DNA from: an uncultured Bacteroidales bacterium
Lineage (GTDB): Bacteria > Bacteroidota > Bacteroidia > Bacteroidales > UBA932
Length of the DNA stretch: 64,000 bases
Reading direction: 5' to 3'
NCBI GenBank assembly: GCA_900316955.1
Contig: ONEX01000015.1
Location: 16,519-80,518 of the forward strand
The position numbers were made by a program, and so were the translations under genes. Of this stretch, positions 1-64,000 are shown in pieces. The notes below the pieces were generated by a model. The model was not told the origin of the DNA. It searched no databases and saw only the letters and a list, made by a program, of their open reading frames with translations. Every line of letters begins with the position of its first letter. Position 1 is the first letter of the stretch.

Positions 1-1373
1 AAGGCGCCGCCCACCCAGTTGTCCATATAGGAGTTACCGGCATAGTCGAAGCCGGAGGGCAGGTTGTGGCGGGGAACCAGGATGGTCTCGTACAGGCGCG
101 GGTCACGGTCGGCGAAGATGTCGATCCCCTGCGGGTTCTTGCCGGCGCCGTAGAGGTTCTCGTACGGGAAGTTGCGGCCGTCGGCCATGCCGAAGCATTC
201 CATCAGCTCGTTGGTCGGCACGGCGCCGCCCTGGCGGAGGCAGTCGAGGGCGAAGCCTCTCCAGCCCCAGCCCCAGCCGCCGTCGGACAGGGTGAGGGTC
301 GGGTGGGCGTCGAACAGCTTCTCGTGGTTGGTCGCATCGTTGCGGTAACGGTAGCCGCGGCGGAAGGCCCGGCGGTAACCGGCCTCGTCCTGCGAAGTAG
401 GCTGGACCAGCGCGTAGTAGTTGCCGTTCGCGGCGTTGTCATTGAAGAAGTCCTCGCAGTATTGGAGGCAGCGGTTCCACAGGGAAGGATCCTCCTTGCC
501 GAACCACACGTGCTCGATGTTGGTGAACTCGGTCACCTTGTCGGCGGTGTACTCCATATAGGGCTCCTTGTTGTTGAACAGCGGGGAGGCGGCGAACATC
601 CACACCTTGGCGCGCAGGGCGCGGGCGGAGGCGCGGGTGAGGCGGCCGGACCACTGGCCCTGGTCGGCGTTGGGGATGTTCCAGATGAAGCCGGGCTCGT
701 TGATCGCGCACACGATCAGGGAGTCGATGAACTCGACGGTCTCCATCGCGGTGGCGCGGCCGGAGGTGTGGTTCTCGCCCACCTCGTAGTCCTTGCGGGC
801 AAGGCAGAGGCCGCCGAAGCTGCGGAACGCGTCAAAGTACCGGCTGGCCATGATGGTGTAGGCCTCGCCGCGGAGACGGCTCTTCTCGGTGTCGGACATG
901 TCGGGCACGCGCTCGATGTTGTTGATGATCTGCCAGCACTTGCGCACGGTCTCGTAGATGGAGACGCGGCCGCCGGCGTCGGCGTTCAGGCCGCCGGTCT
1001 TGGTGGAGTAGGAGAACTTGCCCTGGAAGTTGCCGTTCTCGGTATCCTGGGCGTCCTCGGTCAGAAGTCCCGGGTAGTAGCTCTGCTTGGGGCCGCCCCA
1101 GGAGACGTAGCAATGATAGGAGTCGGAAAGCACGTCGATCGGCGCGCCGTTCATCATGTTTCCGGACGTATAGGTGCAGTAGAGCTGGCCGTAGGCGCTC
1201 CACAGGAAGTTGCGGGTGTATTCTGCGCTCGTGAACACGGTGTCGATGTTGACGTCCACGCCCGGGGCCTTCTCGAGGAAGGCGTCACCGACGGCGAACT
1301 TGTCGACGCACGCGGAGAAGCAGAAAGCGGACGCGATGCCCAGCACCAGGATGAGATTCGATATCTTTTTCAT
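1..1373 (-). CDS. SusD-family glycan-binding lipoprotein (3' end outside window)
   Basis: This is an outer-membrane surface lipoprotein that would bind oligosaccharides and hand them to the SusC partner encoded just upstream. The start is the ATG at 1373, followed by a signal peptide with a lipobox-like end (SAFCFSAC). The mature protein then shows SusD-type sequence: helical TPR-like regions, and near the left edge the motif RLYETILVPRHNLPSG with a following GNSYMDNW, both typical of the C-terminal half of the family. About 457 codons are visible and the stop lies beyond base 1, so the protein is partial only because of the window edge. It begins 12 bp after the SusC stop, so the two are almost certainly cotranscribed. 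The substrate cannot be read from this gene alone. Confidence 0.93.
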   Translation of the reverse strand, partial: MKKISNLILVLGIASAFCFSACVDKFAVGDAFLEKAPGVDVNIDTVFTSAEYTRNFLWSAYGQLYCTYTSGNMMNGAPIDVLSDSYHCYVSWGGPKQSYYPGLLTEDAQDTENGNFQGKFSYSTKTGGLNADAGGRVSIYETVRKCWQIINNIERVPDMSDTEKSRLRGEAYTIMASRYFDAFRSFGGLCLARKDYEVGENHTSGRATAMETVEFIDSLIVCAINEPGFIWNIPNADQGQWSGRLTRASARALRAKVWMFAASPLFNNKEPYMEYTADKVTEFTNIEHVWFGKEDPSLWNRCLQYCEDFFNDNAANGNYYALVQPTSQDEAGYRRAFRRGYRYRNDATNHEKLFDAHPTLTLSDGGWGWGWRGFALDCLRQGGAVPTNELMECFGMADGRNFPYENLYGAGKNPQGIDIFADRDPRLYETILVPRHNLPSGFDYAGNSYMDNWVGGA

Positions 1374-1385
1374 ATTCGTTCCGCA

Positions 1386-4300
1386 TTAGAAGTTAACTTG
1401 CACGCCCATGTTGACGACGCGGGTCATCGGGTAGCGCACGCCGAAGTCGAGGCCGGAGCCCGGGGCTTCCGGGTCGTTGCCGTCGAACGTGGAGAAGGTC
1501 AGGAGGTTCTGGCCGGAGGCGAAGACGCGGATGTAGTTGAAGAACGGCATGAACTTGGGCTTGTTGAAGGTGTAGCCGAGCTCGACGTTCTTCAGACGGA
1601 CGTACCGGGAGTTGATCATCCACGCCTGGGAGTCGCGGTTGTTGTGCACGCGGTTGGTGAAGGAGATACGCGGCAGGGTGGCGTCCGGATTGTCGGTGGT
1701 CCAGGAGTTGTCGGCGACCCACTGGGTGAGGGCCGAGGTGTTCGTGGAACCGAACTGGTCGCGGAAGTAGCCGTTCAGGGTGCGGCTCACGTGGTCGGCG
1801 CCGGTCCACAGCATCGAGAAGTCGAGGCCCTTGTAGTGGATGCCGGTGTTCAGGGAGAACGTCAGTTCCGGGTTGTCGGTGTAGCCGATCGGGTGCTGGT
1901 CGTTCTGGTCGATGATGCCGTCGTCGTTGAGGTCCACATAGACGCAGTCGCCGTACTTGAGGGCGATGTTCTGGTCGGGCATGGGTTTGCCGTAGGCTTC
2001 CATATAGCGGTCCTCGGTGCCGGGCTGGTAGAACTCGAACAGCTCATAGCCGAAGCGCTGGCCCACCGGGTGGCCGGTGCGGCTCAGGTAGTCGTACATC
2101 GGCTTCACCTCGAGCATCTCGATGACCTGGTTGCGGGCGAAGGAGACGTTCGGGGAGATGTTGTAATGGACGTTGCCGATGCGGTCCTCCCAGTTCAGGG
2201 TGACCTCGAAGCCGTGGTTCTTCACGCGGCCCTGGTTCACGTAGCTGGAGGGCAGCGAGGTGACGGCGGAGAGGGCGTTGGCGTTGGACACGAGGATGTC
2301 CTTGCGGTCCTCCCAGAAGAAGTCCACATAGGCGTGGAGGCGGCTGAAGAAGGTGACGTCGGCGCCGACGTTGATCTTCGTCGCGGTCTCCCAGGTCACG
2401 TTCGGGTTGCCGGTGGTGAGCTCCTTGACGGCCTGCAGCCAGCCGCCGGAGGTACCGAAGTTGGCGCCGCGGTTCTGCGGGTTCACGGTGGTGGCGCCGG
2501 TGTAGAACTGCCAGGCGCCGGGCAGGTACAGGAAGCGGGCGCCGTTGGTGTTGTCGTTACCGACGATACCGTAGGAGCCGCGGAGCTTCAGGTAGGAAAT
2601 GACGTTGCTGACGGGCTGCCACCAGGGTTCCATGGACGGAATCCAACCGATGGACACGGACGGGAAGGTGCCGTAGCGCTTGCCGGGGGCGAAGTTCTCG
2701 GATCCGTTGCGGCCGATGTTGAAGTCCAGCAGGTACTTGGTGTCGTAGTCGTAGGTGACGCGGCCGACGAGGCCGACGTAGCCCTTCGGGATGGACTGGT
2801 ACAGGCTGTTGTTGGAGTCCCACGGGTAGTAGGTCTTGCTCTGGTTGTAGAGCAGGAGGGCGCCCACGTTGTGCTTGCCGAAGCGGCGGTTGTAGTTGAG
2901 GCTGGCTTCGGTGTACCAGTTGCGGCTGCCCCACTTGGCCTCGCTGTACGGGAGCGGCCAGGTGATGTTCTCCTTGCGGAGGACTTCCTTGCCGTCCACG
3001 AGGGTGGCCACATATTTCAGGCCCGTTCCGAATCCGTTCTGGCGGTTCTTGCGGGCGGTGTACTCGGAGTTGTAGGAGGCTTTCACCTTGAAGTCGAGAC
3101 CCTTGGTGAGGAAGCTCATGTCCAGCTTGTACTGGATGTCGAAGTTCAGCACGTTGGTGCTCTCGAGCTGGTATCCGAGGTTGTAGTAGTTGTCGAGGGC
3201 GTCGCGGTCGAACTGGCCGACGATGGTCTCGTCGGCGATGATGTGACGGCCTTCCTCGTCGATGCCGCTGCCGGCATAGGGCGTCGCGCCCTGCAGGTAG
3301 CGGAACAGGAAGCCTTCACCGCCACCCATCGTGTTGCGGTTCTGCATACGGCCGCCGAGGGTGAGGGACAGCTGGCTGCGCTTGGAGACATCGATATCGA
3401 GGTTCGCGCGGTAGTTCAGTCGCTGGAAATTGAAGGTCTCGTTCTTGTTGTCCGAGAAGGTCTTGAACAGGGAGTCCTGGTTCAGGAAGCCGGCGGACAC
3501 GAAATAGCGGACGCGCTCGGTACCGCCGTTCACGTTCACATTGGCCTGCTCCTGCCACGCGGCGTCGTTCATGATGTACTTGATCCAGTCCATGTTCGGG
3601 AACGTGCGGGGCATGTCGCCGAGGCGGAAGTGCTCCATGACGTCCTGGGTGAACCGGATGCCGGTGTCGGCGTACGGGGTGTAGTCGGCGATGGTCGGGG
3701 AGGCCGGCCACTGGGTCATCGGCAGCGCGTCGGTGATGGCGGTGTAGTTCCACATCTTGCCGTAGGTGTAGGAATCGGCGAAGTCGATGAACTTCGAGAT
3801 CGTCTGCACGGCGGCATTGGCGGAAGCGGTCACGGAGGCCTTGCCCACGGAACCACGCTTGGTGGTCACGAGGATGACGCCGTTCGCGCCGCGGACACCG
3901 AACACGGCGGTCGCGGACGCGTCCTTCAGGACGGAGATGCTCTCGATTTCGTTGGCATCGAGCTGCGAGAAGGAACGCTCGACGCCGTCCACGAGGACGA
4001 GCGGCTCGGCGCTGTTCAGGGATCCGACACCACGGATGCGGATCACGGGTTCATCGGCGCCCGGCATACCCGAAGGCTGCACGGCGGACACGCCCGGGAG
4101 GTTACCCTGCAGGGCGTTCGCGACGTTCGGCACCGGGGACTTCATCAGTCCCTCACCGCTCACGGCCGAAACCGCGCCGGTGATGGTCACTTTCTTCTGC
4201 TGGCCGTACGCGATGACCACGGACTCGTCCAGGGCATCGGCGTCGGTTTCCATGTTGACGGTCATCCTCGCCGTCGCCGGGATCGCCAGGGTCTTGTAGC

Positions 4301-4544
4301 CCACACACGAGAACTCGAGCGTGGCCCCCTGGGGCACGGTCAGCGAGAAGTTACCGTCCATGTCGGTAATCGTTCCGGTCGTGGTCCCTTGTATGACCAC
4401 GCCCGCTCCGATCAAACCTTCTCCCAGCTCATCCAGCACCTGGCCTTGCACGCGCAGGTTCTGGGCGAAAGACTGTCCGGGAAGCAGGAGCAGCAGCGCC
4501 GCCAGCAGTCCGAACAGCTGAGACAGTTTTCTCATTTTAATCAT
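1386..4544 (-). CDS. SusC-family TonB-dependent outer-membrane transporter
   Basis: This protein of about 1052 residues would import oligosaccharides across the outer membrane using TonB energy, paired with the SusD that follows. I chose the start MIKMRKLSQLF (ATG at 4544; MRKL at 4535 is the alternative), because it leads directly into a signal peptide ending QSFAQ. Upstream in-frame sequence is only the CCAATCAA-rich spacer and antisense of the neighbour. Domains in order: carboxypeptidase-regulatory-like domain about residues 27-105 (GQVLDELGEG, DMDGNFSL), plug domain with the SusC signature GVRGANGVILVTTKRG, then the 22-strand barrel ending in the aromatic terminus GVQVNF. The gap to the upstream barrel gene is 53 bp with no TAnnTTTG box, which suggests one transcript. 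Confidence 0.96.
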   Translation of the reverse strand: MIKMRKLSQLFGLLAALLLLLPGQSFAQNLRVQGQVLDELGEGLIGAGVVIQGTTTGTITDMDGNFSLTVPQGATLEFSCVGYKTLAIPATARMTVNMETDADALDESVVIAYGQQKKVTITGAVSAVSGEGLMKSPVPNVANALQGNLPGVSAVQPSGMPGADEPVIRIRGVGSLNSAEPLVLVDGVERSFSQLDANEIESISVLKDASATAVFGVRGANGVILVTTKRGSVGKASVTASANAAVQTISKFIDFADSYTYGKMWNYTAITDALPMTQWPASPTIADYTPYADTGIRFTQDVMEHFRLGDMPRTFPNMDWIKYIMNDAAWQEQANVNVNGGTERVRYFVSAGFLNQDSLFKTFSDNKNETFNFQRLNYRANLDIDVSKRSQLSLTLGGRMQNRNTMGGGEGFLFRYLQGATPYAGSGIDEEGRHIIADETIVGQFDRDALDNYYNLGYQLESTNVLNFDIQYKLDMSFLTKGLDFKVKASYNSEYTARKNRQNGFGTGLKYVATLVDGKEVLRKENITWPLPYSEAKWGSRNWYTEASLNYNRRFGKHNVGALLLYNQSKTYYPWDSNNSLYQSIPKGYVGLVGRVTYDYDTKYLLDFNIGRNGSENFAPGKRYGTFPSVSIGWIPSMEPWWQPVSNVISYLKLRGSYGIVGNDNTNGARFLYLPGAWQFYTGATTVNPQNRGANFGTSGGWLQAVKELTTGNPNVTWETATKINVGADVTFFSRLHAYVDFFWEDRKDILVSNANALSAVTSLPSSYVNQGRVKNHGFEVTLNWEDRIGNVHYNISPNVSFARNQVIEMLEVKPMYDYLSRTGHPVGQRFGYELFEFYQPGTEDRYMEAYGKPMPDQNIALKYGDCVYVDLNDDGIIDQNDQHPIGYTDNPELTFSLNTGIHYKGLDFSMLWTGADHVSRTLNGYFRDQFGSTNTSALTQWVADNSWTTDNPDATLPRISFTNRVHNNRDSQAWMINSRYVRLKNVELGYTFNKPKFMPFFNYIRVFASGQNLLTFSTFDGNDPEAPGSGLDFGVRYPMTRVVNMGVQVNF

Positions 4545-4597
4545 GGTTGTTGATTGATTGGTTGATTGGTTTGTATTTGGTTTGGTTGGTTTATTCC

Positions 4598-5185
4598 CTA
4601 GAACAGCCAGCGGACACCCACATTCGCGATGCCCTGCATCCCGACGCCGGCCTCCACGAAGCCGCGGAACCGCTCGCCGCCGAAGTCCACGCCGATGGGC
4701 GTCGCCTGGAAAGCGAACATGAAGTTGTCCTTGGCCTCGCCGCCATTGGTGAAGGCAAATCCCCCGCCGGCGGCCAGCTTGGAATACAGGCCCACATGCG
4801 GCCGGTTCAGCCATGCGAACTTCACCACCGGCATCACGCTCGCCACTCCCAGCTGGAACTTCCCGTTGGGCGTCTTGTTCCCGTTGCTGTCCACGGACAA
4901 GGCCGTCGCCGTCATATAGTCGCACATCGCCGCCCCGCCGAAGCCGAGCCAATTATTCACATAGTGGACATACTCCACGCCCGCCACACCGATCAGATGC
5001 GGATTCTCGAACGAAAAATGTCCGGCGGTGAACGCCGCCCCGAGCACCCCGCCCATCACATAGGCGAACTGCGGAATGGTGTACTGTCCATAGGTGATGG
5101 AAAACTCGTTCCGGTCCTTGTCATTCTTGGCAAAGACGGGCATCACAACGATAAGACACAGTAAAAGTGCAGTAAGTTTCTTCAT
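4598..5185 (-). CDS. Small outer-membrane beta-barrel protein
   Basis: A 195-residue secreted protein with a cleavable signal peptide (MKKLTALLLCLIVVMPVFA). The mature part has alternating glycine-rich and aromatic strands (VGLYSKLAAGGGFAF, FVEAGVGMQG) and ends NVGVRWLF. An aromatic last residue after alternating hydrophobics is the usual C-terminal signal of barrel proteins inserted by the BAM machinery. I do not recognise a specific family. It is the first gene of the short operon with SusC and SusD, 53 bp ahead of SusC, so it may help the same uptake system, but that is inference from position. A promoter is visible just upstream at 5219-5247. Confidence 0.8.
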   Translation of the reverse strand: MKKLTALLLCLIVVMPVFAKNDKDRNEFSITYGQYTIPQFAYVMGGVLGAAFTAGHFSFENPHLIGVAGVEYVHYVNNWLGFGGAAMCDYMTATALSVDSNGNKTPNGKFQLGVASVMPVVKFAWLNRPHVGLYSKLAAGGGFAFTNGGEAKDNFMFAFQATPIGVDFGGERFRGFVEAGVGMQGIANVGVRWLF

Positions 5186-5218
5186 GGTTGTTAGCTAGTT
5201 GGTTAAAATCCAAGCGGA

Positions 5219-5247
5219 CAAATATAATTAATATTTTGAAAAAACAA
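5219..5247 (-). promoter_or_regulatory. Bacteroidetes-type promoter of the barrel-SusC-SusD operon
   Basis: On the minus strand a TATATTTG box (bases 5219-5226) matches the TAnnTTTG -7 element, with a TTG 18 bp upstream (5245-5247) in the -33 position. The predicted leader to the ATG at 5185 is about 30 nt. Confidence 0.6.
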
Positions 5248-5347
5248 CAAGTTCCCCTACGGGGAAGCAAAAACATACAAGAAATTGTTACGAAAGTATC
5301 ATTCCCCGCGCGACATGGTACCGCCCCGCCCCAGACGTGATACTTCC

Positions 5348-5419
5348 CGTCATGCCCGACCTGTCCGCCACCGTCATGCCCGACCTGTCCGCCACCGTCA
5401 TGCCCGACCTGATCGGGCA
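5348..5419. repeat. 24-bp tandem repeat ending in a hairpin
   Basis: A 24-bp unit (starting CGTCATGCCCGACC) occurs twice in full at 5348-5371 and 5372-5395. A third copy then turns into a perfect 8-bp hairpin, ATGCCCGA / TCGGGCAT with loop CCTGA. The apparent reading frame through it (repeated QVGHDGGG on the minus strand) is low-complexity and has no start context, so I treat it as non-coding intergenic repeat DNA. Confidence 0.75.
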
Positions 5420-5443
5420 TCTGTCAATGGCTACAGAAAGAAA

Positions 5444-5474
5444 AAAGGCATCTCACATGGGCTGAGATGCCTTT
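5444..5474 (-). terminator. Intrinsic terminator, 12-bp perfect stem
   Basis: AAAGGCATCTCA (5444-5455) pairs perfectly with TGAGATGCCTTT (5463-5474) around a 7-nt loop. On the minus strand it is followed by TTTTTTCTTTCTG, so it should stop transcripts coming from the 5809-7866 gene and the foldback element, before the barrel operon promoter. Confidence 0.7.
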
Positions 5475-5599
5475 GAAGTGCAATAAAATGTCACATCGTA
5501 TGACAATGACAAAATTACGAAATAAAATGATTCCCGCAAGAATAAACCGAGAAAAAGGGAAAGATGTCGCTGTAACCCTCCACCGGGGGCCGATGCACT

Positions 5600-5773
5600 C
5601 CTGCGTCATGACGGATTTCAGCTATTCGCGTAGGCGGGAAGGCGCTTGACCGCCGAACTCGCTCAGTTAGTCCCGCAAGCGGGCCTAACTAGCGCTCAAA
5701 CAAACGGCGTCATCCCGTTCCGGGACCGCACCTTCCCGCCTGCTCACTAGCAGCTGAAATCCGAAATCCGCAG
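5600..5773. repeat. 174-bp foldback element, copy A (inverted relative to copy B)
   Basis: This copy is about 95% identical to the reverse complement of 7935-8108. It is bounded by ~22-bp imperfect terminal inverted repeats (CTGCG..ACGGATTTCAGCT and AGCTGAAATCCG..CCGCAG). Inside are nested stems: GGCGGGAAGG 5633-5642 with CCTTCCCGCC 5731-5740; TGACCGCCG 5647-5655 with CGGCGTCA 5705-5712 (one bulged base); hairpin GTTAG 5666-5670 with CTAAC 5685-5689 capped by CCCGC/GCGGG; and hairpin TCCCG 5713-5717 with CGGGA 5721-5725. It lies 35 bp past the stop of the DUF2075 gene. It could be a MITE-like element or a structured RNA. Confidence 0.85.
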
Positions 5774-5808
5774 GAGCAGACCGGCCCCGGACGAAGAGTT
5801 ACAGCTAA

Positions 5809-7866
5809 CTAAATCTCCCTCAACCCCAACTCCTTAAACAACTCATACGTTCCATCATAAAACTCTGGCAACCGGGTGGCATCGTCGGGGTTCCCTTCAG
5901 GAACGCAGATGACCATGCCTTGACGGGCGCGGGTGAGGAGGACGCGGTAGGCGTTGAGTTGGTAGGCGCGGCCTTCGGCGATGTTGATGTTTTGCCAACG
6001 GTCGGAGCGGAAGTTGAAGTGTTGCCAGCAGTGGCGGTAGGGATCGTAGCGGAAGTCGCCATCCCAAACGAGACAGGTCCAGTCGAGCTCCAGGCCTTGG
6101 ATGTCGAATTCCGTGGCGACGTCTTCCAGGAAGAGGGAAGAACGAATGTCCGTGATAGGGTTCAGGAACCAGGGAACAATATCGGCCTGGGAACGAATAT
6201 CAATAGCTAGGGGCTTCAGGCGGAAAGCTTTAGAGGAGACAAGCATTCCGTAGCGTTCTGAGCCACGCGCGTGCTCTCGGAGCCAGGCTTTGGCCTTTGC
6301 TAAGTTGCGTGTCAGGACGATGGGGTAGCGGTCTTTGATATCGTCGTAAGTCTTTCGGGCGGCAGCGATATCGAGGTCCAGGAATTGGTGGACAAACAGG
6401 GAGAGGGTTTCTGCACGATAGGATCGCTGAGATACAGCGAGGTGCAGGTCTGGACGCATGTGAACGTTGGGGTTCTCCGCGAGCAGAGCGCTGACATTTC
6501 CTTCGGCGTATTCCTTTTCCGTCAATTGGTTCGAGATGTAAATCTGCCAGTCAGGGAACTGCTGGTTAAGCGCATCGATCCACAAACCGATACCACCTTC
6601 GCCGGAGTTGATCTCCTGTCCCCCACCCACCAGGCAGACGATGGTGGCCCAGTCTTTATGCTGGTCCAGCGACCAAATGAGGAACTCACCTTCTGACATG
6701 GGGAAATCGTTCACGCCTTTCTTCCTGGCAAGCCAGGCGCTCAGATGGCGCATGTCCCACATTCGCTGCGCTTCGTCGAAAATGGCCACGTTCTCCACTT
6801 CCGCTGCGCTCTTCTCCGCAGCTTTGGAAATCTTCGCCGGATCAAGTTCTATCTGTCCATCTCGGATGGGCATCTTCAGCTTTCCGAGCATGTTATCCCG
6901 GTAGCGGTGAATGATTTGAATGAAACGGCTTACTTGGCGCTCTGCTTCTGTCTTTGTGCATCGACAGCCGCGATCCTTCTCCTTCTGAACCTTGTCTCGA
7001 GCCAAAGCTTCGGTGAGAACTTTTACAAGCGGGCCATTGCCGGAAAGATAAACCGCCAAGTCGCCTTCTTCTTGTTGAATTGCGACGTTTAAACCGACGA
7101 GTGTCTTCCCCGCGCCGGGGACTCCGGTCACAAAGCAAATGCTCTTCTGGTGGTTTTCCTTCGATTGCTTGATAATGTCCAAAATGAACGCCGTGCAGCT
7201 GTCGATTCCGGCCTTATCGGCCTCATGCTTGGTGATATCTACGACGCTGTGATTCATGTACAGCGCAGATGCCGCTTGGATGATCGTCGGGGTCGGGCTA
7301 TACCGGCTGAAGGTCCATTCGTGCGCATCCAGGGCAGGTTGCTCCGGCACTTCGTTGAGAACTCTCTGAAGGATGGACAACAGCGTTTCCGCATTACTGA
7401 ATAGCGGATAGTAGACGTGGTCATCGTAATAGCTAAAGATGGCCTGCCCCATCGAACAATCACGCTTGGGCGCCTCTGTCGCCACAAGGATTGGTACGAT
7501 AATTCGATCCCGACTCTCCTCATGGAAGTTCTTCAAATCCAGCGCATAATCCCAGACTTGCTCCTTGTCATTGACCAAGAACGCCTCCGCTCCAACCTTG
7601 AATTCAATGGCGAACACGACGCCTCTCATGAGTAGGACAACATCGACTCGTTTCCCTAGACGCGGAATGGTATACTCGAACAGAATTTGACCGTCCTCTC
7701 CCAATGCTCCCAGCGCGCTCTTCATGATATCGAACTCCTCCAACCACGCATTACGCTGATCCATGGTCAAGTCGAACTCATTCACCTGATCCATGGCCCC
7801 CAGTATAGCATCCACCGGCCGAGCAAGAAACTCGGCTACCGACTCGCTATAATAGTATCGCTGCAT
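5809..7866 (-). CDS. DUF2075 helicase with N-terminal PD-(D/E)XK-like nuclease region
   Basis: A 685-residue protein of the DUF2075 (Schlafen group 3-like) helicase family. The N-terminal ~110 residues carry D75 and E88-x-K90 (GKRVDVVLL ... AIEFKVG), the spacing of a PD-(D/E)XK nuclease core. The helicase part has Walker A GVPGAGKT at 248-255, a Walker B-like VAIFDEAQ near 335, a QEINSGEGG motif, and a C-terminal superfamily-1-like segment (LLTRARQGMVICVP). It would act on nucleic acid in the cytoplasm; a defence role is plausible for this family but unproven here. It stands alone, bracketed 35 bp and 68 bp away by inverted 174-bp foldback elements. The ATG at 7866 (MQRYYYSES) is the natural start. 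Confidence 0.85.
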   Translation of the reverse strand: MQRYYYSESVAEFLARPVDAILGAMDQVNEFDLTMDQRNAWLEEFDIMKSALGALGEDGQILFEYTIPRLGKRVDVVLLMRGVVFAIEFKVGAEAFLVNDKEQVWDYALDLKNFHEESRDRIIVPILVATEAPKRDCSMGQAIFSYYDDHVYYPLFSNAETLLSILQRVLNEVPEQPALDAHEWTFSRYSPTPTIIQAASALYMNHSVVDITKHEADKAGIDSCTAFILDIIKQSKENHQKSICFVTGVPGAGKTLVGLNVAIQQEEGDLAVYLSGNGPLVKVLTEALARDKVQKEKDRGCRCTKTEAERQVSRFIQIIHRYRDNMLGKLKMPIRDGQIELDPAKISKAAEKSAAEVENVAIFDEAQRMWDMRHLSAWLARKKGVNDFPMSEGEFLIWSLDQHKDWATIVCLVGGGQEINSGEGGIGLWIDALNQQFPDWQIYISNQLTEKEYAEGNVSALLAENPNVHMRPDLHLAVSQRSYRAETLSLFVHQFLDLDIAAARKTYDDIKDRYPIVLTRNLAKAKAWLREHARGSERYGMLVSSKAFRLKPLAIDIRSQADIVPWFLNPITDIRSSLFLEDVATEFDIQGLELDWTCLVWDGDFRYDPYRHCWQHFNFRSDRWQNINIAEGRAYQLNAYRVLLTRARQGMVICVPEGNPDDATRLPEFYDGTYELFKELGLREI

Positions 7867-7934
7867 AGGGACGTTACAGAAATAGCAAAAAAGATTGATT
7901 TCGGTAAGGTTCGCTCGTGGCGGCGGGGATGGGA

Positions 7935-8108
7935 CTGCGGAATCCGGATTTCAGCTGCTAGTGAGCAGGCGGGAAGGCCGCGGTCCCGGAACGGGATGAC
8001 GCCGTTTGTTTGAGCGCTACTTAGGCCCGCTTGCGGGACTAAGTGAGCGAGTTCGGCGTCAAGCGCCTTCCCGCCTACGCGAATAGCTGAAATCCGTCAT
8101 TCCGCAGG
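7935..8108. repeat. 174-bp foldback element, copy B
   Basis: The inverted partner of 5600-5773. In aligned orientation the two differ at about seven bases and two indels. Where copy A has GTTAG/CTAAC, copy B has CTTAG/CTAAG (8020-8024 and 8039-8043), a compensatory swap that keeps the stem. The extra C that bulges a stem in copy A is absent here, so TGACGCCG/CGGCGTCA pairs perfectly. It lies upstream of the DUF2075 gene and downstream of the DUF4143 ATPase gene, so a transcript of the latter that read on would include it. Confidence 0.85.
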
Positions 8109-8126
8109 CCCGCCCCGCCGCCCGGC

Positions 8127-8157
8127 AACCTTCCCGCCACAGTTCTCTTGCTTATGT
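8127..8157. repeat. Left copy of a ~30-bp imperfect direct repeat
   Basis: AACCTTCCCGC, then 5 bp, then TTCTCTTGC, one variable base and TATGT. The same blocks in the same order and orientation occur at 9679-9708, so the pair flanks the ATPase gene and the relic beside it. This copy ends on the stop codon of the ATPase gene. Confidence 0.6.
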
Positions 8158-9446
8158 CAGGTTGTCTTCGGGAAACGGAGAAGCCATTTCCAGACCGGTA
8201 CCACATTGATGGAGAGACCATCCTTTTCGTAAGTCTCTTCCTGGTCGAAAGTGACAATCAGTGCCTGGTCCAATTTGAACGACCTGTTGAAACTCACGAG
8301 CGCCCCCGCCTCCCGGTCACGGGTCTCTTGAGATGAGAGGTCATAGGAAACCTGGATGGCCGTTTTAATTTCGGGAATGTAGAAGTCCAAGTCCACATCG
8401 CCTCGCTTGTAATAGAATAGACGGGGTTCCTCGGGGTTCCAGTAATGCTTCCTGAGCCAAAGCGCAACAATGTTTTCCAGCAGTTTCGTCTCCCCCTTGT
8501 AAAGATAGAGGTTCAGGAGTCCGTTGTCGATGAAATAGCGTTTGCGAAGCGTCTCCTGCTCCGAGTCCGGCGAGGCATAGTTGGGGATGGAGTAAATCAA
8601 GTAGCTTTCCTCCAGGTATTCCAAATAGTCCTTCACCGTAGGGGTGCTGATCTTCTCACCGGAGGACTTTATAACATGTTCGAAACGTGAGATGGAGGTT
8701 GGCTGCATCACGTTGTCCGCCACTTTCCGGACCAGGAGCCGGAGCTGGCGGTCGTTCCGAATCTTGTGCCGGGTAAGGATGTCACCCATCAGGATCCGCT
8801 GCAACAGGCTGGTAAGCCATTCGCGCTTTCCGACGATGGGGAATGATTCGGCGAAGCCGCCGTTGTAGAAATAGTCGTCGAAGCGTCTCCTCACCTCCAG
8901 TCTGGTATCTGGCTCGTATTCCCAGTTCGGCCCGGGAAGGACTCCATGGTAGGACAAGTATTCCCGCCAGGAAAAAGGGAAAACTTCGCGGATGACGAAA
9001 CTCCCTCCCAGTGTGGAAGCGATTTCCTTGCTGAGCATCCTGGCATTGCTGCCGGTAACCATCACCCGGAATCCGGTCTCCGCCAGCCGGCGGACGAACT
9101 TCTCCCAGCCGTCCACATTCTGGATTTCATCGAGGTATACCTGTGGTTTCCCCGGACCGAACATCTCCTGATAACAGTCAATGGTCAGTCCGAGTTCCTT
9201 GGACTTGATATCAGAGATGCGCTCATCTTCGAAGTTGACGTAGAGGCAGTCCTGGAACGTCGCCTTGGCAGCGGATACCCGTTCTTGGATATCCTGGAAC
9301 AGCAACCAGGATTTTCCAGCCCGCCGGACACCCACGTTTACGTAGCACATGGCATCCTCGTATGATACCGGACGTTTCACAAGTTTCACTAGAGAGATTT
9401 CCAGCTGCTTCTCTCCAATGATGGTTTTGATGATTCCCTTATCCAT
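8157..9446 (-). CDS. AAA ATPase with DUF4143 domain
   Basis: A 429-residue cytoplasmic ATPase of the widespread AAA_14/DUF4143 type. Walker A is GVRRAGKS at residues 39-46 and Walker B is VYLDEIQNV near 104. A sensor-like VMVTGSNARML follows, with the DUF4143 nuclease-like C-terminal region (DVDLDFYIP, then IQVSYDL) at about 200-400. Family members are common in Bacteroidales accessory regions and their substrates are mostly unknown. The gene has its own promoter (9468-9502) and no operon partner. It sits between ~30-bp direct repeats, which hints at acquisition or excision as a unit. Confidence 0.9.
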   Translation of the reverse strand: MDKGIIKTIIGEKQLEISLVKLVKRPVSYEDAMCYVNVGVRRAGKSWLLFQDIQERVSAAKATFQDCLYVNFEDERISDIKSKELGLTIDCYQEMFGPGKPQVYLDEIQNVDGWEKFVRRLAETGFRVMVTGSNARMLSKEIASTLGGSFVIREVFPFSWREYLSYHGVLPGPNWEYEPDTRLEVRRRFDDYFYNGGFAESFPIVGKREWLTSLLQRILMGDILTRHKIRNDRQLRLLVRKVADNVMQPTSISRFEHVIKSSGEKISTPTVKDYLEYLEESYLIYSIPNYASPDSEQETLRKRYFIDNGLLNLYLYKGETKLLENIVALWLRKHYWNPEEPRLFYYKRGDVDLDFYIPEIKTAIQVSYDLSSQETRDREAGALVSFNRSFKLDQALIVTFDQEETYEKDGLSINVVPVWKWLLRFPKTT

Positions 9447-9467
9447 ATCCCTCTAAATTATACTTCG

Positions 9468-9502
9468 CAAAAATAAGAAAATATTTTGAAGTATATTTCA
9501 AA
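9468..9502 (-). promoter_or_regulatory. Promoter of the DUF4143 ATPase gene
   Basis: Minus-strand TATTTTTG (9468-9475) fits the TAnnTTTG -7 box, with TTTG 23 bp upstream (9499-9502). The surrounding 60 bp are strongly AT-rich compared with neighbouring DNA. Confidence 0.55.
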
Positions 9503-9504
9503 AT

Positions 9505-9669
9505 TCAGAAAAACACGCTCAGACCTTCAATCCGGACATCAAGCCTAGCGCAGACATCCCCGAACCGGAGCGCTGTCCTTGATGCCACTACGGCTGCGAC
9601 TACCTCGAAACCAAGTTCGTGAACTTCTACGCCACCTACCGCGCCCCGGGACAGAAGATTGGGTTCTAA
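9505..9669 (+). pseudogene. Relic of a protein C-terminus with an in-frame TGA
   Basis: One plus-strand frame reads a plausible protein tail: TFNPDIKPSADIPEPERCP, a TGA, then CHYGCDYLETKF, VNFYATYRAPGQKIGF and TAA at 9667-9669. Codon use resembles the GC-rich neighbours, unlike the AT-rich DNA on either side. There is no start codon and no upstream body, so this looks like the last ~55 codons of a lost gene. I do not recognise the family. Confidence 0.5.
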
Positions 9670-9678
9670 CCACGAGCG

Positions 9679-9708
9679 AACCTTCCCGCGTCATTCTCTT
9701 GCCTATGT
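9679..9708. repeat. Right copy of the ~30-bp imperfect direct repeat
   Basis: This copy matches 8127-8157 in its AACCTTCCCGC, TTCTCTTGC and TATGT blocks, with only the 4-5 bp between the blocks and one base differing. It starts 10 bp after the stop of the gene relic. The rest of the 335-bp stretch between 9447 and 9781 holds AT-rich promoter-like DNA and nothing else I can name. Confidence 0.6.
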
Positions 9709-9781
9709 AAAATGCATTCGCTATATTTACATAACATAATATGCCAAATCGCAGAAAACCCGCTATTTTTAATACTATATT

Positions 9782-10093
9782 ATGGAATATCGACTGGATA
9801 ATTACTCCCGAAATCCACAATTACTGATGGATCGGATGGCCCATAATTGTCGGGCAAGACGGCTTGAGAAGGGGTATAGCAGGAAGACGCTTTCCGGTCT
9901 TACCGGCATTCCGGCCCCGACGATAGAAAGGTTCGAGAGGACGGGGAAAATATCCCTGGAATCTTTCTGCAGGCTTGTCATCGAGTTTGATTACTTTGAC
10001 GAAATGGTGACTCTGCTCAACCGCACCAAGTACTCGACCTCCCGGGAACTCGAGACGATCAACAAGAACCTGAATAGAAAGAACGGCCGGTAA
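9782..10093 (+). CDS. XRE-family HTH regulator, HipB-like
   Basis: A 103-residue protein with a Cro/CI-type helix-turn-helix at about residues 18-75 (RARRLEKGYSRKTLSGLTG, IPAPTIERFERTG). It closely resembles HipB-like proteins that usually sit next to a HipA kinase toxin. No hipA follows here, so it is either an orphan antitoxin-like regulator or controls nearby genes. It is likely a dimeric DNA-binding autorepressor, though no clear operator was identified. The gene is preceded by AT-rich DNA and separated from the DUF2200 gene by 77 bp. Confidence 0.85.
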   Translation: MEYRLDNYSRNPQLLMDRMAHNCRARRLEKGYSRKTLSGLTGIPAPTIERFERTGKISLESFCRLVIEFDYFDEMVTLLNRTKYSTSRELETINKNLNRKNGR

Positions 10094-10155
10094 TCGACAT
10101 CAATCTCCTTCCTGACACATCGTCTCATTCTACGTGATTATTCGCTATCTTTCAC

Positions 10156-10163
10156 TATCTTTG
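10156..10163 (+). promoter_or_regulatory. -7 box of the DUF2200 gene, nearly leaderless
   Basis: TATCTTTG fits TAnnTTTG and ends only 7 bp before the ATG at 10171, so transcription would begin within a few bases of the start codon. A second partial box (TATCTTTC) lies 11 bp upstream. Confidence 0.5.
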
Positions 10164-10170
10164 ACCCACT

Positions 10171-10518
10171 ATGGACGTATTCGAAATGAAATTCTCCAAG
10201 GTGTTTCCTTTGCTCATCGCCAAGGCGGTGCGGAAGGGACGGACGGAGGAGGAGGTGTTTGCCGTGACAGAGTGGCTTACGGGCTATTCTGAGGAGGAAT
10301 TGCGGGCGATGTTGGGGAGCGATTCGGCCACGTATGGGGAGTTCCTGGAGAAGGCGCCGTGCATGAATCCGGAGCGGTTCCTGGTGAAGGGGAAGATTTG
10401 CGGTGTGCGGGTCGAGGAGATTGAAGAGCCTCGCATGCGAGATTTGCGGATCCTTGACAAGCTCGTTGACGACCTCGCCAAAGGAAAGGCCATCGACAAG
10501 ATTTTAATGAAAAGTTAG
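10171..10518 (+). CDS. DUF2200 family protein
   Basis: A 115-residue cytoplasmic protein that matches the DUF2200 pattern over its length: FSKVFPLLIAKAVRKGRT, EWLTGYSEEEL, and the C-terminal MRDLRILDKLVDDLAKGK. Members are small, widely scattered proteins of unknown function. The start at 10171 places the family core from about residue 6. The next gene (HIRAN) begins 9 bp after the stop, so the two are probably cotranscribed. Nothing in the sequence indicates an enzymatic activity. Confidence 0.85.
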   Translation: MDVFEMKFSKVFPLLIAKAVRKGRTEEEVFAVTEWLTGYSEEELRAMLGSDSATYGEFLEKAPCMNPERFLVKGKICGVRVEEIEEPRMRDLRILDKLVDDLAKGKAIDKILMKS

Positions 10519-10527
10519 TTAAGCCCT

Positions 10528-10983
10528 ATGTTCTACTTCATTCTTGCCGCTGTTGTATTTGTTGCGCTGGTGCTCATTTTCCGGGACGATCATGACCGGA
10601 GGTATGACCAGCGGGGCGGGAGTGAGCGGCAGTATCTGGCGGAGAAGCAGGCGCAGGCTTCGGCGCCGAGGCCGGAGCCGCGGACGAATGCGCGGAAGAC
10701 GATGGAGGCGGAGATTGCGGGGCTGCGGTACTATTGTTCGCTGGTCGATATCGGGCCCATCAGCGGGGTGGTCCGGGCGGAGCCGGACAATGCGCACGAT
10801 CCGCGGGCGCAGGCGGTGGTCCGGGCCGATGGCAAGCTGCTGGGGTACATCCCTCGCGCCGCCCTGGACGAGTTCGAGGCCTTCAATCCCAAGAATCTCC
10901 CCTGCCCTTTCACCGGCCGCATCACCGTGGACACGTCCAACCACCTCTACGGCACCCTCCACATCACCCAGCCCGGGTTCTGA
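10528..10983 (+). CDS. Membrane-anchored HIRAN-domain protein
   Basis: A 151-residue protein with an N-terminal transmembrane helix (FILAAVVFVALVLIF), a charged linker, and a HIRAN domain at about residues 65-150. The domain shows SGVVRAEPDNAHDPRAQAV and GKLLGYIPR, the expected pattern of the family, which binds DNA ends or stalled forks when fused to helicases. Stand-alone, membrane-tethered HIRAN proteins are less common and their role is unknown. It lies 9 bp after the DUF2200 gene. A bidirectional terminator follows at 11041-11072. Confidence 0.85.
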   Translation: MFYFILAAVVFVALVLIFRDDHDRRYDQRGGSERQYLAEKQAQASAPRPEPRTNARKTMEAEIAGLRYYCSLVDIGPISGVVRAEPDNAHDPRAQAVVRADGKLLGYIPRAALDEFEAFNPKNLPCPFTGRITVDTSNHLYGTLHITQPGF

Positions 10984-11040
10984 GCCGGGGTTTAGGCTTA
11001 CAGTTTTTCCACCACCATTGTCTCGCTATCCCAACGCGAA

Positions 11041-11072
11041 AACGGAATCTCCAGACATCTGAAGATTCCGTT
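11041..11072. terminator. Bidirectional terminator between convergent genes
   Basis: AACGGAATCT pairs perfectly with AGATTCCGTT (10 bp), and CAGA/TCTG extends the stem inside the loop. It sits between the HIRAN gene (plus) and the fimbrillin-like gene (minus) and could serve both, although the flanking T-runs are short. Confidence 0.65.
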
Positions 11073-11094
11073 ATTCGACTAAACAGAAGGAGGA

Positions 11095-13401
11095 CTATCT
11101 CACTACTTCAAACGGGATTGAAATAGACTCCATAAAGTAGCCAGATATGTAGTAATTGAGATAGACATAGTCCTTACCGGGTGCCTTGGGGCGAAGGAGC
11201 ATCTCCAGAGGATCGGACTGGTAAGATAGCGTGAAGTACTTGCCGGTTCCTGCGATATACTGATAATCATCTTCCGTTGTTTTTCCGGTACCGACGCCCC
11301 AACTGAAACCATAAAGATAATCCGAATCTAGCACAGGCTCGGCTTTCAACAAATACGACCGACCGGAGTACACCTCCACGGGATCTCCATAAAGCCGGGT
11401 ATCCCTCAGCATTATCTTGACAGGCCGGACACAGATCTGGCACCAGGAATGATAGACACTTCCACTGCTCATCACAATAGAGAGGTTAAGCTCGGCGTTC
11501 TCAATCCAATCCTGCGTTCGAATGGTCACCGCGCGCGAGTCGTCAGACTCCTCCATGGATATGACATCATTGTCCGTTTCCAGAGACCAATTGATAGAAA
11601 CTATTTCATTCACAGGGAGTCCGGTCAAGTCCGCTTCAATGGTCACGTCTTCTTCATCATAGGTAAGCCAAAGCGTTTGCTTGTGCCAATTCACCTCATT
11701 GAACAACAGCGGGACAGAGCGCAGCTCTGGTCCAAAATAGCAATATGCATCAAACCGTTCCTTTGTTTCAGAAATCAGATCGAGAAACTCCATCGCCAAG
11801 TTCACCGAAATATCCCCCCTCTCATCTGCCGGGATTTCGCCGACATGGACGGTCACTTCCGCACCATCGGCCTCATAAGACAGATAAGTGCACCCATCCT
11901 CACCGACATTCCAGACAAAGGACTCTTCATCCAATTCAAGCCAGGATGGTGCCTGGAATTCGACGCTGATGGTGTAGGACTGGCCCGCAACCATGGAATG
12001 GCCATCCACAGCCTCAATAGGCTTTCCATCGATTTTGAGGGTAGCCACATTGTATCCCTCGACCGGAATCGTGATCGGATTGACGTCGGGGGCATCCTTA
12101 CATGTGAGAACCAAGGTCGCTGATTGAGGGAGCGGAGTACGGTAATCCGGAGCCAGCCAACAACCACCCGCCGTTTCTTTTGTGGTCAACCATTCGTCAT
12201 CCGGGGTATAGTCGTCCGGGTACTGGACGCTGACCTCCCACTCATATTGGGATTCAAAGAGGAACGGGTAGCCCTGATCATACCAATACATGTATGTCGG
12301 GAAATAATCCTTGGGTATCCGGAGAACAGGGTTGTCGGAATCCAGTTCGGGGAAGTAAGCCAACGTCTCCGAGGTGAACTTGATCGGAGTGGCTTCTTCC
12401 ATTCGCACGCTGAAAGCCGTAATGCCACCTTCGCGGAAAATGATGCTCCTTTGCTTTCCCCCCGCCCCGAGGTCGACCACCTTCTCGTACATCTTCATCG
12501 AAGGCGTTTCTCCATCGGGAGAAAGCGTCACCTGGATGGCGAAGCTGTCCGTCAGTTGTCCGGAAAGGGTACGGAGCCAGATGACCGCCTCGCCGGCGTC
12601 ATTGACAACCACATTCTGGGGGCTGAACTCGATCTCGCTTCCACCAGGGACCGACAGGACCCGCTCCAATTGAGGGTCATAGGCGAAAGTCCCGGCCCCT
12701 TGCCAGCTACTTCCGGTTGTTAACTTTCCGCTGTACACATAATAACCGGAAGGGAGGTCCTTCAGGGTAATCTTCGCGATACTGCCGATACGGGCGAACT
12801 GAAAATGCAACTCTTCCGGCTGCTCGGCCGATTCGATCATCCGGGAAACAAGCACGTCGCTGCCCGGATCGAAACTCTCGGCCGTGGGAGATTGATTGGA
12901 CATGATGTTGCCGATCAGCATCAGATGGTCCGAGGTGTACTCCTCTCCCCAGAAAGTCTCCCACTCCTCGACAGAGATCTCCTGCCCTGTCCGGTAAACA
13001 GGAAGCATGGACGGATAGGAAGCCAAATAGCGGAACACCTCATTCTCGGGGAGATACGCCTGATTGTCCTCCAATTCAAAATCGTAAATCGCTCTTCTTC
13101 CGCCTTCCTCCAGGGTCGTGGGAGATGCATGATAAGCCCAGGCGGCATGCTCCAGATCGTCCGTCAAGTTGGCATAGATTATTTCTAACAGGACAAGACG
13201 GTCGTTTTCATCCCACCGTACCTGGTACTTGCCAGTCTCCTCGTCCTGAAAAATGCTCGTTCTGGTGTCGTCGGAATCCGCGATGACCCGCAAGGTCCTG
13301 CTTCCAACAGCCACTTCTTCCACCGGCATCTTTTCGGTCTGGCAGCCGACGGTCAACAATGCGCCCAGCAAAGCGACCGGGATTGAAATCGCCCTCTTCA
13401 T
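11095..13401 (-). CDS. Fimbrillin-like surface lipoprotein
   Basis: A 768-residue lipoprotein. I start it at the ATG at 13401 (MKRAISIPVALLG), because a signal peptide with lipobox LLTVGC follows directly; longer in-frame starts overlap the upstream peptide gene. The N-terminal region (TRTSIFQDEETGKYQVRW, then ENDRLVLLEI) is the hallmark of the FimA/Mfa fimbrillin superfamily, as are the embedded beta-rich segments to about residue 310. The remaining ~450 residues look like repeated Ig-like beta-sandwich modules. It could be a fimbrial tip or adhesin, or a surface glycan binder. It begins 1 bp after the stop of the 55-residue gene, so translation is probably coupled. Confidence 0.75.
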   Translation of the reverse strand: MKRAISIPVALLGALLTVGCQTEKMPVEEVAVGSRTLRVIADSDDTRTSIFQDEETGKYQVRWDENDRLVLLEIIYANLTDDLEHAAWAYHASPTTLEEGGRRAIYDFELEDNQAYLPENEVFRYLASYPSMLPVYRTGQEISVEEWETFWGEEYTSDHLMLIGNIMSNQSPTAESFDPGSDVLVSRMIESAEQPEELHFQFARIGSIAKITLKDLPSGYYVYSGKLTTGSSWQGAGTFAYDPQLERVLSVPGGSEIEFSPQNVVVNDAGEAVIWLRTLSGQLTDSFAIQVTLSPDGETPSMKMYEKVVDLGAGGKQRSIIFREGGITAFSVRMEEATPIKFTSETLAYFPELDSDNPVLRIPKDYFPTYMYWYDQGYPFLFESQYEWEVSVQYPDDYTPDDEWLTTKETAGGCWLAPDYRTPLPQSATLVLTCKDAPDVNPITIPVEGYNVATLKIDGKPIEAVDGHSMVAGQSYTISVEFQAPSWLELDEESFVWNVGEDGCTYLSYEADGAEVTVHVGEIPADERGDISVNLAMEFLDLISETKERFDAYCYFGPELRSVPLLFNEVNWHKQTLWLTYDEEDVTIEADLTGLPVNEIVSINWSLETDNDVISMEESDDSRAVTIRTQDWIENAELNLSIVMSSGSVYHSWCQICVRPVKIMLRDTRLYGDPVEVYSGRSYLLKAEPVLDSDYLYGFSWGVGTGKTTEDDYQYIAGTGKYFTLSYQSDPLEMLLRPKAPGKDYVYLNYYISGYFMESISIPFEVVR

Positions 13402-13402
13402 C

Positions 13403-13570
13403 TCAAAACTCTCCTTCATCGTTAAAATCAAACTCATCTCCGGGATAATCACCATTACCGAATTTGACCGGGGTGCCCTTTCCGCCGCCGCTGACAAGCA
13501 AGTTCGTCTCGACGGTTACGATGTACATTTCGCTCTCGGGAGCGATGTACCGTTCTTTTGTCGTCTTCAT
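13403..13570 (-). CDS. 55-residue peptide coupled to the fimbrillin-like gene
   Basis: A small gene starting MKTTKERYIAPESEMY and ending DEFDFNDEGEF. The layout of Lys-rich start, YIAPESE-type motif, hydrophobic middle (VTVETNLLVSGG) and acidic tail recurs in short Bacteroidales proteins found beside surface-lipoprotein genes, as I recall them. It has no signal peptide. The stop codon is 1 bp from the next start, so the pair is one translation unit. Function is unknown. Confidence 0.65.
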   Translation of the reverse strand: MKTTKERYIAPESEMYIVTVETNLLVSGGGKGTPVKFGNGDYPGDEFDFNDEGEF

Positions 13571-13625
13571 ATATTTCGACAGATTAGATGGTAGCCTTCT
13601 CTCAAGCACAAATTTATAAAAAAAT

Positions 13626-14048
13626 TCATACTTTCCCCACCAACTCCTCCAGACTTCCCGCGACGCCGTCGAAGAGCTTGTACATGAGCTCGGGTTCGAC
13701 CATTTCGGGGATGTAGGCGACGACGCGCTTGCCGGCGCCGGCCATCCAGCCGGCTTCGGTGTGCGCGCTACGGCCGCAGGGAAGGACGAGGACGCAGGTA
13801 TCGGCCCAGGTGAGGGCGTCGATGTCGGCCTGGAACTGGCGCTCGGCGAGGGGGTGGTGGAGGCCTTCGGCGTACTGGTCGAAGGTCCATTCGGGGGCCT
13901 TCGGGTCGATGTCAGTCCAATGGAAGCCGGCGCCGCCGTGGGGCGGGTTGCGGAAGTCGTAGACTTCGTGCCCCGCCTCCCGCAGGCGTTGTACCACTTC
14001 GGGGTAGTATTGGTTCCTCCAGCTGGAGGCGACGTAGATCCTGGCCAT
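13626..14048 (-). CDS. Nucleoside 2-deoxyribosyltransferase-like protein
   Basis: A 140-residue cytoplasmic protein starting MARIYVASSWRN. The fold family is recognisable from the N-terminal IYVASSWRN strand-loop, the WTDIDP segment, and the ADTCVLVLPCGRSAHTEAGW motif, where the glutamate is the usual nucleophile of the family. Members cleave or transfer 2-deoxyribose on nucleosides, and many short relatives are of uncertain substrate. It has its own promoter box at 14083-14090 and is divergent from the secreted protein gene at 14156. Confidence 0.85.
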   Translation of the reverse strand: MARIYVASSWRNQYYPEVVQRLREAGHEVYDFRNPPHGGAGFHWTDIDPKAPEWTFDQYAEGLHHPLAERQFQADIDALTWADTCVLVLPCGRSAHTEAGWMAGAGKRVVAYIPEMVEPELMYKLFDGVAGSLEELVGKV

Positions 14049-14082
14049 AGCGCGATTCGTTTGCTTGTTTCCTTGATTGTTT

Positions 14083-14090
14083 CAAAGATA
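14083..14090 (-). promoter_or_regulatory. -7 box of the deoxyribosyltransferase-like gene
   Basis: Minus-strand TATCTTTG, with a leader of about 30 nt. It faces a plus-strand box 24 bp away, so the 108-bp divergent spacer carries two promoters. Confidence 0.55.
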
Positions 14091-14114
14091 CGCATTCTTT
14101 CCGGCAATATTCAC

Positions 14115-14122
14115 TATATTTG
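14115..14122 (+). promoter_or_regulatory. -7 box of the 14156-17927 operon
   Basis: TATATTTG matches TAnnTTTG 33 bp before the ATG at 14156. No convincing -33 TTTG was found. Confidence 0.5.
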
Positions 14123-14155
14123 TTTGTCAAGGAAACAGAAAATCAACTTAAGCAT

Positions 14156-14704
14156 ATGAAAAGAATCATCGCCATCACCGCTCTCGCGTGCGTCCTGACG
14201 TCCGCGTGGGCCCAGGATTACCCGGCCGGCCTGCGGCGGGAAGTCGTCGAGATCGAACAGAACGAGGATAAATATTCCCTGTTCTCCTACAAGGACGAGG
14301 ACGGGACCTTCGGGTACTACTTGAGCCTCCGCCACGAGACCCCGGACCTGGAGATCGAAATCTTCGGCATCCAGGGGTCCATCCCCCACGTCGACGAAAC
14401 CTGCCTGTGCCTGGGCGCGACGAAGGACGAGGTCCTCTCCACCCTCGATTCGCTCCTGGCGCTGACCGACGAAGAGCCCGGGACGACGGCCACCTTCCCC
14501 TGCCGGCGGACTTCCCTGACCGAGCGCCTGACCGTTCCCGACACGGCAGAATGCGTCGTGGTCAAGCCCTTCCTGATGAGCAAGCGCCTCCGCTTCCAGT
14601 TCGACCACGACGGCAAAACCGCCGAGGTCGACCTCTCCCGCTCCACCATCAAATCCCTCCGCTGGAGCGTCGACCTGGACAAGAAACTCGGTCTTAACGA
14701 ATAA
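14156..14704 (+). CDS. Secreted protein of unknown function
   Basis: A 182-residue protein with a clean signal peptide (MKRIIAITALACVLTSAWA, then Q). The mature part is acidic and beta-rich, with a central cysteine pair (ETCLCLG) and a phrase, TKDEVLSTLDSLLAL, typical of small secreted Bacteroidales proteins. I do not recognise a family. It is followed 5 bp later by the propeller-isomerase gene, so it is the first gene of a three-gene operon. Starting at 14156 rather than at the earlier in-frame ATG at 14120 puts the signal peptide at the N-terminus and the start after the promoter box. Confidence 0.75.
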   Translation: MKRIIAITALACVLTSAWAQDYPAGLRREVVEIEQNEDKYSLFSYKDEDGTFGYYLSLRHETPDLEIEIFGIQGSIPHVDETCLCLGATKDEVLSTLDSLLALTDEEPGTTATFPCRRTSLTERLTVPDTAECVVVKPFLMSKRLRFQFDHDGKTAEVDLSRSTIKSLRWSVDLDKKLGLNE

Positions 14705-14709
14705 ACCCT

Positions 14710-16455
14710 ATGCGCAAGTTTTCCCATCTTTGCATCGGCCTGGCGCTGCTGGCGGCAGGCGCTCCGGCCTGGGCGCAGCACCCCCGGCCCTCGCACAGCT
14801 ACCTCGAGATCTATGACCTGGAGACCCGCACGCACCGCGTGGTCAAGGAGTTTCCCTACGTCATCGAAGCCCCCAACTGGACCCCCGACGGGCAGTGGCT
14901 CGTCGTCAACATCGATGGGAAACTCTACAAGCTCTCACCCGACGGCCAGTCCGACCTCGTCCAGATTCCCACCGGCGACATCACCCAGTGCAACAACGAC
15001 CACGTGGTGACCGCCGACGGCAAATGGATCGGCCTCAGCAGCAACGACCCCGCCAACAGGCAGTACAACTCCTATGTCTATGTGGTTCCGTTCGAGGGCG
15101 GGCAGCCACGCCGGATCACGCCCGAGGGGCCCAGCTACCTGCACGGCATCAGCCCCGACGGGAAGACGGCCGCCTACTGCGCCTTCCGCGGGCCGAAGCA
15201 GGAGCAGGATGTCTGGGCGATGCCCCTCAAGGGCGGCAAGGAGGTCCGGCTCACGGACGCCCCCGGCCTGGACGACGGCCCCGAGTACAGCCCCGACGGC
15301 AAGCACATCTGGTTCAACAGCGTGCGCACCGGCCGGATGCAAGTCTGGAAGATGCGCGCCAACGGCAAGCAGCAGACCCAGATGACCTTCGACGAGGACC
15401 TGAACTCCTGGTTCCCGCACATCTCCCCGGACAACAAGAAAGTCGTGTACATCGCCTACCACGACTACGAGGTCGATCCCGCCTCCCACATCGCCGACCT
15501 CAATGTCCAGCTCCGCCTCATCCCCGCCGCCGGCGGGAAGCCCGAGACCCTCGTGGAGTTCTTCGGCGGCCAGGGCAGCATCAACGTGAACTCCTGGAGC
15601 CCCGACAGCAAGCAGTTCGCCTACGTGAGCTACCGCCTCACGGACGAGCTCACCGCCCCCAAGCGCGACATGGCCGTCCAGCTGTACTCCGTGCGCACCC
15701 TCATCGGCACCCCCGAGCTCTTCGCCAAGAACCACGCCTACGTATTCCAGCGACTCGCCCAGATGGGCTACACCGCCGCGGAGGCGTTCGGGTACGAGGA
15801 CGGACTCATCGCCGGCCTGACCCCCGCCGCGTACCGCGAAGCGGTGGAAGCGGCCGGGCTGAAGCTCCTCTCCTCGCACGTGACGCACCCCCTATCGGCG
15901 CAGGAACTCGCCTCCGGCGACTTCTCCAAGGCCCTCGCCTGGTGGGAAGCGTGCATCGACGCGCACAAGGCCGCCGGCATCCCCTACCTCGTGATGTCGT
16001 GGTCCCAGCCCCTGCAGACCAAGGCCCAGATGTCCGTGATGGCCGCGTTCCTGGACGCCATCGGCGCCAAGTGCCGCGCCGCCGGCATCCGTTTCGGCTA
16101 CCACTGCCACAACCATGAGTACAGGCCCGTGGACGGCACGACCATGATCGACGTCTTCGCCTCCGAGACCAAGCCCGAGAACGTCTTCATCCAGATGGAC
16201 GTGTACTGGGCCGTCGTGGGCGGCGCCAGCCCCGTGGAATACTTCAAGAAGTATCCCGGCCGCTACGAACTCCTCCACATCAAGGACAAGTACGAGCTCG
16301 GCCAGAGCGGCATGGTGGGCTTCGACGCCATCTTCAAGGCCATGCCCTCCGCCGGCACCAAGGCTTTCGTCGTGGAGCTCGAACAGGCCTCCACGCCCAA
16401 CATCCTCAAGGGCCTCCGCGAAAGCGCCCTCTACCTTCGCAACGCAAGTTTCTGA
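14710..16455 (+). CDS. TolB-like beta-propeller fused to sugar-phosphate isomerase/epimerase-like TIM barrel
   Basis: A 581-residue secreted protein (signal peptide ending GAPAWAQ) with two complete domains. Residues ~25-313 are a PD40/TolB-type propeller with repeated SPDGK-like blades (NWTPDGQW, ISPDGKTA, YSPDGKHIWF, ISPDNKKVVY, WSPDSKQFAY). From about residue 320 the sequence restarts like a typical xylose-isomerase-like TIM barrel (MAVQLYSVRTLIG). It retains the usual metal-site candidates: CHNHEY, QMDVYW, LLHIKDK and VELEQ. Both halves are normally separate proteins in Bacteroidetes. The downstream DUF1593 gene overlaps its stop codon by 1 bp. The role is probably periplasmic processing or sensing of a sugar derivative. 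Confidence 0.88.
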   Translation: MRKFSHLCIGLALLAAGAPAWAQHPRPSHSYLEIYDLETRTHRVVKEFPYVIEAPNWTPDGQWLVVNIDGKLYKLSPDGQSDLVQIPTGDITQCNNDHVVTADGKWIGLSSNDPANRQYNSYVYVVPFEGGQPRRITPEGPSYLHGISPDGKTAAYCAFRGPKQEQDVWAMPLKGGKEVRLTDAPGLDDGPEYSPDGKHIWFNSVRTGRMQVWKMRANGKQQTQMTFDEDLNSWFPHISPDNKKVVYIAYHDYEVDPASHIADLNVQLRLIPAAGGKPETLVEFFGGQGSINVNSWSPDSKQFAYVSYRLTDELTAPKRDMAVQLYSVRTLIGTPELFAKNHAYVFQRLAQMGYTAAEAFGYEDGLIAGLTPAAYREAVEAAGLKLLSSHVTHPLSAQELASGDFSKALAWWEACIDAHKAAGIPYLVMSWSQPLQTKAQMSVMAAFLDAIGAKCRAAGIRFGYHCHNHEYRPVDGTTMIDVFASETKPENVFIQMDVYWAVVGGASPVEYFKKYPGRYELLHIKDKYELGQSGMVGFDAIFKAMPSAGTKAFVVELEQASTPNILKGLRESALYLRNASF

Positions 16456-17927
16456 TGATGAAGCACTTGACATTCCTCCTGGCGGCCGCGACTACCCTCG
16501 CGGCCGCTTGCCAATCCCCCGCCCCTGAAACGCTCAAGCCCCGCATCGTCGTCCTCACCGACATCGGCCCGGCCGAGGTGGAACCGGACGACAACGAGTC
16601 GGCCGTCCGTCTGCTCTCCTATGCCGACCGCTTCGAGATCGAAGCCCTCATCACCACCATCGGCTGGAACTGCGACCCGTACCCGGAGGAATGGGCGGAA
16701 TACCTGCACCGCGTCATCGACGGATATGAGGTCGATGTCCACAACCTCATGAAGCGGTCCGGGCAGGCCGGGTTCCGAAGCCCCGAGGAGGAGCAGGGCG
16801 CCCAGGCGCTCGGGTACTGGCCCAGCGCCGGCTACCTGCGGAGCCGCGCGGTGATGGGCAGCACCCGCGCCGGCATCGGCGTCATCGGCGAAGGGAACGA
16901 CTCCCCTGGCAGCGAACTCCTGATCCGCCTCGCCGACGAGGACGACCCCCGGCCCATCTGGGTATGCTCCTGGGGCGGGGCCAACACCCTCTCCCAGGCC
17001 ATCTGGAAAGTGCAGCAGACCCGCTCGCCGGAAGAGCTGAAGGCCTTCCTCCGGAAGTTCCGCCTGTACACCATCACCGACCAGGACATGGTGTACGGCA
17101 TGCGCATGAACCGCGCCTACAGCTCCCACCAATGGCTCCGCCGGGAATTTGCCGATGACCTCCTCCTCGTCTGGGACGAAAGCGCCTGGCTCAACCAGAA
17201 CGCCCTCGGCGTGCAGAACTGGGACAAGTACGCGGCGCTCATCCAGGGCCACGGCGAGATGGGCAAGGTCTATCCCCACTACCTCTGGGGCGTCGAAGGC
17301 GACACCCCCAGCTTCCTGAACGTGATGCCCAACGGTCTCAACGACCCCGAGCATCCGGAACAGGTGGGCTGGGGCGGCTGCCACCAGTTCGGCCTCTCCC
17401 CCGACCGCGAGACATCGGCCTGGACCAACTGGCAGGAGCCCCTCAAGGGCATCTCCTCCGCCTACGAACACAAGTTCTACCCCGACGAATTCAACGACTT
17501 CGCCGCCCGCATGCAATGGGCCGCCGAAGGCCGCGGCAACCGCAACCCGGTGGTCCGCCTCGACGGGAAGCAAGGGCACAAGCGCCTCCGCCTCGACAAC
17601 GGCGACGGTCTCGCGCCCCTGCCCGTAACTGCCCGCCCCGGCGCCTCGCTCAGCTTCGACGCCTCCGCCTCCACCGATCCCGACGGCGACACCTTACGAT
17701 TCGCCTGGTGGTTCCAGGAATTCCCCGGAGTGACGCCCCCTGACGCCCCCGCCGGAGACCAGATGGGCACTCTCCCCGCCATCGCAGAACCCGCCACCCC
17801 CGTAGCGGCCTTCACCATCCCTGCCGATGCCGCCCCCGGCGAGCAGTACCACCTGGTCTGTGAGGTCCACGACGATGGCCCCTTCTTCCTCCCTGCCTAC
17901 CGCCGCATCATCATCACCGTCGAATAA
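16455..17927 (+). CDS. DUF1593 (nucleoside-hydrolase-like) lipoprotein
   Basis: A lipoprotein of 490 residues (489 if the second ATG at 16458 is used), with lipobox LAAAC. The N-terminal domain, about residues 28-330, shows RIVVLTDIGPAEVEPDDNES, the Asp-rich calcium site of nucleoside-hydrolase-like DUF1593 proteins. The phrases WVCSWGGANTLSQA and YTITDQDM are also family-typical. The C-terminal ~130 residues are a beta-sandwich (SFDASASTDPDGDTLRFAWW) like the C-terminal domain of Sde182-type proteins. It probably acts on a glycoside or nucleoside in the periplasm or at the surface. It is translationally coupled to the propeller-isomerase gene. Confidence 0.88.
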   Translation: MMKHLTFLLAAATTLAAACQSPAPETLKPRIVVLTDIGPAEVEPDDNESAVRLLSYADRFEIEALITTIGWNCDPYPEEWAEYLHRVIDGYEVDVHNLMKRSGQAGFRSPEEEQGAQALGYWPSAGYLRSRAVMGSTRAGIGVIGEGNDSPGSELLIRLADEDDPRPIWVCSWGGANTLSQAIWKVQQTRSPEELKAFLRKFRLYTITDQDMVYGMRMNRAYSSHQWLRREFADDLLLVWDESAWLNQNALGVQNWDKYAALIQGHGEMGKVYPHYLWGVEGDTPSFLNVMPNGLNDPEHPEQVGWGGCHQFGLSPDRETSAWTNWQEPLKGISSAYEHKFYPDEFNDFAARMQWAAEGRGNRNPVVRLDGKQGHKRLRLDNGDGLAPLPVTARPGASLSFDASASTDPDGDTLRFAWWFQEFPGVTPPDAPAGDQMGTLPAIAEPATPVAAFTIPADAAPGEQYHLVCEVHDDGPFFLPAYRRIIITVE

Positions 17928-17965
17928 GCGCTCGGGCATATCGCATAGAGCCCTCCGCACGCGCC

Positions 17966-18134
17966 AGGGAACGTTTTTGAGACAAAACGTGCCCCCAGCC
18001 GTGCTGGAGCACGTGCGGGGGCACGATAACCCGCCAAACTGTTCCCTCAGCCGTGCCAAGAGTCCACACCTGCGCCCAGAAAGCCGTTGTACAAGTCTGG
18101 CTTGTACAACGAGTACACCTGCGAGACTTGTACA
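17966..18134. other. Multi-hairpin intergenic region between convergent genes
   Basis: The stems I can trace are: AGGGAAC 17966-17972 with GTTCCCT 18041-18047, enclosing hairpin ACGTTTT/AAAACGT (17971-17990) and hairpin GTGCCCCC 17989-17996 with GGGGGCAC 18017-18024, itself topped by GTGCT/AGCAC. Beyond it, CGTTGTACAAG 18085-18095 pairs perfectly with CTTGTACAACG 18101-18111, or TGTACAAGTCT 18088-18098 pairs perfectly with AGACTTGTACA 18124-18134. The two 11-bp stems share bases and exclude each other. It lies 3' of the DUF1593 gene and 3' of the AlkZ-like gene. Confidence 0.6.
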
Positions 18135-18187
18135 CCCTGCGGGACTTTTGCACGAAGAAGGGCGCAAGGGATTCAGCCTGTTACGGC

Positions 18188-19237
18188 TTATCGCTTGAGC
18201 TTGAGGGTGGAGCGGTAGGTGGCGAGCTGAGCGTGGAAGGGCTCGGTCGGGACTGTCGTCGAGTCGTCGAAGAGGGTAAGATCGCCGTCGTGGGCAGAGG
18301 GAGACCAGTTGCCCACGATGTAGCCGTCCAGGGCGACGATGGGGTAGAAGATGCCGGAGTTGTTGTGGGCGTGGTGCGAGTGATCGGGGTGAAGGACGAT
18401 GTCACGGCTCTTGTAGCCGATGAGGTATTCGTCGAAGGCGGGGAGAAGGAAGACGCTGCCGCGGCGGAAGCCGCGGGTGCGGGCGTCCGCGTGGACGTAG
18501 AAGTCGCGGCCTTTCCAGCGCTCGGCGCGGAGCTCGCCGCCGAGGGCGGCGATGCCGCGCCGGCAGTCGTTGACATTCAGCCCGGACCACCACACGAAGT
18601 CCTCCAGCGTAGCGGGGCTGTGGCTGCGGAAGTATTTGCGAGTAAGGACGGCGAGAGCCTCTTCGTGGCTCAGGGCCAGCGGATTACGAACCTTTTCCGC
18701 AGCGAGGGCCAGCGTCCGCTTGGTCGGATGCAGGTCGCCCGAGCACAGCAGGCCTGAGAGTTCCGCCAGGCGGAGATGGTAGGAGAACCGCTGCTCGGTC
18801 ATCTGGATGTCGCGCTCGCGGAGGGCTTCCGCCAGGAACTCCTTCTGGACGCTGCGATGCCCGGCGAGCGCCTCGCCGAAGATGCCGCTGATGCGCTTCT
18901 CTTCTTCCAAGGGAATGTCCACATTGTTCGCGTGCATCCAGCCGCGGAGGCCAGAGAGGGCCTTGCGGCGGCACAGCTTCAGCATCCAGCCCAGGTCCTC
19001 GCCGGCGAGGAGCTGCCAGGTGGTGCGCTGCAGATGGGTCCGGATGATCCGCCCGTCGTTGTAGGCCTGCTCGAAGGCCTTGCCGGAGGGCCTGCGGGTC
19101 CGCATCGACACGGCCCAGCGCATCGACTTGTAGTCCTGGGCCTGCATGGCCCCGAACCAGGACACGACCTCCGCCGGATCCTTGAACTGCGGGGCCGCGA
19201 GCTGCTGGCTCAGGAGGCGCTGGGAGACAGGATTCAT
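18188..19237 (-). CDS. AlkZ-like DNA glycosylase (HTH_42 winged-helix family)
   Basis: A 349-residue protein of the winged-helix DNA-binding family that includes AlkZ and AlkX/YcaQ. The N-terminal motif MQAQDYKSMRWAV carries Q32-A-Q34. A Gln-x-Gln at this place is the catalytic signature of AlkZ, the glycosylase that unhooks azinomycin-type interstrand crosslinks, whereas AlkX proteins have Gln-x-Asp. The rest matches the family: LQRTTWQLLAGEDL, EDFVWWSGL, FLLPAFDEYLIGY. It would repair bulky or crosslinked alkylated bases. Its stop faces the structured intergenic region. It follows the DUF2807 gene on the same strand by 13 bp and may share its promoter. Confidence 0.85.
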   Translation of the reverse strand: MNPVSQRLLSQQLAAPQFKDPAEVVSWFGAMQAQDYKSMRWAVSMRTRRPSGKAFEQAYNDGRIIRTHLQRTTWQLLAGEDLGWMLKLCRRKALSGLRGWMHANNVDIPLEEEKRISGIFGEALAGHRSVQKEFLAEALRERDIQMTEQRFSYHLRLAELSGLLCSGDLHPTKRTLALAAEKVRNPLALSHEEALAVLTRKYFRSHSPATLEDFVWWSGLNVNDCRRGIAALGGELRAERWKGRDFYVHADARTRGFRRGSVFLLPAFDEYLIGYKSRDIVLHPDHSHHAHNNSGIFYPIVALDGYIVGNWSPSAHDGDLTLFDDSTTVPTEPFHAQLATYRSTLKLKR

Positions 19238-19250
19238 GGGGATAGAAAGC

Positions 19251-20117
19251 CTACAGGTTCACGTCGCCGGAACCGGAAGACTTGACGCTGATGTGGTTGT
19301 ACTTGAGGTCGCCGGTGATGTTGCCGGAGCCGGAAGTGGTGGCGGTCACGTCGCGGCAGGAACCCTTGATGAAGATATCGCCGGAGCCGCCTGTTTTCAG
19401 GTCCATGTTCCCGTCGACCGTCGCCTCCTTCAGGCGGACATTGCCACTGCCGGAAACCCGGACCGATGCGCCGCCCGTCGAGGTGAGCACGTCCACCAGG
19501 AAGTCGCCGGACCCGCTGACCCCCATTTCGAAGTCATCGCAGGAGATACGGCCCATGGTGATGGTCCCGGACCCGCTGATCTTGCCGCCGAAGTCGTCAC
19601 AAGCCAGCGCGCCGACGCGGATGCTCCCGCTGCCACTGCACTGGGCCGTGAAATCCTGGCTGTCGATCTCGCCCGTGACCATGTCGCCGCTCCCCGAAAC
19701 CTTCAAGGCCAGGGCGCCCGAGGCGTGCAAGGGCCCTTCCTGGAACAGGTTGCCGCTGCCGCTGACCGAGAGCTTTTCTATGTCGGGAGAGGACACGACC
19801 ACGCGGAGGATCAGCTTGGGATACCGGCCGGGCTCGAGCTTGAGAGACAGGATACCGTCCTCGACGGTCGTCTGCACCTTGGACGCAAGTTCCTCGGTGG
19901 TTTCCACGCGGACCTCCTGCTTGTCGGCCTGGACATAGTACACATTGGCGGGGAGGCTGGACGCGACCGCCCGGAAATGCCCGACCTCGCGGACCTCGGT
20001 ATGGTCGATCCCCTCCTCCGTGCACTCGCCTACCCACACGGCGCTGCCCCCGCCGATATTGATGATGCAGGACACCGCCATCGTGGCGGCCGCCAGGAAT
20101 AATAGCAACTTTTTCAT
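19251..20117 (-). CDS. DUF2807 (putative auto-transporter adhesin head GIN domain) lipoprotein
   Basis: About 288 residues from the ATG at 20117 (MKKLLLFLAAATMAVSC). The alternative ATG at 20129 would leave almost no leader behind the promoter box at 20141, so I prefer 20117. After the lipobox, the DUF2807 region has at least ten repeats of a GSGS/SGSG-turn unit (LSVSGSGNLFQEG, LKVSGSGDMVTGE, CSGSGSIRVGA, ISGSGTITMG, VSGSGDFLVD), which builds a parallel beta-helix-like solenoid on the cell surface. It may share a transcript with the AlkZ-like gene 13 bp downstream. Function in the family is unknown. Confidence 0.9.
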   Translation of the reverse strand: MKKLLLFLAAATMAVSCIINIGGGSAVWVGECTEEGIDHTEVREVGHFRAVASSLPANVYYVQADKQEVRVETTEELASKVQTTVEDGILSLKLEPGRYPKLILRVVVSSPDIEKLSVSGSGNLFQEGPLHASGALALKVSGSGDMVTGEIDSQDFTAQCSGSGSIRVGALACDDFGGKISGSGTITMGRISCDDFEMGVSGSGDFLVDVLTSTGGASVRVSGSGNVRLKEATVDGNMDLKTGGSGDIFIKGSCRDVTATTSGSGNITGDLKYNHISVKSSGSGDVNL

Positions 20118-20140
20118 CGTTCGTTTCATTTTACCGATTC

Positions 20141-20148
20141 CAAAGATA
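20141..20148 (-). promoter_or_regulatory. -7 box of the DUF2807/AlkZ-like pair
   Basis: Minus-strand TATCTTTG fits TAnnTTTG. The predicted leader to the ATG at 20117 is about 19 nt, which supports that start over 20129. Confidence 0.55.
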
Positions 20149-20202
20149 CGATTTTTCGGGGAGAATCCGTCTCGGATGCGTGCGGGTCTGCCGGGTTTTT
20201 TG

Positions 20203-20210
20203 TAAATTTG
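20203..20210 (+). promoter_or_regulatory. -7 box of the carboxylesterase gene
   Basis: TAAATTTG fits TAnnTTTG and ends 19 bp before the ATG at 20230. It is divergent from the box at 20141-20148 across a 112-bp spacer. Confidence 0.5.
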
Positions 20211-20229
20211 CCAATAACCCCGAAATGAT

Positions 20230-21717
20230 ATGAAACGAATCCTGATCCTTGCGTGCGCCCTGGCGATGGCCGCGTGCGCGCAGAAAGCCCCGAGTCCCAT
20301 CCTCACCATTGAGGGCGGGCAGGTCCAAGGCGTGGCGGCCGACATCGCCGGCGTCACCGTGTTCCGCGGCATTCCGTTCGCCGCGCCGCCCATCGGCGAG
20401 AACCGCTGGAAGGCCCCGCAGCCCGTCGTGCCGTGGGAAGGCGTGAAAGTGTGCGACACCTTCGGCCACCCGCCGTTCCAGGTGGCGCACTACCCCGGCG
20501 GCTACACCACCGAGTGGGGCTACGGCGCGGAGGCACCCTACAGCGAGGACTGCCTGTACCTGAACGTATGGACCAAGGCGCCCGGCCAGCCGGAGAAGAA
20601 GCTCCCGGTGGCCGTGTGGGTCTTCGGCGGTGGTATGCGCGAGGGCTGGGGCTCCGAACCCGAGTTCGACGGCCAGGAGTGGGCGGCGAAGGACGTCGTC
20701 CTCGTTTCCTTCAACTACCGCGTGGGCCCGTTCGGCTTCTTCGCCCATCCCGAACTCTCCGCGGAGAACCCGGAGCACCCGACCGGCAACTGGGGCACCC
20801 TGGACCAGATCCAGGCCCTCAAGTGGGTCCAGGCCAACATCGCCCAGTTCGGTGGCGACCCGGACAACGTGATGCTGTTCGGCCAGAGCGCCGGCGGCCG
20901 CAGCACGAAGTTCCTGTCCGCCTCCCCGCTCACCAAGGGCCTCTTCGACAAGGCCGTCATTATGAGCGCCAGCGGCTTCACGGACCCGCGGAAGCCCGTC
21001 GAGCCCCCGTTCCCGGGGATGCGCGCGATGCCGCAGCAGGGTCCCGTGACCCTCGCCGACGCCGAGGCCTCCACCAAGGAGGTGGCCGACTGGGCCGGCC
21101 TCACCGACCTGCAGAAGCTCCGCCGCGCGTCGACCGAAACCATCTTCGCGATGGGCACCCTGTACAGCAGCGCCACCGGCAAGCGCAGCGTCCTCACCGC
21201 CTCCCCCATCTCCCCGTACATCGACGGCTACGTCCTTACGGAGGGCTTTGACGAGGCCTGTGTCGACGGTTCCCTGGCCGATGTCCCCTATATGATCGGC
21301 TACACCCTCAACGACGCCGGCAATATGCAGCCCGTCATCACGGACTTCTGCCTCAACCGCGAGGAGAACGGCGGCAAGGCCTGGGCCTACCAGTTCGCCC
21401 GTCCGCTCCCGACGGACGGCCGTCCGAACGTCCTCCAGGGCGCGTTCCACTCCTCCGACCTGTGGTTCGTGTTCAAGTCCCTGAAGAACTGCTGGCGCCC
21501 CTGGACGCAGGGTGACTGGGACCTCTCCGAGAAGATGCTCACCGCCTGGTCCAACTTCGCCAAGTACAGCGATCCCAACGGCAAGGACGGCGGCGACTGG
21601 AAACCCGTCACCGCCGCCCAAAAGGACTTTATGGTGTTCTGCCTGGACGAGAACGACGCCGAAGCCTCGTTCCTCGGCGAGCCCAAGAAGGCCCCGCGGC
21701 CGTCATTTAGACCGTAG
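20230..21717 (+). CDS. Type-B carboxylesterase lipoprotein
   Basis: A 495-residue alpha/beta-hydrolase with lipobox MAAC. The type-B carboxylesterase pattern is clear: VFRGIPFAAPPIGENRW, EDCLYLNVW, the oxyanion FGGGM and nucleophile elbow GQSAGG with S220 (the family usually has GESAGG). A catalytic-His candidate lies in FHSSDLWFVF. It would hydrolyse an ester in the periplasm or at the surface, for example acetyl or feruloyl groups on glycans, but the substrate cannot be read. Its last 15 bp overlap the 3' end of the convergent GH97 gene, so the two share coding DNA. Confidence 0.9.
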   Translation: MKRILILACALAMAACAQKAPSPILTIEGGQVQGVAADIAGVTVFRGIPFAAPPIGENRWKAPQPVVPWEGVKVCDTFGHPPFQVAHYPGGYTTEWGYGAEAPYSEDCLYLNVWTKAPGQPEKKLPVAVWVFGGGMREGWGSEPEFDGQEWAAKDVVLVSFNYRVGPFGFFAHPELSAENPEHPTGNWGTLDQIQALKWVQANIAQFGGDPDNVMLFGQSAGGRSTKFLSASPLTKGLFDKAVIMSASGFTDPRKPVEPPFPGMRAMPQQGPVTLADAEASTKEVADWAGLTDLQKLRRASTETIFAMGTLYSSATGKRSVLTASPISPYIDGYVLTEGFDEACVDGSLADVPYMIGYTLNDAGNMQPVITDFCLNREENGGKAWAYQFARPLPTDGRPNVLQGAFHSSDLWFVFKSLKNCWRPWTQGDWDLSEKMLTAWSNFAKYSDPNGKDGGDWKPVTAAQKDFMVFCLDENDAEASFLGEPKKAPRPSFRP

Positions 21718-23976
21718 CGACACGGCAAATCCACCCGCGCGCGCCATCCGGAGATTGAGCGTCGTTTCGCTCGTCACCGTCTGGCGCGTAATCGTATACG
21801 CCTTCGGGTTCGTTTCGAAGTCGGCGTCGGGGGCGTCGGCATAGATCGTGGCCTCGTACTGGACGCCCGGGGTGAGGAAGTCGAGCTTCACGTCGAAGGT
21901 GCGGGCGTTCTCGTCCGTCACGCCGCCCAGGAACCAAACGTCGTGCTCCTGGCCATCGGGGTTTGCGAACTCCCAGGCGCCGGACTTGCCGGCGAGGCGG
22001 CCGGAGTTCAGCGAGGACATCTTCGGATGCCGCGCCGTGATGATGTACGCGCCGGGTTCCGCGTCGATGTACACGCTCTTGTCCCAGTCCACGGCCACGT
22101 CCTTGATGAACTGGAACGCGTCCATGAAGTTCGCGTAGTTCTCCGGCAGGTCCGCCGCCATCTGCAGCGGGGAGTAGAACGTCACGTACAGGCCCAGCTG
22201 GTTGCAGATGGTGTGGTGCATATGCTGCTTGTCGTTGGGGTTGTTCTTGGACATGTCCGTCTCGAAGATGCCGGGGGTGTAGTCCATCGGACCGCCCTGC
22301 AGGCGGGTGAACGGGAAGATGGTGGTGTGGCCGGGCTTGATGGTGCCGCGGAATTCGGTGCCCATCGCGCTCTCGTTGCCGATCATGTTCGGCCAGGTGC
22401 GGCACAGGCCCGTCGGGCGCACGGCCTCGTGGGCGTTGACCATGATGTGGTGCTTCGCGGCCTCCACGATGGCGTGGTGGTAGTGGTTGATGAGGGCCTG
22501 GCTGTAGTGATACTCGCCGTAGGGGATGATCTTGCCCACGTAGCCGCTCTTCACGGCGTCGTAGCCGTACTGGTTCATGAGGTCATAGGCCTGCTCCATC
22601 CAGCGCTCGTAATTGACGGTGGACGAGGAGCTTTCGTGGTGCATGATGATGCGGATGCCCTTGCTGTGGGCATACTCGTTCAGCGCCGGCAGGTCGAAGT
22701 CCGGATACGGGGTGATGAAGTCGAAGACGAAGTCCTTCTGGTGGCCGTACCAGTCCTCCCAGCCCTCGTTCCAGCCCTCCACGAGAATGGCGTCGAAGCC
22801 GTTCTCGGCGGCGAAGTCGATGTAACGGCGGACGTTCTCGTTGTTCGCGCCGTGGCGGCCGTGCGGCTTGGAAGCGGCGTAGTCCGTCACGCCCAGCTGC
22901 ACGGAAGGATAGTCATACGTGTAGGACCACTCGCTCTTGCCGGTGATCATCTCCCACCACACGCCCATATACTTGGTCGGATGGATCCAGGAGACATCCT
23001 CGATGGCGCAGGGCTCGTTGAGGTTCAGGATGAGGCGGGAGGCCAGCACGTCGGTGGCCTTCTCGCACACCATCACGGTTCTCCACGGGCTCTTGCACGG
23101 CGCCTGCAGCCGCCCCTTGACGCCCTCGGCGTCCGGGGTCAGGTGCGTCGTGAACACGAAGTTCTTGTCGTCCAGGTCCAGGTTCGTGGTGGGATAGTCC
23201 AGCACCTCGGCCTCGTGGATGTTGATGTACAGGCCGTCGGCGGTCTTCATCTGGAGGGCCGTCTGCACGCCGGTCTGGGAGAACTTCGTCTGCGGGGAAC
23301 CGCCCGCGGGACGCGGCACGTCCTGCAGCTCGCGCACCTGCGAGAGCTTGGACTCCGTGGGCACGAACTCCTGCGTGGAGTAGTCGCCCGGGATCCACCA
23401 GGCCGTGTGGTCGCCCGTCATCGCGAACTCGGTGAGCTCCTCCTTGACCTTGAAGTAGGTCAAGGCGTTCTCCAGCGGGAACTCGTAGCGGAAGCCGAGG
23501 CCGTCGTCATACAGGCGGAAACGCACCTGCATCACGGCGCCCTTGCCGTACGGGTTGCCCAGGTCGCCGGTGTATTCCGGGTCCGTGACGCTCACGCCCC
23601 GCTGCGCCTCGCGCGCCGCTTCGGGCTTCTGCTCCAGCGTCACGAGCAGCTCGTTGTAGTGGTTCCGGATGGACGCTTCCTCGCCCCAGACCGGCTCCCA
23701 GGTCTCGTCGAAGGTGTTGAAGGCTGAGTCGGTGAGGGTGAAACCGCCGTCCAGGCTCTCCCGGTCCAGGAGGGTGTAGCCCAGGCGGGAAGGCAGGACG
23801 ACCGCCTTTCCGGCGCGGTCCAGCGTATATTCGGGGACGCCGTCCACCACGGCGAACTTCAGTTCCAGCTGTCCGTCCGGGCTGCGGAGGACGATGGCGT
23901 CGGCCGGCATTTTCGGGGCCTTGGGCCCGCAGGCGGCGAGAAGGGAAAGGGCCGCCAGAAGAAGGATTCTTTTCAT
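21703..23976 (-). CDS. Glycoside hydrolase family 97, SusB-type (inverting) lipoprotein
   Basis: A 757-residue lipoprotein (LLAAC) resembling SusB alpha-glucosidase. The N-terminal beta-sandwich is followed by the barrel with MHHES, NAHEAVRPTG and GTEFRG. The spacing between the three glutamates (69, then 24 residues) equals that between E439, E508 and E532 of Bacteroides SusB. Where retaining GH97 enzymes have a nucleophile Asp, this protein has glycine (VKSGYVG). It should therefore be an inverting alpha-glucosidase acting on maltose-like or malto-oligosaccharide substrates in the periplasm. Its 3' end overlaps the esterase gene. It follows the terminator of the large minus-strand array, so it is a separate unit. 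Confidence 0.93.
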   Translation of the reverse strand: MKRILLLAALSLLAACGPKAPKMPADAIVLRSPDGQLELKFAVVDGVPEYTLDRAGKAVVLPSRLGYTLLDRESLDGGFTLTDSAFNTFDETWEPVWGEEASIRNHYNELLVTLEQKPEAAREAQRGVSVTDPEYTGDLGNPYGKGAVMQVRFRLYDDGLGFRYEFPLENALTYFKVKEELTEFAMTGDHTAWWIPGDYSTQEFVPTESKLSQVRELQDVPRPAGGSPQTKFSQTGVQTALQMKTADGLYINIHEAEVLDYPTTNLDLDDKNFVFTTHLTPDAEGVKGRLQAPCKSPWRTVMVCEKATDVLASRLILNLNEPCAIEDVSWIHPTKYMGVWWEMITGKSEWSYTYDYPSVQLGVTDYAASKPHGRHGANNENVRRYIDFAAENGFDAILVEGWNEGWEDWYGHQKDFVFDFITPYPDFDLPALNEYAHSKGIRIIMHHESSSSTVNYERWMEQAYDLMNQYGYDAVKSGYVGKIIPYGEYHYSQALINHYHHAIVEAAKHHIMVNAHEAVRPTGLCRTWPNMIGNESAMGTEFRGTIKPGHTTIFPFTRLQGGPMDYTPGIFETDMSKNNPNDKQHMHHTICNQLGLYVTFYSPLQMAADLPENYANFMDAFQFIKDVAVDWDKSVYIDAEPGAYIITARHPKMSSLNSGRLAGKSGAWEFANPDGQEHDVWFLGGVTDENARTFDVKLDFLTPGVQYEATIYADAPDADFETNPKAYTITRQTVTSETTLNLRMARAGGFAVSLRSK

Positions 23977-24002
23977 ATCGACAGGTTAATAGCCGTGTAA
24001 AG

Positions 24003-24045
24003 TTACAAAAAGAAATCCTCCCCGCAAGGGCTTGCAGGGAGGATA
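24003..24045 (-). terminator. Terminator of the 24064-49882 array
   Basis: On the minus strand ATCCTCCC and GGGAGGAT pair around an inner GCAAG/CTTGC hairpin, and are followed by TTTCTTTTTG. It lies 19 bp beyond the last stop codon of the array. Confidence 0.8.
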
Positions 24046-24063
24046 TCTCACGTCAAAGAATCA

Positions 24064-26136
24064 TCAGAGACCCGAGAACTGGATCTTGTGGAGGATGGAC
24101 GGGGTGGCGTCGCCGCAGTCGTCGGCGACCCAGATGCAGCCGTTCTTGCGGTCCACGCAGATGCTTTCCGGGTTCCAGTTGGCGAAGTCGCCTACGTAGT
24201 AGGTCGCGAGGAGCTTCGTGGCGTCGCCGTCGAACAGGTAGATCGTGTAGCCCAGGTACTCCGGACGGTCCTTGTTGGAGTTGGAGTCAATCACCCACAG
24301 CCAGTCGTTCTTCTCGTCGTAGTCCAGGCCCGCGATCTCGGAGATCGTGGAGGTTACGGTGCGGAGGCTCTTCTTCCACAGCTTGGTGCCGTCCAGGGTG
24401 TACTCCCACAGGGTGGCGCCGGTCTGGGAGCCCAGGTACAGGTTGCCCTTGTGCCAGGCGATGCCCTCGATGCCGGAATTGCCCATCTCCGCCGCCTCGT
24501 CCACATCCCACAGGGTGGTCTTCGACTGGTACGGCTCCGTGAGCTTGTACACACGCTTGGGTTCGATGCCCATGTACATCGTCCCGGTGGCAGGGTCCAT
24601 GCACAGGCCTTCCATGTCGGCGTCGTAGGTCCAGTGCTGGGTGAAGGTGCCGTCAAAGTTGATCCTGTACAGCGCGCCGTTGTCGCCCACGCCCCAGAGG
24701 AAGTCGCCGTCCTTGGACAGGCACAGTCCGGAAAGCTCTTCCACGATGGCGCTGCCGTTCTGCAGCTTCTTGGAGAACTCGACCTTGCCCATCACCGGCA
24801 CCTGCGCCGGGGTCGGCGGTTCGTACTCCTCCGGACGCTCGTACTTGCCGGGCGCGTCGGGGTTGCCGTCCATCGCGTGCTTGACCGCGTGCCGGAGGGT
24901 ACCCTCGTCGTTGTCGTGCCGGTACTCCCAGATCATCGCGCCGAGCATGTTGCGGGACTTCAGGTACTCGACCTTCGCGTTGATGGACTCGATGTCCTCG
25001 TAGGAGGCGTACATCTTGCCCAGGGCGTCGGCCAGGTACGGAACCTTGGCCACGTCGTCCCAGATGCGGTAGTTCACGCCCTTGACGTCATAGCCGTCGC
25101 AGGTGCCCTTGAAGAAGATGTCGTCCAGTTTGCTGTAGTCCACCGACGAGGGATACCGGTTGCCCGTCTTGAGCTTGTAGCCGTCGCCGTGGCCGTAGAA
25201 CGCCAGGCCGAAGTTCATCATCTGGTACGGGATCCCCTGCTGGCCGTGGAAGATGTCGTCGATGGCCTCCGCCGCGCAGCGGGAGCCCGTGATGGAGCTC
25301 CGGTACAGCGGCGAATTGTGGTACGGCGGGTTGCCCTCGTCGTAGGTCATCACGTTGATGTAGTCGACATACGGCAGCACGCCGTAGTTGTCGGTGTACT
25401 TGCCGCTATCGGACGCCGCATAGGAGAGGATCTTATTGGGCATCGCCTCGCGCATCTCCTTGAAGAGCTTGACGAAGTTCTCCCAGTCCGCGGGGCTGGC
25501 GCCGTTCACGTGGTCGCCATCCTTGGCCGCATAGGTGGGATATTCCCAGTCGATGTCGAATCCGTCGACGCCGTACGTGTTGCAGATGTTCACGCACTCG
25601 TCCACGAAGGCCTTGCGCTTCTGCTCGTCGCGGGCCATCTGGGACCAGCCGTCGGCGTTCTTGCCCCAGCCGCCCATCTGCAGCTTGACCTTCAGCTCCG
25701 GGTACTGCGCCTTGTAGGCGACGAACTTCTGCACCAGCGGGACGGTCTTGCTGTCGATCTCGATGCCCACGCCGTTGTCCTTGTCCACGAAGCGCACGTG
25801 GCCCACGTTGATGTGGGTGAAGTTGCGCACCTCGTCGATGGACGGGAACAGGTCGGCCCGGGTGTACTCGGTGTAGTAGATCTCGATGATCGGGGTCTTG
25901 CCGAGGCGGGCGAGGCGCTCGGGGTTGTTCACCCACACGTCGGCCGGATCCGTGGGATCGACCGGGCCGGGGGGCGGCGCATCGGGGTTGAAGGGATCCC
26001 CGGAAGGGATCTCGCCCGCGTTGGGCTTGGTGTCGGGATTCGGTACGGCCATCCCCATACGGTCGTCCGTGCACCCCTGGGCCGCAAACAGGCCCAGGAG
26101 CACGGACAGGAACAATATGCGAGATGTCTTTCTCAT
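24064..26136 (-). CDS. GH18 chitinase-like enzyme with C-terminal propeller
   Basis: A 690-residue lipoprotein. I start it at 26136 (MRKTSRILFLSVLLGLFAAQGC), because the lipobox follows immediately. After a Pro/Asp-rich linker the GH18 barrel spans about residues 80-420, with DGFDIDWEYP (catalytic Glu198) and substrate-site phrases MTYDEG and GAMIWEYRHD. This is the chitinase form of the DxxDxDxE motif. Residues ~440-690 form a second domain (VEELSGLCLSKDG, DMEGLCMDPATG, GNSGIEGIAWHKGN), like an SdiA-regulated/phytase-type beta-propeller. Such a fusion could position the enzyme or bind a ligand. It is the last gene of the array, 10 bp after the FISUMP gene. Confidence 0.9.
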   Translation of the reverse strand: MRKTSRILFLSVLLGLFAAQGCTDDRMGMAVPNPDTKPNAGEIPSGDPFNPDAPPPGPVDPTDPADVWVNNPERLARLGKTPIIEIYYTEYTRADLFPSIDEVRNFTHINVGHVRFVDKDNGVGIEIDSKTVPLVQKFVAYKAQYPELKVKLQMGGWGKNADGWSQMARDEQKRKAFVDECVNICNTYGVDGFDIDWEYPTYAAKDGDHVNGASPADWENFVKLFKEMREAMPNKILSYAASDSGKYTDNYGVLPYVDYINVMTYDEGNPPYHNSPLYRSSITGSRCAAEAIDDIFHGQQGIPYQMMNFGLAFYGHGDGYKLKTGNRYPSSVDYSKLDDIFFKGTCDGYDVKGVNYRIWDDVAKVPYLADALGKMYASYEDIESINAKVEYLKSRNMLGAMIWEYRHDNDEGTLRHAVKHAMDGNPDAPGKYERPEEYEPPTPAQVPVMGKVEFSKKLQNGSAIVEELSGLCLSKDGDFLWGVGDNGALYRINFDGTFTQHWTYDADMEGLCMDPATGTMYMGIEPKRVYKLTEPYQSKTTLWDVDEAAEMGNSGIEGIAWHKGNLYLGSQTGATLWEYTLDGTKLWKKSLRTVTSTISEIAGLDYDEKNDWLWVIDSNSNKDRPEYLGYTIYLFDGDATKLLATYYVGDFANWNPESICVDRKNGCIWVADDCGDATPSILHKIQFSGL

Positions 26137-26146
26137 AGCCAGGGAA

Positions 26147-29100
26147 TTACTGTTCCACGACGCAACGGACGTTGCCGCCGCGGGACATGCGCTGCTCGGT
26201 GGTGGACACGGACTCGCCGTTGATGTAGATCTGGTAGGCGATGTTCGCCTCGCTGGAGGAGGAGTAGGAGCTCCAGATGTAGGCGCGGGCGCCCACCTTG
26301 GCGTACTCGCCCTGGTCCAGGTAACCGCCGATCGGGAGCACGATGTAGCCGGTCGTCTCGGGGCTGGCCGGGTCGGGCTCGACGCCGAGGACGATGATCT
26401 TGTTCTCCGTATCAGCCTTGAAGCCGGTCGCGGAGGCCATGCCGCCCCAGAACGCCCAGCTCTTGTCACGCGTGGAAACGATGTATCCCGGAGGGCACGG
26501 GTCGTACACGGTCTTGGTCTTGCCCCAGAGCTCGGTGGAAGGAACGTCCACCCAGGTCTTGTTGCTGTCGCTGCCCGTCTTCACATAGACGGTCGGGTTC
26601 TGGACGGACTCCTCGATGCTGAAGTTCTGCTTCTCGCTGTCGAGGACGATGGCTCCGGTCGTGGCAATCGGGTCGGAAGCGTCCACGGAAGCGACGCCCG
26701 GGAACGGGTCCTTGCGGCCCCACTGGTACAGCATGCCGATCGCGGTGCCGTCCGGCTTGGCGTTCGGCGCGGCGGCCACGAGGGCGCCCAGGTTGCGGTC
26801 CATCATCGGCACGCCGACCACACCGCCGAACGTGCTGGCCACCACGGGCGTGGCGGGAATCCAGATGTGCCAGCTCCAGAGGATGACACCCGCCGCGTCC
26901 TTGGCGGCGATGAGGGCGTTGCCGGGCACGAGGGTCGCCGGCGTGGAGAACGTCACATAACCGTCGGCGAAGGCGACATGGGCGATCACGGCGCCGGCCT
27001 CGGGGGCGGTCGTGGTGTTCACGGTCTCCCAGAGGACCTCGACGGAGGCGGGGGCGACGGCTTCCTCGCTGTTGCCCTTGACGGCCTTGAACTTATAGTC
27101 GCCGGCCTTTTCCACGAGGTAGCTGTTGGCGCTGGCGGTCTCGCTCAGGTCGGTGGCGGAACCCGTGGGCTGGTCCGGCTCGTCCGGAGGAAGGATGGGG
27201 TTCTCTTCCGCGACCACGCAGCGGACGGAACCGGCGCGGGACTTGCCGGCATCGGCCTTGGCGTGGGCGGAGCCGGCGCGGACGTTCAGATAAGCGGCCT
27301 TTTCGTCGGAAGAGGAGGAGGAGCTCCAGTAAGCCGCGCGGTCATAGGCGTGCGTCATGCTGTCCGGACCGTAGTCGTCCCGGTAACCGGCGAACGGGAA
27401 CACCAACGCCGGATTGCCCAGGGCGAAATAGTACTGGGCCTTGTTCTCTTCCCAGCCGACGAGGGCGCTGACATCTTCGTTGAAGAAAGTGGAGTTGCCT
27501 CCCAAGGCGGGGACCCGGTAGCCCGGAGGGCACGGGTCGTACATGGTCTTCACGTCATCCTGCCAGAGGGTGTTCTCGGCCGGGAGCGCCCAGCCGCTGT
27601 TCTTGGCGTGGCCCAGGAGGGTCGGATTCTCGATGGACTGGAGGAGGGAGATCTTGGACTCGTCGGCCTCTCCGGCGCCGTCCGTCATGGAAAGGGCGAC
27701 ACCGGCCACGGTGGCGTTGGACGAGCTGTTGGCGGCCTTCGGGCCCGGGAACGGATCCTTGCGGCCCCACTGGTAGGTCAGGCCGAAGGACTCGACGGGC
27801 GCCTCGGCGCCGGTGGTGGCGGCCACGAGGGCGCCCAGGTTGCGGTCCATGGCCGGCGAGGAGAAGATGGCGTTGTCCACGGTCCCGACCTCGGTGGCGG
27901 GCACCCAGATGTGCCAGCTCCAGAGGATGGTGCCGGTGACGTCCTTCGCCGCGATGACGGCGTTGCCGGGCTTGAGGGTCTCCGGCGTGGAGAACTTCAC
28001 ATAGCTGCCCACGAGCTCCACGGAGGCGACCACGCTGTTCGCGGTGACTTCCTCGGCGTTGTTCCAGGTCTCCCAGAGGACTTCCACGGTAGCAGGATTG
28101 ACTTCCTGGCCGCTGTTGCCCTTCACCGCCCAGAACTTGTAGTCGCCGGCCTCGGTCACGATGTAGCTGTTCGCGGCGCCCTTCCGGCTCAGGTTCTTCG
28201 TGCCCGTCTCGATGACGGCGGCCAGCTGGGCGATCTTGATGGTCTGGACCACCTCCTCGGTGCCGGCTCTCACGATGTTCACGGTGCCTTCCCGGAGCTC
28301 GCCGGTCAGGTTGTCGTCGAGCTTAAGGGTGATGGTGTAGGCCTGGCTCCGCACGCTGGCGACATGGATCCACTCATCGACAGGAACCACGTCGAAGGCG
28401 ATGTTGGAGACCACGTTGGAAACGACGGTGGCGTCCTCGCCTTCGGCCAGGTAGTTCACGGTCGCGCTGTACGGCTCGTCGAGGATGCGGACGCCCTCGG
28501 GCGTGACGATGACGGACACGATGGAGGTCAGGCCCACCTTGGAGTCGGCGTACAGCATGATCATGCCGCTGGCTTTCTCCGAGAACGCGGTGACGGTCAG
28601 CTTCTCGGGCTCCACTTTCACGCCGAACTTCTCGATGTCATAGTAGGCGCCCACGACGGTGTTCTCGGTCTTGGCGGTCACGGTGTAGGGAATCTCGACG
28701 ACGGGGTTGGCCGCCGTGAAGACGTACTCTTCCTTTTCGACCAGCAGCTGGAAGGCCTCGGCGAACGGGATGTTCACGACGGAGTTGTCGGAGAGGGTGA
28801 GGACGACCGCGCTGTCGGTGACGGCGAGGTTCGTGAAGATGCCGTCCTGGAGGGTGGCGCCTTCGCTCTTCACCGGTCCGAGGTTGGTCTTCTTGCCGTC
28901 GACCTCCACCCAGAGGTTGCCCTCCTCGTCGATGGAGAAGACCGGCGTCTGGTACACGGGGATCTCCTCATCGTCCATCTTGACGGCCTTGCCGTCCACG
29001 GCCCAGACCAGCTCACCCGCGCCGTTGCGGATCACGGAGAACACGGGGCCCTGGGTGGGATCCGCAGGGACGATGTTGAAGTGCACGATGTTGCCGTCGG

Positions 29101-29335
29101 TGTAGGTGACGGTGACACCGGTGGTGCGGCCCGTCTCCGGGTCCTTGTACTCTTCCACCTTGCGGACGAACTTGCCGTCGCCGAGGGCGGACTGCAGGGC
29201 GGAGACGTTCGCCTCCAGCTCGCTGACCCGGAGGTCCAGGCCGGCGATCAGTTCCCGGACGCCGGTGTCGTCATATTCCTTGGCGCAGCCCACTGCCAGG
29301 AGCGCCAGCACAACGAGCGTAAAAAACTTTTTCAT
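26147..29335 (-). CDS. Large surface lipoprotein with two FISUMP modules
   Basis: A 1062-residue lipoprotein (lipobox LLAVGC). After a heptad-like N-terminal segment (VRELIAGLDLRVSELEANVS) and DUF4988-like and Ig-like regions to about residue 370, it carries two copies of a ~330-residue module. Each contains ILWSWHIW, MDRNLGALVAA, YQWGRKDPFPG, YDPCPPGY and a closing GxVRCVV. These are hallmarks of the Fibrobacter succinogenes major paralogous (FISUMP) domain, found in extracellular Bacteroidetes proteins. It probably binds glycans on the cell surface. The 29-bp spacer to the upstream FISUMP gene and the 10-bp spacer to GH18 place it in the array. Confidence 0.88.
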   Translation of the reverse strand: MKKFFTLVVLALLAVGCAKEYDDTGVRELIAGLDLRVSELEANVSALQSALGDGKFVRKVEEYKDPETGRTTGVTVTYTDGNIVHFNIVPADPTQGPVFSVIRNGAGELVWAVDGKAVKMDDEEIPVYQTPVFSIDEEGNLWVEVDGKKTNLGPVKSEGATLQDGIFTNLAVTDSAVVLTLSDNSVVNIPFAEAFQLLVEKEEYVFTAANPVVEIPYTVTAKTENTVVGAYYDIEKFGVKVEPEKLTVTAFSEKASGMIMLYADSKVGLTSIVSVIVTPEGVRILDEPYSATVNYLAEGEDATVVSNVVSNIAFDVVPVDEWIHVASVRSQAYTITLKLDDNLTGELREGTVNIVRAGTEEVVQTIKIAQLAAVIETGTKNLSRKGAANSYIVTEAGDYKFWAVKGNSGQEVNPATVEVLWETWNNAEEVTANSVVASVELVGSYVKFSTPETLKPGNAVIAAKDVTGTILWSWHIWVPATEVGTVDNAIFSSPAMDRNLGALVAATTGAEAPVESFGLTYQWGRKDPFPGPKAANSSSNATVAGVALSMTDGAGEADESKISLLQSIENPTLLGHAKNSGWALPAENTLWQDDVKTMYDPCPPGYRVPALGGNSTFFNEDVSALVGWEENKAQYYFALGNPALVFPFAGYRDDYGPDSMTHAYDRAAYWSSSSSSDEKAAYLNVRAGSAHAKADAGKSRAGSVRCVVAEENPILPPDEPDQPTGSATDLSETASANSYLVEKAGDYKFKAVKGNSEEAVAPASVEVLWETVNTTTAPEAGAVIAHVAFADGYVTFSTPATLVPGNALIAAKDAAGVILWSWHIWIPATPVVASTFGGVVGVPMMDRNLGALVAAAPNAKPDGTAIGMLYQWGRKDPFPGVASVDASDPIATTGAIVLDSEKQNFSIEESVQNPTVYVKTGSDSNKTWVDVPSTELWGKTKTVYDPCPPGYIVSTRDKSWAFWGGMASATGFKADTENKIIVLGVEPDPASPETTGYIVLPIGGYLDQGEYAKVGARAYIWSSYSSSSEANIAYQIYINGESVSTTEQRMSRGGNVRCVVEQ

Positions 29336-29364
29336 ATGGTCTTGTATTTATTATTAGTTTCAAG

Positions 29365-31200
29365 TTATTCGACGGTGCAACGGACGGAGCCGAGACGGGC
29401 CTTCGGCGCGGAGCCGAACGTGTAGGACCGGTCGGAACGGAGGTCGGCGCCGGGACCCTTGGCGTCGTCGGACGCCTGGGAGGTCCAGTACAGCGTACGG
29501 ACGCCCACCTTGGAGAGACCATTCACGGAGTAGTCGTCGCGGTAGCCCGCGATCGGGAACACGGACGCGTCCGGGGAGCCCACCTTGAGCCAGCCGGCGG
29601 TGAGGTCCACGCCCCAGCCCGCCTGGGCGGACAGGTCGGCGCTCCAGAACGGGTTGGCCGTGTTCTTCTTCGGCACGCGGTAGCCCGGAGGGCACGGGTC
29701 GTAGATGGTCTTGTCGGCATCGGCCCAGAACTCGTTGTCCGGGACGAGGCACCAGTCGTTGTTGTTGAGGTGGCCGAGCAGACGCGGGTTCGCGATGGAC
29801 TCTTCCAGCGAGATCTGGCCGGGAGCCATCTCCTCGGGTACGCCGGCGTAGGTGGCCGGGCTGCTGCCCTTGAAGGTGCCGGCCGCGGTGAACGGGTCCT
29901 TGCGGCCCCACTGGTACATCATCCCGTAGGAGGTCGGGCTCACCTCGGCGGAAGTCGCCTCGGCGGCCACGAGGGCGCCCAGGTTGCGGTCCATCAGGTC
30001 CACGCCCATGATGCCGCCGAAGTTCGCGGTGACGACCGGGGTCGCGGGAATCCAGATGTGCCAGCTCCAGAGGATCTTGCCGGAGGCGTCCTTGGCGGCG
30101 ACGAGCGCGTTGCCGGGATGCAGGGTCGCGGGGGTGCGGAGGATGATGAAGTCCTCGGCGAACGAGGCGTGGGCGAGCACGCTCCCCGGCGTGACCTCGG
30201 AATTGTCGTTCCAGGTCTCCCAGAGGATCACGGCGTCGTCCACGTCCTGCAGGTAGTTCGTGGACTCGTTGCCATAGACCGCCTTGAACTTGTAGCTGCC
30301 GGGCTCGGTGATGATGTAGCTGTTCGCGTTGCCCACGGTGTCCAGGTCCTTGACGTCCTTGGAGAACGGGTTGTCGTAGTGCTCGATCTCGCCGGTGATG
30401 TCCCCGAGGTCCACGATTCCGCCGCGGACGATCTCCACGGGCTGGGTGTACTTGAAGATCCGGGTGTAGTCGTCGCCCTCCTTGAACTTGATGACGAACC
30501 CGCCCGGGAAGGTCGTGCCTTCCGGCAGGAACACCAGGATCTCCCCGCCTTCCACGGTGCCGTCCAGCTGGAGGAGCGGGTTGCCCACATACTGCCGGTA
30601 GAGCTGCTCGCTGTCGGTGATCTTCACCTGGAGGAACTCATACCCGAGGGCGTCCTTCTTGGGGGTGGAGATGGTGTATCCGGCCAGGTCCCCCTCCACG
30701 GACATCGACAGGATGCCGCAGATGTTCTGGAACTGGAAAGTGTCGCCGCTGTTGCAGGCGGCCATGATCTGCTGGCCGGTCGTGGAGAACTTGCTGTAGA
30801 AGAAGCAGTGCTTGAGGTTGTCCGCCAGCGACGCCGGATAGGAGGCGTACAGGGTGCTGGAGCAGTCCTCCCGCTGGTAGGGATAGAGGCCTTCCACCGT
30901 GACGGTGGCCGACTTCCCGTCGCCGGAGATGTCGCCGGCGGCGAGGGTCACGATCACCTGGTCCTTGGCGTACTCGCCGTGGACGACGATCTGGTCGCCG
31001 GCCTTCCAGGCGGTCTTGACGGCCGCGGGCACCTCCCCGCCCTCCCCGACGGTGAAGTCGGGAAGGACGAAGGTGAGCGTGCGGGTTTCGGGCTGGGGTC
31101 CTTCGGGGACGGGATCCACCGGATCCACCGGTGTCTCCCGGCAGGAGAAGAGCGGAAGCAGGACTGCGCAAAGGATCGCTATTCTTTCAATCGTTTTCAT
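29365..31200 (-). CDS. Fimbrillin-like plus FISUMP surface lipoprotein
   Basis: A 611-residue lipoprotein (lipobox PLFSC). Residues ~25-270 resemble the fimbrillin superfamily N-domain (TRTLTFVLPDFTVGEGGEV, AWKAGDQIVVHGEY). Residues ~280-611 form one FISUMP module: ILWSWHIWIPATPV, MDRNLGALVAAE, YQWGRKDPF, YDPCPPGYRVP, LGSVRCTVE. The module is closely related to both modules of the next gene, so this locus holds three copies of one domain on two proteins. It is probably a surface glycan-binding component. Spacers are 30 bp upstream and 29 bp downstream, within the array. Confidence 0.88.
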   Translation of the reverse strand: MKTIERIAILCAVLLPLFSCRETPVDPVDPVPEGPQPETRTLTFVLPDFTVGEGGEVPAAVKTAWKAGDQIVVHGEYAKDQVIVTLAAGDISGDGKSATVTVEGLYPYQREDCSSTLYASYPASLADNLKHCFFYSKFSTTGQQIMAACNSGDTFQFQNICGILSMSVEGDLAGYTISTPKKDALGYEFLQVKITDSEQLYRQYVGNPLLQLDGTVEGGEILVFLPEGTTFPGGFVIKFKEGDDYTRIFKYTQPVEIVRGGIVDLGDITGEIEHYDNPFSKDVKDLDTVGNANSYIITEPGSYKFKAVYGNESTNYLQDVDDAVILWETWNDNSEVTPGSVLAHASFAEDFIILRTPATLHPGNALVAAKDASGKILWSWHIWIPATPVVTANFGGIMGVDLMDRNLGALVAAEATSAEVSPTSYGMMYQWGRKDPFTAAGTFKGSSPATYAGVPEEMAPGQISLEESIANPRLLGHLNNNDWCLVPDNEFWADADKTIYDPCPPGYRVPKKNTANPFWSADLSAQAGWGVDLTAGWLKVGSPDASVFPIAGYRDDYSVNGLSKVGVRTLYWTSQASDDAKGPGADLRSDRSYTFGSAPKARLGSVRCTVE

Positions 31201-31230
31201 GATTTCTCTCGTTTAATGGTCCTTTGACGG

Positions 31231-32769
31231 TTATTCCCAGTTCATCGGCGGGGTGTACTCGTACCACTCGAGGACGGCGGAACCGGAGTTCTCGTTGTCC
31301 ACGCCGATGTACATATTGATGCTCGTACCCCAGGTGACGGTGCGCAGCATCGTCTCGGACGTGTCGAAGCTGCCGGCCACCTCGCCGTTCACCAGGTAGG
31401 TGACGTGGCAGTGGTTCGGGCCGCTGGGATCGAACTTGAAGGTGAACTCGATCGGCTGGGTGAAGTCCACGGCCGTGTAGCCGTCGACCGAGGGCTTGTT
31501 GCCGTCGCCCGCCACATTGAAGTCGAAGCTGAGCTTGCCGTCCGCCGGCCGGATGTCGGCCTTGAGCTCGCAACCCTCGCTGAAGCAGAACCAGTGGCGC
31601 ACGCGGACGCCCGCCTCGGAGGCCGGGTTCTGGGTGATGTTGCTCCAGCGGAAGGTGTAGGTGCCGAACGGCTTGCTGCTGTTGTGCAGCCGGGCCTTCG
31701 CGGTGAACAGGGTGCCGCCGAGGTCCTTGGAGAAGGTCGGGGCGTTGGTCCAGTCGGAGCTCCAGGAGCCGAGCTCGTCGGCGTTGAACGGGACGCGGAC
31801 CGGGGTGATCTTGTAGGCCTGCTTCACCACGATTTCCTTCGTGGCCGCATAGTCGCCCTCGTGGGCCACCACGTTCTTGAGGATGATGACGGCGCTGCGG
31901 AGGCCGTCCCCGTCGTTCTGGGTGAAGGAGAGCTGGATCTTGCCGTCGCCTTCGCCCGTCGGGGTGAGGATCTCGAACCAGTCGTCATTCTCGGACTCCT
32001 TGGTGACGGTCCACTTGGCGTTGGACAGGACTTCCACCTCGCCGGTGGGCTGGTCGTAGCCGGCCCGGATCTCGTCGGAGAGCGGGACCAGCTGGACGCC
32101 GTCCTGGGTGAACTTGACGAGGGCCGCGGCGACGTCATGCCGGTCGTACACGGTGACCTCGGCGTACCGGAGCTCGGAGGTGTTCTCGGCGGCGTTCACC
32201 GTGACGACGCCGGTGCCGTTGCCGGTGGCGCCCTCGGTGACGGTCACCCAGTCACCGCCGGTGACCTTGGCGCTCCAGTCCTGGTTGGACTTGATGTGGA
32301 TGAAGTGGTCCCCGCCGGCCTTGGTGACGTCCTGGTCGAGGTCTTCCTCGGAGATGGTCAGGAAGGCGCTGCCCTTCTGGCGCACGGTGATCACCTTGCC
32401 CGTCCAGTAGTCGCTCTGGATCGTGATCTTGTCCTCCCGGTCGTCCAGGTAGGTGTTGTCGTAGTACTGCACGCGGATGACCGTGGCTTCGGCCTTGCCT
32501 TCGTGCACGAGGGTCGGGTCGGAGGCGTCACCCTCCTCCTCGCTGATGATGCACCAGTCCGGGTGCGCGCTCGTGACGGTCCAGGGGTCGGTGGACGCCA
32601 CCAGGATGGTGAACGCCTTGGCCCCCTGGGCCGGAAGGTCGTAGGAATCCTGCGCGCGGTAGCGCAGGTCCACGATCTTCACGGGCTGTTCTTCCTTCGG
32701 CTTGCAGCCGGTGGCCAGCCCCGTGACGAGGGCTGCGGCGCAGCAGAAGAGCAGGAATATCTTTTTCAT
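31231..32769 (-). CDS. BACON-domain lipoprotein with ConA-like C-terminal domain
   Basis: A 512-residue lipoprotein (lipobox LATGC). Three BACON-type beta-sandwich repeats are visible by their conserved starts: STDPWTVTSAHPDW, SNQDWSAKVTGGDWVTV and SNAKWTVTKESENDDW. Each is closed by a strand of the ITVRQKG/VKFTQDG type. The C-terminal ~190 residues look like a lectin or laminin-G-like sandwich (LSFDFNVAGDG, SGSAVLEWYEY). BACON proteins often serve as surface glycan-binding spacers in PULs, which fits the position after SusCD. It is 12 bp after the other BACON gene. Confidence 0.87.
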   Translation of the reverse strand: MKKIFLLFCCAAALVTGLATGCKPKEEQPVKIVDLRYRAQDSYDLPAQGAKAFTILVASTDPWTVTSAHPDWCIISEEEGDASDPTLVHEGKAEATVIRVQYYDNTYLDDREDKITIQSDYWTGKVITVRQKGSAFLTISEEDLDQDVTKAGGDHFIHIKSNQDWSAKVTGGDWVTVTEGATGNGTGVVTVNAAENTSELRYAEVTVYDRHDVAAALVKFTQDGVQLVPLSDEIRAGYDQPTGEVEVLSNAKWTVTKESENDDWFEILTPTGEGDGKIQLSFTQNDGDGLRSAVIILKNVVAHEGDYAATKEIVVKQAYKITPVRVPFNADELGSWSSDWTNAPTFSKDLGGTLFTAKARLHNSSKPFGTYTFRWSNITQNPASEAGVRVRHWFCFSEGCELKADIRPADGKLSFDFNVAGDGNKPSVDGYTAVDFTQPIEFTFKFDPSGPNHCHVTYLVNGEVAGSFDTSETMLRTVTWGTSINMYIGVDNENSGSAVLEWYEYTPPMNWE

Positions 32770-32781
32770 GGCTCGGACGGA

Positions 32782-34491
32782 TTAATAAGCCTCTTCATTG
32801 ACCGTGATGTCGGCGCTCTTGACGACATACCAGCTGCCGTCGGAAGTCGCGCTGTAGAATCCGAAGTAGTAGTCCACCACGGTCTGGTCGTAGTAGAACG
32901 GGTTGTTGCCGGTGTGGGACTTCTTCTCGACGCCATCGACCTTGAACCACATGTCCAGGAGCTTGGGATCCTCGGCGTTGGGCTTGAGGCCGTACTCGTA
33001 GGTGGTCATCGCGTTCAGCTCATCCTTGGTGATGGAGTAGGTGCTGCTCTTGTAGGCGCTGGTCGCCGCCTCATCGGCCATGTTGCCGTCGGTGCGGATG
33101 CGGGTGTTGCCACCCAGGGAGAGCTGGTTGTAGATGTTCACGCTGCCGAGGGCGCCCTGGACCCAGAGCTGGCCGGCGTCGCCGAAGTGCTTCTCGCCGA
33201 GGGTCAGGGTGATGGTCATGCAGCGGGCGCCATCCTTCAGATAGACGCGGGATCCCTTGTCGCCGGAGAGCTTCACGGAGCCGTCCTCGAGGACCTCGCC
33301 GTTCTGGACGTCGAAAGCGGTGTCCTGGGTGAGCTCGACGCTGTCGGTCGCGCCGCTCGGGGAGACGATGGACACGGCGCCCACGCGCGGGGCGAAGCGG
33401 TTGTTCATCGCGGCGACGACCTTGAAGTGGGAGTCGTCGACCTTCTCCACGGTGAAGCCCGGAACGTCGGTCTGGGGCTCCCAGGACTTGGAGGCGTTGA
33501 CCTCGAGCACGAGTTCGCCGCCCGCGACCGGCAGGGTGGGATCTTCCGGCGGGACGATGTTGAAGGCGGCGCCGGTCTGATGGACCTCGAAGGTGTAGTC
33601 CTCGCCCGCGATACGGATGGTGATGACCGCCTTGCGGGCCGCGTCGTCGTTCGGGGCGGCTGTGACGTTGATGATGGTCTGCTTGCCGTCACCCTGGCCT
33701 TCCTCCTTGTCGAAGGTGATCCAGTCCTTGTCGGCGCTCACCGTCCAGGGAAGGTCGGTGCGGATCTTGAGGGCCTGGGTGCCGCCGGCGCCCGGGAATT
33801 CCCCGGAGATCTCGGTGATGTCGCAGGAACCCGTCTGGGTGATGTCGAAGGACTCCTCGTCATCCCCGGCGACCACGGTCACCGTGGCCCCGCGCTCCAG
33901 CACGTCGGAGGGATCCGCCGTGGCGGTGATGGTCAGGGTGCGGCCGTCCGGGTCGGGATTGCCCTTCTCCGGGTCGAAGTGGAGCCAGGAGACGTCGGTG
34001 CGGACCTCCCAGGGGACGTTCGTGTTGATGGTGAAGGTGAGCGGGCCGCCCGCCGCGGAGTAGTTCTTCGCGACCGGCGTCACGAACAGCCGGCCCTTCT
34101 TGGCCTGGGTGATCGTGACCGTATAGTACTTGCTGATCCGCTCGGCCGCGACGGTCAGGGTCGCGGTGCGGTCCTCGCCGCTGTCGTTGTCGGCGAAGCT
34201 CACGACGACGTCGGAGACCAGGCTGGAAGCCGAGCTGGACGCCGGGGTGACGGTGACCCAGTCCGCGCCGCCGGAACGGGTGACCGTCCAGGGCGAGTTG
34301 GAACTGACGTTGAAGGTGATATTGTCCGGACGGGAAGCCGGCACCGAGTAGGTCGTCAGCGCGTCACAGACCAGCCGGAGATTCGCATACTCCTTTTCGG
34401 GAGTCATCTGCGTGTCGATCTCGTACTGCTGGCACGCGGCCGCAGCGCCGAGGACGCAGAGGGTTGCAAAGATTCTGGTTATCGTTTTCAT
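32782..34491 (-). CDS. BACON-domain surface lipoprotein (SGBP-like)
   Basis: A 569-residue lipoprotein. I start it at 34491 (MKTITRIFATLCVLGAAAAC), where the signal peptide and lipobox are intact. Four BACON-like repeats are seen: SNSPWTVTRSGGADWV, TNVPWEVRTDVSW, TDLPWTVSADKDW, and a divergent one at ASKSWEPQTDVPG. A C-terminal ~190-residue beta-rich domain (SGDKGSRVYLKDG, FGFYSATSDGSWYVV) would be the ligand-binding part. Position immediately after SusD (14 bp) is the classical slot for a surface glycan-binding protein. Ligand unknown. Confidence 0.88.
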   Translation of the reverse strand: MKTITRIFATLCVLGAAAACQQYEIDTQMTPEKEYANLRLVCDALTTYSVPASRPDNITFNVSSNSPWTVTRSGGADWVTVTPASSSASSLVSDVVVSFADNDSGEDRTATLTVAAERISKYYTVTITQAKKGRLFVTPVAKNYSAAGGPLTFTINTNVPWEVRTDVSWLHFDPEKGNPDPDGRTLTITATADPSDVLERGATVTVVAGDDEESFDITQTGSCDITEISGEFPGAGGTQALKIRTDLPWTVSADKDWITFDKEEGQGDGKQTIINVTAAPNDDAARKAVITIRIAGEDYTFEVHQTGAAFNIVPPEDPTLPVAGGELVLEVNASKSWEPQTDVPGFTVEKVDDSHFKVVAAMNNRFAPRVGAVSIVSPSGATDSVELTQDTAFDVQNGEVLEDGSVKLSGDKGSRVYLKDGARCMTITLTLGEKHFGDAGQLWVQGALGSVNIYNQLSLGGNTRIRTDGNMADEAATSAYKSSTYSITKDELNAMTTYEYGLKPNAEDPKLLDMWFKVDGVEKKSHTGNNPFYYDQTVVDYYFGFYSATSDGSWYVVKSADITVNEEAY

Positions 34492-34505
34492 ATCTCGATT
34501 GTTTT

Positions 34506-36209
34506 TTATTCCGTGGTTTCCGTGGTTTGGCTCCATCCGGGATTCTGGGGATTGAGGTTGGGGTTGCAGAACAGTTCGGCCTGCGGGATCGGGAACAGGT
34601 TCTGGCGGGAGGACCAGGTGCGGTTCTCCACGACCGTCCGCTTGTAGGCGAACTGGCCGCCGTTCCGGGTGATTTCCACACCGTCGATGCGGCCCTGGGT
34701 GGCCTGGCCGATGTCCCAGCGGCGGACATCCCAGAAGCGGTGGTCTTCGAAGGCGAACTCCACGCGCCACTCGCGGCGCACAGCCTCGCGGAAGGCGTCC
34801 GCGGAGGTGGCGCTCACCGCCGGCATGCCGGCGTTCGCGCGCACCTGGTTCAGGGCGTCGAGCGCGCTGACGCTGAGGTTCCCTTCCGTCGCCGTCGGGC
34901 TGCCCAGATACTCGTTCAGGGCCTCCGCGTAGGTCAGGAGGGCTTCCGCGTAGCGGTACACGATCCACTGGTGCTTGTTCGTCACGGTGTTCTCCGGGGT
35001 GAAGCTGGTGCTTTCCTGGATGTAGCGGCGCAGGTAGTACCCGGTCGGGGAACCCAGGTCGCTGCGGGTCGCGGAATAGTCGCGGCCGCCCACGAAGGTC
35101 TCGATCGTGGTGCCCTTGAAGGACATCCCGTTGGCGAGGATCGCGCGGGCGAAGCGCGGGTCGCGGCCCTCGTACGGCTTCGTGACGTCGAACGCGGGAT
35201 CGCTGGTCTTCCAACCGTCGGCCTCGAGAACGATGTCATAGCCGCCGGCCGTCTGGAACGCATCCACCAGGTTCTGGGTGGGATAGGTTCCGCCGAGGGA
35301 CGTGCGCTGGCCCTCGGTGAACCGCACCGGGAAGTTGTAGCGCTCGAAGCTCTGGCTCTCGGACCGCATGATGGCGAAGATCACCTCCTGGGAGAGGTAG
35401 TTGTTCGCCTTCTCGGCGGGATCCAGCCGGTAGATGCCGAGGTCCATCAGTTCCTTCGCCGCGGCGGCCGCCTTCTGCCACTTGCTCCGGTCGTTGGACG
35501 GGTTGTGCAGCGGGGATGCGGCGTAGAGGAGCGCCTTCGCCTTCACCGCGAGGGCGAAGCCCCGGGTGACGCGGCCGATCTCATCGTCCAGCAGGCCCAC
35601 GTAGGTGTCGGGCAGCTTGGCGGCGGACTCGGTGCACTCGCTCACGATGAAGTTGATGACCTCGTCGAAAGGAGTCTTTGCAATCTCGTTGGCCTCCTCC
35701 GCCGTGAGCATCGTCAGCGGCATCGGGATGTCGCCGTAGCGGCGGGCCAGCTCGAAGAAGTAGTACGCGCGCAGGACCTTCGCCTGGTACGGATAGTACG
35801 CGAGGTGCTCCAGCCAGCGCTGGTACTTGTTGTCATATTTGTACATGGACAGGTCCACGGTCTCGATGGACTCGAGGAACTCGTTGGCCGAGCGGATGCC
35901 ATTGAACAGGGTCCACTTGTCGTCCACGGTGTTCAGGGCGCTCCAGTTGCCGTTGGTGAAGCGCTGCACGCTGGCGTCCGGGTCGGCGTATTCGGCGTCG
36001 TCGGAGCCGCAGTCGCGCAGGGCGCTGCCCACGTCGGCGATGTCCTTGTTGGGCATGTAGCCGTAGATGTTCGTGAGCATCTTCTGGATGTTGCTGTACG
36101 TCAGGTACATGTCCTCGCGGCTGTAGTCGCTGGAAGACTCGTCGAAATCCAGGAAGTTGCAGCCGGTCAGCAGAAGCGCAGCGGAAAGTATGCAGAATAT
36201 CTTTTTCAT
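34506..36209 (-). CDS. SusD-family lipoprotein (second pair)
   Basis: A 567-residue SusD-like lipoprotein (LLLTGC, then NFLDF). The N-terminal helices (MYLTYSNIQKMLTNIYGYMP), the YPYQAKVLRAYYFFELARRYGDIPM phrase region and the C-terminal ending VENRTWSSRQNLFPIPQAE are all family signatures. It partners the SusC encoded 13 bp upstream. It probably caps that transporter and binds the imported oligosaccharide. It begins the shift from SusCD pairs to BACON proteins in the array. Confidence 0.95.
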   Translation of the reverse strand: MKKIFCILSAALLLTGCNFLDFDESSSDYSREDMYLTYSNIQKMLTNIYGYMPNKDIADVGSALRDCGSDDAEYADPDASVQRFTNGNWSALNTVDDKWTLFNGIRSANEFLESIETVDLSMYKYDNKYQRWLEHLAYYPYQAKVLRAYYFFELARRYGDIPMPLTMLTAEEANEIAKTPFDEVINFIVSECTESAAKLPDTYVGLLDDEIGRVTRGFALAVKAKALLYAASPLHNPSNDRSKWQKAAAAAKELMDLGIYRLDPAEKANNYLSQEVIFAIMRSESQSFERYNFPVRFTEGQRTSLGGTYPTQNLVDAFQTAGGYDIVLEADGWKTSDPAFDVTKPYEGRDPRFARAILANGMSFKGTTIETFVGGRDYSATRSDLGSPTGYYLRRYIQESTSFTPENTVTNKHQWIVYRYAEALLTYAEALNEYLGSPTATEGNLSVSALDALNQVRANAGMPAVSATSADAFREAVRREWRVEFAFEDHRFWDVRRWDIGQATQGRIDGVEITRNGGQFAYKRTVVENRTWSSRQNLFPIPQAELFCNPNLNPQNPGWSQTTETTE

Positions 36210-36222
36210 GGCGTTTCCCGGT

Positions 36223-38973
36223 TTAGAAGGTGAATTTCACGCCACCCCAGAAGGTGCGGAGGGAAGGATAATAGGCGCCCAGCTGCTCGGGATCCGCGAA
36301 GTGGATGTTGTCCGTCGAGAAGAGGTTCGTCCCCGTCAGGGAGAGGGTGACGTCGCACAGCTTCGTCGCCTTCTTCGGAATGGTGTAGGAAATCCCGGCG
36401 TTGCGCAGCTTGATGAAGGAGCCGTCCCGGTACCAGAGCGAGTTCGCCTGGTAGTTGTTCGGATTCTCCTGCGTGGTCAGGCGCGGCATCGTGGCGTACA
36501 TCTCGCGGCCCGGCGCCCAGGTGACTTCCCGGTTCAGGAAGGTCTGGGAGATGGTCGTGTTGGACACCAGCGGCTGGTACAGCGGGGAATCCAGGAGGTC
36601 GATGGTGACACCGGTCACGCCCTGGAAGTCCGCGAAGACCTTGAGGCCCTTCCAGCCGGCGTGCAGGCCGAAGCCGAAGGTGAGGAGCGGCGTCGAGCTG
36701 CCGAACATCTTCACGCGGTCCTGCTTGTCGATGACGCCGTCGCCGTTCTGGTCGAGGTACTTCAGGTCGCCGGGCTTGACGGCGCCGAAGGTCTGGCGGG
36801 GGCTGTTGTTGATCTCCACCTGGTTCTGGAAGATGCCGATCACCTCCAGGCCGTAGCGCTGGCCCACGGGGTTGCCCTTGTGGTAGAGGTAGTCGTACAT
36901 CTGGTAGGCCTGGCCGTCATCGACGACCTTGGAGAACAGCCAGCCGCCGTTGGCGTACAGGCCGTACTCGAAGTCCCCGTGGCGGTTGTTCCAGGCGACG
37001 TTCATGTCGAAGCCCTTGAACTTCGACTCGCCGATACTCTGCTCGCTCACGTCCACGCCGATCACGCCCGAGATGTTGGACGGGTCGATGAGGATGTTGC
37101 GGCGGTCTTCCAGGAAGCCTTCCGCATTGATCATGAGGCGCTTGCCGAAGAAGCCGAGGTCGATGCCGGCAGTCGCCCGCTTCGACAGTTCCGGGGCCAG
37201 GGTGACGGCCGCCATCGGGCCTTCGGTGCGGCCGCTGAAGCCGGTACCGCCGTTGGCGCCGAAGTAGTAGCTGTTGCCGCTCACATAGTTCTGGCGCCAG
37301 AGCTCGTGCTCGAGGTCGCCGTCGGAACCGCTGAGACCGACGGAGCCGTACACCTTCAGGTAAGGCTCGCCGTCCAGGGCGATGGCGCCGAGGCTCACGG
37401 CCGGATACCAGTGGAAGCGCTTGCCCTTGGGCATGTAGGCGGAACCGGAGCGGTTCACGACCACATCGGCAAAGACGCGCTTCTTCCAGTTATAGCTCAC
37501 CGTGCCCAGGATCTCCTGGGTCTTGGAGGAATTGTTCTGGCCGCTGAGGATCCAGGAGCGCTGGCGGTAGGCCGCGTGCGCCTCCACATGGTGCGCGTCG
37601 AAGTTGCACTCCCAGTTCAGGCGGGCCTGGAGCTCCATCTTCATCTGCAGTCCGTAGAAATAGTGGTCGTAGCTCACCGTCTTGGAGCTCACGCCGTAGT
37701 ACTTCTGCTCGCTGAGGATGTAGTTCCGGTCGCCCTGGGCGGCCACGGTGCTCACGAGCTCCGAGTACTGCCAGTCCTTGGAGGCGCGCTCGTACAGGAG
37801 GCCGATGTAGTCGAAGGCCACGTTTGCGTCGGCGGACAGGCCCGGGACGAGCATCCCGAGGTCCTGGCGGAGCAGGATGTCCGCCAGCACCTTGGTCTGG
37901 GACCACTGGCGCTGACCGTTCTCCTGCATCACGGCCACCGGATTGACGTTGCCGTACAGGGAGGTTCCGCCATACACGCCGTCCGCCTGCGTCACGGGGA
38001 ACGCGGCGGCGGGCAGGGTGTAGAGCGTGCTCTCGATGCGGCCGGAATAGTAGCCCTGGTTGAATTCCGCCAGGCGGGCCTTCACGCCGATCTTCATCAG
38101 CGTGGAGGGCGTGATGTTCACGTCCACGTTCGCGCGGATGCCCAGGCGGTTGTCATAGTGGTTCGCGTTGTAGCGGTCGTCGGCGGAAGCCTTCTTGTAA
38201 AGGAAGTCCTCCTTCAGGTAGTCGACCGCAGCGAAATAGCGGAAGTTGCGGTTGCCGCCGGTGAAGGTGAACTCGGCCTGGTGGTTGTCACCATGGTCGC
38301 GGAATACCTCGTTCCACCAGTTGACGTTCGGATACGCGTACGGATACTGGCCGCTATACAGGGCGAGGAGCTCCGCGTCGTTGTACTTGGCGGGCAGGCC
38401 GTCCAGCGAACGGGCCTCGTTCACCAGGAAACCGTAGGTATAGGCGTCGGCGAACTCGGGCGCGCGGAACATGGTCTGCAGGCCGTACTGATACTTGGCC
38501 GTCACCTGGAGCGGGGCGTCCTTGCCGCGCTTGGTCGTGATGGAGATGACGCCGTTGCCGCCCTTGACGCCGTACAGCGCCGCGGCGGCCGCGTCCTTGA
38601 GGACTTCGATCTTGTCGATCTCCACGCCCTCCAGGTCGTCCAGGTCGCGGGGGAAGCCGTCCACCAGCAGCAGCGGGCTGTGGCCGCGCAGGCGGAGGGA
38701 GAGCTTCAGCCGGGACCGGTTGGATTCATAGGTGCTGGAGCTGTTCTTCACCAGCAGGCCGGAGAACTGCCCATACAGGGCGTTCGCGATGTCCACTTCG
38801 GGACTCTTCTCGAAGAGGCAGCCGCCCGCGGAGATGGCGCCGCCCGCCTTCAGCTGGAACAGGTTGCCCAGCTGGACGGAATCCAGCGGCGACACGGTCT
38901 CGACCTCCTGGGCGGAGGCCGTCGCGGCGAGGAGCAGAAGCGGAAGCGTTATATATGCAAACAATCTTTTCAT
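36223..38973 (-). CDS. SusC-family transporter lacking the N-terminal regulatory domain
   Basis: A 916-residue TonB-dependent transporter. I start it at 38973 (MKRLFAYITLPLLLLAATASAQ), since the in-frame upstream MCPN lies ahead of the signal peptide. The plug is clear (LRLRGHSPLLLVDGFPRD, IEVLKDAAAAALYGVKGGNG, VISITTKRG), and the barrel ends with an aromatic FTF. Most SusC proteins have a carboxypeptidase-like domain before the plug, as do the two others in this window. Here only ~60 residues separate the signal peptide from the plug. It pairs with the SusD downstream, so the locus has two transporters. Confidence 0.94.
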   Translation of the reverse strand: MKRLFAYITLPLLLLAATASAQEVETVSPLDSVQLGNLFQLKAGGAISAGGCLFEKSPEVDIANALYGQFSGLLVKNSSSTYESNRSRLKLSLRLRGHSPLLLVDGFPRDLDDLEGVEIDKIEVLKDAAAAALYGVKGGNGVISITTKRGKDAPLQVTAKYQYGLQTMFRAPEFADAYTYGFLVNEARSLDGLPAKYNDAELLALYSGQYPYAYPNVNWWNEVFRDHGDNHQAEFTFTGGNRNFRYFAAVDYLKEDFLYKKASADDRYNANHYDNRLGIRANVDVNITPSTLMKIGVKARLAEFNQGYYSGRIESTLYTLPAAAFPVTQADGVYGGTSLYGNVNPVAVMQENGQRQWSQTKVLADILLRQDLGMLVPGLSADANVAFDYIGLLYERASKDWQYSELVSTVAAQGDRNYILSEQKYYGVSSKTVSYDHYFYGLQMKMELQARLNWECNFDAHHVEAHAAYRQRSWILSGQNNSSKTQEILGTVSYNWKKRVFADVVVNRSGSAYMPKGKRFHWYPAVSLGAIALDGEPYLKVYGSVGLSGSDGDLEHELWRQNYVSGNSYYFGANGGTGFSGRTEGPMAAVTLAPELSKRATAGIDLGFFGKRLMINAEGFLEDRRNILIDPSNISGVIGVDVSEQSIGESKFKGFDMNVAWNNRHGDFEYGLYANGGWLFSKVVDDGQAYQMYDYLYHKGNPVGQRYGLEVIGIFQNQVEINNSPRQTFGAVKPGDLKYLDQNGDGVIDKQDRVKMFGSSTPLLTFGFGLHAGWKGLKVFADFQGVTGVTIDLLDSPLYQPLVSNTTISQTFLNREVTWAPGREMYATMPRLTTQENPNNYQANSLWYRDGSFIKLRNAGISYTIPKKATKLCDVTLSLTGTNLFSTDNIHFADPEQLGAYYPSLRTFWGGVKFTF

Positions 38974-38991
38974 ATTCGGGCACATTTTAGA

Positions 38992-40845
38992 TTACCAACC
39001 CGGATTCTGCGTCATCCCGTAGGCCTTGTTGATCTCCAGGGCGGGGATGGGGGCGAGATACCACTTCGTGTCCCAGCTGGTGTACCAGCTGCGCGGCGGA
39101 TAGACTTCCTTGACGGCGGGGATGTCCTCGGAGGGCTTGCCGTATGTGAAGACGGTCGCGGCGTTGTTGTTGTCACCGTAGGAAGTCAGGCCGTGCAGCG
39201 TGGAGGTGAACGCCTCGGTCAGGCCCCAGCGGACCATGTCGAACCAGCGGACCTCCTCGAAACCGAACTCGAGCTCGCGCTCCAGGATGAGGGCCTTGCG
39301 GAACTCCTCCTGGGACAGGCCTTCGGGCAGGCCGGGCAGGCCGACGCGGGCGCGCACGGCGTTCACCCAGGCATAGGCCTTGTCGGACGGACCGCCGTCG
39401 GCCTCGTTGTAGGCCTCGGCGCAGTTCAGGAGCACTTCCGCGAAACGCATGAAGGGCCAGTGCTGCGGCTGGGAGCGGTCGGTATTCTGCTGCAGGACGA
39501 ACTTCATCATCAGGAAGCCGGTGCAGCCGTCCTGGTGGTACTTGTGGTTGTCATAGCCGCGTCCCACGGAACCGTCGCGCCAGATGTCGCCGGGCACGCC
39601 GATGTTCTCATACAGACGGGGGTCGCGGGTCTCGGAGAAGGTGGCGCCGCCGACCTTCAGCGTGCCGAGGGGATCCGGCTTGAAGAACGGATACTCGGGC
39701 CAGGAGGCCTTGTCCTCCCAGGGGAAGTCCTCCGGGAACGGTTCGCCGTTCGCCCAGGAGAACTTGTTCACCCAGTCGAGGGTGGCGCCGCTGCCGTAGG
39801 AGCCCTGCACCTCGAAGTGCTTGTCGTGGTAGCTGGTGCTGTTGGACTTGCGGATGGAGATGATGCTCTCGGAGCTGCCGCGCTCGAAGTAACCCTTGCG
39901 GTACGCAAGACGGTAGGCGCGCGGGGAGATGAGGCCCGTCACGGGATCCGGCTGCGCCTCGCACAGGGCGTAGTGGCCGTTCGCGAGCTGCTGGCGCATG
40001 AACTCGTCCGCGGCGGCCTTGGCGGCCTGCCAGCGGGCGGGATCATAGTTGCCGTAGCAGGTGTACTCGTCGGCCTGCGGATGCCACTTGGTATTGGAGT
40101 TGAAGGTCGGCGAGGCGGCGAAGCACAGGACCCGGAGCTTGAGGCCCAGGGCGCCGGCGCGCGTCATGCGGCCGTCCTCCGCGGCGCTCACGGCCCAGGG
40201 AAGGTCCGGAGCGGCCTCGTCGCAGAGCTTCACGATGAAGTCCACGGTCTCCGCGAAGGTGTTGCGCGGATAATGCATCTCCTCGGCGGGATCCACGGCG
40301 TGGTCCAGGATGGGCACGCCGCCCACGTAGCGGAGCATGTTCGAATAGGCGATGGCCATGCACAGCTTGGCCTCGGCCTTCTTCTTCGCGAGTTCCGCCG
40401 GGTCGGCGTCCGGGACGCGGTCGGCGTTCTCCAGGAACAGCCAGGCGTAGCGGATGGCCGTGTAGTCCTTCTCGCTGCCGAAGCGGTAGGTTTCACCGCC
40501 CGCGTAGGAGCCCGTGAGGTTGGCGGAAAGGCCGCCGGAATAGTAGAGGTTGTTCGGACCGTCGCTGTCCGAATGCTTGTTGCTGACGTAGTGGTCTGTG
40601 ATGGACTCCAGGAAATCGCCTCCCATCTTGGAGTCGAAGTCGGAGACCAGGCCGTACGGAAGGTAGTAGTAGGCCGATGCCAGCACCTTGTCGGCATCCT
40701 TCAGGGAAGCGAACAGGGTGTCGATGGTGGCGCCGGAGGTCTCCGGTGCCTGGGACAGGCCGGCGTCTCCCAGTTTCATGCTCTCACAAGCGACCAGGCC
40801 CGCCCCCAGGAGGACGACGGCGATGTATTGGAATGTCTTCTTCAT
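38992..40845 (-). CDS. SusD-family lipoprotein (first pair)
   Basis: A 617-residue lipoprotein (GLVAC, then ESMKLGD). SusD features: CMAIAYSNMLRYVGGVPILD with HAVDPAEEMHYPRNTFAETVDFI, RRTGAL-like MTRAGALGLKLRVLCF, and at the C-terminus WYTSWDTKWYLAPIPALEINK. It partners the large SusC encoded 12 bp upstream. It is longer than the second SusD by 50 residues, so the two pairs are unlikely to be recent duplicates. Confidence 0.95.
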   Translation of the reverse strand: MKKTFQYIAVVLLGAGLVACESMKLGDAGLSQAPETSGATIDTLFASLKDADKVLASAYYYLPYGLVSDFDSKMGGDFLESITDHYVSNKHSDSDGPNNLYYSGGLSANLTGSYAGGETYRFGSEKDYTAIRYAWLFLENADRVPDADPAELAKKKAEAKLCMAIAYSNMLRYVGGVPILDHAVDPAEEMHYPRNTFAETVDFIVKLCDEAAPDLPWAVSAAEDGRMTRAGALGLKLRVLCFAASPTFNSNTKWHPQADEYTCYGNYDPARWQAAKAAADEFMRQQLANGHYALCEAQPDPVTGLISPRAYRLAYRKGYFERGSSESIISIRKSNSTSYHDKHFEVQGSYGSGATLDWVNKFSWANGEPFPEDFPWEDKASWPEYPFFKPDPLGTLKVGGATFSETRDPRLYENIGVPGDIWRDGSVGRGYDNHKYHQDGCTGFLMMKFVLQQNTDRSQPQHWPFMRFAEVLLNCAEAYNEADGGPSDKAYAWVNAVRARVGLPGLPEGLSQEEFRKALILERELEFGFEEVRWFDMVRWGLTEAFTSTLHGLTSYGDNNNAATVFTYGKPSEDIPAVKEVYPPRSWYTSWDTKWYLAPIPALEINKAYGMTQNPGW

Positions 40846-40857
40846 GGTTCGCTCGGT

Positions 40858-43800
40858 TTAGAAGGTGATACTCAGGGACATGTTGTAGGTCTTGACCAGC
40901 GGGTACTGGCCGTTGGAGGAGCTGGACTTCGCTTCCGGGTCCTGCAGGGTCATCTTCGAAAGCGTCCACAGGTTGTAGCCCGTGAACATCAGGCCCACGG
41001 AGCTGATTCCCAGCTTGTCGAACAGCTTGTTGCGGGAGAAGGTGTAGCCGAAGCTGGCGCTCTTGAGTCGCAGGTAGGAGGCGTCCACGGTCCACAGGGT
41101 GGAGTCCATGGAGTTCCAGGGATAGTTGGTCTTGGTGAAGCGCGGCAGGGTGCCGTCCTCGCGGCCGGGCGCCCAGGGATTGTCATTGTCGATCCAGGAG
41201 TTCTCCGCGAAGATCTTCAGCAGGCCGCGGTGACCGGAGTTCGTGAACGGGATGCGGTAGTCGTCGTTCCACACACGGCTCACGTTCGTCGCGGCGACCC
41301 AGTTCAGGTTCAGGTTGAAGCCCTTCCAGCCGAACTTCCAGTTGGAACCGAACACGTATTCCGGCCGGTTCGGATACCCGTCGTACATGCGGTCGCGGCC
41401 GTCGATGACGCCGTCGCCGCTGAGGTCCTTGTACATGCAGTCGCCGGGATACACCGTGTTGGACGGCTGGGGCAGGTCCGGATTCAGGCGCTGCACGCCG
41501 TTCGCGTCGGTGTAGAAGTCGCTCTTCTGGTACAGGCGCTCGAACTGGTACAGCATGTACCGGCCGGTGGAACCGCCGGTCTCGCGCTGGTACTCGAATT
41601 CGGGCTCGACCTCGTCCTCGAAGATGATCTTGTTGCGGGCGAAGGTGACGTTCGCGTTCAGGTCGTAGGTGAACTGGCCGATGTTGTCCTTCCAGCCGAG
41701 CTCGATCTCATAGCCCTGGTTGTCCACCTCGCCGAGGTTCATGTTCGGGAGGGTGGTGGCGATGATGGCCGGGAGGGAACGCGGGGCGATCAGGATGCCG
41801 GTGCGGTGCTCCTTGAAGATATCGCCGGAGAAGTGCAGCCGGTAGTTGAACAGGTCGAAGTCCAGACCGACATTGGCCTTGAGCGCGGTCTCCCAGGTGA
41901 CGCCCTTGTTGCCCGGGGTGCCCAGCTCGTAGCGCGGCACGCCGTCGCTCTTGCCGGTGCCGAAGTAGTAAGCGCCGGCGTCGTTCCACACGCCGTCCAT
42001 ATACATGAAGCGGACGGAATTGCCCTGGTCGTTGCCGACGAGGCCGACGGAGGCGCGGAGCTTCAGGAAGTCGACCCACTTGGCCTTCTTCATGAACTTT
42101 TCCTCGGAGATCACCCAGCCCAGGGACCCGGACGGGAACAGGCCGTAGCGGGTCTTGCCCGGGGCGAAGTTCTCGGAGCCGTTGTAACCGGCGGAGAAGT
42201 CGACGAGGTATTTGTCGGCATAGCCGTAGGTGGCGCGGGCGACCCAGCCCACGTAGCCCCGCGGCAGCCACTGGTAAGCCATCTTGCTGCCATCCCTCTC
42301 CGGATAGAAATCCCGGGACTGGTTGTACAGCAGCAGGCCGCTCACCGCGTGCTTGTGCGCGAACTTGCGCTTGTAGTCGATGCGGGCCTCCAGATACCAG
42401 TCCTTGTCGTCGGACGAGGACTCGCCGTAGCTCAGGGTGGGCTGGCTGCCGCTGATCACCGGGACGTAGGTGCGGTCGAAGGCGGGATCGGCCATGTTCA
42501 GGCCCGAGTTGTCGGCCCAGGAGGCGTACTCGATGGTCTGGTGGTAACCGCCGGAGCCGGAGCGCTTCTTCGTGAGGGCCATGTCCGTGTCGTAGCTGCC
42601 CTTCACGGAGGCGGAAAGGCCTTCGGTGATGAAGTCCAGCTTCTGGGTGATGGTCATGTCCATGCCGAGGGTGGTCTTGTACTTGGACTGGTAACCGGAC
42701 CAGTAGTAGTACTCCCAGCCGTTCCACTTGGTGAGGCCGTCCGGCAGGGCGTCATAGGAGACGACCGTGACCGGCATGCCGTTCACGATGCCCGGGGAGG
42801 CCGTCGGATGGGCCCACAGCATCGTCAGGGTCCAGATGTTGTCGCGGTTGCTGTTCAGCGGCTCGCGGGTGTTGCCGATGACGCCGCTGATGTTGAACTT
42901 CATGTCCGTCGTCTCGGTGAGCTTGAAGTCCAGGTTCGCGCGGTAGTTGTACCGGTTGTACGCGTAGTTGTTGTCATAGGTGACGTCCGGGATCTGCTTG
43001 AGCAGACCGTTCTGGAACATGTAACCCATCGACACGAAGTAGCGGACCTTGTCCGAACCGCCGGAGATGTTGATGTTGTTCTTGGTCTGCAGGAAGGCCT
43101 TGCGGAACATCAGCTCGTTCCAGTGGGTGTTCGGGTACATGATGGGGTCGGAGCCCGTGCGGTAGGCCTCAAGAGCCTCGCGGGTGAAGTACAGGCCCGG
43201 GTCCGTCTTGCCGTCATTCCACTGGTACACGTTGTAGTACCGGGCGAAATCGTAGCTGTCGCACTGCTCGATGTAGGACATCGGCGCCTGGAGACCCGTG
43301 ATGGAGCTCACGGAGATCTTCGGCTTGCCCGCGTCGCCGCGCTTGGTCGTCACGATGACGACGCCGTTCGCGCCGCGCACGCCGAACACCGCCGTGGAGG
43401 CGGCGTCCTTCAGGACGGACAGGCTCTCGATTTCGTTCGGGTCCACCGTGTTCAGCGGACGCTCGACGCCGTCCACCAGGATGAGCGGGCTCGCGTTGGA
43501 GTCGGACAGGGAGCCTACGCCGCGGATGTAGATCTTGGCGTAGTCTTCGCCCGGCTGGCCGGTCTCCTGGATGGTCGTGACGCCCGGCATCTGGCCGGCG
43601 AGGATGTTGGTCACGTCCGCCACCGGCGCCTTCACGAGCGCCTTGTTGTCGATGGACGTGAGCGCGCCCGTGATGGTCGCCTTGGTCTGGGTGCCGTACG
43701 CGACCACGACCGTGGCGTCCAGGGTTTGGGTGTCGTCCCTGAGCACGATCGAGAACGTGCGCTGTTTGCCGACCGTCACCGTTTCGGTGACGTAGCCCAG

Positions 43801-44052
43801 GGCCGAAACCTCCAGCACAGCAGTCTCACCGGGGACGACCAGCTCGAAGTTGCCGTCCACATCGGCAGCCACACCGGTGGTCGTCCCCTGGATGGTGACG
43901 CCCGCACCGATCACCGGCAAGCCGTCTCCGTCCATCACCGTACCTTTGACGGTGATCCCCCGGTTCTGCGCAGAGGCGATCCCTCCCCACAACCCCAGGA
44001 CGAGGCACAGAGCGGCAGCCAGCTTTGAGAATTGGACTACTTTCTGTTTCAT
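40858..44052 (-). CDS. SusC-family TonB-dependent transporter (first pair)
   Basis: A 1064-residue transporter with signal peptide (LGLWGGIASAQ), carboxypeptidase-regulatory-like domain (ITVKGTVMDGDGLPVIGAGV, DVDGNFELVVPG), a TonB-box-like stretch before the plug (LDATVVVAYGTQTKATITGA), plug with GVRGANGVVIVTTKRG, and a barrel ending MSLSITF. It should import the oligosaccharides released by the surface GH18 enzymes. The 36-bp spacer to the GH18 gene upstream contains no TAnnTTTG box, so I infer read-through from the ROK promoter. Confidence 0.96.
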   Translation of the reverse strand: MKQKVVQFSKLAAALCLVLGLWGGIASAQNRGITVKGTVMDGDGLPVIGAGVTIQGTTTGVAADVDGNFELVVPGETAVLEVSALGYVTETVTVGKQRTFSIVLRDDTQTLDATVVVAYGTQTKATITGALTSIDNKALVKAPVADVTNILAGQMPGVTTIQETGQPGEDYAKIYIRGVGSLSDSNASPLILVDGVERPLNTVDPNEIESLSVLKDAASTAVFGVRGANGVVIVTTKRGDAGKPKISVSSITGLQAPMSYIEQCDSYDFARYYNVYQWNDGKTDPGLYFTREALEAYRTGSDPIMYPNTHWNELMFRKAFLQTKNNINISGGSDKVRYFVSMGYMFQNGLLKQIPDVTYDNNYAYNRYNYRANLDFKLTETTDMKFNISGVIGNTREPLNSNRDNIWTLTMLWAHPTASPGIVNGMPVTVVSYDALPDGLTKWNGWEYYYWSGYQSKYKTTLGMDMTITQKLDFITEGLSASVKGSYDTDMALTKKRSGSGGYHQTIEYASWADNSGLNMADPAFDRTYVPVISGSQPTLSYGESSSDDKDWYLEARIDYKRKFAHKHAVSGLLLYNQSRDFYPERDGSKMAYQWLPRGYVGWVARATYGYADKYLVDFSAGYNGSENFAPGKTRYGLFPSGSLGWVISEEKFMKKAKWVDFLKLRASVGLVGNDQGNSVRFMYMDGVWNDAGAYYFGTGKSDGVPRYELGTPGNKGVTWETALKANVGLDFDLFNYRLHFSGDIFKEHRTGILIAPRSLPAIIATTLPNMNLGEVDNQGYEIELGWKDNIGQFTYDLNANVTFARNKIIFEDEVEPEFEYQRETGGSTGRYMLYQFERLYQKSDFYTDANGVQRLNPDLPQPSNTVYPGDCMYKDLSGDGVIDGRDRMYDGYPNRPEYVFGSNWKFGWKGFNLNLNWVAATNVSRVWNDDYRIPFTNSGHRGLLKIFAENSWIDNDNPWAPGREDGTLPRFTKTNYPWNSMDSTLWTVDASYLRLKSASFGYTFSRNKLFDKLGISSVGLMFTGYNLWTLSKMTLQDPEAKSSSSNGQYPLVKTYNMSLSITF

Positions 44053-44088
44053 TGGGTTTTGTTTATGGGTTAATTGTCTGGTTGTATA

Positions 44089-45369
44089 TTATTGCAGTAC
44101 TGTTTCCTTTCCATAGATGGCTTTCACCAGCGCGCCCAGCAGGGCGTGGTCGCCGGTGTCGCAGCGGTATTCCCAGAACATCGCGCCCAGGTGGCCGTTC
44201 GCCACCACGTAGGCGCCCTTCGCCGCGACGGACTCGGGGTCGTCATAGGAGAGGACGTTCTTGCCGGCCGCATCGACCAGGAAGGGCACCATCGCGGTGG
44301 CGTCCCACTGGCGCGTCACGGGCCGGGCCAGGGCCTTGCCCTTGTACTGGCCCTTCTCCAGGATGTCGGGAATCTCGTAGTATTTCACGGAATACTCGAA
44401 GATCTTGGTCCCTTCCGCCGGGTTCTTCTCCGCCTTGCCGTAGAACGGCACGCCCATCACCTGGCGGTTCTTGGGTACGCCGGCCTTCACGTGCGCGTCG
44501 ACAGCCTCGTCCCAGCTGCGGTGCGTGAAGCGGCTGGACTTGTGCAGCGGCGAATTGTGCCCGTTCGGGGCCGCGCCCATGTCGTAGGTCATCACATTGA
44601 CATAGTCGATGTACTTGATGGCCGTCTTCCAGTCCACGTACTTGCCGCTGGAGGAAGAGGCGAAGGAGATGATCTTCGAGGTGCCCAGGGTCTCGCGGAG
44701 TTCCTGGAGCACGAGGTTGAAGTTCTGGGTGTCCATCGGGTCGCAGCCAGTTTCGTTATCGGCGCTCTGGGTGGGATACTCCCAGTCGATGTCCACCCCG
44801 TCCAGCTTGTGCTGGTCGATGAGCTTCTTCACGGACTGGCAGAATTCCGTCCGCTTGGCGTCGCTCTTGGCCATTTCGGAGAATCCGTCGGCGTGGCCGC
44901 CCCAGCCGCCGATCATCAGCATCACTTTCAGCTTGGGGTTCACGCTCTTGAGGGCCACCACCTTCGAGATGGGGGCCTGCTTGGATTCGGTGATCACGAT
45001 GCCGCCGTCACCCGTCTTGGGGTTCTTGAAGCGGCCGTGGGCATAGTTGATGTGGGTCAGGAGCTTCACCTCGGGGAGCGTCTCGGTGTACTCCGTAAAG
45101 TAAGCCAGGACGATCGGCGTCTGGCCGATGTCCGTGCAGAGGGTGCCGGTCTGCGTCCCGGTCCCCGTTCCAGTTCCCGTTCCGGTCCCTGAGCCTGTCG
45201 AAGGGCCGGAACCCGAGCCTGTCGAAGGACCGGTCCCCGTCCCGGTATTGGGCTTGGACGGAGGCACCGGTATGACCAGCGTGTTCGCCGGCTTCTCGCA
45301 GGAGGCGACGGCCAAGGCCAGGCTCAGGAAGAGCCCGGTCAGACGGAGGAATGTGCAGTGGCCGGTCAT
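44089..45369 (-). CDS. GH18 chitinase-like lipoprotein with repeat-derived linker
   Basis: A 426-residue enzyme, started at 45369 (MTGHCTFLRLTGLFLSLALAVASC). Residues ~35-75 are a Gly/Ser/Thr/Pro linker (GTGPSTGSGSGPSTGSG and GT repeats). Two of its PSTGSG units are encoded by CCTGAGCCTGTCGAAGG-type repeat DNA at 45188-45204 and 45212-45228. The GH18 barrel contains MIGGWGGHADGF, DGVDIDWEYP (catalytic Glu197), MTYDMGA and GAMFWEYRCDTGD. It is shorter than the other GH18 and has no propeller. It starts 4 bp after the alkaline phosphatase stop and is probably exported to the surface. Confidence 0.9.
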   Translation of the reverse strand: MTGHCTFLRLTGLFLSLALAVASCEKPANTLVIPVPPSKPNTGTGTGPSTGSGSGPSTGSGTGTGTGTGTGTQTGTLCTDIGQTPIVLAYFTEYTETLPEVKLLTHINYAHGRFKNPKTGDGGIVITESKQAPISKVVALKSVNPKLKVMLMIGGWGGHADGFSEMAKSDAKRTEFCQSVKKLIDQHKLDGVDIDWEYPTQSADNETGCDPMDTQNFNLVLQELRETLGTSKIISFASSSSGKYVDWKTAIKYIDYVNVMTYDMGAAPNGHNSPLHKSSRFTHRSWDEAVDAHVKAGVPKNRQVMGVPFYGKAEKNPAEGTKIFEYSVKYYEIPDILEKGQYKGKALARPVTRQWDATAMVPFLVDAAGKNVLSYDDPESVAAKGAYVVANGHLGAMFWEYRCDTGDHALLGALVKAIYGKETVLQ

Positions 45370-45373
45370 AGGT

Positions 45374-46540
45374 CTATTTGATGAGCTTGCGGAGGCGGTT
45401 GGAGAGTTCGCTGTTCTCCATGATGCCCTGGAAATCCTCGGCGTGGGGGCCGTAGGCGAAGACCGGGACCACGATGCCGTGGTGGCCCTTCGTGGAGAAA
45501 TGGACCTGCACGTTGCGCTCCTCCAGGCTGCCGCCCACAAGAGTGATGCCGCCGGTGCCGTGGTCCGCCGTGATGACCACCAGGGTGTGGCCGTCTTTCT
45601 CGGCCCACTGGAGCACCTTGCCGATGGTCTTGTCGAAGTCGAAGAGCTCCTCGGCCATGTGGCCCACCTTGTTGCGGTGCGCCCAGTCGTCAATCTGGGA
45701 GCCTTCGACCATCAGGAAGAAGCCCTTCTTGTTGTCCTTGGACAGCAGTTCGATGGCCTTCATCGTGCCGTCCTCCAGCACGGGGCCGCGGTCCAGGCAC
45801 GGGTCCATGTCCAGCGGGGCGAACAGGGCCAGGAGCTTGCCGTCATGGACGTTTGCGAGGTCCTCGCGCTTCTCCACGAAGTTGTAGCCGCGATCCTTCA
45901 TCTCCTCGATGAGGTTCCGGCCGTCCTCGCGCTGGTCCCAGAACTGGCGGCCGCCGCCGAGGATGAAGTCCACGCCGCTGTCCACGTACTGGGCGGCGAT
46001 CTCCGCCTCCAGGTGGCGGTCCGGGCTGTGGCACACGAAGTCGGCGGGCGTGGCGTCATTGATGCGGCACGTCACGACGAGGCCGGTCTTCTTGCCCAGG
46101 GACTGCGCCTTATGGAGCAGGGTGAAGAACGGCTTCCCGTCCACGTCCTGGCCGATGTAGCCGTATTTGGTCTTCTCGCCGGAGGAAAGGGCGGTGCCGC
46201 CGGCGCAGGAATCGGTGATGAGCTTGTCCGTGCAGTAGGTCCGGGAATAGCCGGCCACCGGGCAGTTGTCCATATTCAGGTGTCCCCCGTTGAGGGTCCA
46301 GCCCACGGTCACGGCCTCCATCGACATGCCGTCGCCGATCATGAAGATGACGTTCTTGATCTTCTTGGACTTGGGCTGGCTGACCACCACGGTCTGGTAG
46401 GGGGTCTCGACCTGATACTTGTCGTCCTCGCTGAACTTGTCGTCCGCGTACTTGGACAGGTCCCGGCCGGTATCCACCTGCGCAAACGCGCAGGTGGTCC
46501 AGCCAAGAACCAAACCAATCAACAAAACGGTTCTTTTCAT
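45374..46540 (-). CDS. Alkaline phosphatase (PhoA superfamily)
   Basis: A 388-residue periplasmic phosphatase (signal peptide ending TTCAFAQ). The catalytic serine is S111 in TDSCAGGTAL, and metal ligands are visible in MIGDGMSMEA, CHSPDRHLEAEIA, EGSQIDDWAHRN and TADHGTGG. The family hydrolyses phosphomonoesters at alkaline pH. Its place in the middle of a glycan locus, 11 bp after GH2 and 4 bp before GH18, suggests it removes phosphate from a glycan or scavenges phosphate during degradation. That role is inference. Confidence 0.93.
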   Translation of the reverse strand: MKRTVLLIGLVLGWTTCAFAQVDTGRDLSKYADDKFSEDDKYQVETPYQTVVVSQPKSKKIKNVIFMIGDGMSMEAVTVGWTLNGGHLNMDNCPVAGYSRTYCTDKLITDSCAGGTALSSGEKTKYGYIGQDVDGKPFFTLLHKAQSLGKKTGLVVTCRINDATPADFVCHSPDRHLEAEIAAQYVDSGVDFILGGGRQFWDQREDGRNLIEEMKDRGYNFVEKREDLANVHDGKLLALFAPLDMDPCLDRGPVLEDGTMKAIELLSKDNKKGFFLMVEGSQIDDWAHRNKVGHMAEELFDFDKTIGKVLQWAEKDGHTLVVITADHGTGGITLVGGSLEERNVQVHFSTKGHHGIVVPVFAYGPHAEDFQGIMENSELSNRLRKLIK

Positions 46541-46551
46541 ATCGTGTTCTT

Positions 46552-49050
46552 CTAATTATCCAGTTCGATGTGGAATTCCTTCGTCGGCGCCGAGAAGGTG
46601 ACGACCTTGGTCTCGCCCGGGAGGATCGGGAAGTAATTGTCGCTCCAGGTGAAGGGGACGACGAGGTTGCCGTCCGCGTCCTTCGCCTTGAGGATGTTCA
46701 TGTAGGAAATGACGTTGGACTTGTTCACAAGCGTGACTTTCCCATCCGCGACGGTCATCTCCACGTCGGCCTTGGGCTGCTTGAAGGCGAAGCCGAGGTC
46801 CGCGTAGGCCGTGATCGGGGTGATGTACCAGTTGGTCTTCTTCCAGTCGTACACGTTGTCCTTCGCCGGGAGGACATAGAAGTTGTCCGTGACGGGCTTG
46901 TCGCCGTCGGCGAGGGCGAGGGCCACGAAATGCGGCTTGCCGTCGTAGCGCTTGAGGTCGAACACCGGAACGACCTCCCGGTAGCCGACCTTGACGGTCT
47001 TGGTCTCCTTGCCGATGGCCTTGGACGCGGCGTCGAACACCTGCAGGGTGGCCTTCAGCTCGCGGGCCTCGGCGCTCTCATTGACCGCGTACACCTTGCG
47101 GGTGGCGTAGTCAAACAGGAGCTGGACGGGCTCGCAGGCCTTCTTGGTGCCGTAGTAGGCTGCGGTCGGAACGCCGTACCAGTCGTACTGCTGCCAGTAC
47201 AAGGACGGCCAGGCGGAGTTCAGCATCCACTGGACAATGCCGGTGCCCTTCGGAACGCGGACACGGAACGCCTCGAACATGGCGCGCGTGCCGTCGTAGT
47301 CCACGGCATGGGCCTTCCGGACGAAATCGTTCAGGCCGTCGAAGCCGCCGTACAGGCCGTTGATCGTCTCCTGCAGGACCTTCGTCGTGTTCATCGCGGA
47401 GGAGGAAGCCGTGCAGTGGTAGTCCCACGCGTCGGAGAGCGGCCAGAGGGACTCCTCCGGGATCATCTTCTTCAGGGATTCCAGCTGCGGCAGGTTCGCG
47501 CCGATGCCGGTTTCCGTGTTCCAGCCAAAGGCGCCGCCCGCCTCGGTGTCCTTGTACCAATAGTCGGCGCCCACGTACTCGTACGGGCCTTCCATCTTGG
47601 TGCCGGACCAGCCCGCGAGGCTCTGCTGGCTCTTCGCGGAGCAGATGTACGGGCGGTAGTCCTCGCGCTCGAAGAGAGCGAGATAGCGCCGCTCCAGGTC
47701 CGGGTTCGGGATGCGGTCGCTTCCGGTCATCCAGGCGATCACGGCCGGGTGGTTGTGCAGGCGGGTGACCTGGTCGCGGAAGTACGCGAAGGCGAGGTCC
47801 TCGACCTCCTTGCCGTTGATGCAGCCCCAGTTCTTGACCTCGGGCAGACCGCAGTAGTCCTCCCACTCCCACTGGCAGCTGAAGCCGACGAGGGCCATCA
47901 CGCCCAGCTTGTCGCACAGGTCATAGACCGTGTCGTCCTTGCCCCAGATGTTCTCGAAGCGGATGAGGTTCATGTTCATGTCCATCACGTAGCGCACCTG
48001 CCGCTCGATGCTTTCGGGCGTGTCGCGGAGGAAGATGTCGTCCGTCCAGCCGCCGCCCTTGACGAGGATGTCCTTGCCGTTCAGGGTCATCTGGCGGTAG
48101 CCGTCCTCCGTGAGGCGGCTCTCGATCTTGCGGATGCCGAAGGTGGTCTCGTTGCAGTCGGAGACCGCGCCGGCTTCCTCCACGGCGACCGCGAGCGTGT
48201 ACAGCTCCGGCTTGCCGAGGTCCCAGCTCCACCACACGCGCGGATTCTCGACATGCAGGATGTCGGCCTCGGCCGGCGTGAGGACGAACTCCTTCCGGTC
48301 GCCGGAAGCGAGGGAAACCGGCACCCGGACCGGCTTGTCCCCGAGGTTCAGGACGATGTCCGCGTCGACGGGGCGGTTCTCCTTGTTACAGAGCCGCACG
48401 CGGACACGGAGGTCGGCCGTCTGGAAGGTTTCCACATCCAGGTCGGGGACGACATACACGTCCTCGATGGACACGGCGCCCGTGGTGTGCAGGGTGACCG
48501 GGCGGGTGATGCCCATCGACTCGTCCAGCGGACGGGGGTTCCAGTCCACGAAGCCGATGTTCAGGTCGCCCTTCTGCGCGCGGCGCAGCTTGACTTCCAG
48601 CTTGTTGCGGCCCTTCAGCAGGCCCGTCACGTCATACTTCCGCTGGATGAACATGCCGAAGGTCGTGTCCGCGGAGGCGAGCTGCTTCCCGTTCAGGAAG
48701 ATGTCGGCATAATAGTCCAGGCCGTCGAACACGAGTTCGGCGTGCTGGCCCTTACCCGGCTTCCCGGCGAACTCGGTGCTGTAGGTCCAGGGATCGTCGA
48801 AGATTGTCTTGTCCACTTTCTCGTAATTGCGCGCCTCCAGGAGGTCTTCGCCGAAGTATCCGGCGTCGGCGAGGGTGCCGGCCACGGTGGAAGGCGCCTG
48901 GGCGGCGAACGTTTCGGACGCGCCCTCGCGGCTGAGGGTCCACCCCTCGGCGAGAATCTCGCGGTTCCCGGACGGGACCGTATTTTTCGGGCTGCAGGCG
49001 GTCATCGCCACGGCAAGAGTGATTAAAACTATTCTTTTCATCATTTTCAT
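46552..49050 (-). CDS. GH2 exo-beta-D-glucosaminidase-like enzyme
   Basis: An 832-residue lipoprotein (MTAC, then SPKN). It has the five-domain GH2 layout: sugar-binding sandwich, Ig-like, barrel, and C-terminal Ig-like domains. The barrel carries AWMTGSDRIP with Asp445 where ordinary GH2 enzymes have Asn-Glu-Pro, and Glu513 in WNTETGIG. A GSD acid/base replacing NEP and this spacing are typical of CsxA-type exo-beta-D-glucosaminidases, and of some beta-mannosidase relatives. It would release GlcN from chitosan oligosaccharides. It begins 1 bp after the ROK kinase stop. The start MKMMKR at 49050 is preferred; later Mets lie 6 and 9 bp downstream. Confidence 0.88.
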   Translation of the reverse strand: MKMMKRIVLITLAVAMTACSPKNTVPSGNREILAEGWTLSREGASETFAAQAPSTVAGTLADAGYFGEDLLEARNYEKVDKTIFDDPWTYSTEFAGKPGKGQHAELVFDGLDYYADIFLNGKQLASADTTFGMFIQRKYDVTGLLKGRNKLEVKLRRAQKGDLNIGFVDWNPRPLDESMGITRPVTLHTTGAVSIEDVYVVPDLDVETFQTADLRVRVRLCNKENRPVDADIVLNLGDKPVRVPVSLASGDRKEFVLTPAEADILHVENPRVWWSWDLGKPELYTLAVAVEEAGAVSDCNETTFGIRKIESRLTEDGYRQMTLNGKDILVKGGGWTDDIFLRDTPESIERQVRYVMDMNMNLIRFENIWGKDDTVYDLCDKLGVMALVGFSCQWEWEDYCGLPEVKNWGCINGKEVEDLAFAYFRDQVTRLHNHPAVIAWMTGSDRIPNPDLERRYLALFEREDYRPYICSAKSQQSLAGWSGTKMEGPYEYVGADYWYKDTEAGGAFGWNTETGIGANLPQLESLKKMIPEESLWPLSDAWDYHCTASSSAMNTTKVLQETINGLYGGFDGLNDFVRKAHAVDYDGTRAMFEAFRVRVPKGTGIVQWMLNSAWPSLYWQQYDWYGVPTAAYYGTKKACEPVQLLFDYATRKVYAVNESAEARELKATLQVFDAASKAIGKETKTVKVGYREVVPVFDLKRYDGKPHFVALALADGDKPVTDNFYVLPAKDNVYDWKKTNWYITPITAYADLGFAFKQPKADVEMTVADGKVTLVNKSNVISYMNILKAKDADGNLVVPFTWSDNYFPILPGETKVVTFSAPTKEFHIELDN

Positions 49051-49051
49051 T

Positions 49052-49882
49052 TCAAATCAAAGATGCCCCGAGGACCGGGACGTTATCGTCGGTACAGATG
49101 TCGATGGTGAGCCGCTCGAAGGCCTTCCGGTACGGGAAATGCTCGCGGATGTAGGATTCCATCGCCCGGCGGAAGAAGGGATAGTTGTTCGCGAGACCGC
49201 CGGCGAGGGCGATGTGCGTGGGGTCGTAGGCATACATCACGGTGCACATCAGGGCGCCGAGGTGGTGGCCGAAAGCGTCGAACAGCAGAAGGGCTTCGGG
49301 GTCCCCTTCCCGGGCGTTGGCGGCGAGGCTGCGGCTGTCCCAGCCGGCGTCGGTGAAGAACCGCTTCCCGCAGTAGTCTTCCAGGGTGCCGTCCTTGTAG
49401 GGCAGGCAGCCCAGCTCGCCGGCGCCGCAGTTGGCCCCGCAGAAGAGCTTGCCGTCGATGACGATGCCCATTCCCACGCCGGTGCCCAGGGTGACGACCA
49501 CCAGGGTCCCGGGTTTCGCGTCGGCGGGATAGGCGCCGTACACGCCCATCGCGAAGCAGTTCGCATCGTTGTTGACGGCCACGGGAACGCCGAAGCGCTT
49601 CTCCAGGCGCTCCTTGAGCGGGACGACCGACCAGGAAGGGATATTCTGCGTGTCGTAGACGATTCCCTTCTCGATGTCCACCACCGAAGGAACGCCGACG
49701 CCGATTTTTTCCGTTCCGACACGGAAAACGCGCTCGATCTGCGCGGACAGGTAGTCCAGCGTTTCGTCGAGGGTCATTTCCGGACGGAAAGAGGGGATGT
49801 GGATCTCCTGAATGATTCTTCCGTCCTCGACCAGACCGAGACTCAGGTTGGTTCCTCCGATGTCAATTCCAAGTGTAGCCAT
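49052..49882 (-). CDS. ROK-family sugar kinase
   Basis: A 276-residue cytoplasmic kinase: DIGGTN phosphate loop at residues 6-11, VNNDANCFAMG and GTGVGMGIVI in the sugar and ATP regions. ROK enzymes usually have a Cys-x-Cys-Gly zinc motif after GELGH. Here the corresponding stretch is GELGCLPYKDG with no such motif, so it belongs to a zinc-free subgroup seen in Bacteroidetes. With GH2, GH18 and GH20 neighbours the substrate is plausibly GlcNAc or GlcN. It is the first gene of the array. Its promoter lies about 90 bp upstream at 49971. Confidence 0.9.
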   Translation of the reverse strand: MATLGIDIGGTNLSLGLVEDGRIIQEIHIPSFRPEMTLDETLDYLSAQIERVFRVGTEKIGVGVPSVVDIEKGIVYDTQNIPSWSVVPLKERLEKRFGVPVAVNNDANCFAMGVYGAYPADAKPGTLVVVTLGTGVGMGIVIDGKLFCGANCGAGELGCLPYKDGTLEDYCGKRFFTDAGWDSRSLAANAREGDPEALLLFDAFGHHLGALMCTVMYAYDPTHIALAGGLANNYPFFRRAMESYIREHFPYRKAFERLTIDICTDDNVPVLGASLI

Positions 49883-49970
49883 ACTATATATATTATGGTT
49901 TTTGATGTACTTTTTGGGGTGAGTTTGTTAAATATTTTAATATTAAAGGCTTTATCCACCTTGATATTTG

Positions 49971-49978
49971 CAAAAATA
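49971..49978 (-). promoter_or_regulatory. -7 box of the 13-gene array
   Basis: Minus-strand TATTTTTG fits TAnnTTTG and gives a leader of about 84 nt before the ROK ATG. The 216-bp divergent spacer (49883-50098) is very AT-rich and is the natural place for the XylR-type regulator to bind. No operator sequence could be identified by eye. Confidence 0.5.
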
Positions 49979-50041
49979 GACACAAAGAGCCAAGAGTAAA
50001 CGAATATTTGCGTATTTGAGTACACAAAACGCGTCAATCTA

Positions 50042-50072
50042 TTTGCAGCCTGCCATTTTTTCGCCATCTTTG
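50042..50072 (+). promoter_or_regulatory. Promoter of the GH20 operon
   Basis: TTTG at 50042-50045 and CATCTTTG at 50065-50072 are spaced by 19 bp, one mismatch from TAnnTTTG. The leader to the ATG at 50099 is about 22 nt. Confidence 0.55.
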
Positions 50073-50098
50073 GCTTTGGAAAACCAAAACGCCTGACC

Positions 50099-52171
50099 AT
50101 GAACACCAAAACGCTGCTTTCCCTCGCCCTGTGCCTGGCGGCCGTCGCCTGCGCGAAACCCTGCCGGGTCGTCTGGACCGAAGGTCCCACCGACCCGGAG
50201 TCCGGAAAGACCATCCACACGATGACCATCCAGAACCCGCCCGCCGGCACGGACTGGACCCTCTGGTTCTCCCAGTTCCGCACGCCCGTCAAGATGCAGG
50301 AAGGGGCGAAGGCGGAGATTCTCCACCACGGCGGCACCCTGTATCGCGTCGCCCCCACGGCGGAAGCGGAAGGGAACGAAATGGTCCTCCGCTACGAGGC
50401 CCGCGCCCTGGTGAACCAGTGCCGCGCCCCGGAAGGCTTCCATCTCCAGGTCAAGGGCGGGAAGCCCGTTCCCGTGGAGGCGGAATACGTGTTCCTCCCG
50501 TCGGAGCCGGTGCATACCTTCGACTATACGCCCGCGGACCTGACGGTCTTCGACATGATTCCCCGCCTGAAGAAGGTCGATATCACCGAGGGCACGACCC
50601 CGATCTCGGACGACATCCCCTGGGACCTGGTGGAAGGCAAACAGCCCGGCTGGTACAAAATCACCATCAACGGCGAGATCGCCATCGAGGCGGCCGACGA
50701 GGACGGCTTGTATTACGCGGCCGTCACCCTGAACAACCTCAGGAGCAACGCCGGCCACAATCCCGTCCCGAACGCCGTCGTGGAAGACTGGCCGGACCTC
50801 CCCTACCGCGGCATCATGCTGGACGTGAGCCGGAACTTCACGACGAAGGCCGACCTCCTGAAGCTCATCGACATCCTGGCCCATTACAAGGTGAATCGCC
50901 TGCACCTGCACTTCGGTGACGACGAGGGCTGGCGTGTGGAGATGGACGGTCTCCCGGAACTCACTTCTTACGGCGCCTACCGCAGCATTCCGACCTTGAA
51001 CGAGGACGGCACGATTTCGGAGCCCGATGCCCTGTTCTACTCCTACTGTGTCACCCCGGACCGGAACGACACCCAGACCACCGGCAACGGTTTCTACACC
51101 AAGGCCGACTACATCGACATCCTCCGGTACGCCGACGCCCGCCATATGCTCGTCGTGCCCGAATTCGACATCCCGGGCCATTCCCGCGCCGCAGTCAAGT
51201 CGATGGAATACCGCTACCGGACGACCGGTGACGCGACCTACCGGCTCTTCGACCCGGCCGACACGTCCAAGTACAATTCCGCGCAGGACTACTGCGACAA
51301 CGTGATCGACGTTTCCCTGCCTTCCACCTATGCCTTCATCGAGAAGGTGTTCGACAACCTCATCGCCCTCCACGCCGAGGCCGGCGTCCCGCTGGAAGCC
51401 GTCCACATCGGCGGTGACGAAGTTCCGGACGGCTCCTGGGAAGGCTCTCCTTCCTGCCAGGCGCTGATGAAGGCGAACGGCGTGAAGGACGTCGACTGGC
51501 TCAAAGACTACTTCACGAACCGCGTGCTGGACATCGCGGAGGCCCGCGGCGTGAAGATCGCCGGCTGGCAGGAAGTCGCGCAGCACCTGGAGCCCGCCAC
51601 CTACGAAAGGGTGAAGCGGAACCTCGCCTTCACGAACTTCTGGGCGGTTTCCCGCGGCCGGGACGTGATCGGCTACAACTTCGCCAACGACGGGATTCCC
51701 GTGGTGCTCTCAAACTCCTCCAACGCCTATTTCGACCTCGCCTACAACTGGTCCAAGACCGAGCGGGGACACTCCTGGGCGGGATTCATCGACGAGCGCC
51801 GCTCGTTCTCCTTCCTGCCGTACGACCTGTACAAGTCCGTCCGCTGGGACGACAAGGGAGAACCGAAGGACCTGGCCACGGCCAGCGACGGAAAGCCGGC
51901 CCTGACAGCCGCCGGCAAGCCGTACATCCTCGGCGTGCAGGGGCAGCTGTGGTCCGAGACGCTGCGCAGTTTCGACCACGTGACGTACTACCTGTTCCCG
52001 AAGGCGCTCGGCCTGTTCGAGCGCGGCTGGAACGCCTCCCCGGCATGGGCGGAGACCACGCAGCCGGACGATCCGGCCTTCGTGGCGGACTTCGACCGCT
52101 TCTTCACGACCATCGTGGAGCGGGAATATCCCTACTACGAAAGCCTCGGCATTTCCTGGCACCGCCACTGA
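50099..52171 (+). CDS. GH20 beta-N-acetylhexosaminidase lipoprotein
   Basis: A 690-residue lipoprotein (LAAVAC). After an N-terminal family-20 lid domain, the barrel has HLHFGDDEGWRVEMDGLP, VPEFDIPGHSRAAVKSM and the catalytic pair D440-E441 in HIGGDEVPDG, ending with WSETLRS. The enzyme removes terminal GlcNAc/GalNAc by substrate-assisted catalysis. Chitobiose released by GH18 would be a natural substrate. It is divergent from the ROK-led array and is followed 7 bp later by the XylR-type regulator. Confidence 0.95.
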   Translation: MNTKTLLSLALCLAAVACAKPCRVVWTEGPTDPESGKTIHTMTIQNPPAGTDWTLWFSQFRTPVKMQEGAKAEILHHGGTLYRVAPTAEAEGNEMVLRYEARALVNQCRAPEGFHLQVKGGKPVPVEAEYVFLPSEPVHTFDYTPADLTVFDMIPRLKKVDITEGTTPISDDIPWDLVEGKQPGWYKITINGEIAIEAADEDGLYYAAVTLNNLRSNAGHNPVPNAVVEDWPDLPYRGIMLDVSRNFTTKADLLKLIDILAHYKVNRLHLHFGDDEGWRVEMDGLPELTSYGAYRSIPTLNEDGTISEPDALFYSYCVTPDRNDTQTTGNGFYTKADYIDILRYADARHMLVVPEFDIPGHSRAAVKSMEYRYRTTGDATYRLFDPADTSKYNSAQDYCDNVIDVSLPSTYAFIEKVFDNLIALHAEAGVPLEAVHIGGDEVPDGSWEGSPSCQALMKANGVKDVDWLKDYFTNRVLDIAEARGVKIAGWQEVAQHLEPATYERVKRNLAFTNFWAVSRGRDVIGYNFANDGIPVVLSNSSNAYFDLAYNWSKTERGHSWAGFIDERRSFSFLPYDLYKSVRWDDKGEPKDLATASDGKPALTAAGKPYILGVQGQLWSETLRSFDHVTYYLFPKALGLFERGWNASPAWAETTQPDDPAFVADFDRFFTTIVEREYPYYESLGISWHRH

Positions 52172-52178
52172 TCCGCCG

Positions 52179-53348
52179 ATGATCCGCGTCCTCATCATAT
52201 CCGACTTCACGGAATCCTTCTCCCACAAGCTCCTCGCCGGCATCGTGGACTACTCCCGCCGCAAGGAGCAGTGGATCGTCCGCCGGATGCCGCCCGACTA
52301 CAAGGCCAAGATCGGCATCCCGGGCGTCATCCACGTGGCCAAGGACTGGGACATCGACGCGGTGATCGGCCAGTTCGAGCCCACGGATGACGTCGGCCTG
52401 TTCGCCGAGAGCGGGATCGTCGCCATCGCGCAGGACTACAAGAAGAAATTCACCACGATCCCAAACATCACGGCCGACTACATCGGCACGGGTCGGATGG
52501 CCGCCAAGTTCTTCCTGGACAGGGGTTTCCGGAACTTCGGGTTCTTCGGCTTCAACGACGTGTGCTGGTCGGACGAGCGCTGCGAGGGATTCCGGCGCGA
52601 AGTGGAAGCCGCCGGCTTCGGCGACTCCTTCTACGCCTACCGGATGCAGGAGATCGAGATGGTCTGGCACTACCAGCGCAACCGCGTGCGCGAATGGCTC
52701 CGGATGATTCCGAAGCCCATCGCCATCATGGCCTGCGACGACAACCAGGGGGCCAACCTCATCGAGGCCTGCCACGGCATCGGCATCAAGATCCCGTCGG
52801 AGGTGTCCGTCATCGGGGTGGACAACGACGAGTCGCTGTGCAGCCTGGGCAGCACCACCCTGACCAGCATCCAGATCGACATCGAGGAAGGCGGCCGGGA
52901 GACGGCGGCCCTCGTGGAGAAGCTCGTCGCGGATTCCGCCGCCCCGGCGGAGGACGTCGTGCTGAAACCCGTCAAGATCGTGAGCCGAATGTCCACGGCC
53001 GCCTTCGCCACGAACGACCAGCAGATCCTGAAGGCCATCCTGTACATCCACAAGAACGCCCTGAAGAAGATTTCAGTGGGGGACGTGATGGTGGAAGCGG
53101 CCCTGTCGCGCAGGCTCCTGGAGCGGCGCTTCAAGAGCGTCACCGGGAAGACCCTGTACGAGTACATCACCGACCTGAAACTCAAGCACTTCGCTGAGCT
53201 GCTCGAGGACACGGACGAACAGGTGATCAACATCGCCCTGTCCATGGGCGAGAACGATACCAAGAGTATTTCCCGCCGGTTCAAGCAGCTGTACGGCTGC
53301 ACGCCGGTGGAATGGAGAGAGAAACAACGAAAGAACAAGTCAGTATGA
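52179..53348 (+). CDS. XylR-type transcriptional regulator (LacI-like sensor plus AraC HTH)
   Basis: A 389-residue cytoplasmic regulator. Residues ~1-270 are a periplasmic-binding-protein-like sensor, with LIISDFTESFSHKLLAGI at the start and VIGVDNDESLCSLGSTTLTSI in the second lobe. Residues ~280-385 carry two AraC-type helix-turn-helices (VEAALSRRLLERRFKSVTG, NIALSMGENDTKSISRRFKQ). The family senses an intracellular monosaccharide and activates uptake and catabolic genes. Placed here it is the likely regulator of the divergent GH20 and ROK transcription units. The next gene overlaps it by 4 bp (ATGA). Confidence 0.9.
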   Translation: MIRVLIISDFTESFSHKLLAGIVDYSRRKEQWIVRRMPPDYKAKIGIPGVIHVAKDWDIDAVIGQFEPTDDVGLFAESGIVAIAQDYKKKFTTIPNITADYIGTGRMAAKFFLDRGFRNFGFFGFNDVCWSDERCEGFRREVEAAGFGDSFYAYRMQEIEMVWHYQRNRVREWLRMIPKPIAIMACDDNQGANLIEACHGIGIKIPSEVSVIGVDNDESLCSLGSTTLTSIQIDIEEGGRETAALVEKLVADSAAPAEDVVLKPVKIVSRMSTAAFATNDQQILKAILYIHKNALKKISVGDVMVEAALSRRLLERRFKSVTGKTLYEYITDLKLKHFAELLEDTDEQVINIALSMGENDTKSISRRFKQLYGCTPVEWREKQRKNKSV

Positions 53349-54589
53349 AACGGATTTTCCTGGCCGCCTGCCTCGCCGCGGCCACCCTGGCCGCCTCCGC
53401 CCAGCAGCCCGACTTCGAGGCGCAGCTGAAAGCGCACCCCGAACTCCTGGCGGGGACGGACTACCTGTGCCCGACCGGCCCGGCGGCGCTCACCAAGGCG
53501 CCGAAGGGCTACAAGGTCTTCTATATCAGCCATTACGGCCGCCACGGCGCCCGCTACGCCTGGCAAAGCGACATCTATGACTGGATGAACGCCACCTTCA
53601 CCGAAGCCGCGGAGGCGGGCAACCTCACGAAGTACGGCCTGGACTACAAACGCCGCTTCGACAGCCTGTATCCGGAGGTCCGCTACCGCGTGGGCGACCT
53701 CTCGCGCAAGGGCTGGAAGCAGCAGGAGAAGCTGGCGGAAAGGATGTACAAGAACTTCCCGAAGGTGTTCCCCGACGGGGCCGAGGTCCGCGCGTGGACA
53801 TCGACCTCCACCCGCTGCGTGATGACGATGTCCGCCTTCTGCCAGGGGCTCAAGGGGATGAACCCGGACATCGACCTGTACGAGAACTTCGGCAAGGTCT
53901 TCCTCCCGGCCATCCTGCCCCAGGACAGCGGCAATCCCTTCCGGGACAAGAACTTCGAGCAGACTCCGGTGAAGATTCCCGAGACCTGGCGGCAGTACAT
54001 CGACCGCACCGTCGACACCAAGGGCATCCTCGGCCGCCTCTTCAAAAGCATCGACCAGGCCGTGAAGCCCGAGAAACAGTGGGACTTCCTCTCCTACCTG
54101 TGGTTCTACGCGCAGGGGATGAACAGCCTGGACACCGACCTGGATTTCAATGACCTGTTCACGGACGAGGAGCTCGTCGACCTCTGGAAGGTGGACAACT
54201 TCCAGTTCTACACCGAGATCTGGCCCACGCACAAGGGCTACCAGCCCATCGTGGACGACATCATCGCCAAGGCCGACGACCGCATCGCCGCCGGCCGCAT
54301 CGGCGCCGACCTCCGCTTCGGGCACGACTACACGATCCTGCCCCTGATGCAGATCCTGGACGTGAACGGGATGGGCCACGACATCCTGACGGCCGACGAG
54401 ATCCCCGTCTGGAGCCAGACCTACCGGGTGCCGATGGGCGCGAACCTCCAGCTGGTCTTCTACCGCGCCAACAAGAAGCCCGTCCTCTTCAAGGTGCTCC
54501 TCAACGGCGAAGAAGCCCGCCTCCCCCTGGAGACGGACAACTGGCCCTACTACGACTGGCAGGCCTTCAAGGCCCGGTACGGGAGGTAG
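53345..54589 (+). CDS. Histidine-acid phosphatase, MINPP-like
   Basis: A 414-residue secreted phosphatase (signal peptide ending LAASAQ). The active-site motif is YGRHGARY with nucleophile His67, and the acid pair is HD at 327-328 in RFGHDYT. That HD form places it in the multiple-inositol-polyphosphate-phosphatase-like branch of the histidine phosphatases. It starts inside the regulator stop codon, so translation is coupled. Together with the alkaline phosphatase it gives the locus two unrelated phosphatases. A phytate or phosphorylated-glycan role is inference. Confidence 0.92.
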   Translation: MKRIFLAACLAAATLAASAQQPDFEAQLKAHPELLAGTDYLCPTGPAALTKAPKGYKVFYISHYGRHGARYAWQSDIYDWMNATFTEAAEAGNLTKYGLDYKRRFDSLYPEVRYRVGDLSRKGWKQQEKLAERMYKNFPKVFPDGAEVRAWTSTSTRCVMTMSAFCQGLKGMNPDIDLYENFGKVFLPAILPQDSGNPFRDKNFEQTPVKIPETWRQYIDRTVDTKGILGRLFKSIDQAVKPEKQWDFLSYLWFYAQGMNSLDTDLDFNDLFTDEELVDLWKVDNFQFYTEIWPTHKGYQPIVDDIIAKADDRIAAGRIGADLRFGHDYTILPLMQILDVNGMGHDILTADEIPVWSQTYRVPMGANLQLVFYRANKKPVLFKVLLNGEEARLPLETDNWPYYDWQAFKARYGR

Positions 54590-54596
54590 GCTGGCC

Positions 54597-54670
54597 CCTG
54601 AGCTTATCGAAGGGCCGGCCCGCAGACATTGGTCATTTCGAGCGGAACCCCAGGCGGCGTCGAGAAATCT
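54597..54670. repeat. REP-like intergenic palindromic repeats
   Basis: CCTGAGCTTATCGAAGG (54597-54613) is a one- to three-base variant of the repeats inside the GH18 linker. It sits in a GGCCC/GGGCC palindrome. A second imperfect palindrome follows (ATTTCGA at 54635 with TCGAGAAAT near 54660). Such short palindromes are scattered genome-wide in many Bacteroidetes. This stretch lies just past the stop of the histidine phosphatase gene. Confidence 0.6.
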
Positions 54671-54721
54671 TCCCTCTTGTCCCGTCGAATGGAAACACTT
54701 GATTGATCGCCCAATACGAAA

Positions 54722-54753
54722 AATTGCCTGGTCCAAATAGACCAGGCAATTTC
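54722..54753. terminator. Strong bidirectional terminator
   Basis: AAATTGCCTGGTC and GACCAGGCAATTT form a perfect 13-bp stem with loop CAAATA. It is flanked by CTTTTAA on one side and poly-A on the other, so it can stop both the histidine phosphatase transcript and the ThiL-like transcript. Confidence 0.85.
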
Positions 54754-54806
54754 TTTTAACTTACTGAAATACAAGCACTTCCATCCAACGGGGCTTGTAG
54801 GAGCAA

Positions 54807-55814
54807 TCAGGCCTCGCTTTCGTTTTTCCACCCCTGCGCCTTCACCGGGAACTCGACCCCTTCGGGGGTGACGAGGACGGCGCCGGCGTCGGGCTGGGCG
54901 AGGTGGCCGATGATGTCGAAGGTCTGGAAATCCCGGCGGAACTTCTCCAGGTGCAGGATCGGCACCGTGAAGAGGAGCCGCATATCGTCGCCACCATTGA
55001 AAGCGGCGGAAACCGGGTCGATGTCCAGCTGCTTGCCGAGCTGGAAAGTGTTGCCTTCGAAGGGAATATGGTCCGCATAGACCTTGACGCCGAGGCCGCT
55101 GTCGCGCTGCAGGCGCTTCAGGGCGTCGCCGAGGCCTTTCGTGACGAAATATCCGTAGGACGGATAGATTTCCGCGTCCTCCAGCTTGGAGACGACGGCG
55201 GCGTCCAGTTCCGGACGCAGGTAGTCGCCCACGAACATCTTCCAGGAGGACATATCGGGCTGCTGGCCGGTCTTCTCGAAATCCTTCCGTCCTTTTTCCA
55301 GCACCTGCAGGCCCAGATAGGCCGCGCCCAGGCGGCCGGAGATGCACAGCAGGTCCTTCGATTTGGCGGCCATTCGCCGCTTATCGGTGATGAGCGAGGT
55401 TTCACCCGTCGCCGCCAGGCTGATGAAAAGCCCGTTGTTGGAGGGCTGCAGATCCAGGTTCACGGCTTCGAAGCCGTGTTCCTTCGCTGCGACCGTGATG
55501 CCCATCCAAAGGTCCTTCACGTGGTCGAAGTTCAGTTTGGAGGAGACCCCCAGGATCACATTCAGCAGTTTCGGGTGCGCGAGGGAGGCGTACAACTCGC
55601 CCACCGTCCCGACGACGCACTTGTAACCCAGGTGCTTCAGCGGGAAATACACGAGGTTGAAGTCGATGCCCTCGAGGAACATCCGCGCGGCGGTATGGAC
55701 CTTGCCCCCGTTCGCGGCGGTGTAGGTCAATCCCGGAACGGGATGATAAGCAGAGAGGCGATAGAGCTGGTCTATCGCCTCTACTTTACCGATGTCCGAA
55801 AAACTTTCGGCCAT
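54807..55814 (-). CDS. ThiL-like protein without catalytic aspartates
   Basis: A 335-residue protein, started at 55814 (MAESFSDIGKVEA). It follows the thiamine-phosphate kinase (PurM/AIR-synthase) fold throughout: FLEGIDFNLVYFPLKHLGYK, LLCISGRLGAAYLGLQVLEKG, and the C-terminal FNGGDDMRLLFTVP. However, the usual GDDAAV is replaced by a non-acidic stretch, CVTGDLG reads CISGRLG, and the DISDGL motif reads FVTKGLG. The ATP/Mg-binding aspartates therefore appear lost. It may be a non-catalytic paralogue or have a changed substrate. It begins 2 bp before the TonB stop region, so it is cotranscribed with TonB. Confidence 0.78.
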   Translation of the reverse strand: MAESFSDIGKVEAIDQLYRLSAYHPVPGLTYTAANGGKVHTAARMFLEGIDFNLVYFPLKHLGYKCVVGTVGELYASLAHPKLLNVILGVSSKLNFDHVKDLWMGITVAAKEHGFEAVNLDLQPSNNGLFISLAATGETSLITDKRRMAAKSKDLLCISGRLGAAYLGLQVLEKGRKDFEKTGQQPDMSSWKMFVGDYLRPELDAAVVSKLEDAEIYPSYGYFVTKGLGDALKRLQRDSGLGVKVYADHIPFEGNTFQLGKQLDIDPVSAAFNGGDDMRLLFTVPILHLEKFRRDFQTFDIIGHLAQPDAGAVLVTPEGVEFPVKAQGWKNESEA

Positions 55815-55816
55815 AC

Positions 55817-56509
55817 TTATCGGAGTTGGAAGATCACCGGGAAGGTGTAGGTCACCTTGACGGCGCGGTCGCGCTGCTTGCCGGGCTTCCACTTCGGGGA
55901 GCTGGAGACAACGCGGACGGCTTCCTTGTCCAGGGATTCGTCGACACCACGGAGGACCTTCACGTTGGTCACGCGGCCGTCGGCTTCCACGGTGAACTGG
56001 AGGGTGACACGGCCCTGCACTCCGTTCTCCTTCGCGATTTCGGGATAGACGAGCTTGGAGTTCACCCACTTCGAGAACTCGTTCGCATCGCCGCCGTTGA
56101 AGGACGGCTTCTGTTCCACGAGCTGGAACGGGATGGCCTCTTCCTCGACTTCCTCTTCCACAACCTCGGCTTCCTTGTAGTCCATGATCTCGACGCCGGT
56201 GTTGTCGTCTTCGAGGTTCATGAACATGTCGTCATCGAGCTTGATGTCATCGTCCACGATGTCGATCTGGTCGGAAAGGACGGGGATGTTCGGGGCCTCG
56301 GGGGGCGGCGGAGGGGTGTCGTTCTGGATGGCGACCATTTCCTCTTCGACGAGGACCTGGGTGGTGTCCTCGAGGACAGCCACCTGCGCGTCCTTGGAGG
56401 AGTGCTCGAAAGCTGCCCACACGATACCGAGCGCGACCACGAGGCCGATCTCCGTGAAGAGCAGTTTCTTGTTCTCCAAGCTGGCTTTTTCGGATTTCTT
56501 AATTTCCAT
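55817..56509 (-). CDS. TonB energy transducer (downstream paralogue)
   Basis: A 230-residue protein starting MEIKKSEKASLENKK. A short cytoplasmic tail is followed by one transmembrane helix (LLFTEIGLVVALGIVWAAF), a Pro/acid-rich periplasmic linker (TPPPPPEAPNIPV, then Asp/Glu runs), and the TonB C-terminal domain from about residue 150 (LVYPEIAKENGVQGRVTLQF, VVSSSPKWKPGKQRDRAVKV). It couples the proton motive force to SusC-type transporters. It lies 2 bp before the ThiL-like gene and about 200 bp after its close paralogue. Confidence 0.9.
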   Translation of the reverse strand: MEIKKSEKASLENKKLLFTEIGLVVALGIVWAAFEHSSKDAQVAVLEDTTQVLVEEEMVAIQNDTPPPPPEAPNIPVLSDQIDIVDDDIKLDDDMFMNLEDDNTGVEIMDYKEAEVVEEEVEEEAIPFQLVEQKPSFNGGDANEFSKWVNSKLVYPEIAKENGVQGRVTLQFTVEADGRVTNVKVLRGVDESLDKEAVRVVSSSPKWKPGKQRDRAVKVTYTFPVIFQLR

Positions 56510-56706
56510 ACTTATTGTTTTTTGTGGTTTTTCACTGATGCAAAGGTCGGTATTCCCTCGCAAGGGTGCAAACATTTCCGGAAAAACCTTCTCGCAGACG
56601 CGTGTTAAATATATATTGATAATCAGGCAGTTACGAGAATTCCGTTTTTGCGGTTTCTCGCAACTGCCCGAAAACATGCCGTTTACCACCGAAATCCGGT
56701 CGTTCA

Positions 56707-57396
56707 CTAACGCAGCCGATAGATGACCGGGAAGGTGTAGGAGACCTTGACGGCGCGGTCCCGCTGACGGCCCGGCTCCCACTTCGGTGAGGAGGAAACG
56801 ACCCGGACCGCCTCCTGAGCCAGGGACTCGTCCGGCGCGCTGAGAACTTTCACGTCCTCCAGGCGACCGTCCTTGCTGATGGTGAACTGAAGTGTGACCC
56901 GGCCCTCGACGCCGTTCTCCTTGGCAATCTCCGGATACACCAGTTTGGCGTTCACCCACTTCGAGAACTCGTTTGCGTCGCCTCCGTTGAAGGACGGTTT
57001 CTGGTCGACAATGACAAACGGGATGGGATCGTCCTCCACCTCTTCCTCGACAACCTCCTGCCGGACATACTCCTGGATGTCCACAGGGACGTCCGTGTCG
57101 TCCAGGCTCTGGAAGTCCAGGTCCACGGTGACGTCGTCATCGACAATCTCCAGCTCGTCCGACAGCATCGGCAGGGCCGGCGCTTCCGGTGCGGGCGGGG
57201 GCGTATCCAGCGGGATAGCAAAGATGTCTTCCGGTTCCTCGATCTTTGTATTCCCCTGCAGGAGGGCGACTTCTTTCGCGCGGGTGGTACTTTCAAAGCC
57301 CGCGAAGACCACGAGGAGGGCTGCGATAAGCCCCACCTCGGCAAAGATCAGCCGCTTGTTCTCGAGGCTGGCCTTTTCTGTTTTCTTGATTTCCAT
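56707..57396 (-). CDS. TonB energy transducer (upstream paralogue)
   Basis: A 229-residue protein starting MEIKKTEKASLENKR, homologous over its full length to the next gene, including the membrane helix, the TPPPAPEAPALPM linker and the C-terminal domain (GVEGRVTLQF, PKWEPGRQRDRAVKV). The two likely arose by tandem duplication. The 197-bp spacer between them holds a possible separate promoter. Which SusC proteins each partners cannot be told from sequence. Confidence 0.9.
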   Translation of the reverse strand: MEIKKTEKASLENKRLIFAEVGLIAALLVVFAGFESTTRAKEVALLQGNTKIEEPEDIFAIPLDTPPPAPEAPALPMLSDELEIVDDDVTVDLDFQSLDDTDVPVDIQEYVRQEVVEEEVEDDPIPFVIVDQKPSFNGGDANEFSKWVNAKLVYPEIAKENGVEGRVTLQFTISKDGRLEDVKVLSAPDESLAQEAVRVVSSSPKWEPGRQRDRAVKVSYTFPVIYRLR

Positions 57397-57537
57397 GGCG
57401 CAATGTGTTAAGGGTTTGACTTGGTGCAAAGTTACCCCCGGAAATGCGCGAAATCAATGACAGGTGACCGTTGCGAACTCGCAAAGCGTAATTCGCAACA
57501 ACCTGAGAAACAACGGATTATAAAACTGCGAGATGCC

Positions 57538-58521
57538 TTATTTCTCCAAGCACGCCAGGAAGTCCTCGCTGTCGGGCGAGGAGGAGGCTTTGATGCGCTC
57601 CTTGAGGCGATAGAGGCGGTTGTAGACGTAGGGTTTGTCTTTCTCCAGGAGGGTGGAGATGGTGGTGGCGGAGAAGCCGGAGGCGGTGAAGAGGTACAGG
57701 AGGAAGTCCTCGTCCTTCCACTTGGGGAAGGCGGCGCGGAGGCGTTTCATCACGCCGCCGGTGCGCTCGTCCAGGGACTGTTCCAGGTTCTTCTGCGCCT
57801 TCGTGTCGCTGCGGAGGCCTTCCACGATGGCCTTCACCTCGCTGAGGATGCGCGGCTGGAGATTGGAGGTTCCCTCAAAGACATAGTACTGCTCGCACAG
57901 GCGGTCCAGCGTGTCGATTCCGCCCAGGCGCGGCCGGTCCGCCTTGAGGGCGGAAAGTTTGGACTGCAGGTCCTCCGCGGCGGACAGGTAGCGCTCGTTC
58001 TCCGCCTGCTTTTCCGCGAGGAGACGCTCCGTCTGGATCTTCCGGGCCCAGAAATAGAGCACCAGGGTGGCCAGGACGCCGGCGACGAGGAGCGCGAGCA
58101 TGCCGAGCCGGCTGCGCGAGCGCTCGATGTCGCGCGCGACGGCCCCCGCTTTCCGGAACGACACCATCCCGCTGCCGTATCGGCCTACTGCGGTCTGGAT
58201 CGTGCCCATGAGCTCCCACGCCCGCATCCGCTCCACGGCCGGTCCGTTCGCCTCGAAATACAGGCAGGCGCGCTCCAGCGCGGCCTCGGACGCATCGTCC
58301 AGGAAATAATACGTGCGGTAAAAGGCTTCGGCGGACAGGAAATCGTACTCCGCCTTCTCCCGGTCGCTGGCGAGGTCCACACGGGAAACCCCGTCCAGGA
58401 TGTACAGGGCGCTGTCCGGATGGTCCTCGATCACCCGCTCCGCCGAGCGCAGGGCGGGATTCCCCCTTCCGCATGAAAACGCGAAAAGGAGCAGAAGCAG
58501 GTATGCGAGCCGGAACTTCAT
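57538..58521 (-). CDS. Membrane-anchored TPR-like regulator with C-terminal HTH-like domain
   Basis: About 327 residues from the ATG at 58521 (MKFRLAYLLLLLFAFSC), which gives a lipobox-like N-terminus. The N-terminal ~120 residues look TPR-like (AERVIEDHPDSALYILDG, ASEAALERACLYFE). A transmembrane helix follows (LALLVAGVLATLVLYF), then a coiled coil (RLLAEKQAENERYLSAAEDL), and a C-terminal region with FTASGFSATTISTLLEKDK and YVYNRLYRLKERI that resembles an HTH. Such proteins in Bacteroidales are thought to be regulators, but none of this is proven. It begins 30 bp after the dnaE stop. Confidence 0.7.
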   Translation of the reverse strand: MKFRLAYLLLLLFAFSCGRGNPALRSAERVIEDHPDSALYILDGVSRVDLASDREKAEYDFLSAEAFYRTYYFLDDASEAALERACLYFEANGPAVERMRAWELMGTIQTAVGRYGSGMVSFRKAGAVARDIERSRSRLGMLALLVAGVLATLVLYFWARKIQTERLLAEKQAENERYLSAAEDLQSKLSALKADRPRLGGIDTLDRLCEQYYVFEGTSNLQPRILSEVKAIVEGLRSDTKAQKNLEQSLDERTGGVMKRLRAAFPKWKDEDFLLYLFTASGFSATTISTLLEKDKPYVYNRLYRLKERIKASSSPDSEDFLACLEK

Positions 58522-58551
58522 CGGATACAAGCGCATGCAAAAACCGCACCC

Positions 58552-61500
58552 CTATTTCTTCACCACTTCATACTGGTCCACGCCCAGGTGACGGAGGTCG
58601 GTCAGAAGATCCTCCGAGACGGCGACCTGGTACTTGTTGGACTTCAGCTGGATGCGGTAGCGGGTGTCCGGATCGAAGAAGAAAACCTCCAGCGGGATGC
58701 TCCCTTTGTGCTTCCGGATCACTTTCACCAGACCCTCGCGGAAGGCGGGGGTGAGCATCGGCGTTTCGATATTGATGCCGAACGCCTTGATCCGGCTCTC
58801 GGCGACATTGCCCAGCAGGGTCACGTTCTGGAGCTTGAACGTGTACGGGACCGTCTTGCCCTGGGCCTTCTCTTCCGGGCGCAGGAAGTAACGTTCCTCA
58901 ATCACGCCCTCCAGGAACAGCGCGTCATGCGGGACCATGTACTTGAAGAACTGCTCGTGCTGCTTGGTGAAGAGCGTGAGCTCGTAGCTGCCGGAATAGT
59001 CCTCGAGCATCGTCCGGGAATACGGGGCGCCCGACTTCGTGAGGAGCTGCTTGTAGTCCGTCACCAGGCCCGCGACGCACACCTTGGTGGATTTCTTGGC
59101 CAGTTCGCACTCGGAAACCAGGTTCGTCAGGTTCGCCAGTTCGCAAGTGGTGAAGTTATCCATCTCGAACCGGTACTTGTCCAGCGGGTGCGACGAAAGG
59201 TACATGCCCACGAGTTCCTTCTCCTTCTGCAGGAAGCCCAGGTAGTCCTCCTCGCCGGCCATTTCCGGCACCGCGGGCCGCTCGGGCTTCATTTCCTCGA
59301 TGTCGCCGAACAGGGAGGCGGCCGCATCGACCGTGTCGTTCCGGAACAGTTCGCCGTACCGGACAATCTCGTCGATGAAAGGCTGTCCGCTGCGGCCCGG
59401 GAGCTCGTACTGGCGGCGCTTGATGCCGAAGCCGTCCAGCGCGCCGGCGTACAGCAGCGTCTCGAACGCCTTGCGGTTGATGACGCCGCCCATCCGCTCC
59501 ACGAAGTCGTAAATGTCTGTGTATAAGCCGTTCTCGTCGCGGTCCTTGAGGATCAGGTCCACGATATTGGCCCCGAAACCCTTCATGCCGCCCAGAGAGA
59601 AGCGCACGTCGCCGTCCTTGTTCACCGTGTAGGTGGCGGAGCTCTCGTTCACGTCCGGACTCAGGATGCGGATGCCGTGGCCGCGGGCGTCGTCCATGAT
59701 CTTCTTGATTTCCTCCATGCTCTTCGCATAGGTGAGGCAGGAGGCGAAGAATTCGGACGGATAGTGGCACTTGAGCCAGCCCGTCTGGTAGCTCACCCAG
59801 GCGTAGCAGGTGGCGTGCGACTTGTTGAACGCGTACTGGGCGAACTTCTCCCAGTCCTTCCAGATCTTGTCCAGGACCTTTTCCGGATGGCCGTTCTTCA
59901 TGCCGCCCTCCATGAACTTGCCCTTCAGGGAGTTCAGGATGTCGATCTGTTTCTTGCCCATCGCCTTGCGGAGCTTGTCCGCCTCGCCCTTGGTGAAGTC
60001 GGCGAGCTTCTGGGACAGCAGCATCACCTGCTCCTGGTACACCGTGACACCGTAGGTATCCTCCAGGTACTCAGCCATTTCCGGCAGGTCGTACTCGATG
60101 GCCTGCTCGCCCTGCTTGCGGGCGACGAAGTCCGGGATGTAGTCCATCGGCCCGGGCCGGTAGAGGGCGTTCATGGCGATGAGGTCCTCGAAACGGGTGG
60201 GACGGAGCTTCTGCAGCCACGTCTGCATGCCTTCGGATTCGAACTGGAACACGCTCACGGTGTCGCCGCGGCCGTAGAGTTCGTAGGTGGGCTTGTCGTC
60301 GATGGGGATGGCCTCGATGTCGATGTCCTCGCCGAAGCGCTCCTGGATGAGGTTCAGGCAGTTGTGGATGATGGACAGGGTGATGAGCCCGAGGAAGTCC
60401 ATCTTGAGCATGCCCACGTCCTCGATGTAGTGGCCGTCGTACTGGGACGTGCGGACGTACTCGCCCGTATCCTTGTCCTTGGACAGGGTCATGGGCAGGA
60501 AGTTCGTCAGGTCGCCCCGGCCGATGATGGTGGCGCAGGCGTGCATGCCCACCTGGCGGACGCAGCCCTCCAGGGCCTGGGCGTACTTGAGCACGTCCTT
60601 GTTCAGGTCCGACCCGTTCTTGAGCTCCTCGATGAACTCCGGCACCAGGCGGTAGCAGTTCTTGAGGGTGATCTTCACGTCCACGTCCTCGAGGCCCCGC
60701 TGGAAGATCTTCTTGACCAGGACCTTCTGGCCGTCCTTCTCCTCCTCGACCTCCTTCTCCACGACCTTGAAGCCCGGCTTCAGCTCGTCCAGCTTCGGGT
60801 TGAAGGGATATTCCTTCTCCTTCTTCTCGCTCAGGCGGTCCGGGACCATCTTCGCGAGCCGGTTGGACTCGTCGATGGACAGGCGGCTGATGCGGGCGAC
60901 GTCCTTGATGGCGCTCTTCGCGGCCATCGTGCCGAAGGTGATGACGCGGGACACGTGGTCCGCGCCGTACTTCTTCTCCACGTAACTGTGGGCCTTCGTC
61001 AGGTCCTCGAAGTCCACGTCGATATCCGGCATCGAGATGCGGTCCGGGTTCAGGAAACGCTCGAACAGGAGCTGGTACCGGATCGGGTCCAAATTGGTGA
61101 TTTTCAAGCAGTAGGCGACGACCGAGCCGGCCGCGGAACCGCGCCCCGGGCCCACCATGGACCCCATCGCGCGGGAAGCGGCGATATAGTCCTGGACGAT
61201 CAGGAAGTAGTCCGGGAAGCCCATGCGGGAGATGGTCTTGAGCTCGAAGTCGATGCGCTCCTTCTGCTCCTCGTTCAGTTCCTCGCCGTACCGCTCGTGG
61301 GCGCCCTTGTAGGTCAGGTGGCACAGGTAGGCGACCGAATGGCAGAAGCCGTCGCCGCGATAGCTGCCCTTCTTGTCGCACCGGCCCGCGTCGATGACGT
61401 CCTTGTACTTCTCCATCTGCGCGTCGATATCCTGCATGAAGGCCGGGTCGATCTCGAACACCGGGAGAATGGGGTCGCAGTCGATGGAATAGGTCTCCAC

Positions 61501-62325
61501 CTTGTCCAGCACCTCCAGGGTGTTGGCAATGGCCTCCGGATGGTCCGGGAACAGGGCCAGCATCTCCTCCTCGCTCTTGAGGTACTCCTGCTGGGTGTAG
61601 CGCAGGCGGTCGGGATCGTCGATGTAGGAGTTGGTGGTCAGGCAGATGAGCCGGTCGTGGACGGGGCCGTCCTCCTTCCGAACGAAATGCACGTCGTTCG
61701 TGGCGATGACCTTCACATCGTGCTTTTCCGCCAGCTCGAAGATGACCTTGTTGTAGATCATCTGGTTGTCATAGACTTCCCGCGACAGGCCCGGGACCTC
61801 CGTCTTGTGGAGCATCACCTCCAGGTAGTAGTCCTCCCCGAACACCTTCTTGTGCCACGCGATGACCTCGTCCACCTTTTTCATGTCGCCGGCGAGGATG
61901 GCGCGCGGCACCTCGCCCGCCATGCAGGCGGAGCTGCAGATCAGGCCCTCGTGGTACTTCTCCAGCACCTCGTGGCTGACGCGGGGGCGGTAATACATGC
62001 CCTCGATGTGCGCCGTGGACACAATCTTGACGAGGTTCTTGTAGCCCTCGTAGTTCTTCGCCAGGAGAATCAGGTGATAATACCCCTTCTCCTTCACCCG
62101 GTGGTCCCCCACCGACACGTAGATCTCGCACCCGATGACGGGCTTCACCGCCGGGTGCTTCTTCGCGAACTTGAAGAACTCCTTGACCCCGTACATGTTT
62201 CCATGGTCCGTGATCGCGAGCCCGGGCATCCCGAGCTCCTCGGCGCGGTTGAACAGGTTGTCGATGGACGACTGGCCGTCCAGGATGGAATATTGGGTAT
62301 GTACGTGCAGGTGGACGAAAGGCAT
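58552..62325 (-). CDS. dnaE: DNA polymerase III alpha subunit
   Basis: A full-length 1257-residue replicative polymerase. It begins with the PHP domain (FVHLHVHTQYSILDGQSS, then GLAITDHGNMYGV). The palm catalytic motif is MPDIDVDFEDL, the finger region includes GRGSAAGSVVAYCLKIT and AFNKSHATCYAWVSYQTGW, and the C-terminus has an OB-fold-like segment (VCVAGLVTDYKQLLTKSG). The length fits Bacteroidetes DnaE, which are somewhat longer than the E. coli protein. The start at 62325 is preceded 20 bp upstream by a TATCTTTG box. The gene is divergent from DUF554 and is the one essential housekeeping gene of the window. Confidence 0.98.
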   Translation of the reverse strand: MPFVHLHVHTQYSILDGQSSIDNLFNRAEELGMPGLAITDHGNMYGVKEFFKFAKKHPAVKPVIGCEIYVSVGDHRVKEKGYYHLILLAKNYEGYKNLVKIVSTAHIEGMYYRPRVSHEVLEKYHEGLICSSACMAGEVPRAILAGDMKKVDEVIAWHKKVFGEDYYLEVMLHKTEVPGLSREVYDNQMIYNKVIFELAEKHDVKVIATNDVHFVRKEDGPVHDRLICLTTNSYIDDPDRLRYTQQEYLKSEEEMLALFPDHPEAIANTLEVLDKVETYSIDCDPILPVFEIDPAFMQDIDAQMEKYKDVIDAGRCDKKGSYRGDGFCHSVAYLCHLTYKGAHERYGEELNEEQKERIDFELKTISRMGFPDYFLIVQDYIAASRAMGSMVGPGRGSAAGSVVAYCLKITNLDPIRYQLLFERFLNPDRISMPDIDVDFEDLTKAHSYVEKKYGADHVSRVITFGTMAAKSAIKDVARISRLSIDESNRLAKMVPDRLSEKKEKEYPFNPKLDELKPGFKVVEKEVEEEKDGQKVLVKKIFQRGLEDVDVKITLKNCYRLVPEFIEELKNGSDLNKDVLKYAQALEGCVRQVGMHACATIIGRGDLTNFLPMTLSKDKDTGEYVRTSQYDGHYIEDVGMLKMDFLGLITLSIIHNCLNLIQERFGEDIDIEAIPIDDKPTYELYGRGDTVSVFQFESEGMQTWLQKLRPTRFEDLIAMNALYRPGPMDYIPDFVARKQGEQAIEYDLPEMAEYLEDTYGVTVYQEQVMLLSQKLADFTKGEADKLRKAMGKKQIDILNSLKGKFMEGGMKNGHPEKVLDKIWKDWEKFAQYAFNKSHATCYAWVSYQTGWLKCHYPSEFFASCLTYAKSMEEIKKIMDDARGHGIRILSPDVNESSATYTVNKDGDVRFSLGGMKGFGANIVDLILKDRDENGLYTDIYDFVERMGGVINRKAFETLLYAGALDGFGIKRRQYELPGRSGQPFIDEIVRYGELFRNDTVDAAASLFGDIEEMKPERPAVPEMAGEEDYLGFLQKEKELVGMYLSSHPLDKYRFEMDNFTTCELANLTNLVSECELAKKSTKVCVAGLVTDYKQLLTKSGAPYSRTMLEDYSGSYELTLFTKQHEQFFKYMVPHDALFLEGVIEERYFLRPEEKAQGKTVPYTFKLQNVTLLGNVAESRIKAFGINIETPMLTPAFREGLVKVIRKHKGSIPLEVFFFDPDTRYRIQLKSNKYQVAVSEDLLTDLRHLGVDQYEVVKK

Positions 62326-62345
62326 GGCGCTACAATCTTGGATAA

Positions 62346-62353
62346 CAAAGATA
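62346..62353 (-). promoter_or_regulatory. -7 box of dnaE
   Basis: Minus-strand TATCTTTG, leader about 16 nt. The divergent box for DUF554 lies 76 bp away. Confidence 0.55.
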
Positions 62354-62428
62354 GCACACTGTCCCGAAATTCCCGAAAAAAGTTATCAACAAAAGCGGTC
62401 TTCCGCCCGCAACGAATTGATTTCTTGC

Positions 62429-62436
62429 TATCTTTG
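62429..62436 (+). promoter_or_regulatory. -7 box of the DUF554 gene
   Basis: TATCTTTG ends 8 bp before the ATG at 62445, so the predicted transcript is nearly leaderless. Confidence 0.5.
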
Positions 62437-62444
62437 CAAGCAAT

Positions 62445-63128
62445 ATGCTCGGAACCATCGTCAATACCGCCTGCATCGTCGTCGGCACGCTCCTCGGGAC
62501 CCTGTTCAAGAAGGGCCTCGGGGAGAAGTATACCAAGACGCTGTTCAACGCGATGGGCCTCGCGTCCATCGCCCTGGGGGCGAACTCCTTCGTGGCGAAC
62601 ATGCCCAAGAGCGAGTTTCCGGTGCTGTTCATCCTGTCGCTGGCCATCGGCGGCCTCGCCGGCACGGCGATGGACCTGGACGGCCGCGTGAAGCGGCTGC
62701 TGGCCAAGAAGGGCGGCGACAGTTTCGCGAAAGGCCTCATATCGGCCTGCCTGCTCTACTGCATCGGCACATTCTCCATCGTGGGCCCGGTCCTGAGCGC
62801 CCTGCAGGGGGATAACACCTTCCTGTACACGAACTCCACGCTGGACCTGGTGACCTCGACGGTTTTCGCCACCACCTACGGCATCGGCATGATCCTGGCC
62901 GCGCCCATCCTGTTCTGCTGGCAGGGGTCCATCTGGCTCGCCGCCACCCTGGCCTCCTCCAGCCCCATCTTCCAGGGCACGCTGGTCAACGAGCTCGCTA
63001 TCGTGGGCGGCGTCCTCATCATCGCCTCCGGCCTCTCCATCCTGGACGTCAAGGACTGCAAGACGCTGAATTACATCCCCGCCCTGCTCGTTCCCATCCT
63101 CTGGTTCCTCGTGAAGGGCCTGTTCTAG
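62445..63128 (+). CDS. DUF554 integral membrane protein
   Basis: A 227-residue inner-membrane protein with about six hydrophobic segments (IVNTACIVVGTLLGTLF, LFILSLAIGGLAGTAMDL, ISACLLYCIGTFSIVGPV, TYGIGMILAAPILF, IVGGVLIIASGLSIL, YIPALLVPILWFLVKGLF). The first segment and the phrase GANSFVANMPKS are typical of DUF554. Its substrate is unknown, though the family is sometimes proposed to be transporters. It is divergent from dnaE. A 22-codon membrane-like remnant (EEFVAVWFAVMYVW) follows on the opposite strand at 63132-63187. Confidence 0.9.
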   Translation: MLGTIVNTACIVVGTLLGTLFKKGLGEKYTKTLFNAMGLASIALGANSFVANMPKSEFPVLFILSLAIGGLAGTAMDLDGRVKRLLAKKGGDSFAKGLISACLLYCIGTFSIVGPVLSALQGDNTFLYTNSTLDLVTSTVFATTYGIGMILAAPILFCWQGSIWLAATLASSSPIFQGTLVNELAIVGGVLIIASGLSILDVKDCKTLNYIPALLVPILWFLVKGLF

Positions 63129-63207
63129 GCTTTACCACACATACATCACCGCGAACCAGACGGCCACGAACTCTTCGAGCGTGAGGGGGCTGCAAATACC
63201 CTGCTAA

Positions 63208-63239
63208 TTGGCTATTTAGAAGAAAAATCCGTAATTTTG
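63208..63239 (+). promoter_or_regulatory. Promoter of the DUF1080 gene
   Basis: TTG at 63208-63210 and TAATTTTG at 63232-63239 are separated by about 21 bp, a good fit to the Bacteroidetes -33/-7 pattern. The leader is about 15 nt. Confidence 0.6.
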
Positions 63240-63258
63240 TATTGAAAACCAACGCAAT

Positions 63259-63885
63259 ATGACCATGAAACGAAACCTGGCAGCCCTGTTGATCCTGGGC
63301 TTTTTCTGCTTCCTCTCCTGCGGGGAACGCGAAACGAAACTCTTCAATGGCAAGGACTTGACCGGCTGGACCTTCCACGTCCAGGCCGACAGCACCGCCA
63401 CCGCCGAGGACGTCTTCGGCGTGAAGGACGGCGTCATCACCATCGCCGGCCAGCCCTTCGGCTATATGATCACCGACCGGTCCTTCTCCGACTATAAGCT
63501 CCACCTCGAGTGGCGCTGGCCCGGGGAGCCGTCCAACTCCGGCATCTTCCTGCACGCCGAGCCCATCGACGCCGTCTGGCCCCGCTGCGCCGAGGTCAAC
63601 CTGATGAACGGCCGCGCCGGCGACATGATCGCCTCCGGCGGTTCCGCCTTCGAGGAGCTCAAGGAAGGCCGCTTCCTGCGCAGCACCGTGGAGAGCGCCG
63701 AGAAGCCCGCCGGCGAATGGAACACCGCCGAAATCGTCTGCAAGGGCAACTTCATCCAGGCCTACGTGAACGGCGTCCTGATGAACGAGGCCCATTTCGA
63801 CCGCTCCGAAGGGCCCGTCGCCCTCCAGTCCGAAGGCGGTCCGCTCGAGATCCGCAACGTCTTCATCACCCCGCTGAAAGACTAG
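63259..63885 (+). CDS. DUF1080 (3-keto-disaccharide hydrolase-like) lipoprotein
   Basis: A 208-residue lipoprotein (lipobox CFLSC; MKRNL at 63265 is an alternative start). The DUF1080 concanavalin-like sandwich spans the mature protein: LFNGKDLTGWTFH, YKLHLEWRWPGEPSNSGIFLHA, EWNTAEIVCKGN and VALQSEGGPLEIRNV. Recent work assigns several members to hydrolysis of 3-keto-glycosides, but many remain uncharacterised. It stands alone with its own promoter and a strong terminator, so it is a monocistronic unit. Confidence 0.9.
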   Translation: MTMKRNLAALLILGFFCFLSCGERETKLFNGKDLTGWTFHVQADSTATAEDVFGVKDGVITIAGQPFGYMITDRSFSDYKLHLEWRWPGEPSNSGIFLHAEPIDAVWPRCAEVNLMNGRAGDMIASGGSAFEELKEGRFLRSTVESAEKPAGEWNTAEIVCKGNFIQAYVNGVLMNEAHFDRSEGPVALQSEGGPLEIRNVFITPLKD

Positions 63886-63901
63886 GCAAATCCAAAAGAT
63901 G

Positions 63902-63949
63902 AAAAGAAGGTGACTAAAAAGTCAGTTGACTGATTGGTCACCTTCTTTT
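63902..63949 (+). terminator. Terminator of the DUF1080 gene
   Basis: AAAAGAAGGTGAC (63902-63914) pairs with GTCACCTTCTTTT (63937-63949), 13 bp, with the palindrome TCAGTTGACTGA in the loop, followed by TTTGTAC. It ends 64 bp past the stop. The final ~50 bases after it contain nothing I can name. Confidence 0.8.
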
Positions 63950-64000
63950 TTGTACATAGTAGGAAAGGTGCCCCTACGGGGGTAATAAATAATAGCTATT

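Follow-up and report, generated by a model that had tools for sequence, protein, structure and literature searches.

Inverted hairpin repeats around a Schlafen-group-3 helicase gene: a candidate transposase-less cassette for defence-type genes in uncultured Bacteroidales

Described systems with hairpin or inverted-repeat ends

Composite transposons and pairs of MITEs with cargo carry passenger genes between inverted matched ends, and leave both empty sites and solitary copies of their ends. REPtrons and REPINs, as portrayed in parts of two papers (PMC6006769, PMC3116915), are extragenic palindromic repeats in inverted pairs, which form hairpins with compensatory changes, flank a gene and have solitary copies dispersed in the genome. 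According to the same parts (PMC6006769, PMC3116915), Bacteroidetes TnpA_Y1 genes are surrounded by atypical hairpins with copies elsewhere (subclass 2.6). TIRYTs, in an excerpt of their description (PMC3733652), combine a tyrosine transposase with TIRs that are long and in some cases double palindromic, and Tn7-like transposons carrying defence cargo appear in a further partial source (PMC8649781).

The locus described here lies in a window of 64 kb, by which we mean the whole stretch of DNA analysed, on contig 30 of an uncultured gut/rumen Bacteroidales genome (3.1 Mb, 38 contigs, 98% complete). Two copies of a hairpin family that we call R1 bracket a single gene. With the REPtrons and REPINs of the cited excerpts (PMC6006769, PMC3116915), R1 shares inverted, hairpin-forming extragenic palindromes, dispersed solitary copies and a flanked gene. 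However, the gene bracketed by R1 is a nuclease-helicase or other cargo and not a RAYT, R1 occurs at none of 12 RAYT loci, and its units measure ~230-260 bp with a branched core. Since we looked for a RAYT partner at these 12 loci and in the fetched R1 stretches and found none, we do not claim membership of the REPtrons. The best reading of the feature in the window is REPtron/MITE-like ends around defence-type cargo, in a REPtron-like layout without the RAYT.

The other systems differ in what they enclose. For composite transposons and MITE pairs, the difference is that R1 ends and cargo were found without a transposase and no target-site duplication was seen. TIRYTs, as far as the excerpt goes (PMC3733652), also have a gene between long inverted repeats, and some of their repeat families recur in the genome, but no tyrosine transposase was found enclosed by R1. 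Tn7-like transposons are likewise mobile vehicles for defence genes in the partial source (PMC8649781), whereas the domains assigned to the scanned cargo proteins included none of Tn7 type. A search of titles and the beginnings of abstracts in the open-licence part of PubMed Central, which leaves aside subscription papers and preprints, returned no description of hairpin-bracketed defence cassettes.

The hairpin pair and the R1 repeat family

The middle of the left hairpin, W1 (5600-5773, +), and that of the right one, W2 (7935-8108, -), align as inverted copies over 175 columns with 94.9% identity. This bore out the sequence-only reading, which had described two inverted 174-bp copies, about 95% identical, with one gene between them. 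Within the 64-kb window they form the sole inverted pair of at least 40 nt, reported as three separate pieces of the same pair. As single-stranded DNA, both middle copies fold much more stably than their dinucleotide shuffles (z -6.55 and -9.68; 0 of 200 shuffles equally good), and base pairing extends outward from them to ~5557-5819 for W1 and ~7903-8136 for W2. The whole W1 palindrome with its outer stem (5557..5819, +) is a 263-nt fold of -132 kcal/mol. Since its pairing reaches ~5819, its right arm overlaps the last codons of the helicase gene. W2 (7903..8136, -) is a 234-nt fold of -149 kcal/mol and lies ~36 bp upstream of the start codon of that gene. The terminal inverted repeats of ~22 bp that had been proposed for each copy are a portion of these much longer palindromes (~263 and 234 bp).

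Within the palindromes, the conserved R1 cores scored 163.5 bits for W1 (5616..5759, +) and 164.7 bits for W2 (7949..8092, -) with the R1 covariance model, and both copies are among the 15 used for the model. Rfam families gave no match at E<=1 in positions 5000-8800. The 15 copies, from three genomes, yielded a consensus fold with 42 pairs in a branched hairpin. As this alignment also served to derive the structure, the proportion of standard pairs (94.9% of pair cells) is biased toward it, and two-sided changes are the better evidence: 13 pairs have both partners altered, whereas shuffles gave 4.7 (none of 500 reached 13), and little signal was left on sliding. The core comprises 142 positions. 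By eye, terminal repeats are visible in many of the 15 copies; their flanks showed no constant tetranucleotide foot (GTAG or similar), and the outer ends often read GGGAAGGT / ACCTTCCC. R1 is a multi-copy extragenic palindrome that forms a hairpin, one of the properties by which REPINs and REPtrons are recognised.

In the genome of the window, 11 R1 matches correspond to about nine copies (two matches come from reading W1 on its opposite strand, two more are half copies at the ends of contigs, and another is partial). With at most eight candidates scored per genome, 79 of 400 genomes of the genus matched the R1 covariance model at E<=0.001, many of the 79 weakly. Across the order, the matches came to two of 295 genomes drawn, one of them our own. 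From this comparison R1 looks nearly confined to the genus.

The sampled copies are mostly solitary in intergenic gaps and some adjoin ordinary genes, which counts against a cassette; many of the solitary ones sit at the end of a contig, which may have cut off a partner. Several solitary copies occupy orthologous positions in two to four species. Beside a gene that we take to be mraZ, genomes G359 and G297 have a copy, whereas a scan of 17 other mraZ loci, one of them 97% identical in the query region, found none. We set aside the idea that the outer stems are inverted target copies: it was judged by eye on two mraZ loci with a copy and a few without, and other hairpins there confound the comparison.

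The enclosed gene, other R1 pairs and their cargo

The sole gene between W1 and W2 (5809..7866, -) encodes a Schlafen-group-3 (SLFN-g3) helicase of 685 aa with a PD-(D/E)XK-like N-terminus. It matches Pfam PF09848 (E=7.7e-70), the Schlafen-group-3 helicase domain, formerly named DUF2075. It also matches the PADLOC candidate defence family PDC-S41 (E=4.8e-263) over its full length, residues 1-685; that library models the gene alone, and the hairpin brackets lie outside the model. In the N-terminus, D75, E88 and K90 are invariant in 21 of 21 aligned sequences, as is G248-T255, and the D75 ... E88-x-K90 pattern points to a PD-(D/E)XK nuclease. The structural model was poor (mean pLDDT 65), and Foldseek with this model gave no PDB match at E<=0.001. 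GajB topped the weak list, which also held Holliday-junction resolvases and EndoMS, both of them PD-(D/E)XK folds. A search of the PDB by sequence gave a single match, at E 0.095. Given the poor model and the lack of a PDB match at E 0.001, we consider the nuclease likely and not proven. The cargo is probably an anti-phage gene.

A cmsearch of 59 fetched stretches returned 91 R1 matches, from which we set aside opposite-strand echoes and a 19.3-bit match at L129 that would make a divergent pair. The remaining close pairs are 11 convergent, two direct (G359 C1, 0.7 kb apart; G093 C1, 9 kb apart) and none divergent. The window, G003 C24 and G418 represent one orthologous locus, which leaves nine convergent loci. 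Except for the pair in G364, whose copies are 0.25 kb apart, the convergent pairs enclose more than 1 kb (10 of 11, at eight loci). No integrase was found among the proteins scanned. We rejected the hairpins as integron attC sites: most close pairs are inverted (11 of 13), unlike the direct-repeat attC of integron cassettes, and a partial GTTAG/CTAAC match, judged by eye, is lost in a second R1 subfamily.

Nuclease or helicase genes occupy six of these eight cassette loci. At the window locus, the SLFN-g3 gene is alone in our genome, whereas the same gene (97%) is joined by an SF1 helicase with DUF2726 in G003 C24 and by a UvrD helicase in G418. Two more loci hold SLFN-g3 cargo, another such gene in G003 C67 and a GIY-YIG-SLFN-g3 gene with a MazG-like gene in G017 C78. 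The SF1-DUF2726 helicase stands by itself in the G297 pair, a PDDEXK_4 nuclease (PDC-S26) is enclosed in G396, and HTH plus HNH in G393. The other two loci, G017 C45 and G241, contain Big_2 proteins. The left-side genes of G003 C67 and G017 C78 are shared (77% over 651 bp into the left hairpin and 86% over 418 bp farther out), so these could be a single site with two different SLFN-g3 genes, which would reduce the eight loci to seven sites. No transposase domain was detected among the cargo proteins scanned, a set that covers part of the small cargo ORFs, and the ends themselves are non-coding structures.

In most pairs that could be tested, the two partners are each other's nearest copy in the genome. 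Eight pairs offered a choice, that is, their genome holds at least two other sampled elements, and three further pairs offered none. The partner was the nearest same-genome copy in five of the eight (window, G003 C67, G017 C78, G017 C45 and G297). It was not in G396, G364 and G003 C24, the last being orthologous to the window pair, and this counts against the cassette reading. When all 62 other copies were considered, other genomes included, the partner was mutually nearest in four of 11 pairs.

The 21 relatives of the helicase gene in named genomes all come from uncultured Bacteroidales/Bacteroidia assemblies, several of them titled as ruminant. Two of the 21 (G003 and G418) have both R1 copies, one has a single copy close by, one a weak copy ~0.9 kb off and one a pair of another hairpin family; several of the contigs are short. 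The sequence-only reading had asked whether the repeats occur in inverted pairs around DUF2075 genes: they do at the window locus, but bracketing as a fixed property of these genes is wrong. In 18 genomes chosen for carrying R1, six of 15 SLFN-g3 genes lie within 500 bp of an R1 core and seven within 700 bp. The R1 model gave one weak match on 56 further SLFN-g3 loci, so R1 is rare at these genes beyond the genomes named here.

A search of 300 genomes of the genus found SLFN-g3 genes in 63. We scanned 75 SLFN-g3 loci de novo (0.89 Mb; 73 from the 300-genome search plus G418 and G389, known cassettes included) for any inverted pair with both arms folding strongly and more than 300 bp apart. All nine palindromic inverted pairs obtained enclose the SLFN gene and none lies elsewhere, save one match inside a single hairpin. 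They represent seven loci (window/G003/G418, G003 C67, G017 C78, G061, G011, G225 and G101), and the chance that a gene placed at random within its locus would be enclosed is 0.06-0.45 per pair. A control of 0.447 Mb (20 arbitrary regions and three parts of the window) reported one pair, in L342 (69% over 371 bp), which we did not count as a hairpin element because it sits in two reading frames of opposite strand. Against the cassette reading, 66 of the 75 loci had no palindromic pair, many of them on short contigs.

The hairpins at these loci belong to several families. The G101 hairpin is a distant relative of R1 (best E 7e-24 to an R1 copy versus 8e-4 for the best of 30 shuffles), although a search with the R1 model missed it at E 0.01. 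G225 has a different, common family with matches in 124 of 200 genomes, to which the G011 hairpin is weakly similar (E 2e-5). The G061 pair, CGTC-type palindromes by eye, is the weakest of the cases. Two partner genes recur inside cassettes, a MazG-like gene (G017, G061, G225) and a UvrD helicase (G418, G101). The MazG-like gene also adjoins SLFN-g3 genes that have no hairpin pair, so this partnership needs no cassette and is not special to them.

Site comparison, possible mobilisation and rival explanations

Another species, G000, has a clean empty site for the G017 C45 cassette, which carries a Big_2 protein: the sequences on either side of the cassette align there with ~10 bp between them. 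Sites without the insertion, which the sequence-only reading had asked for, thus exist for one cassette of this kind. Counting both hairpins and the 60-70 bp of flank left unaligned on each side, the cassette measures 4.8 kb. No target-site duplication is evident in the comparison, a point against the cassette reading. At a second site, between genes that we take to be LysR and nifJ, G297 has the pair with its helicase and G093 has one hairpin, with flanks aligning on both sides. G062 was considered as an empty site for the L242 cassette, and proved uninformative as a larger stretch is missing.

At the hot spot of the window, the left flank (89-95% identity) and the hairpin pair are common to G003 and G418 and the second gene differs, whereas G150 has an SF1 helicase, one R1 copy and a 33-bp remnant (85%). 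Among the 21 named relatives, both window flanks were matched only by the G003 and G418 records. L178, L182 and L190 have only one gene in common with the window (13.6-14.0 kb), near their relatives of the helicase gene, and L173 has a 229-bp match. G088 carries, elsewhere in the chromosome and next to other genes on the inner side, a unit (444 bp, 89%) that corresponds to W1 plus ~190 bp of outer flank; the hairpin within it is 97% identical to W1 over 250 bp.

PF01797 (RAYT-like) genes were present in nine of 10 genomes of the genus searched, and nine of 12 RAYT loci fetched in the genus have inverted repeats of their own around the gene. R1 was not among them: the 12 loci had no R1 match at E<=0.01 (best E 0.033), the fetched R1 stretches contained no tblastn homologue of 10 of these RAYTs at E<=1e-5, and G297, with at least eight R1 copies in a genome 87% complete, gave no PF01797 / Y1_Tnp hit. 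At these loci and in this genome, a RAYT as direct partner of R1 was looked for and not found, which counts against the cassette reading. An autonomous element related to R1, which a MITE should have, was not found at the 12 RAYT loci or in the R1 stretches either. A RAYT acting in trans possibly moves the R1 cassettes. Homologous recombination between dispersed hairpins is just as good a candidate and would fit the displaced unit of W1 and flank in G088.

With a probability of roughly 55%, we read the feature as a hairpin-bounded, transposase-less cassette for defence-type genes that is gained, lost and re-filled as a block at chromosomal sites within the genus. Its ends would be two matched, inward-pointing, REPIN/MITE-like R1 hairpins, and its cargo the SLFN-g3 nuclease-helicase, probably active against phages. 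The block may be moved or exchanged in trans on its hairpins, either by a single-strand HUH/RAYT-like enzyme or by homologous recombination between dispersed copies. The comparison of species points to such mobilisation, and the reading draws on structured inverted ends, a family of copies, a conserved locus, other nuclease or helicase cargo, one empty site and one site with a single hairpin in one genome and a cassette in another. The earlier proposal of a defence gene in a composite-like unit with structured repeats gains from the conservation in G003 and G418, the other nuclease or helicase pairs and the empty site, and fails as a property of DUF2075 genes, with solitary copies being common. 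The same proposal was to fall if the elements were widespread as solitary intergenic repeats and their flanking of the gene were not conserved. The first is true, as most sampled copies are solitary, and the second is false, as the gene is bracketed in G003 and G418.

These solitary copies also feed the strongest competing account, in which R1 is an ordinary dispersed REPIN-like repeat of intergenic gaps, defence hot spots collect repeats, and a pair is two separate insertions with the gene hitch-hiking. The hot spots are indeed mosaic, and single copies come and go, as at mraZ, where G359 and G297 have one and the 17 other scanned loci gave none. Coincidence fits less well with the convergence of 11 of 13 close pairs (nine of 11 by locus, where chance predicts one in four), with nearest partners in five of eight pairs and with an SLFN gene enclosed by nine of nine palindromic pairs, and we regard it as possible but rather unlikely. 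The hairpins could instead be bidirectional transcription terminators or insulators around costly defence genes, kept alike by homogenisation. Very stable stem-loops do flank the cargo on both sides, and W2 lies just upstream of the start of the helicase gene. But a 142-position core would far exceed what a terminator needs, the core is strand-asymmetric (163.5 bits for W1 versus 31.5 on the other strand), many copies are solitary and the G000 empty site is left unexplained, which makes this function improbable.

Lastly, the hairpins might be the substrate of the enclosed nuclease-helicases, as in a rolling-hairpin-like element with ends that are cut or unwound by the SLFN-g3 protein it encodes. 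The recurrence of SLFN-g3 genes within palindromic pairs of different hairpin families would suit this mechanism. However, two of the eight R1 cassette loci have only Big_2 proteins, three more have unrelated nucleases or helicases, and 66 of 75 SLFN-g3 loci have no hairpin pair, so we give it hardly any credence.

Beyond the cassette reading of this locus, we advance one wider idea, doubtful as it is: Bacteroidales may have a distinct class of mobile defence cassettes with large branched hairpin ends, no internal transposase and interchangeable nuclease-helicases, moved in trans. In its boldest form, the SLFN-g3 protein would process the hairpin ends.

These findings address how single defence genes change their chromosomal site without a visible transposase, integrase or phage. 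The excerpts cited above (PMC6006769, PMC3116915) place the REPtron layout around RAYT genes; here it is extended to defence-type cargo. Matched inverted hairpins are a recurring boundary that can be searched for without knowledge of the cargo. Such a boundary predicts new defence genes, and it renders the mobilising enzyme testable.

Surroundings of the window's hairpin pair

Just outside the left R1-family hairpin (window 5557-5819, plus strand) lies a tandem repeat of three 24-bp copies (5347-5418). The copies include a CGTC-tagged palindrome, CGTCATGCCCGAC..., a repeat that further loci fetched from the genus also carry. The right hairpin (7903-8136, minus strand) is directly followed on its outer side by an AAA_14/DUF4143 ATPase gene (8157-9446; PADLOC PDC-S01), and none was seen at the same locus in the related genome G003. 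Within this hot spot, the order of a 103-aa gene and a 115-aa gene is swapped between the window's own genome (window 9782-10518) and G003 (13615-14404 of locus L033); the 103-aa gene appeared HTH-like by eye.

Other inverted repeats and hairpins of the genus

A second hairpin family is common in the genus, with 124 of 200 genomes matching it. At locus L248, an inverted pair of this family (2886-3013 and 7864-7990, arms 94% identical) brackets three genes: DUF2075, a MazG-like one, and a GIY-YIG-SLFN-g3 fusion. RAYT-like (PF01797-type) genes of the genus are flanked by inverted repeats of their own in nine of 12 loci (L141-L146, L148, L150, and L151), many of which are hairpins; their arms measure roughly 25-113 bp. 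We also observed hairpins of a third type, whose arms read CCAACCCGAAATT..., adjoining R1 copies to the right of position 10486 in L101 and of position 7621 in L105.

Hairpin unit at a second site and non-defence cargo

The left hairpin, together with roughly 190 bp of the sequence flanking it on the outside, is found at a different chromosomal site in the related genome G088 (L090, 7945-8382), where different genes, an AAA_15 ATPase among them, lie on its inner side. In two species, R1 pairs carry Big_2 (Ig-like) proteins (L037, 1129-4407; L109, 980-2943). These proteins are non-defence cargo, although the type of cassette is the same.
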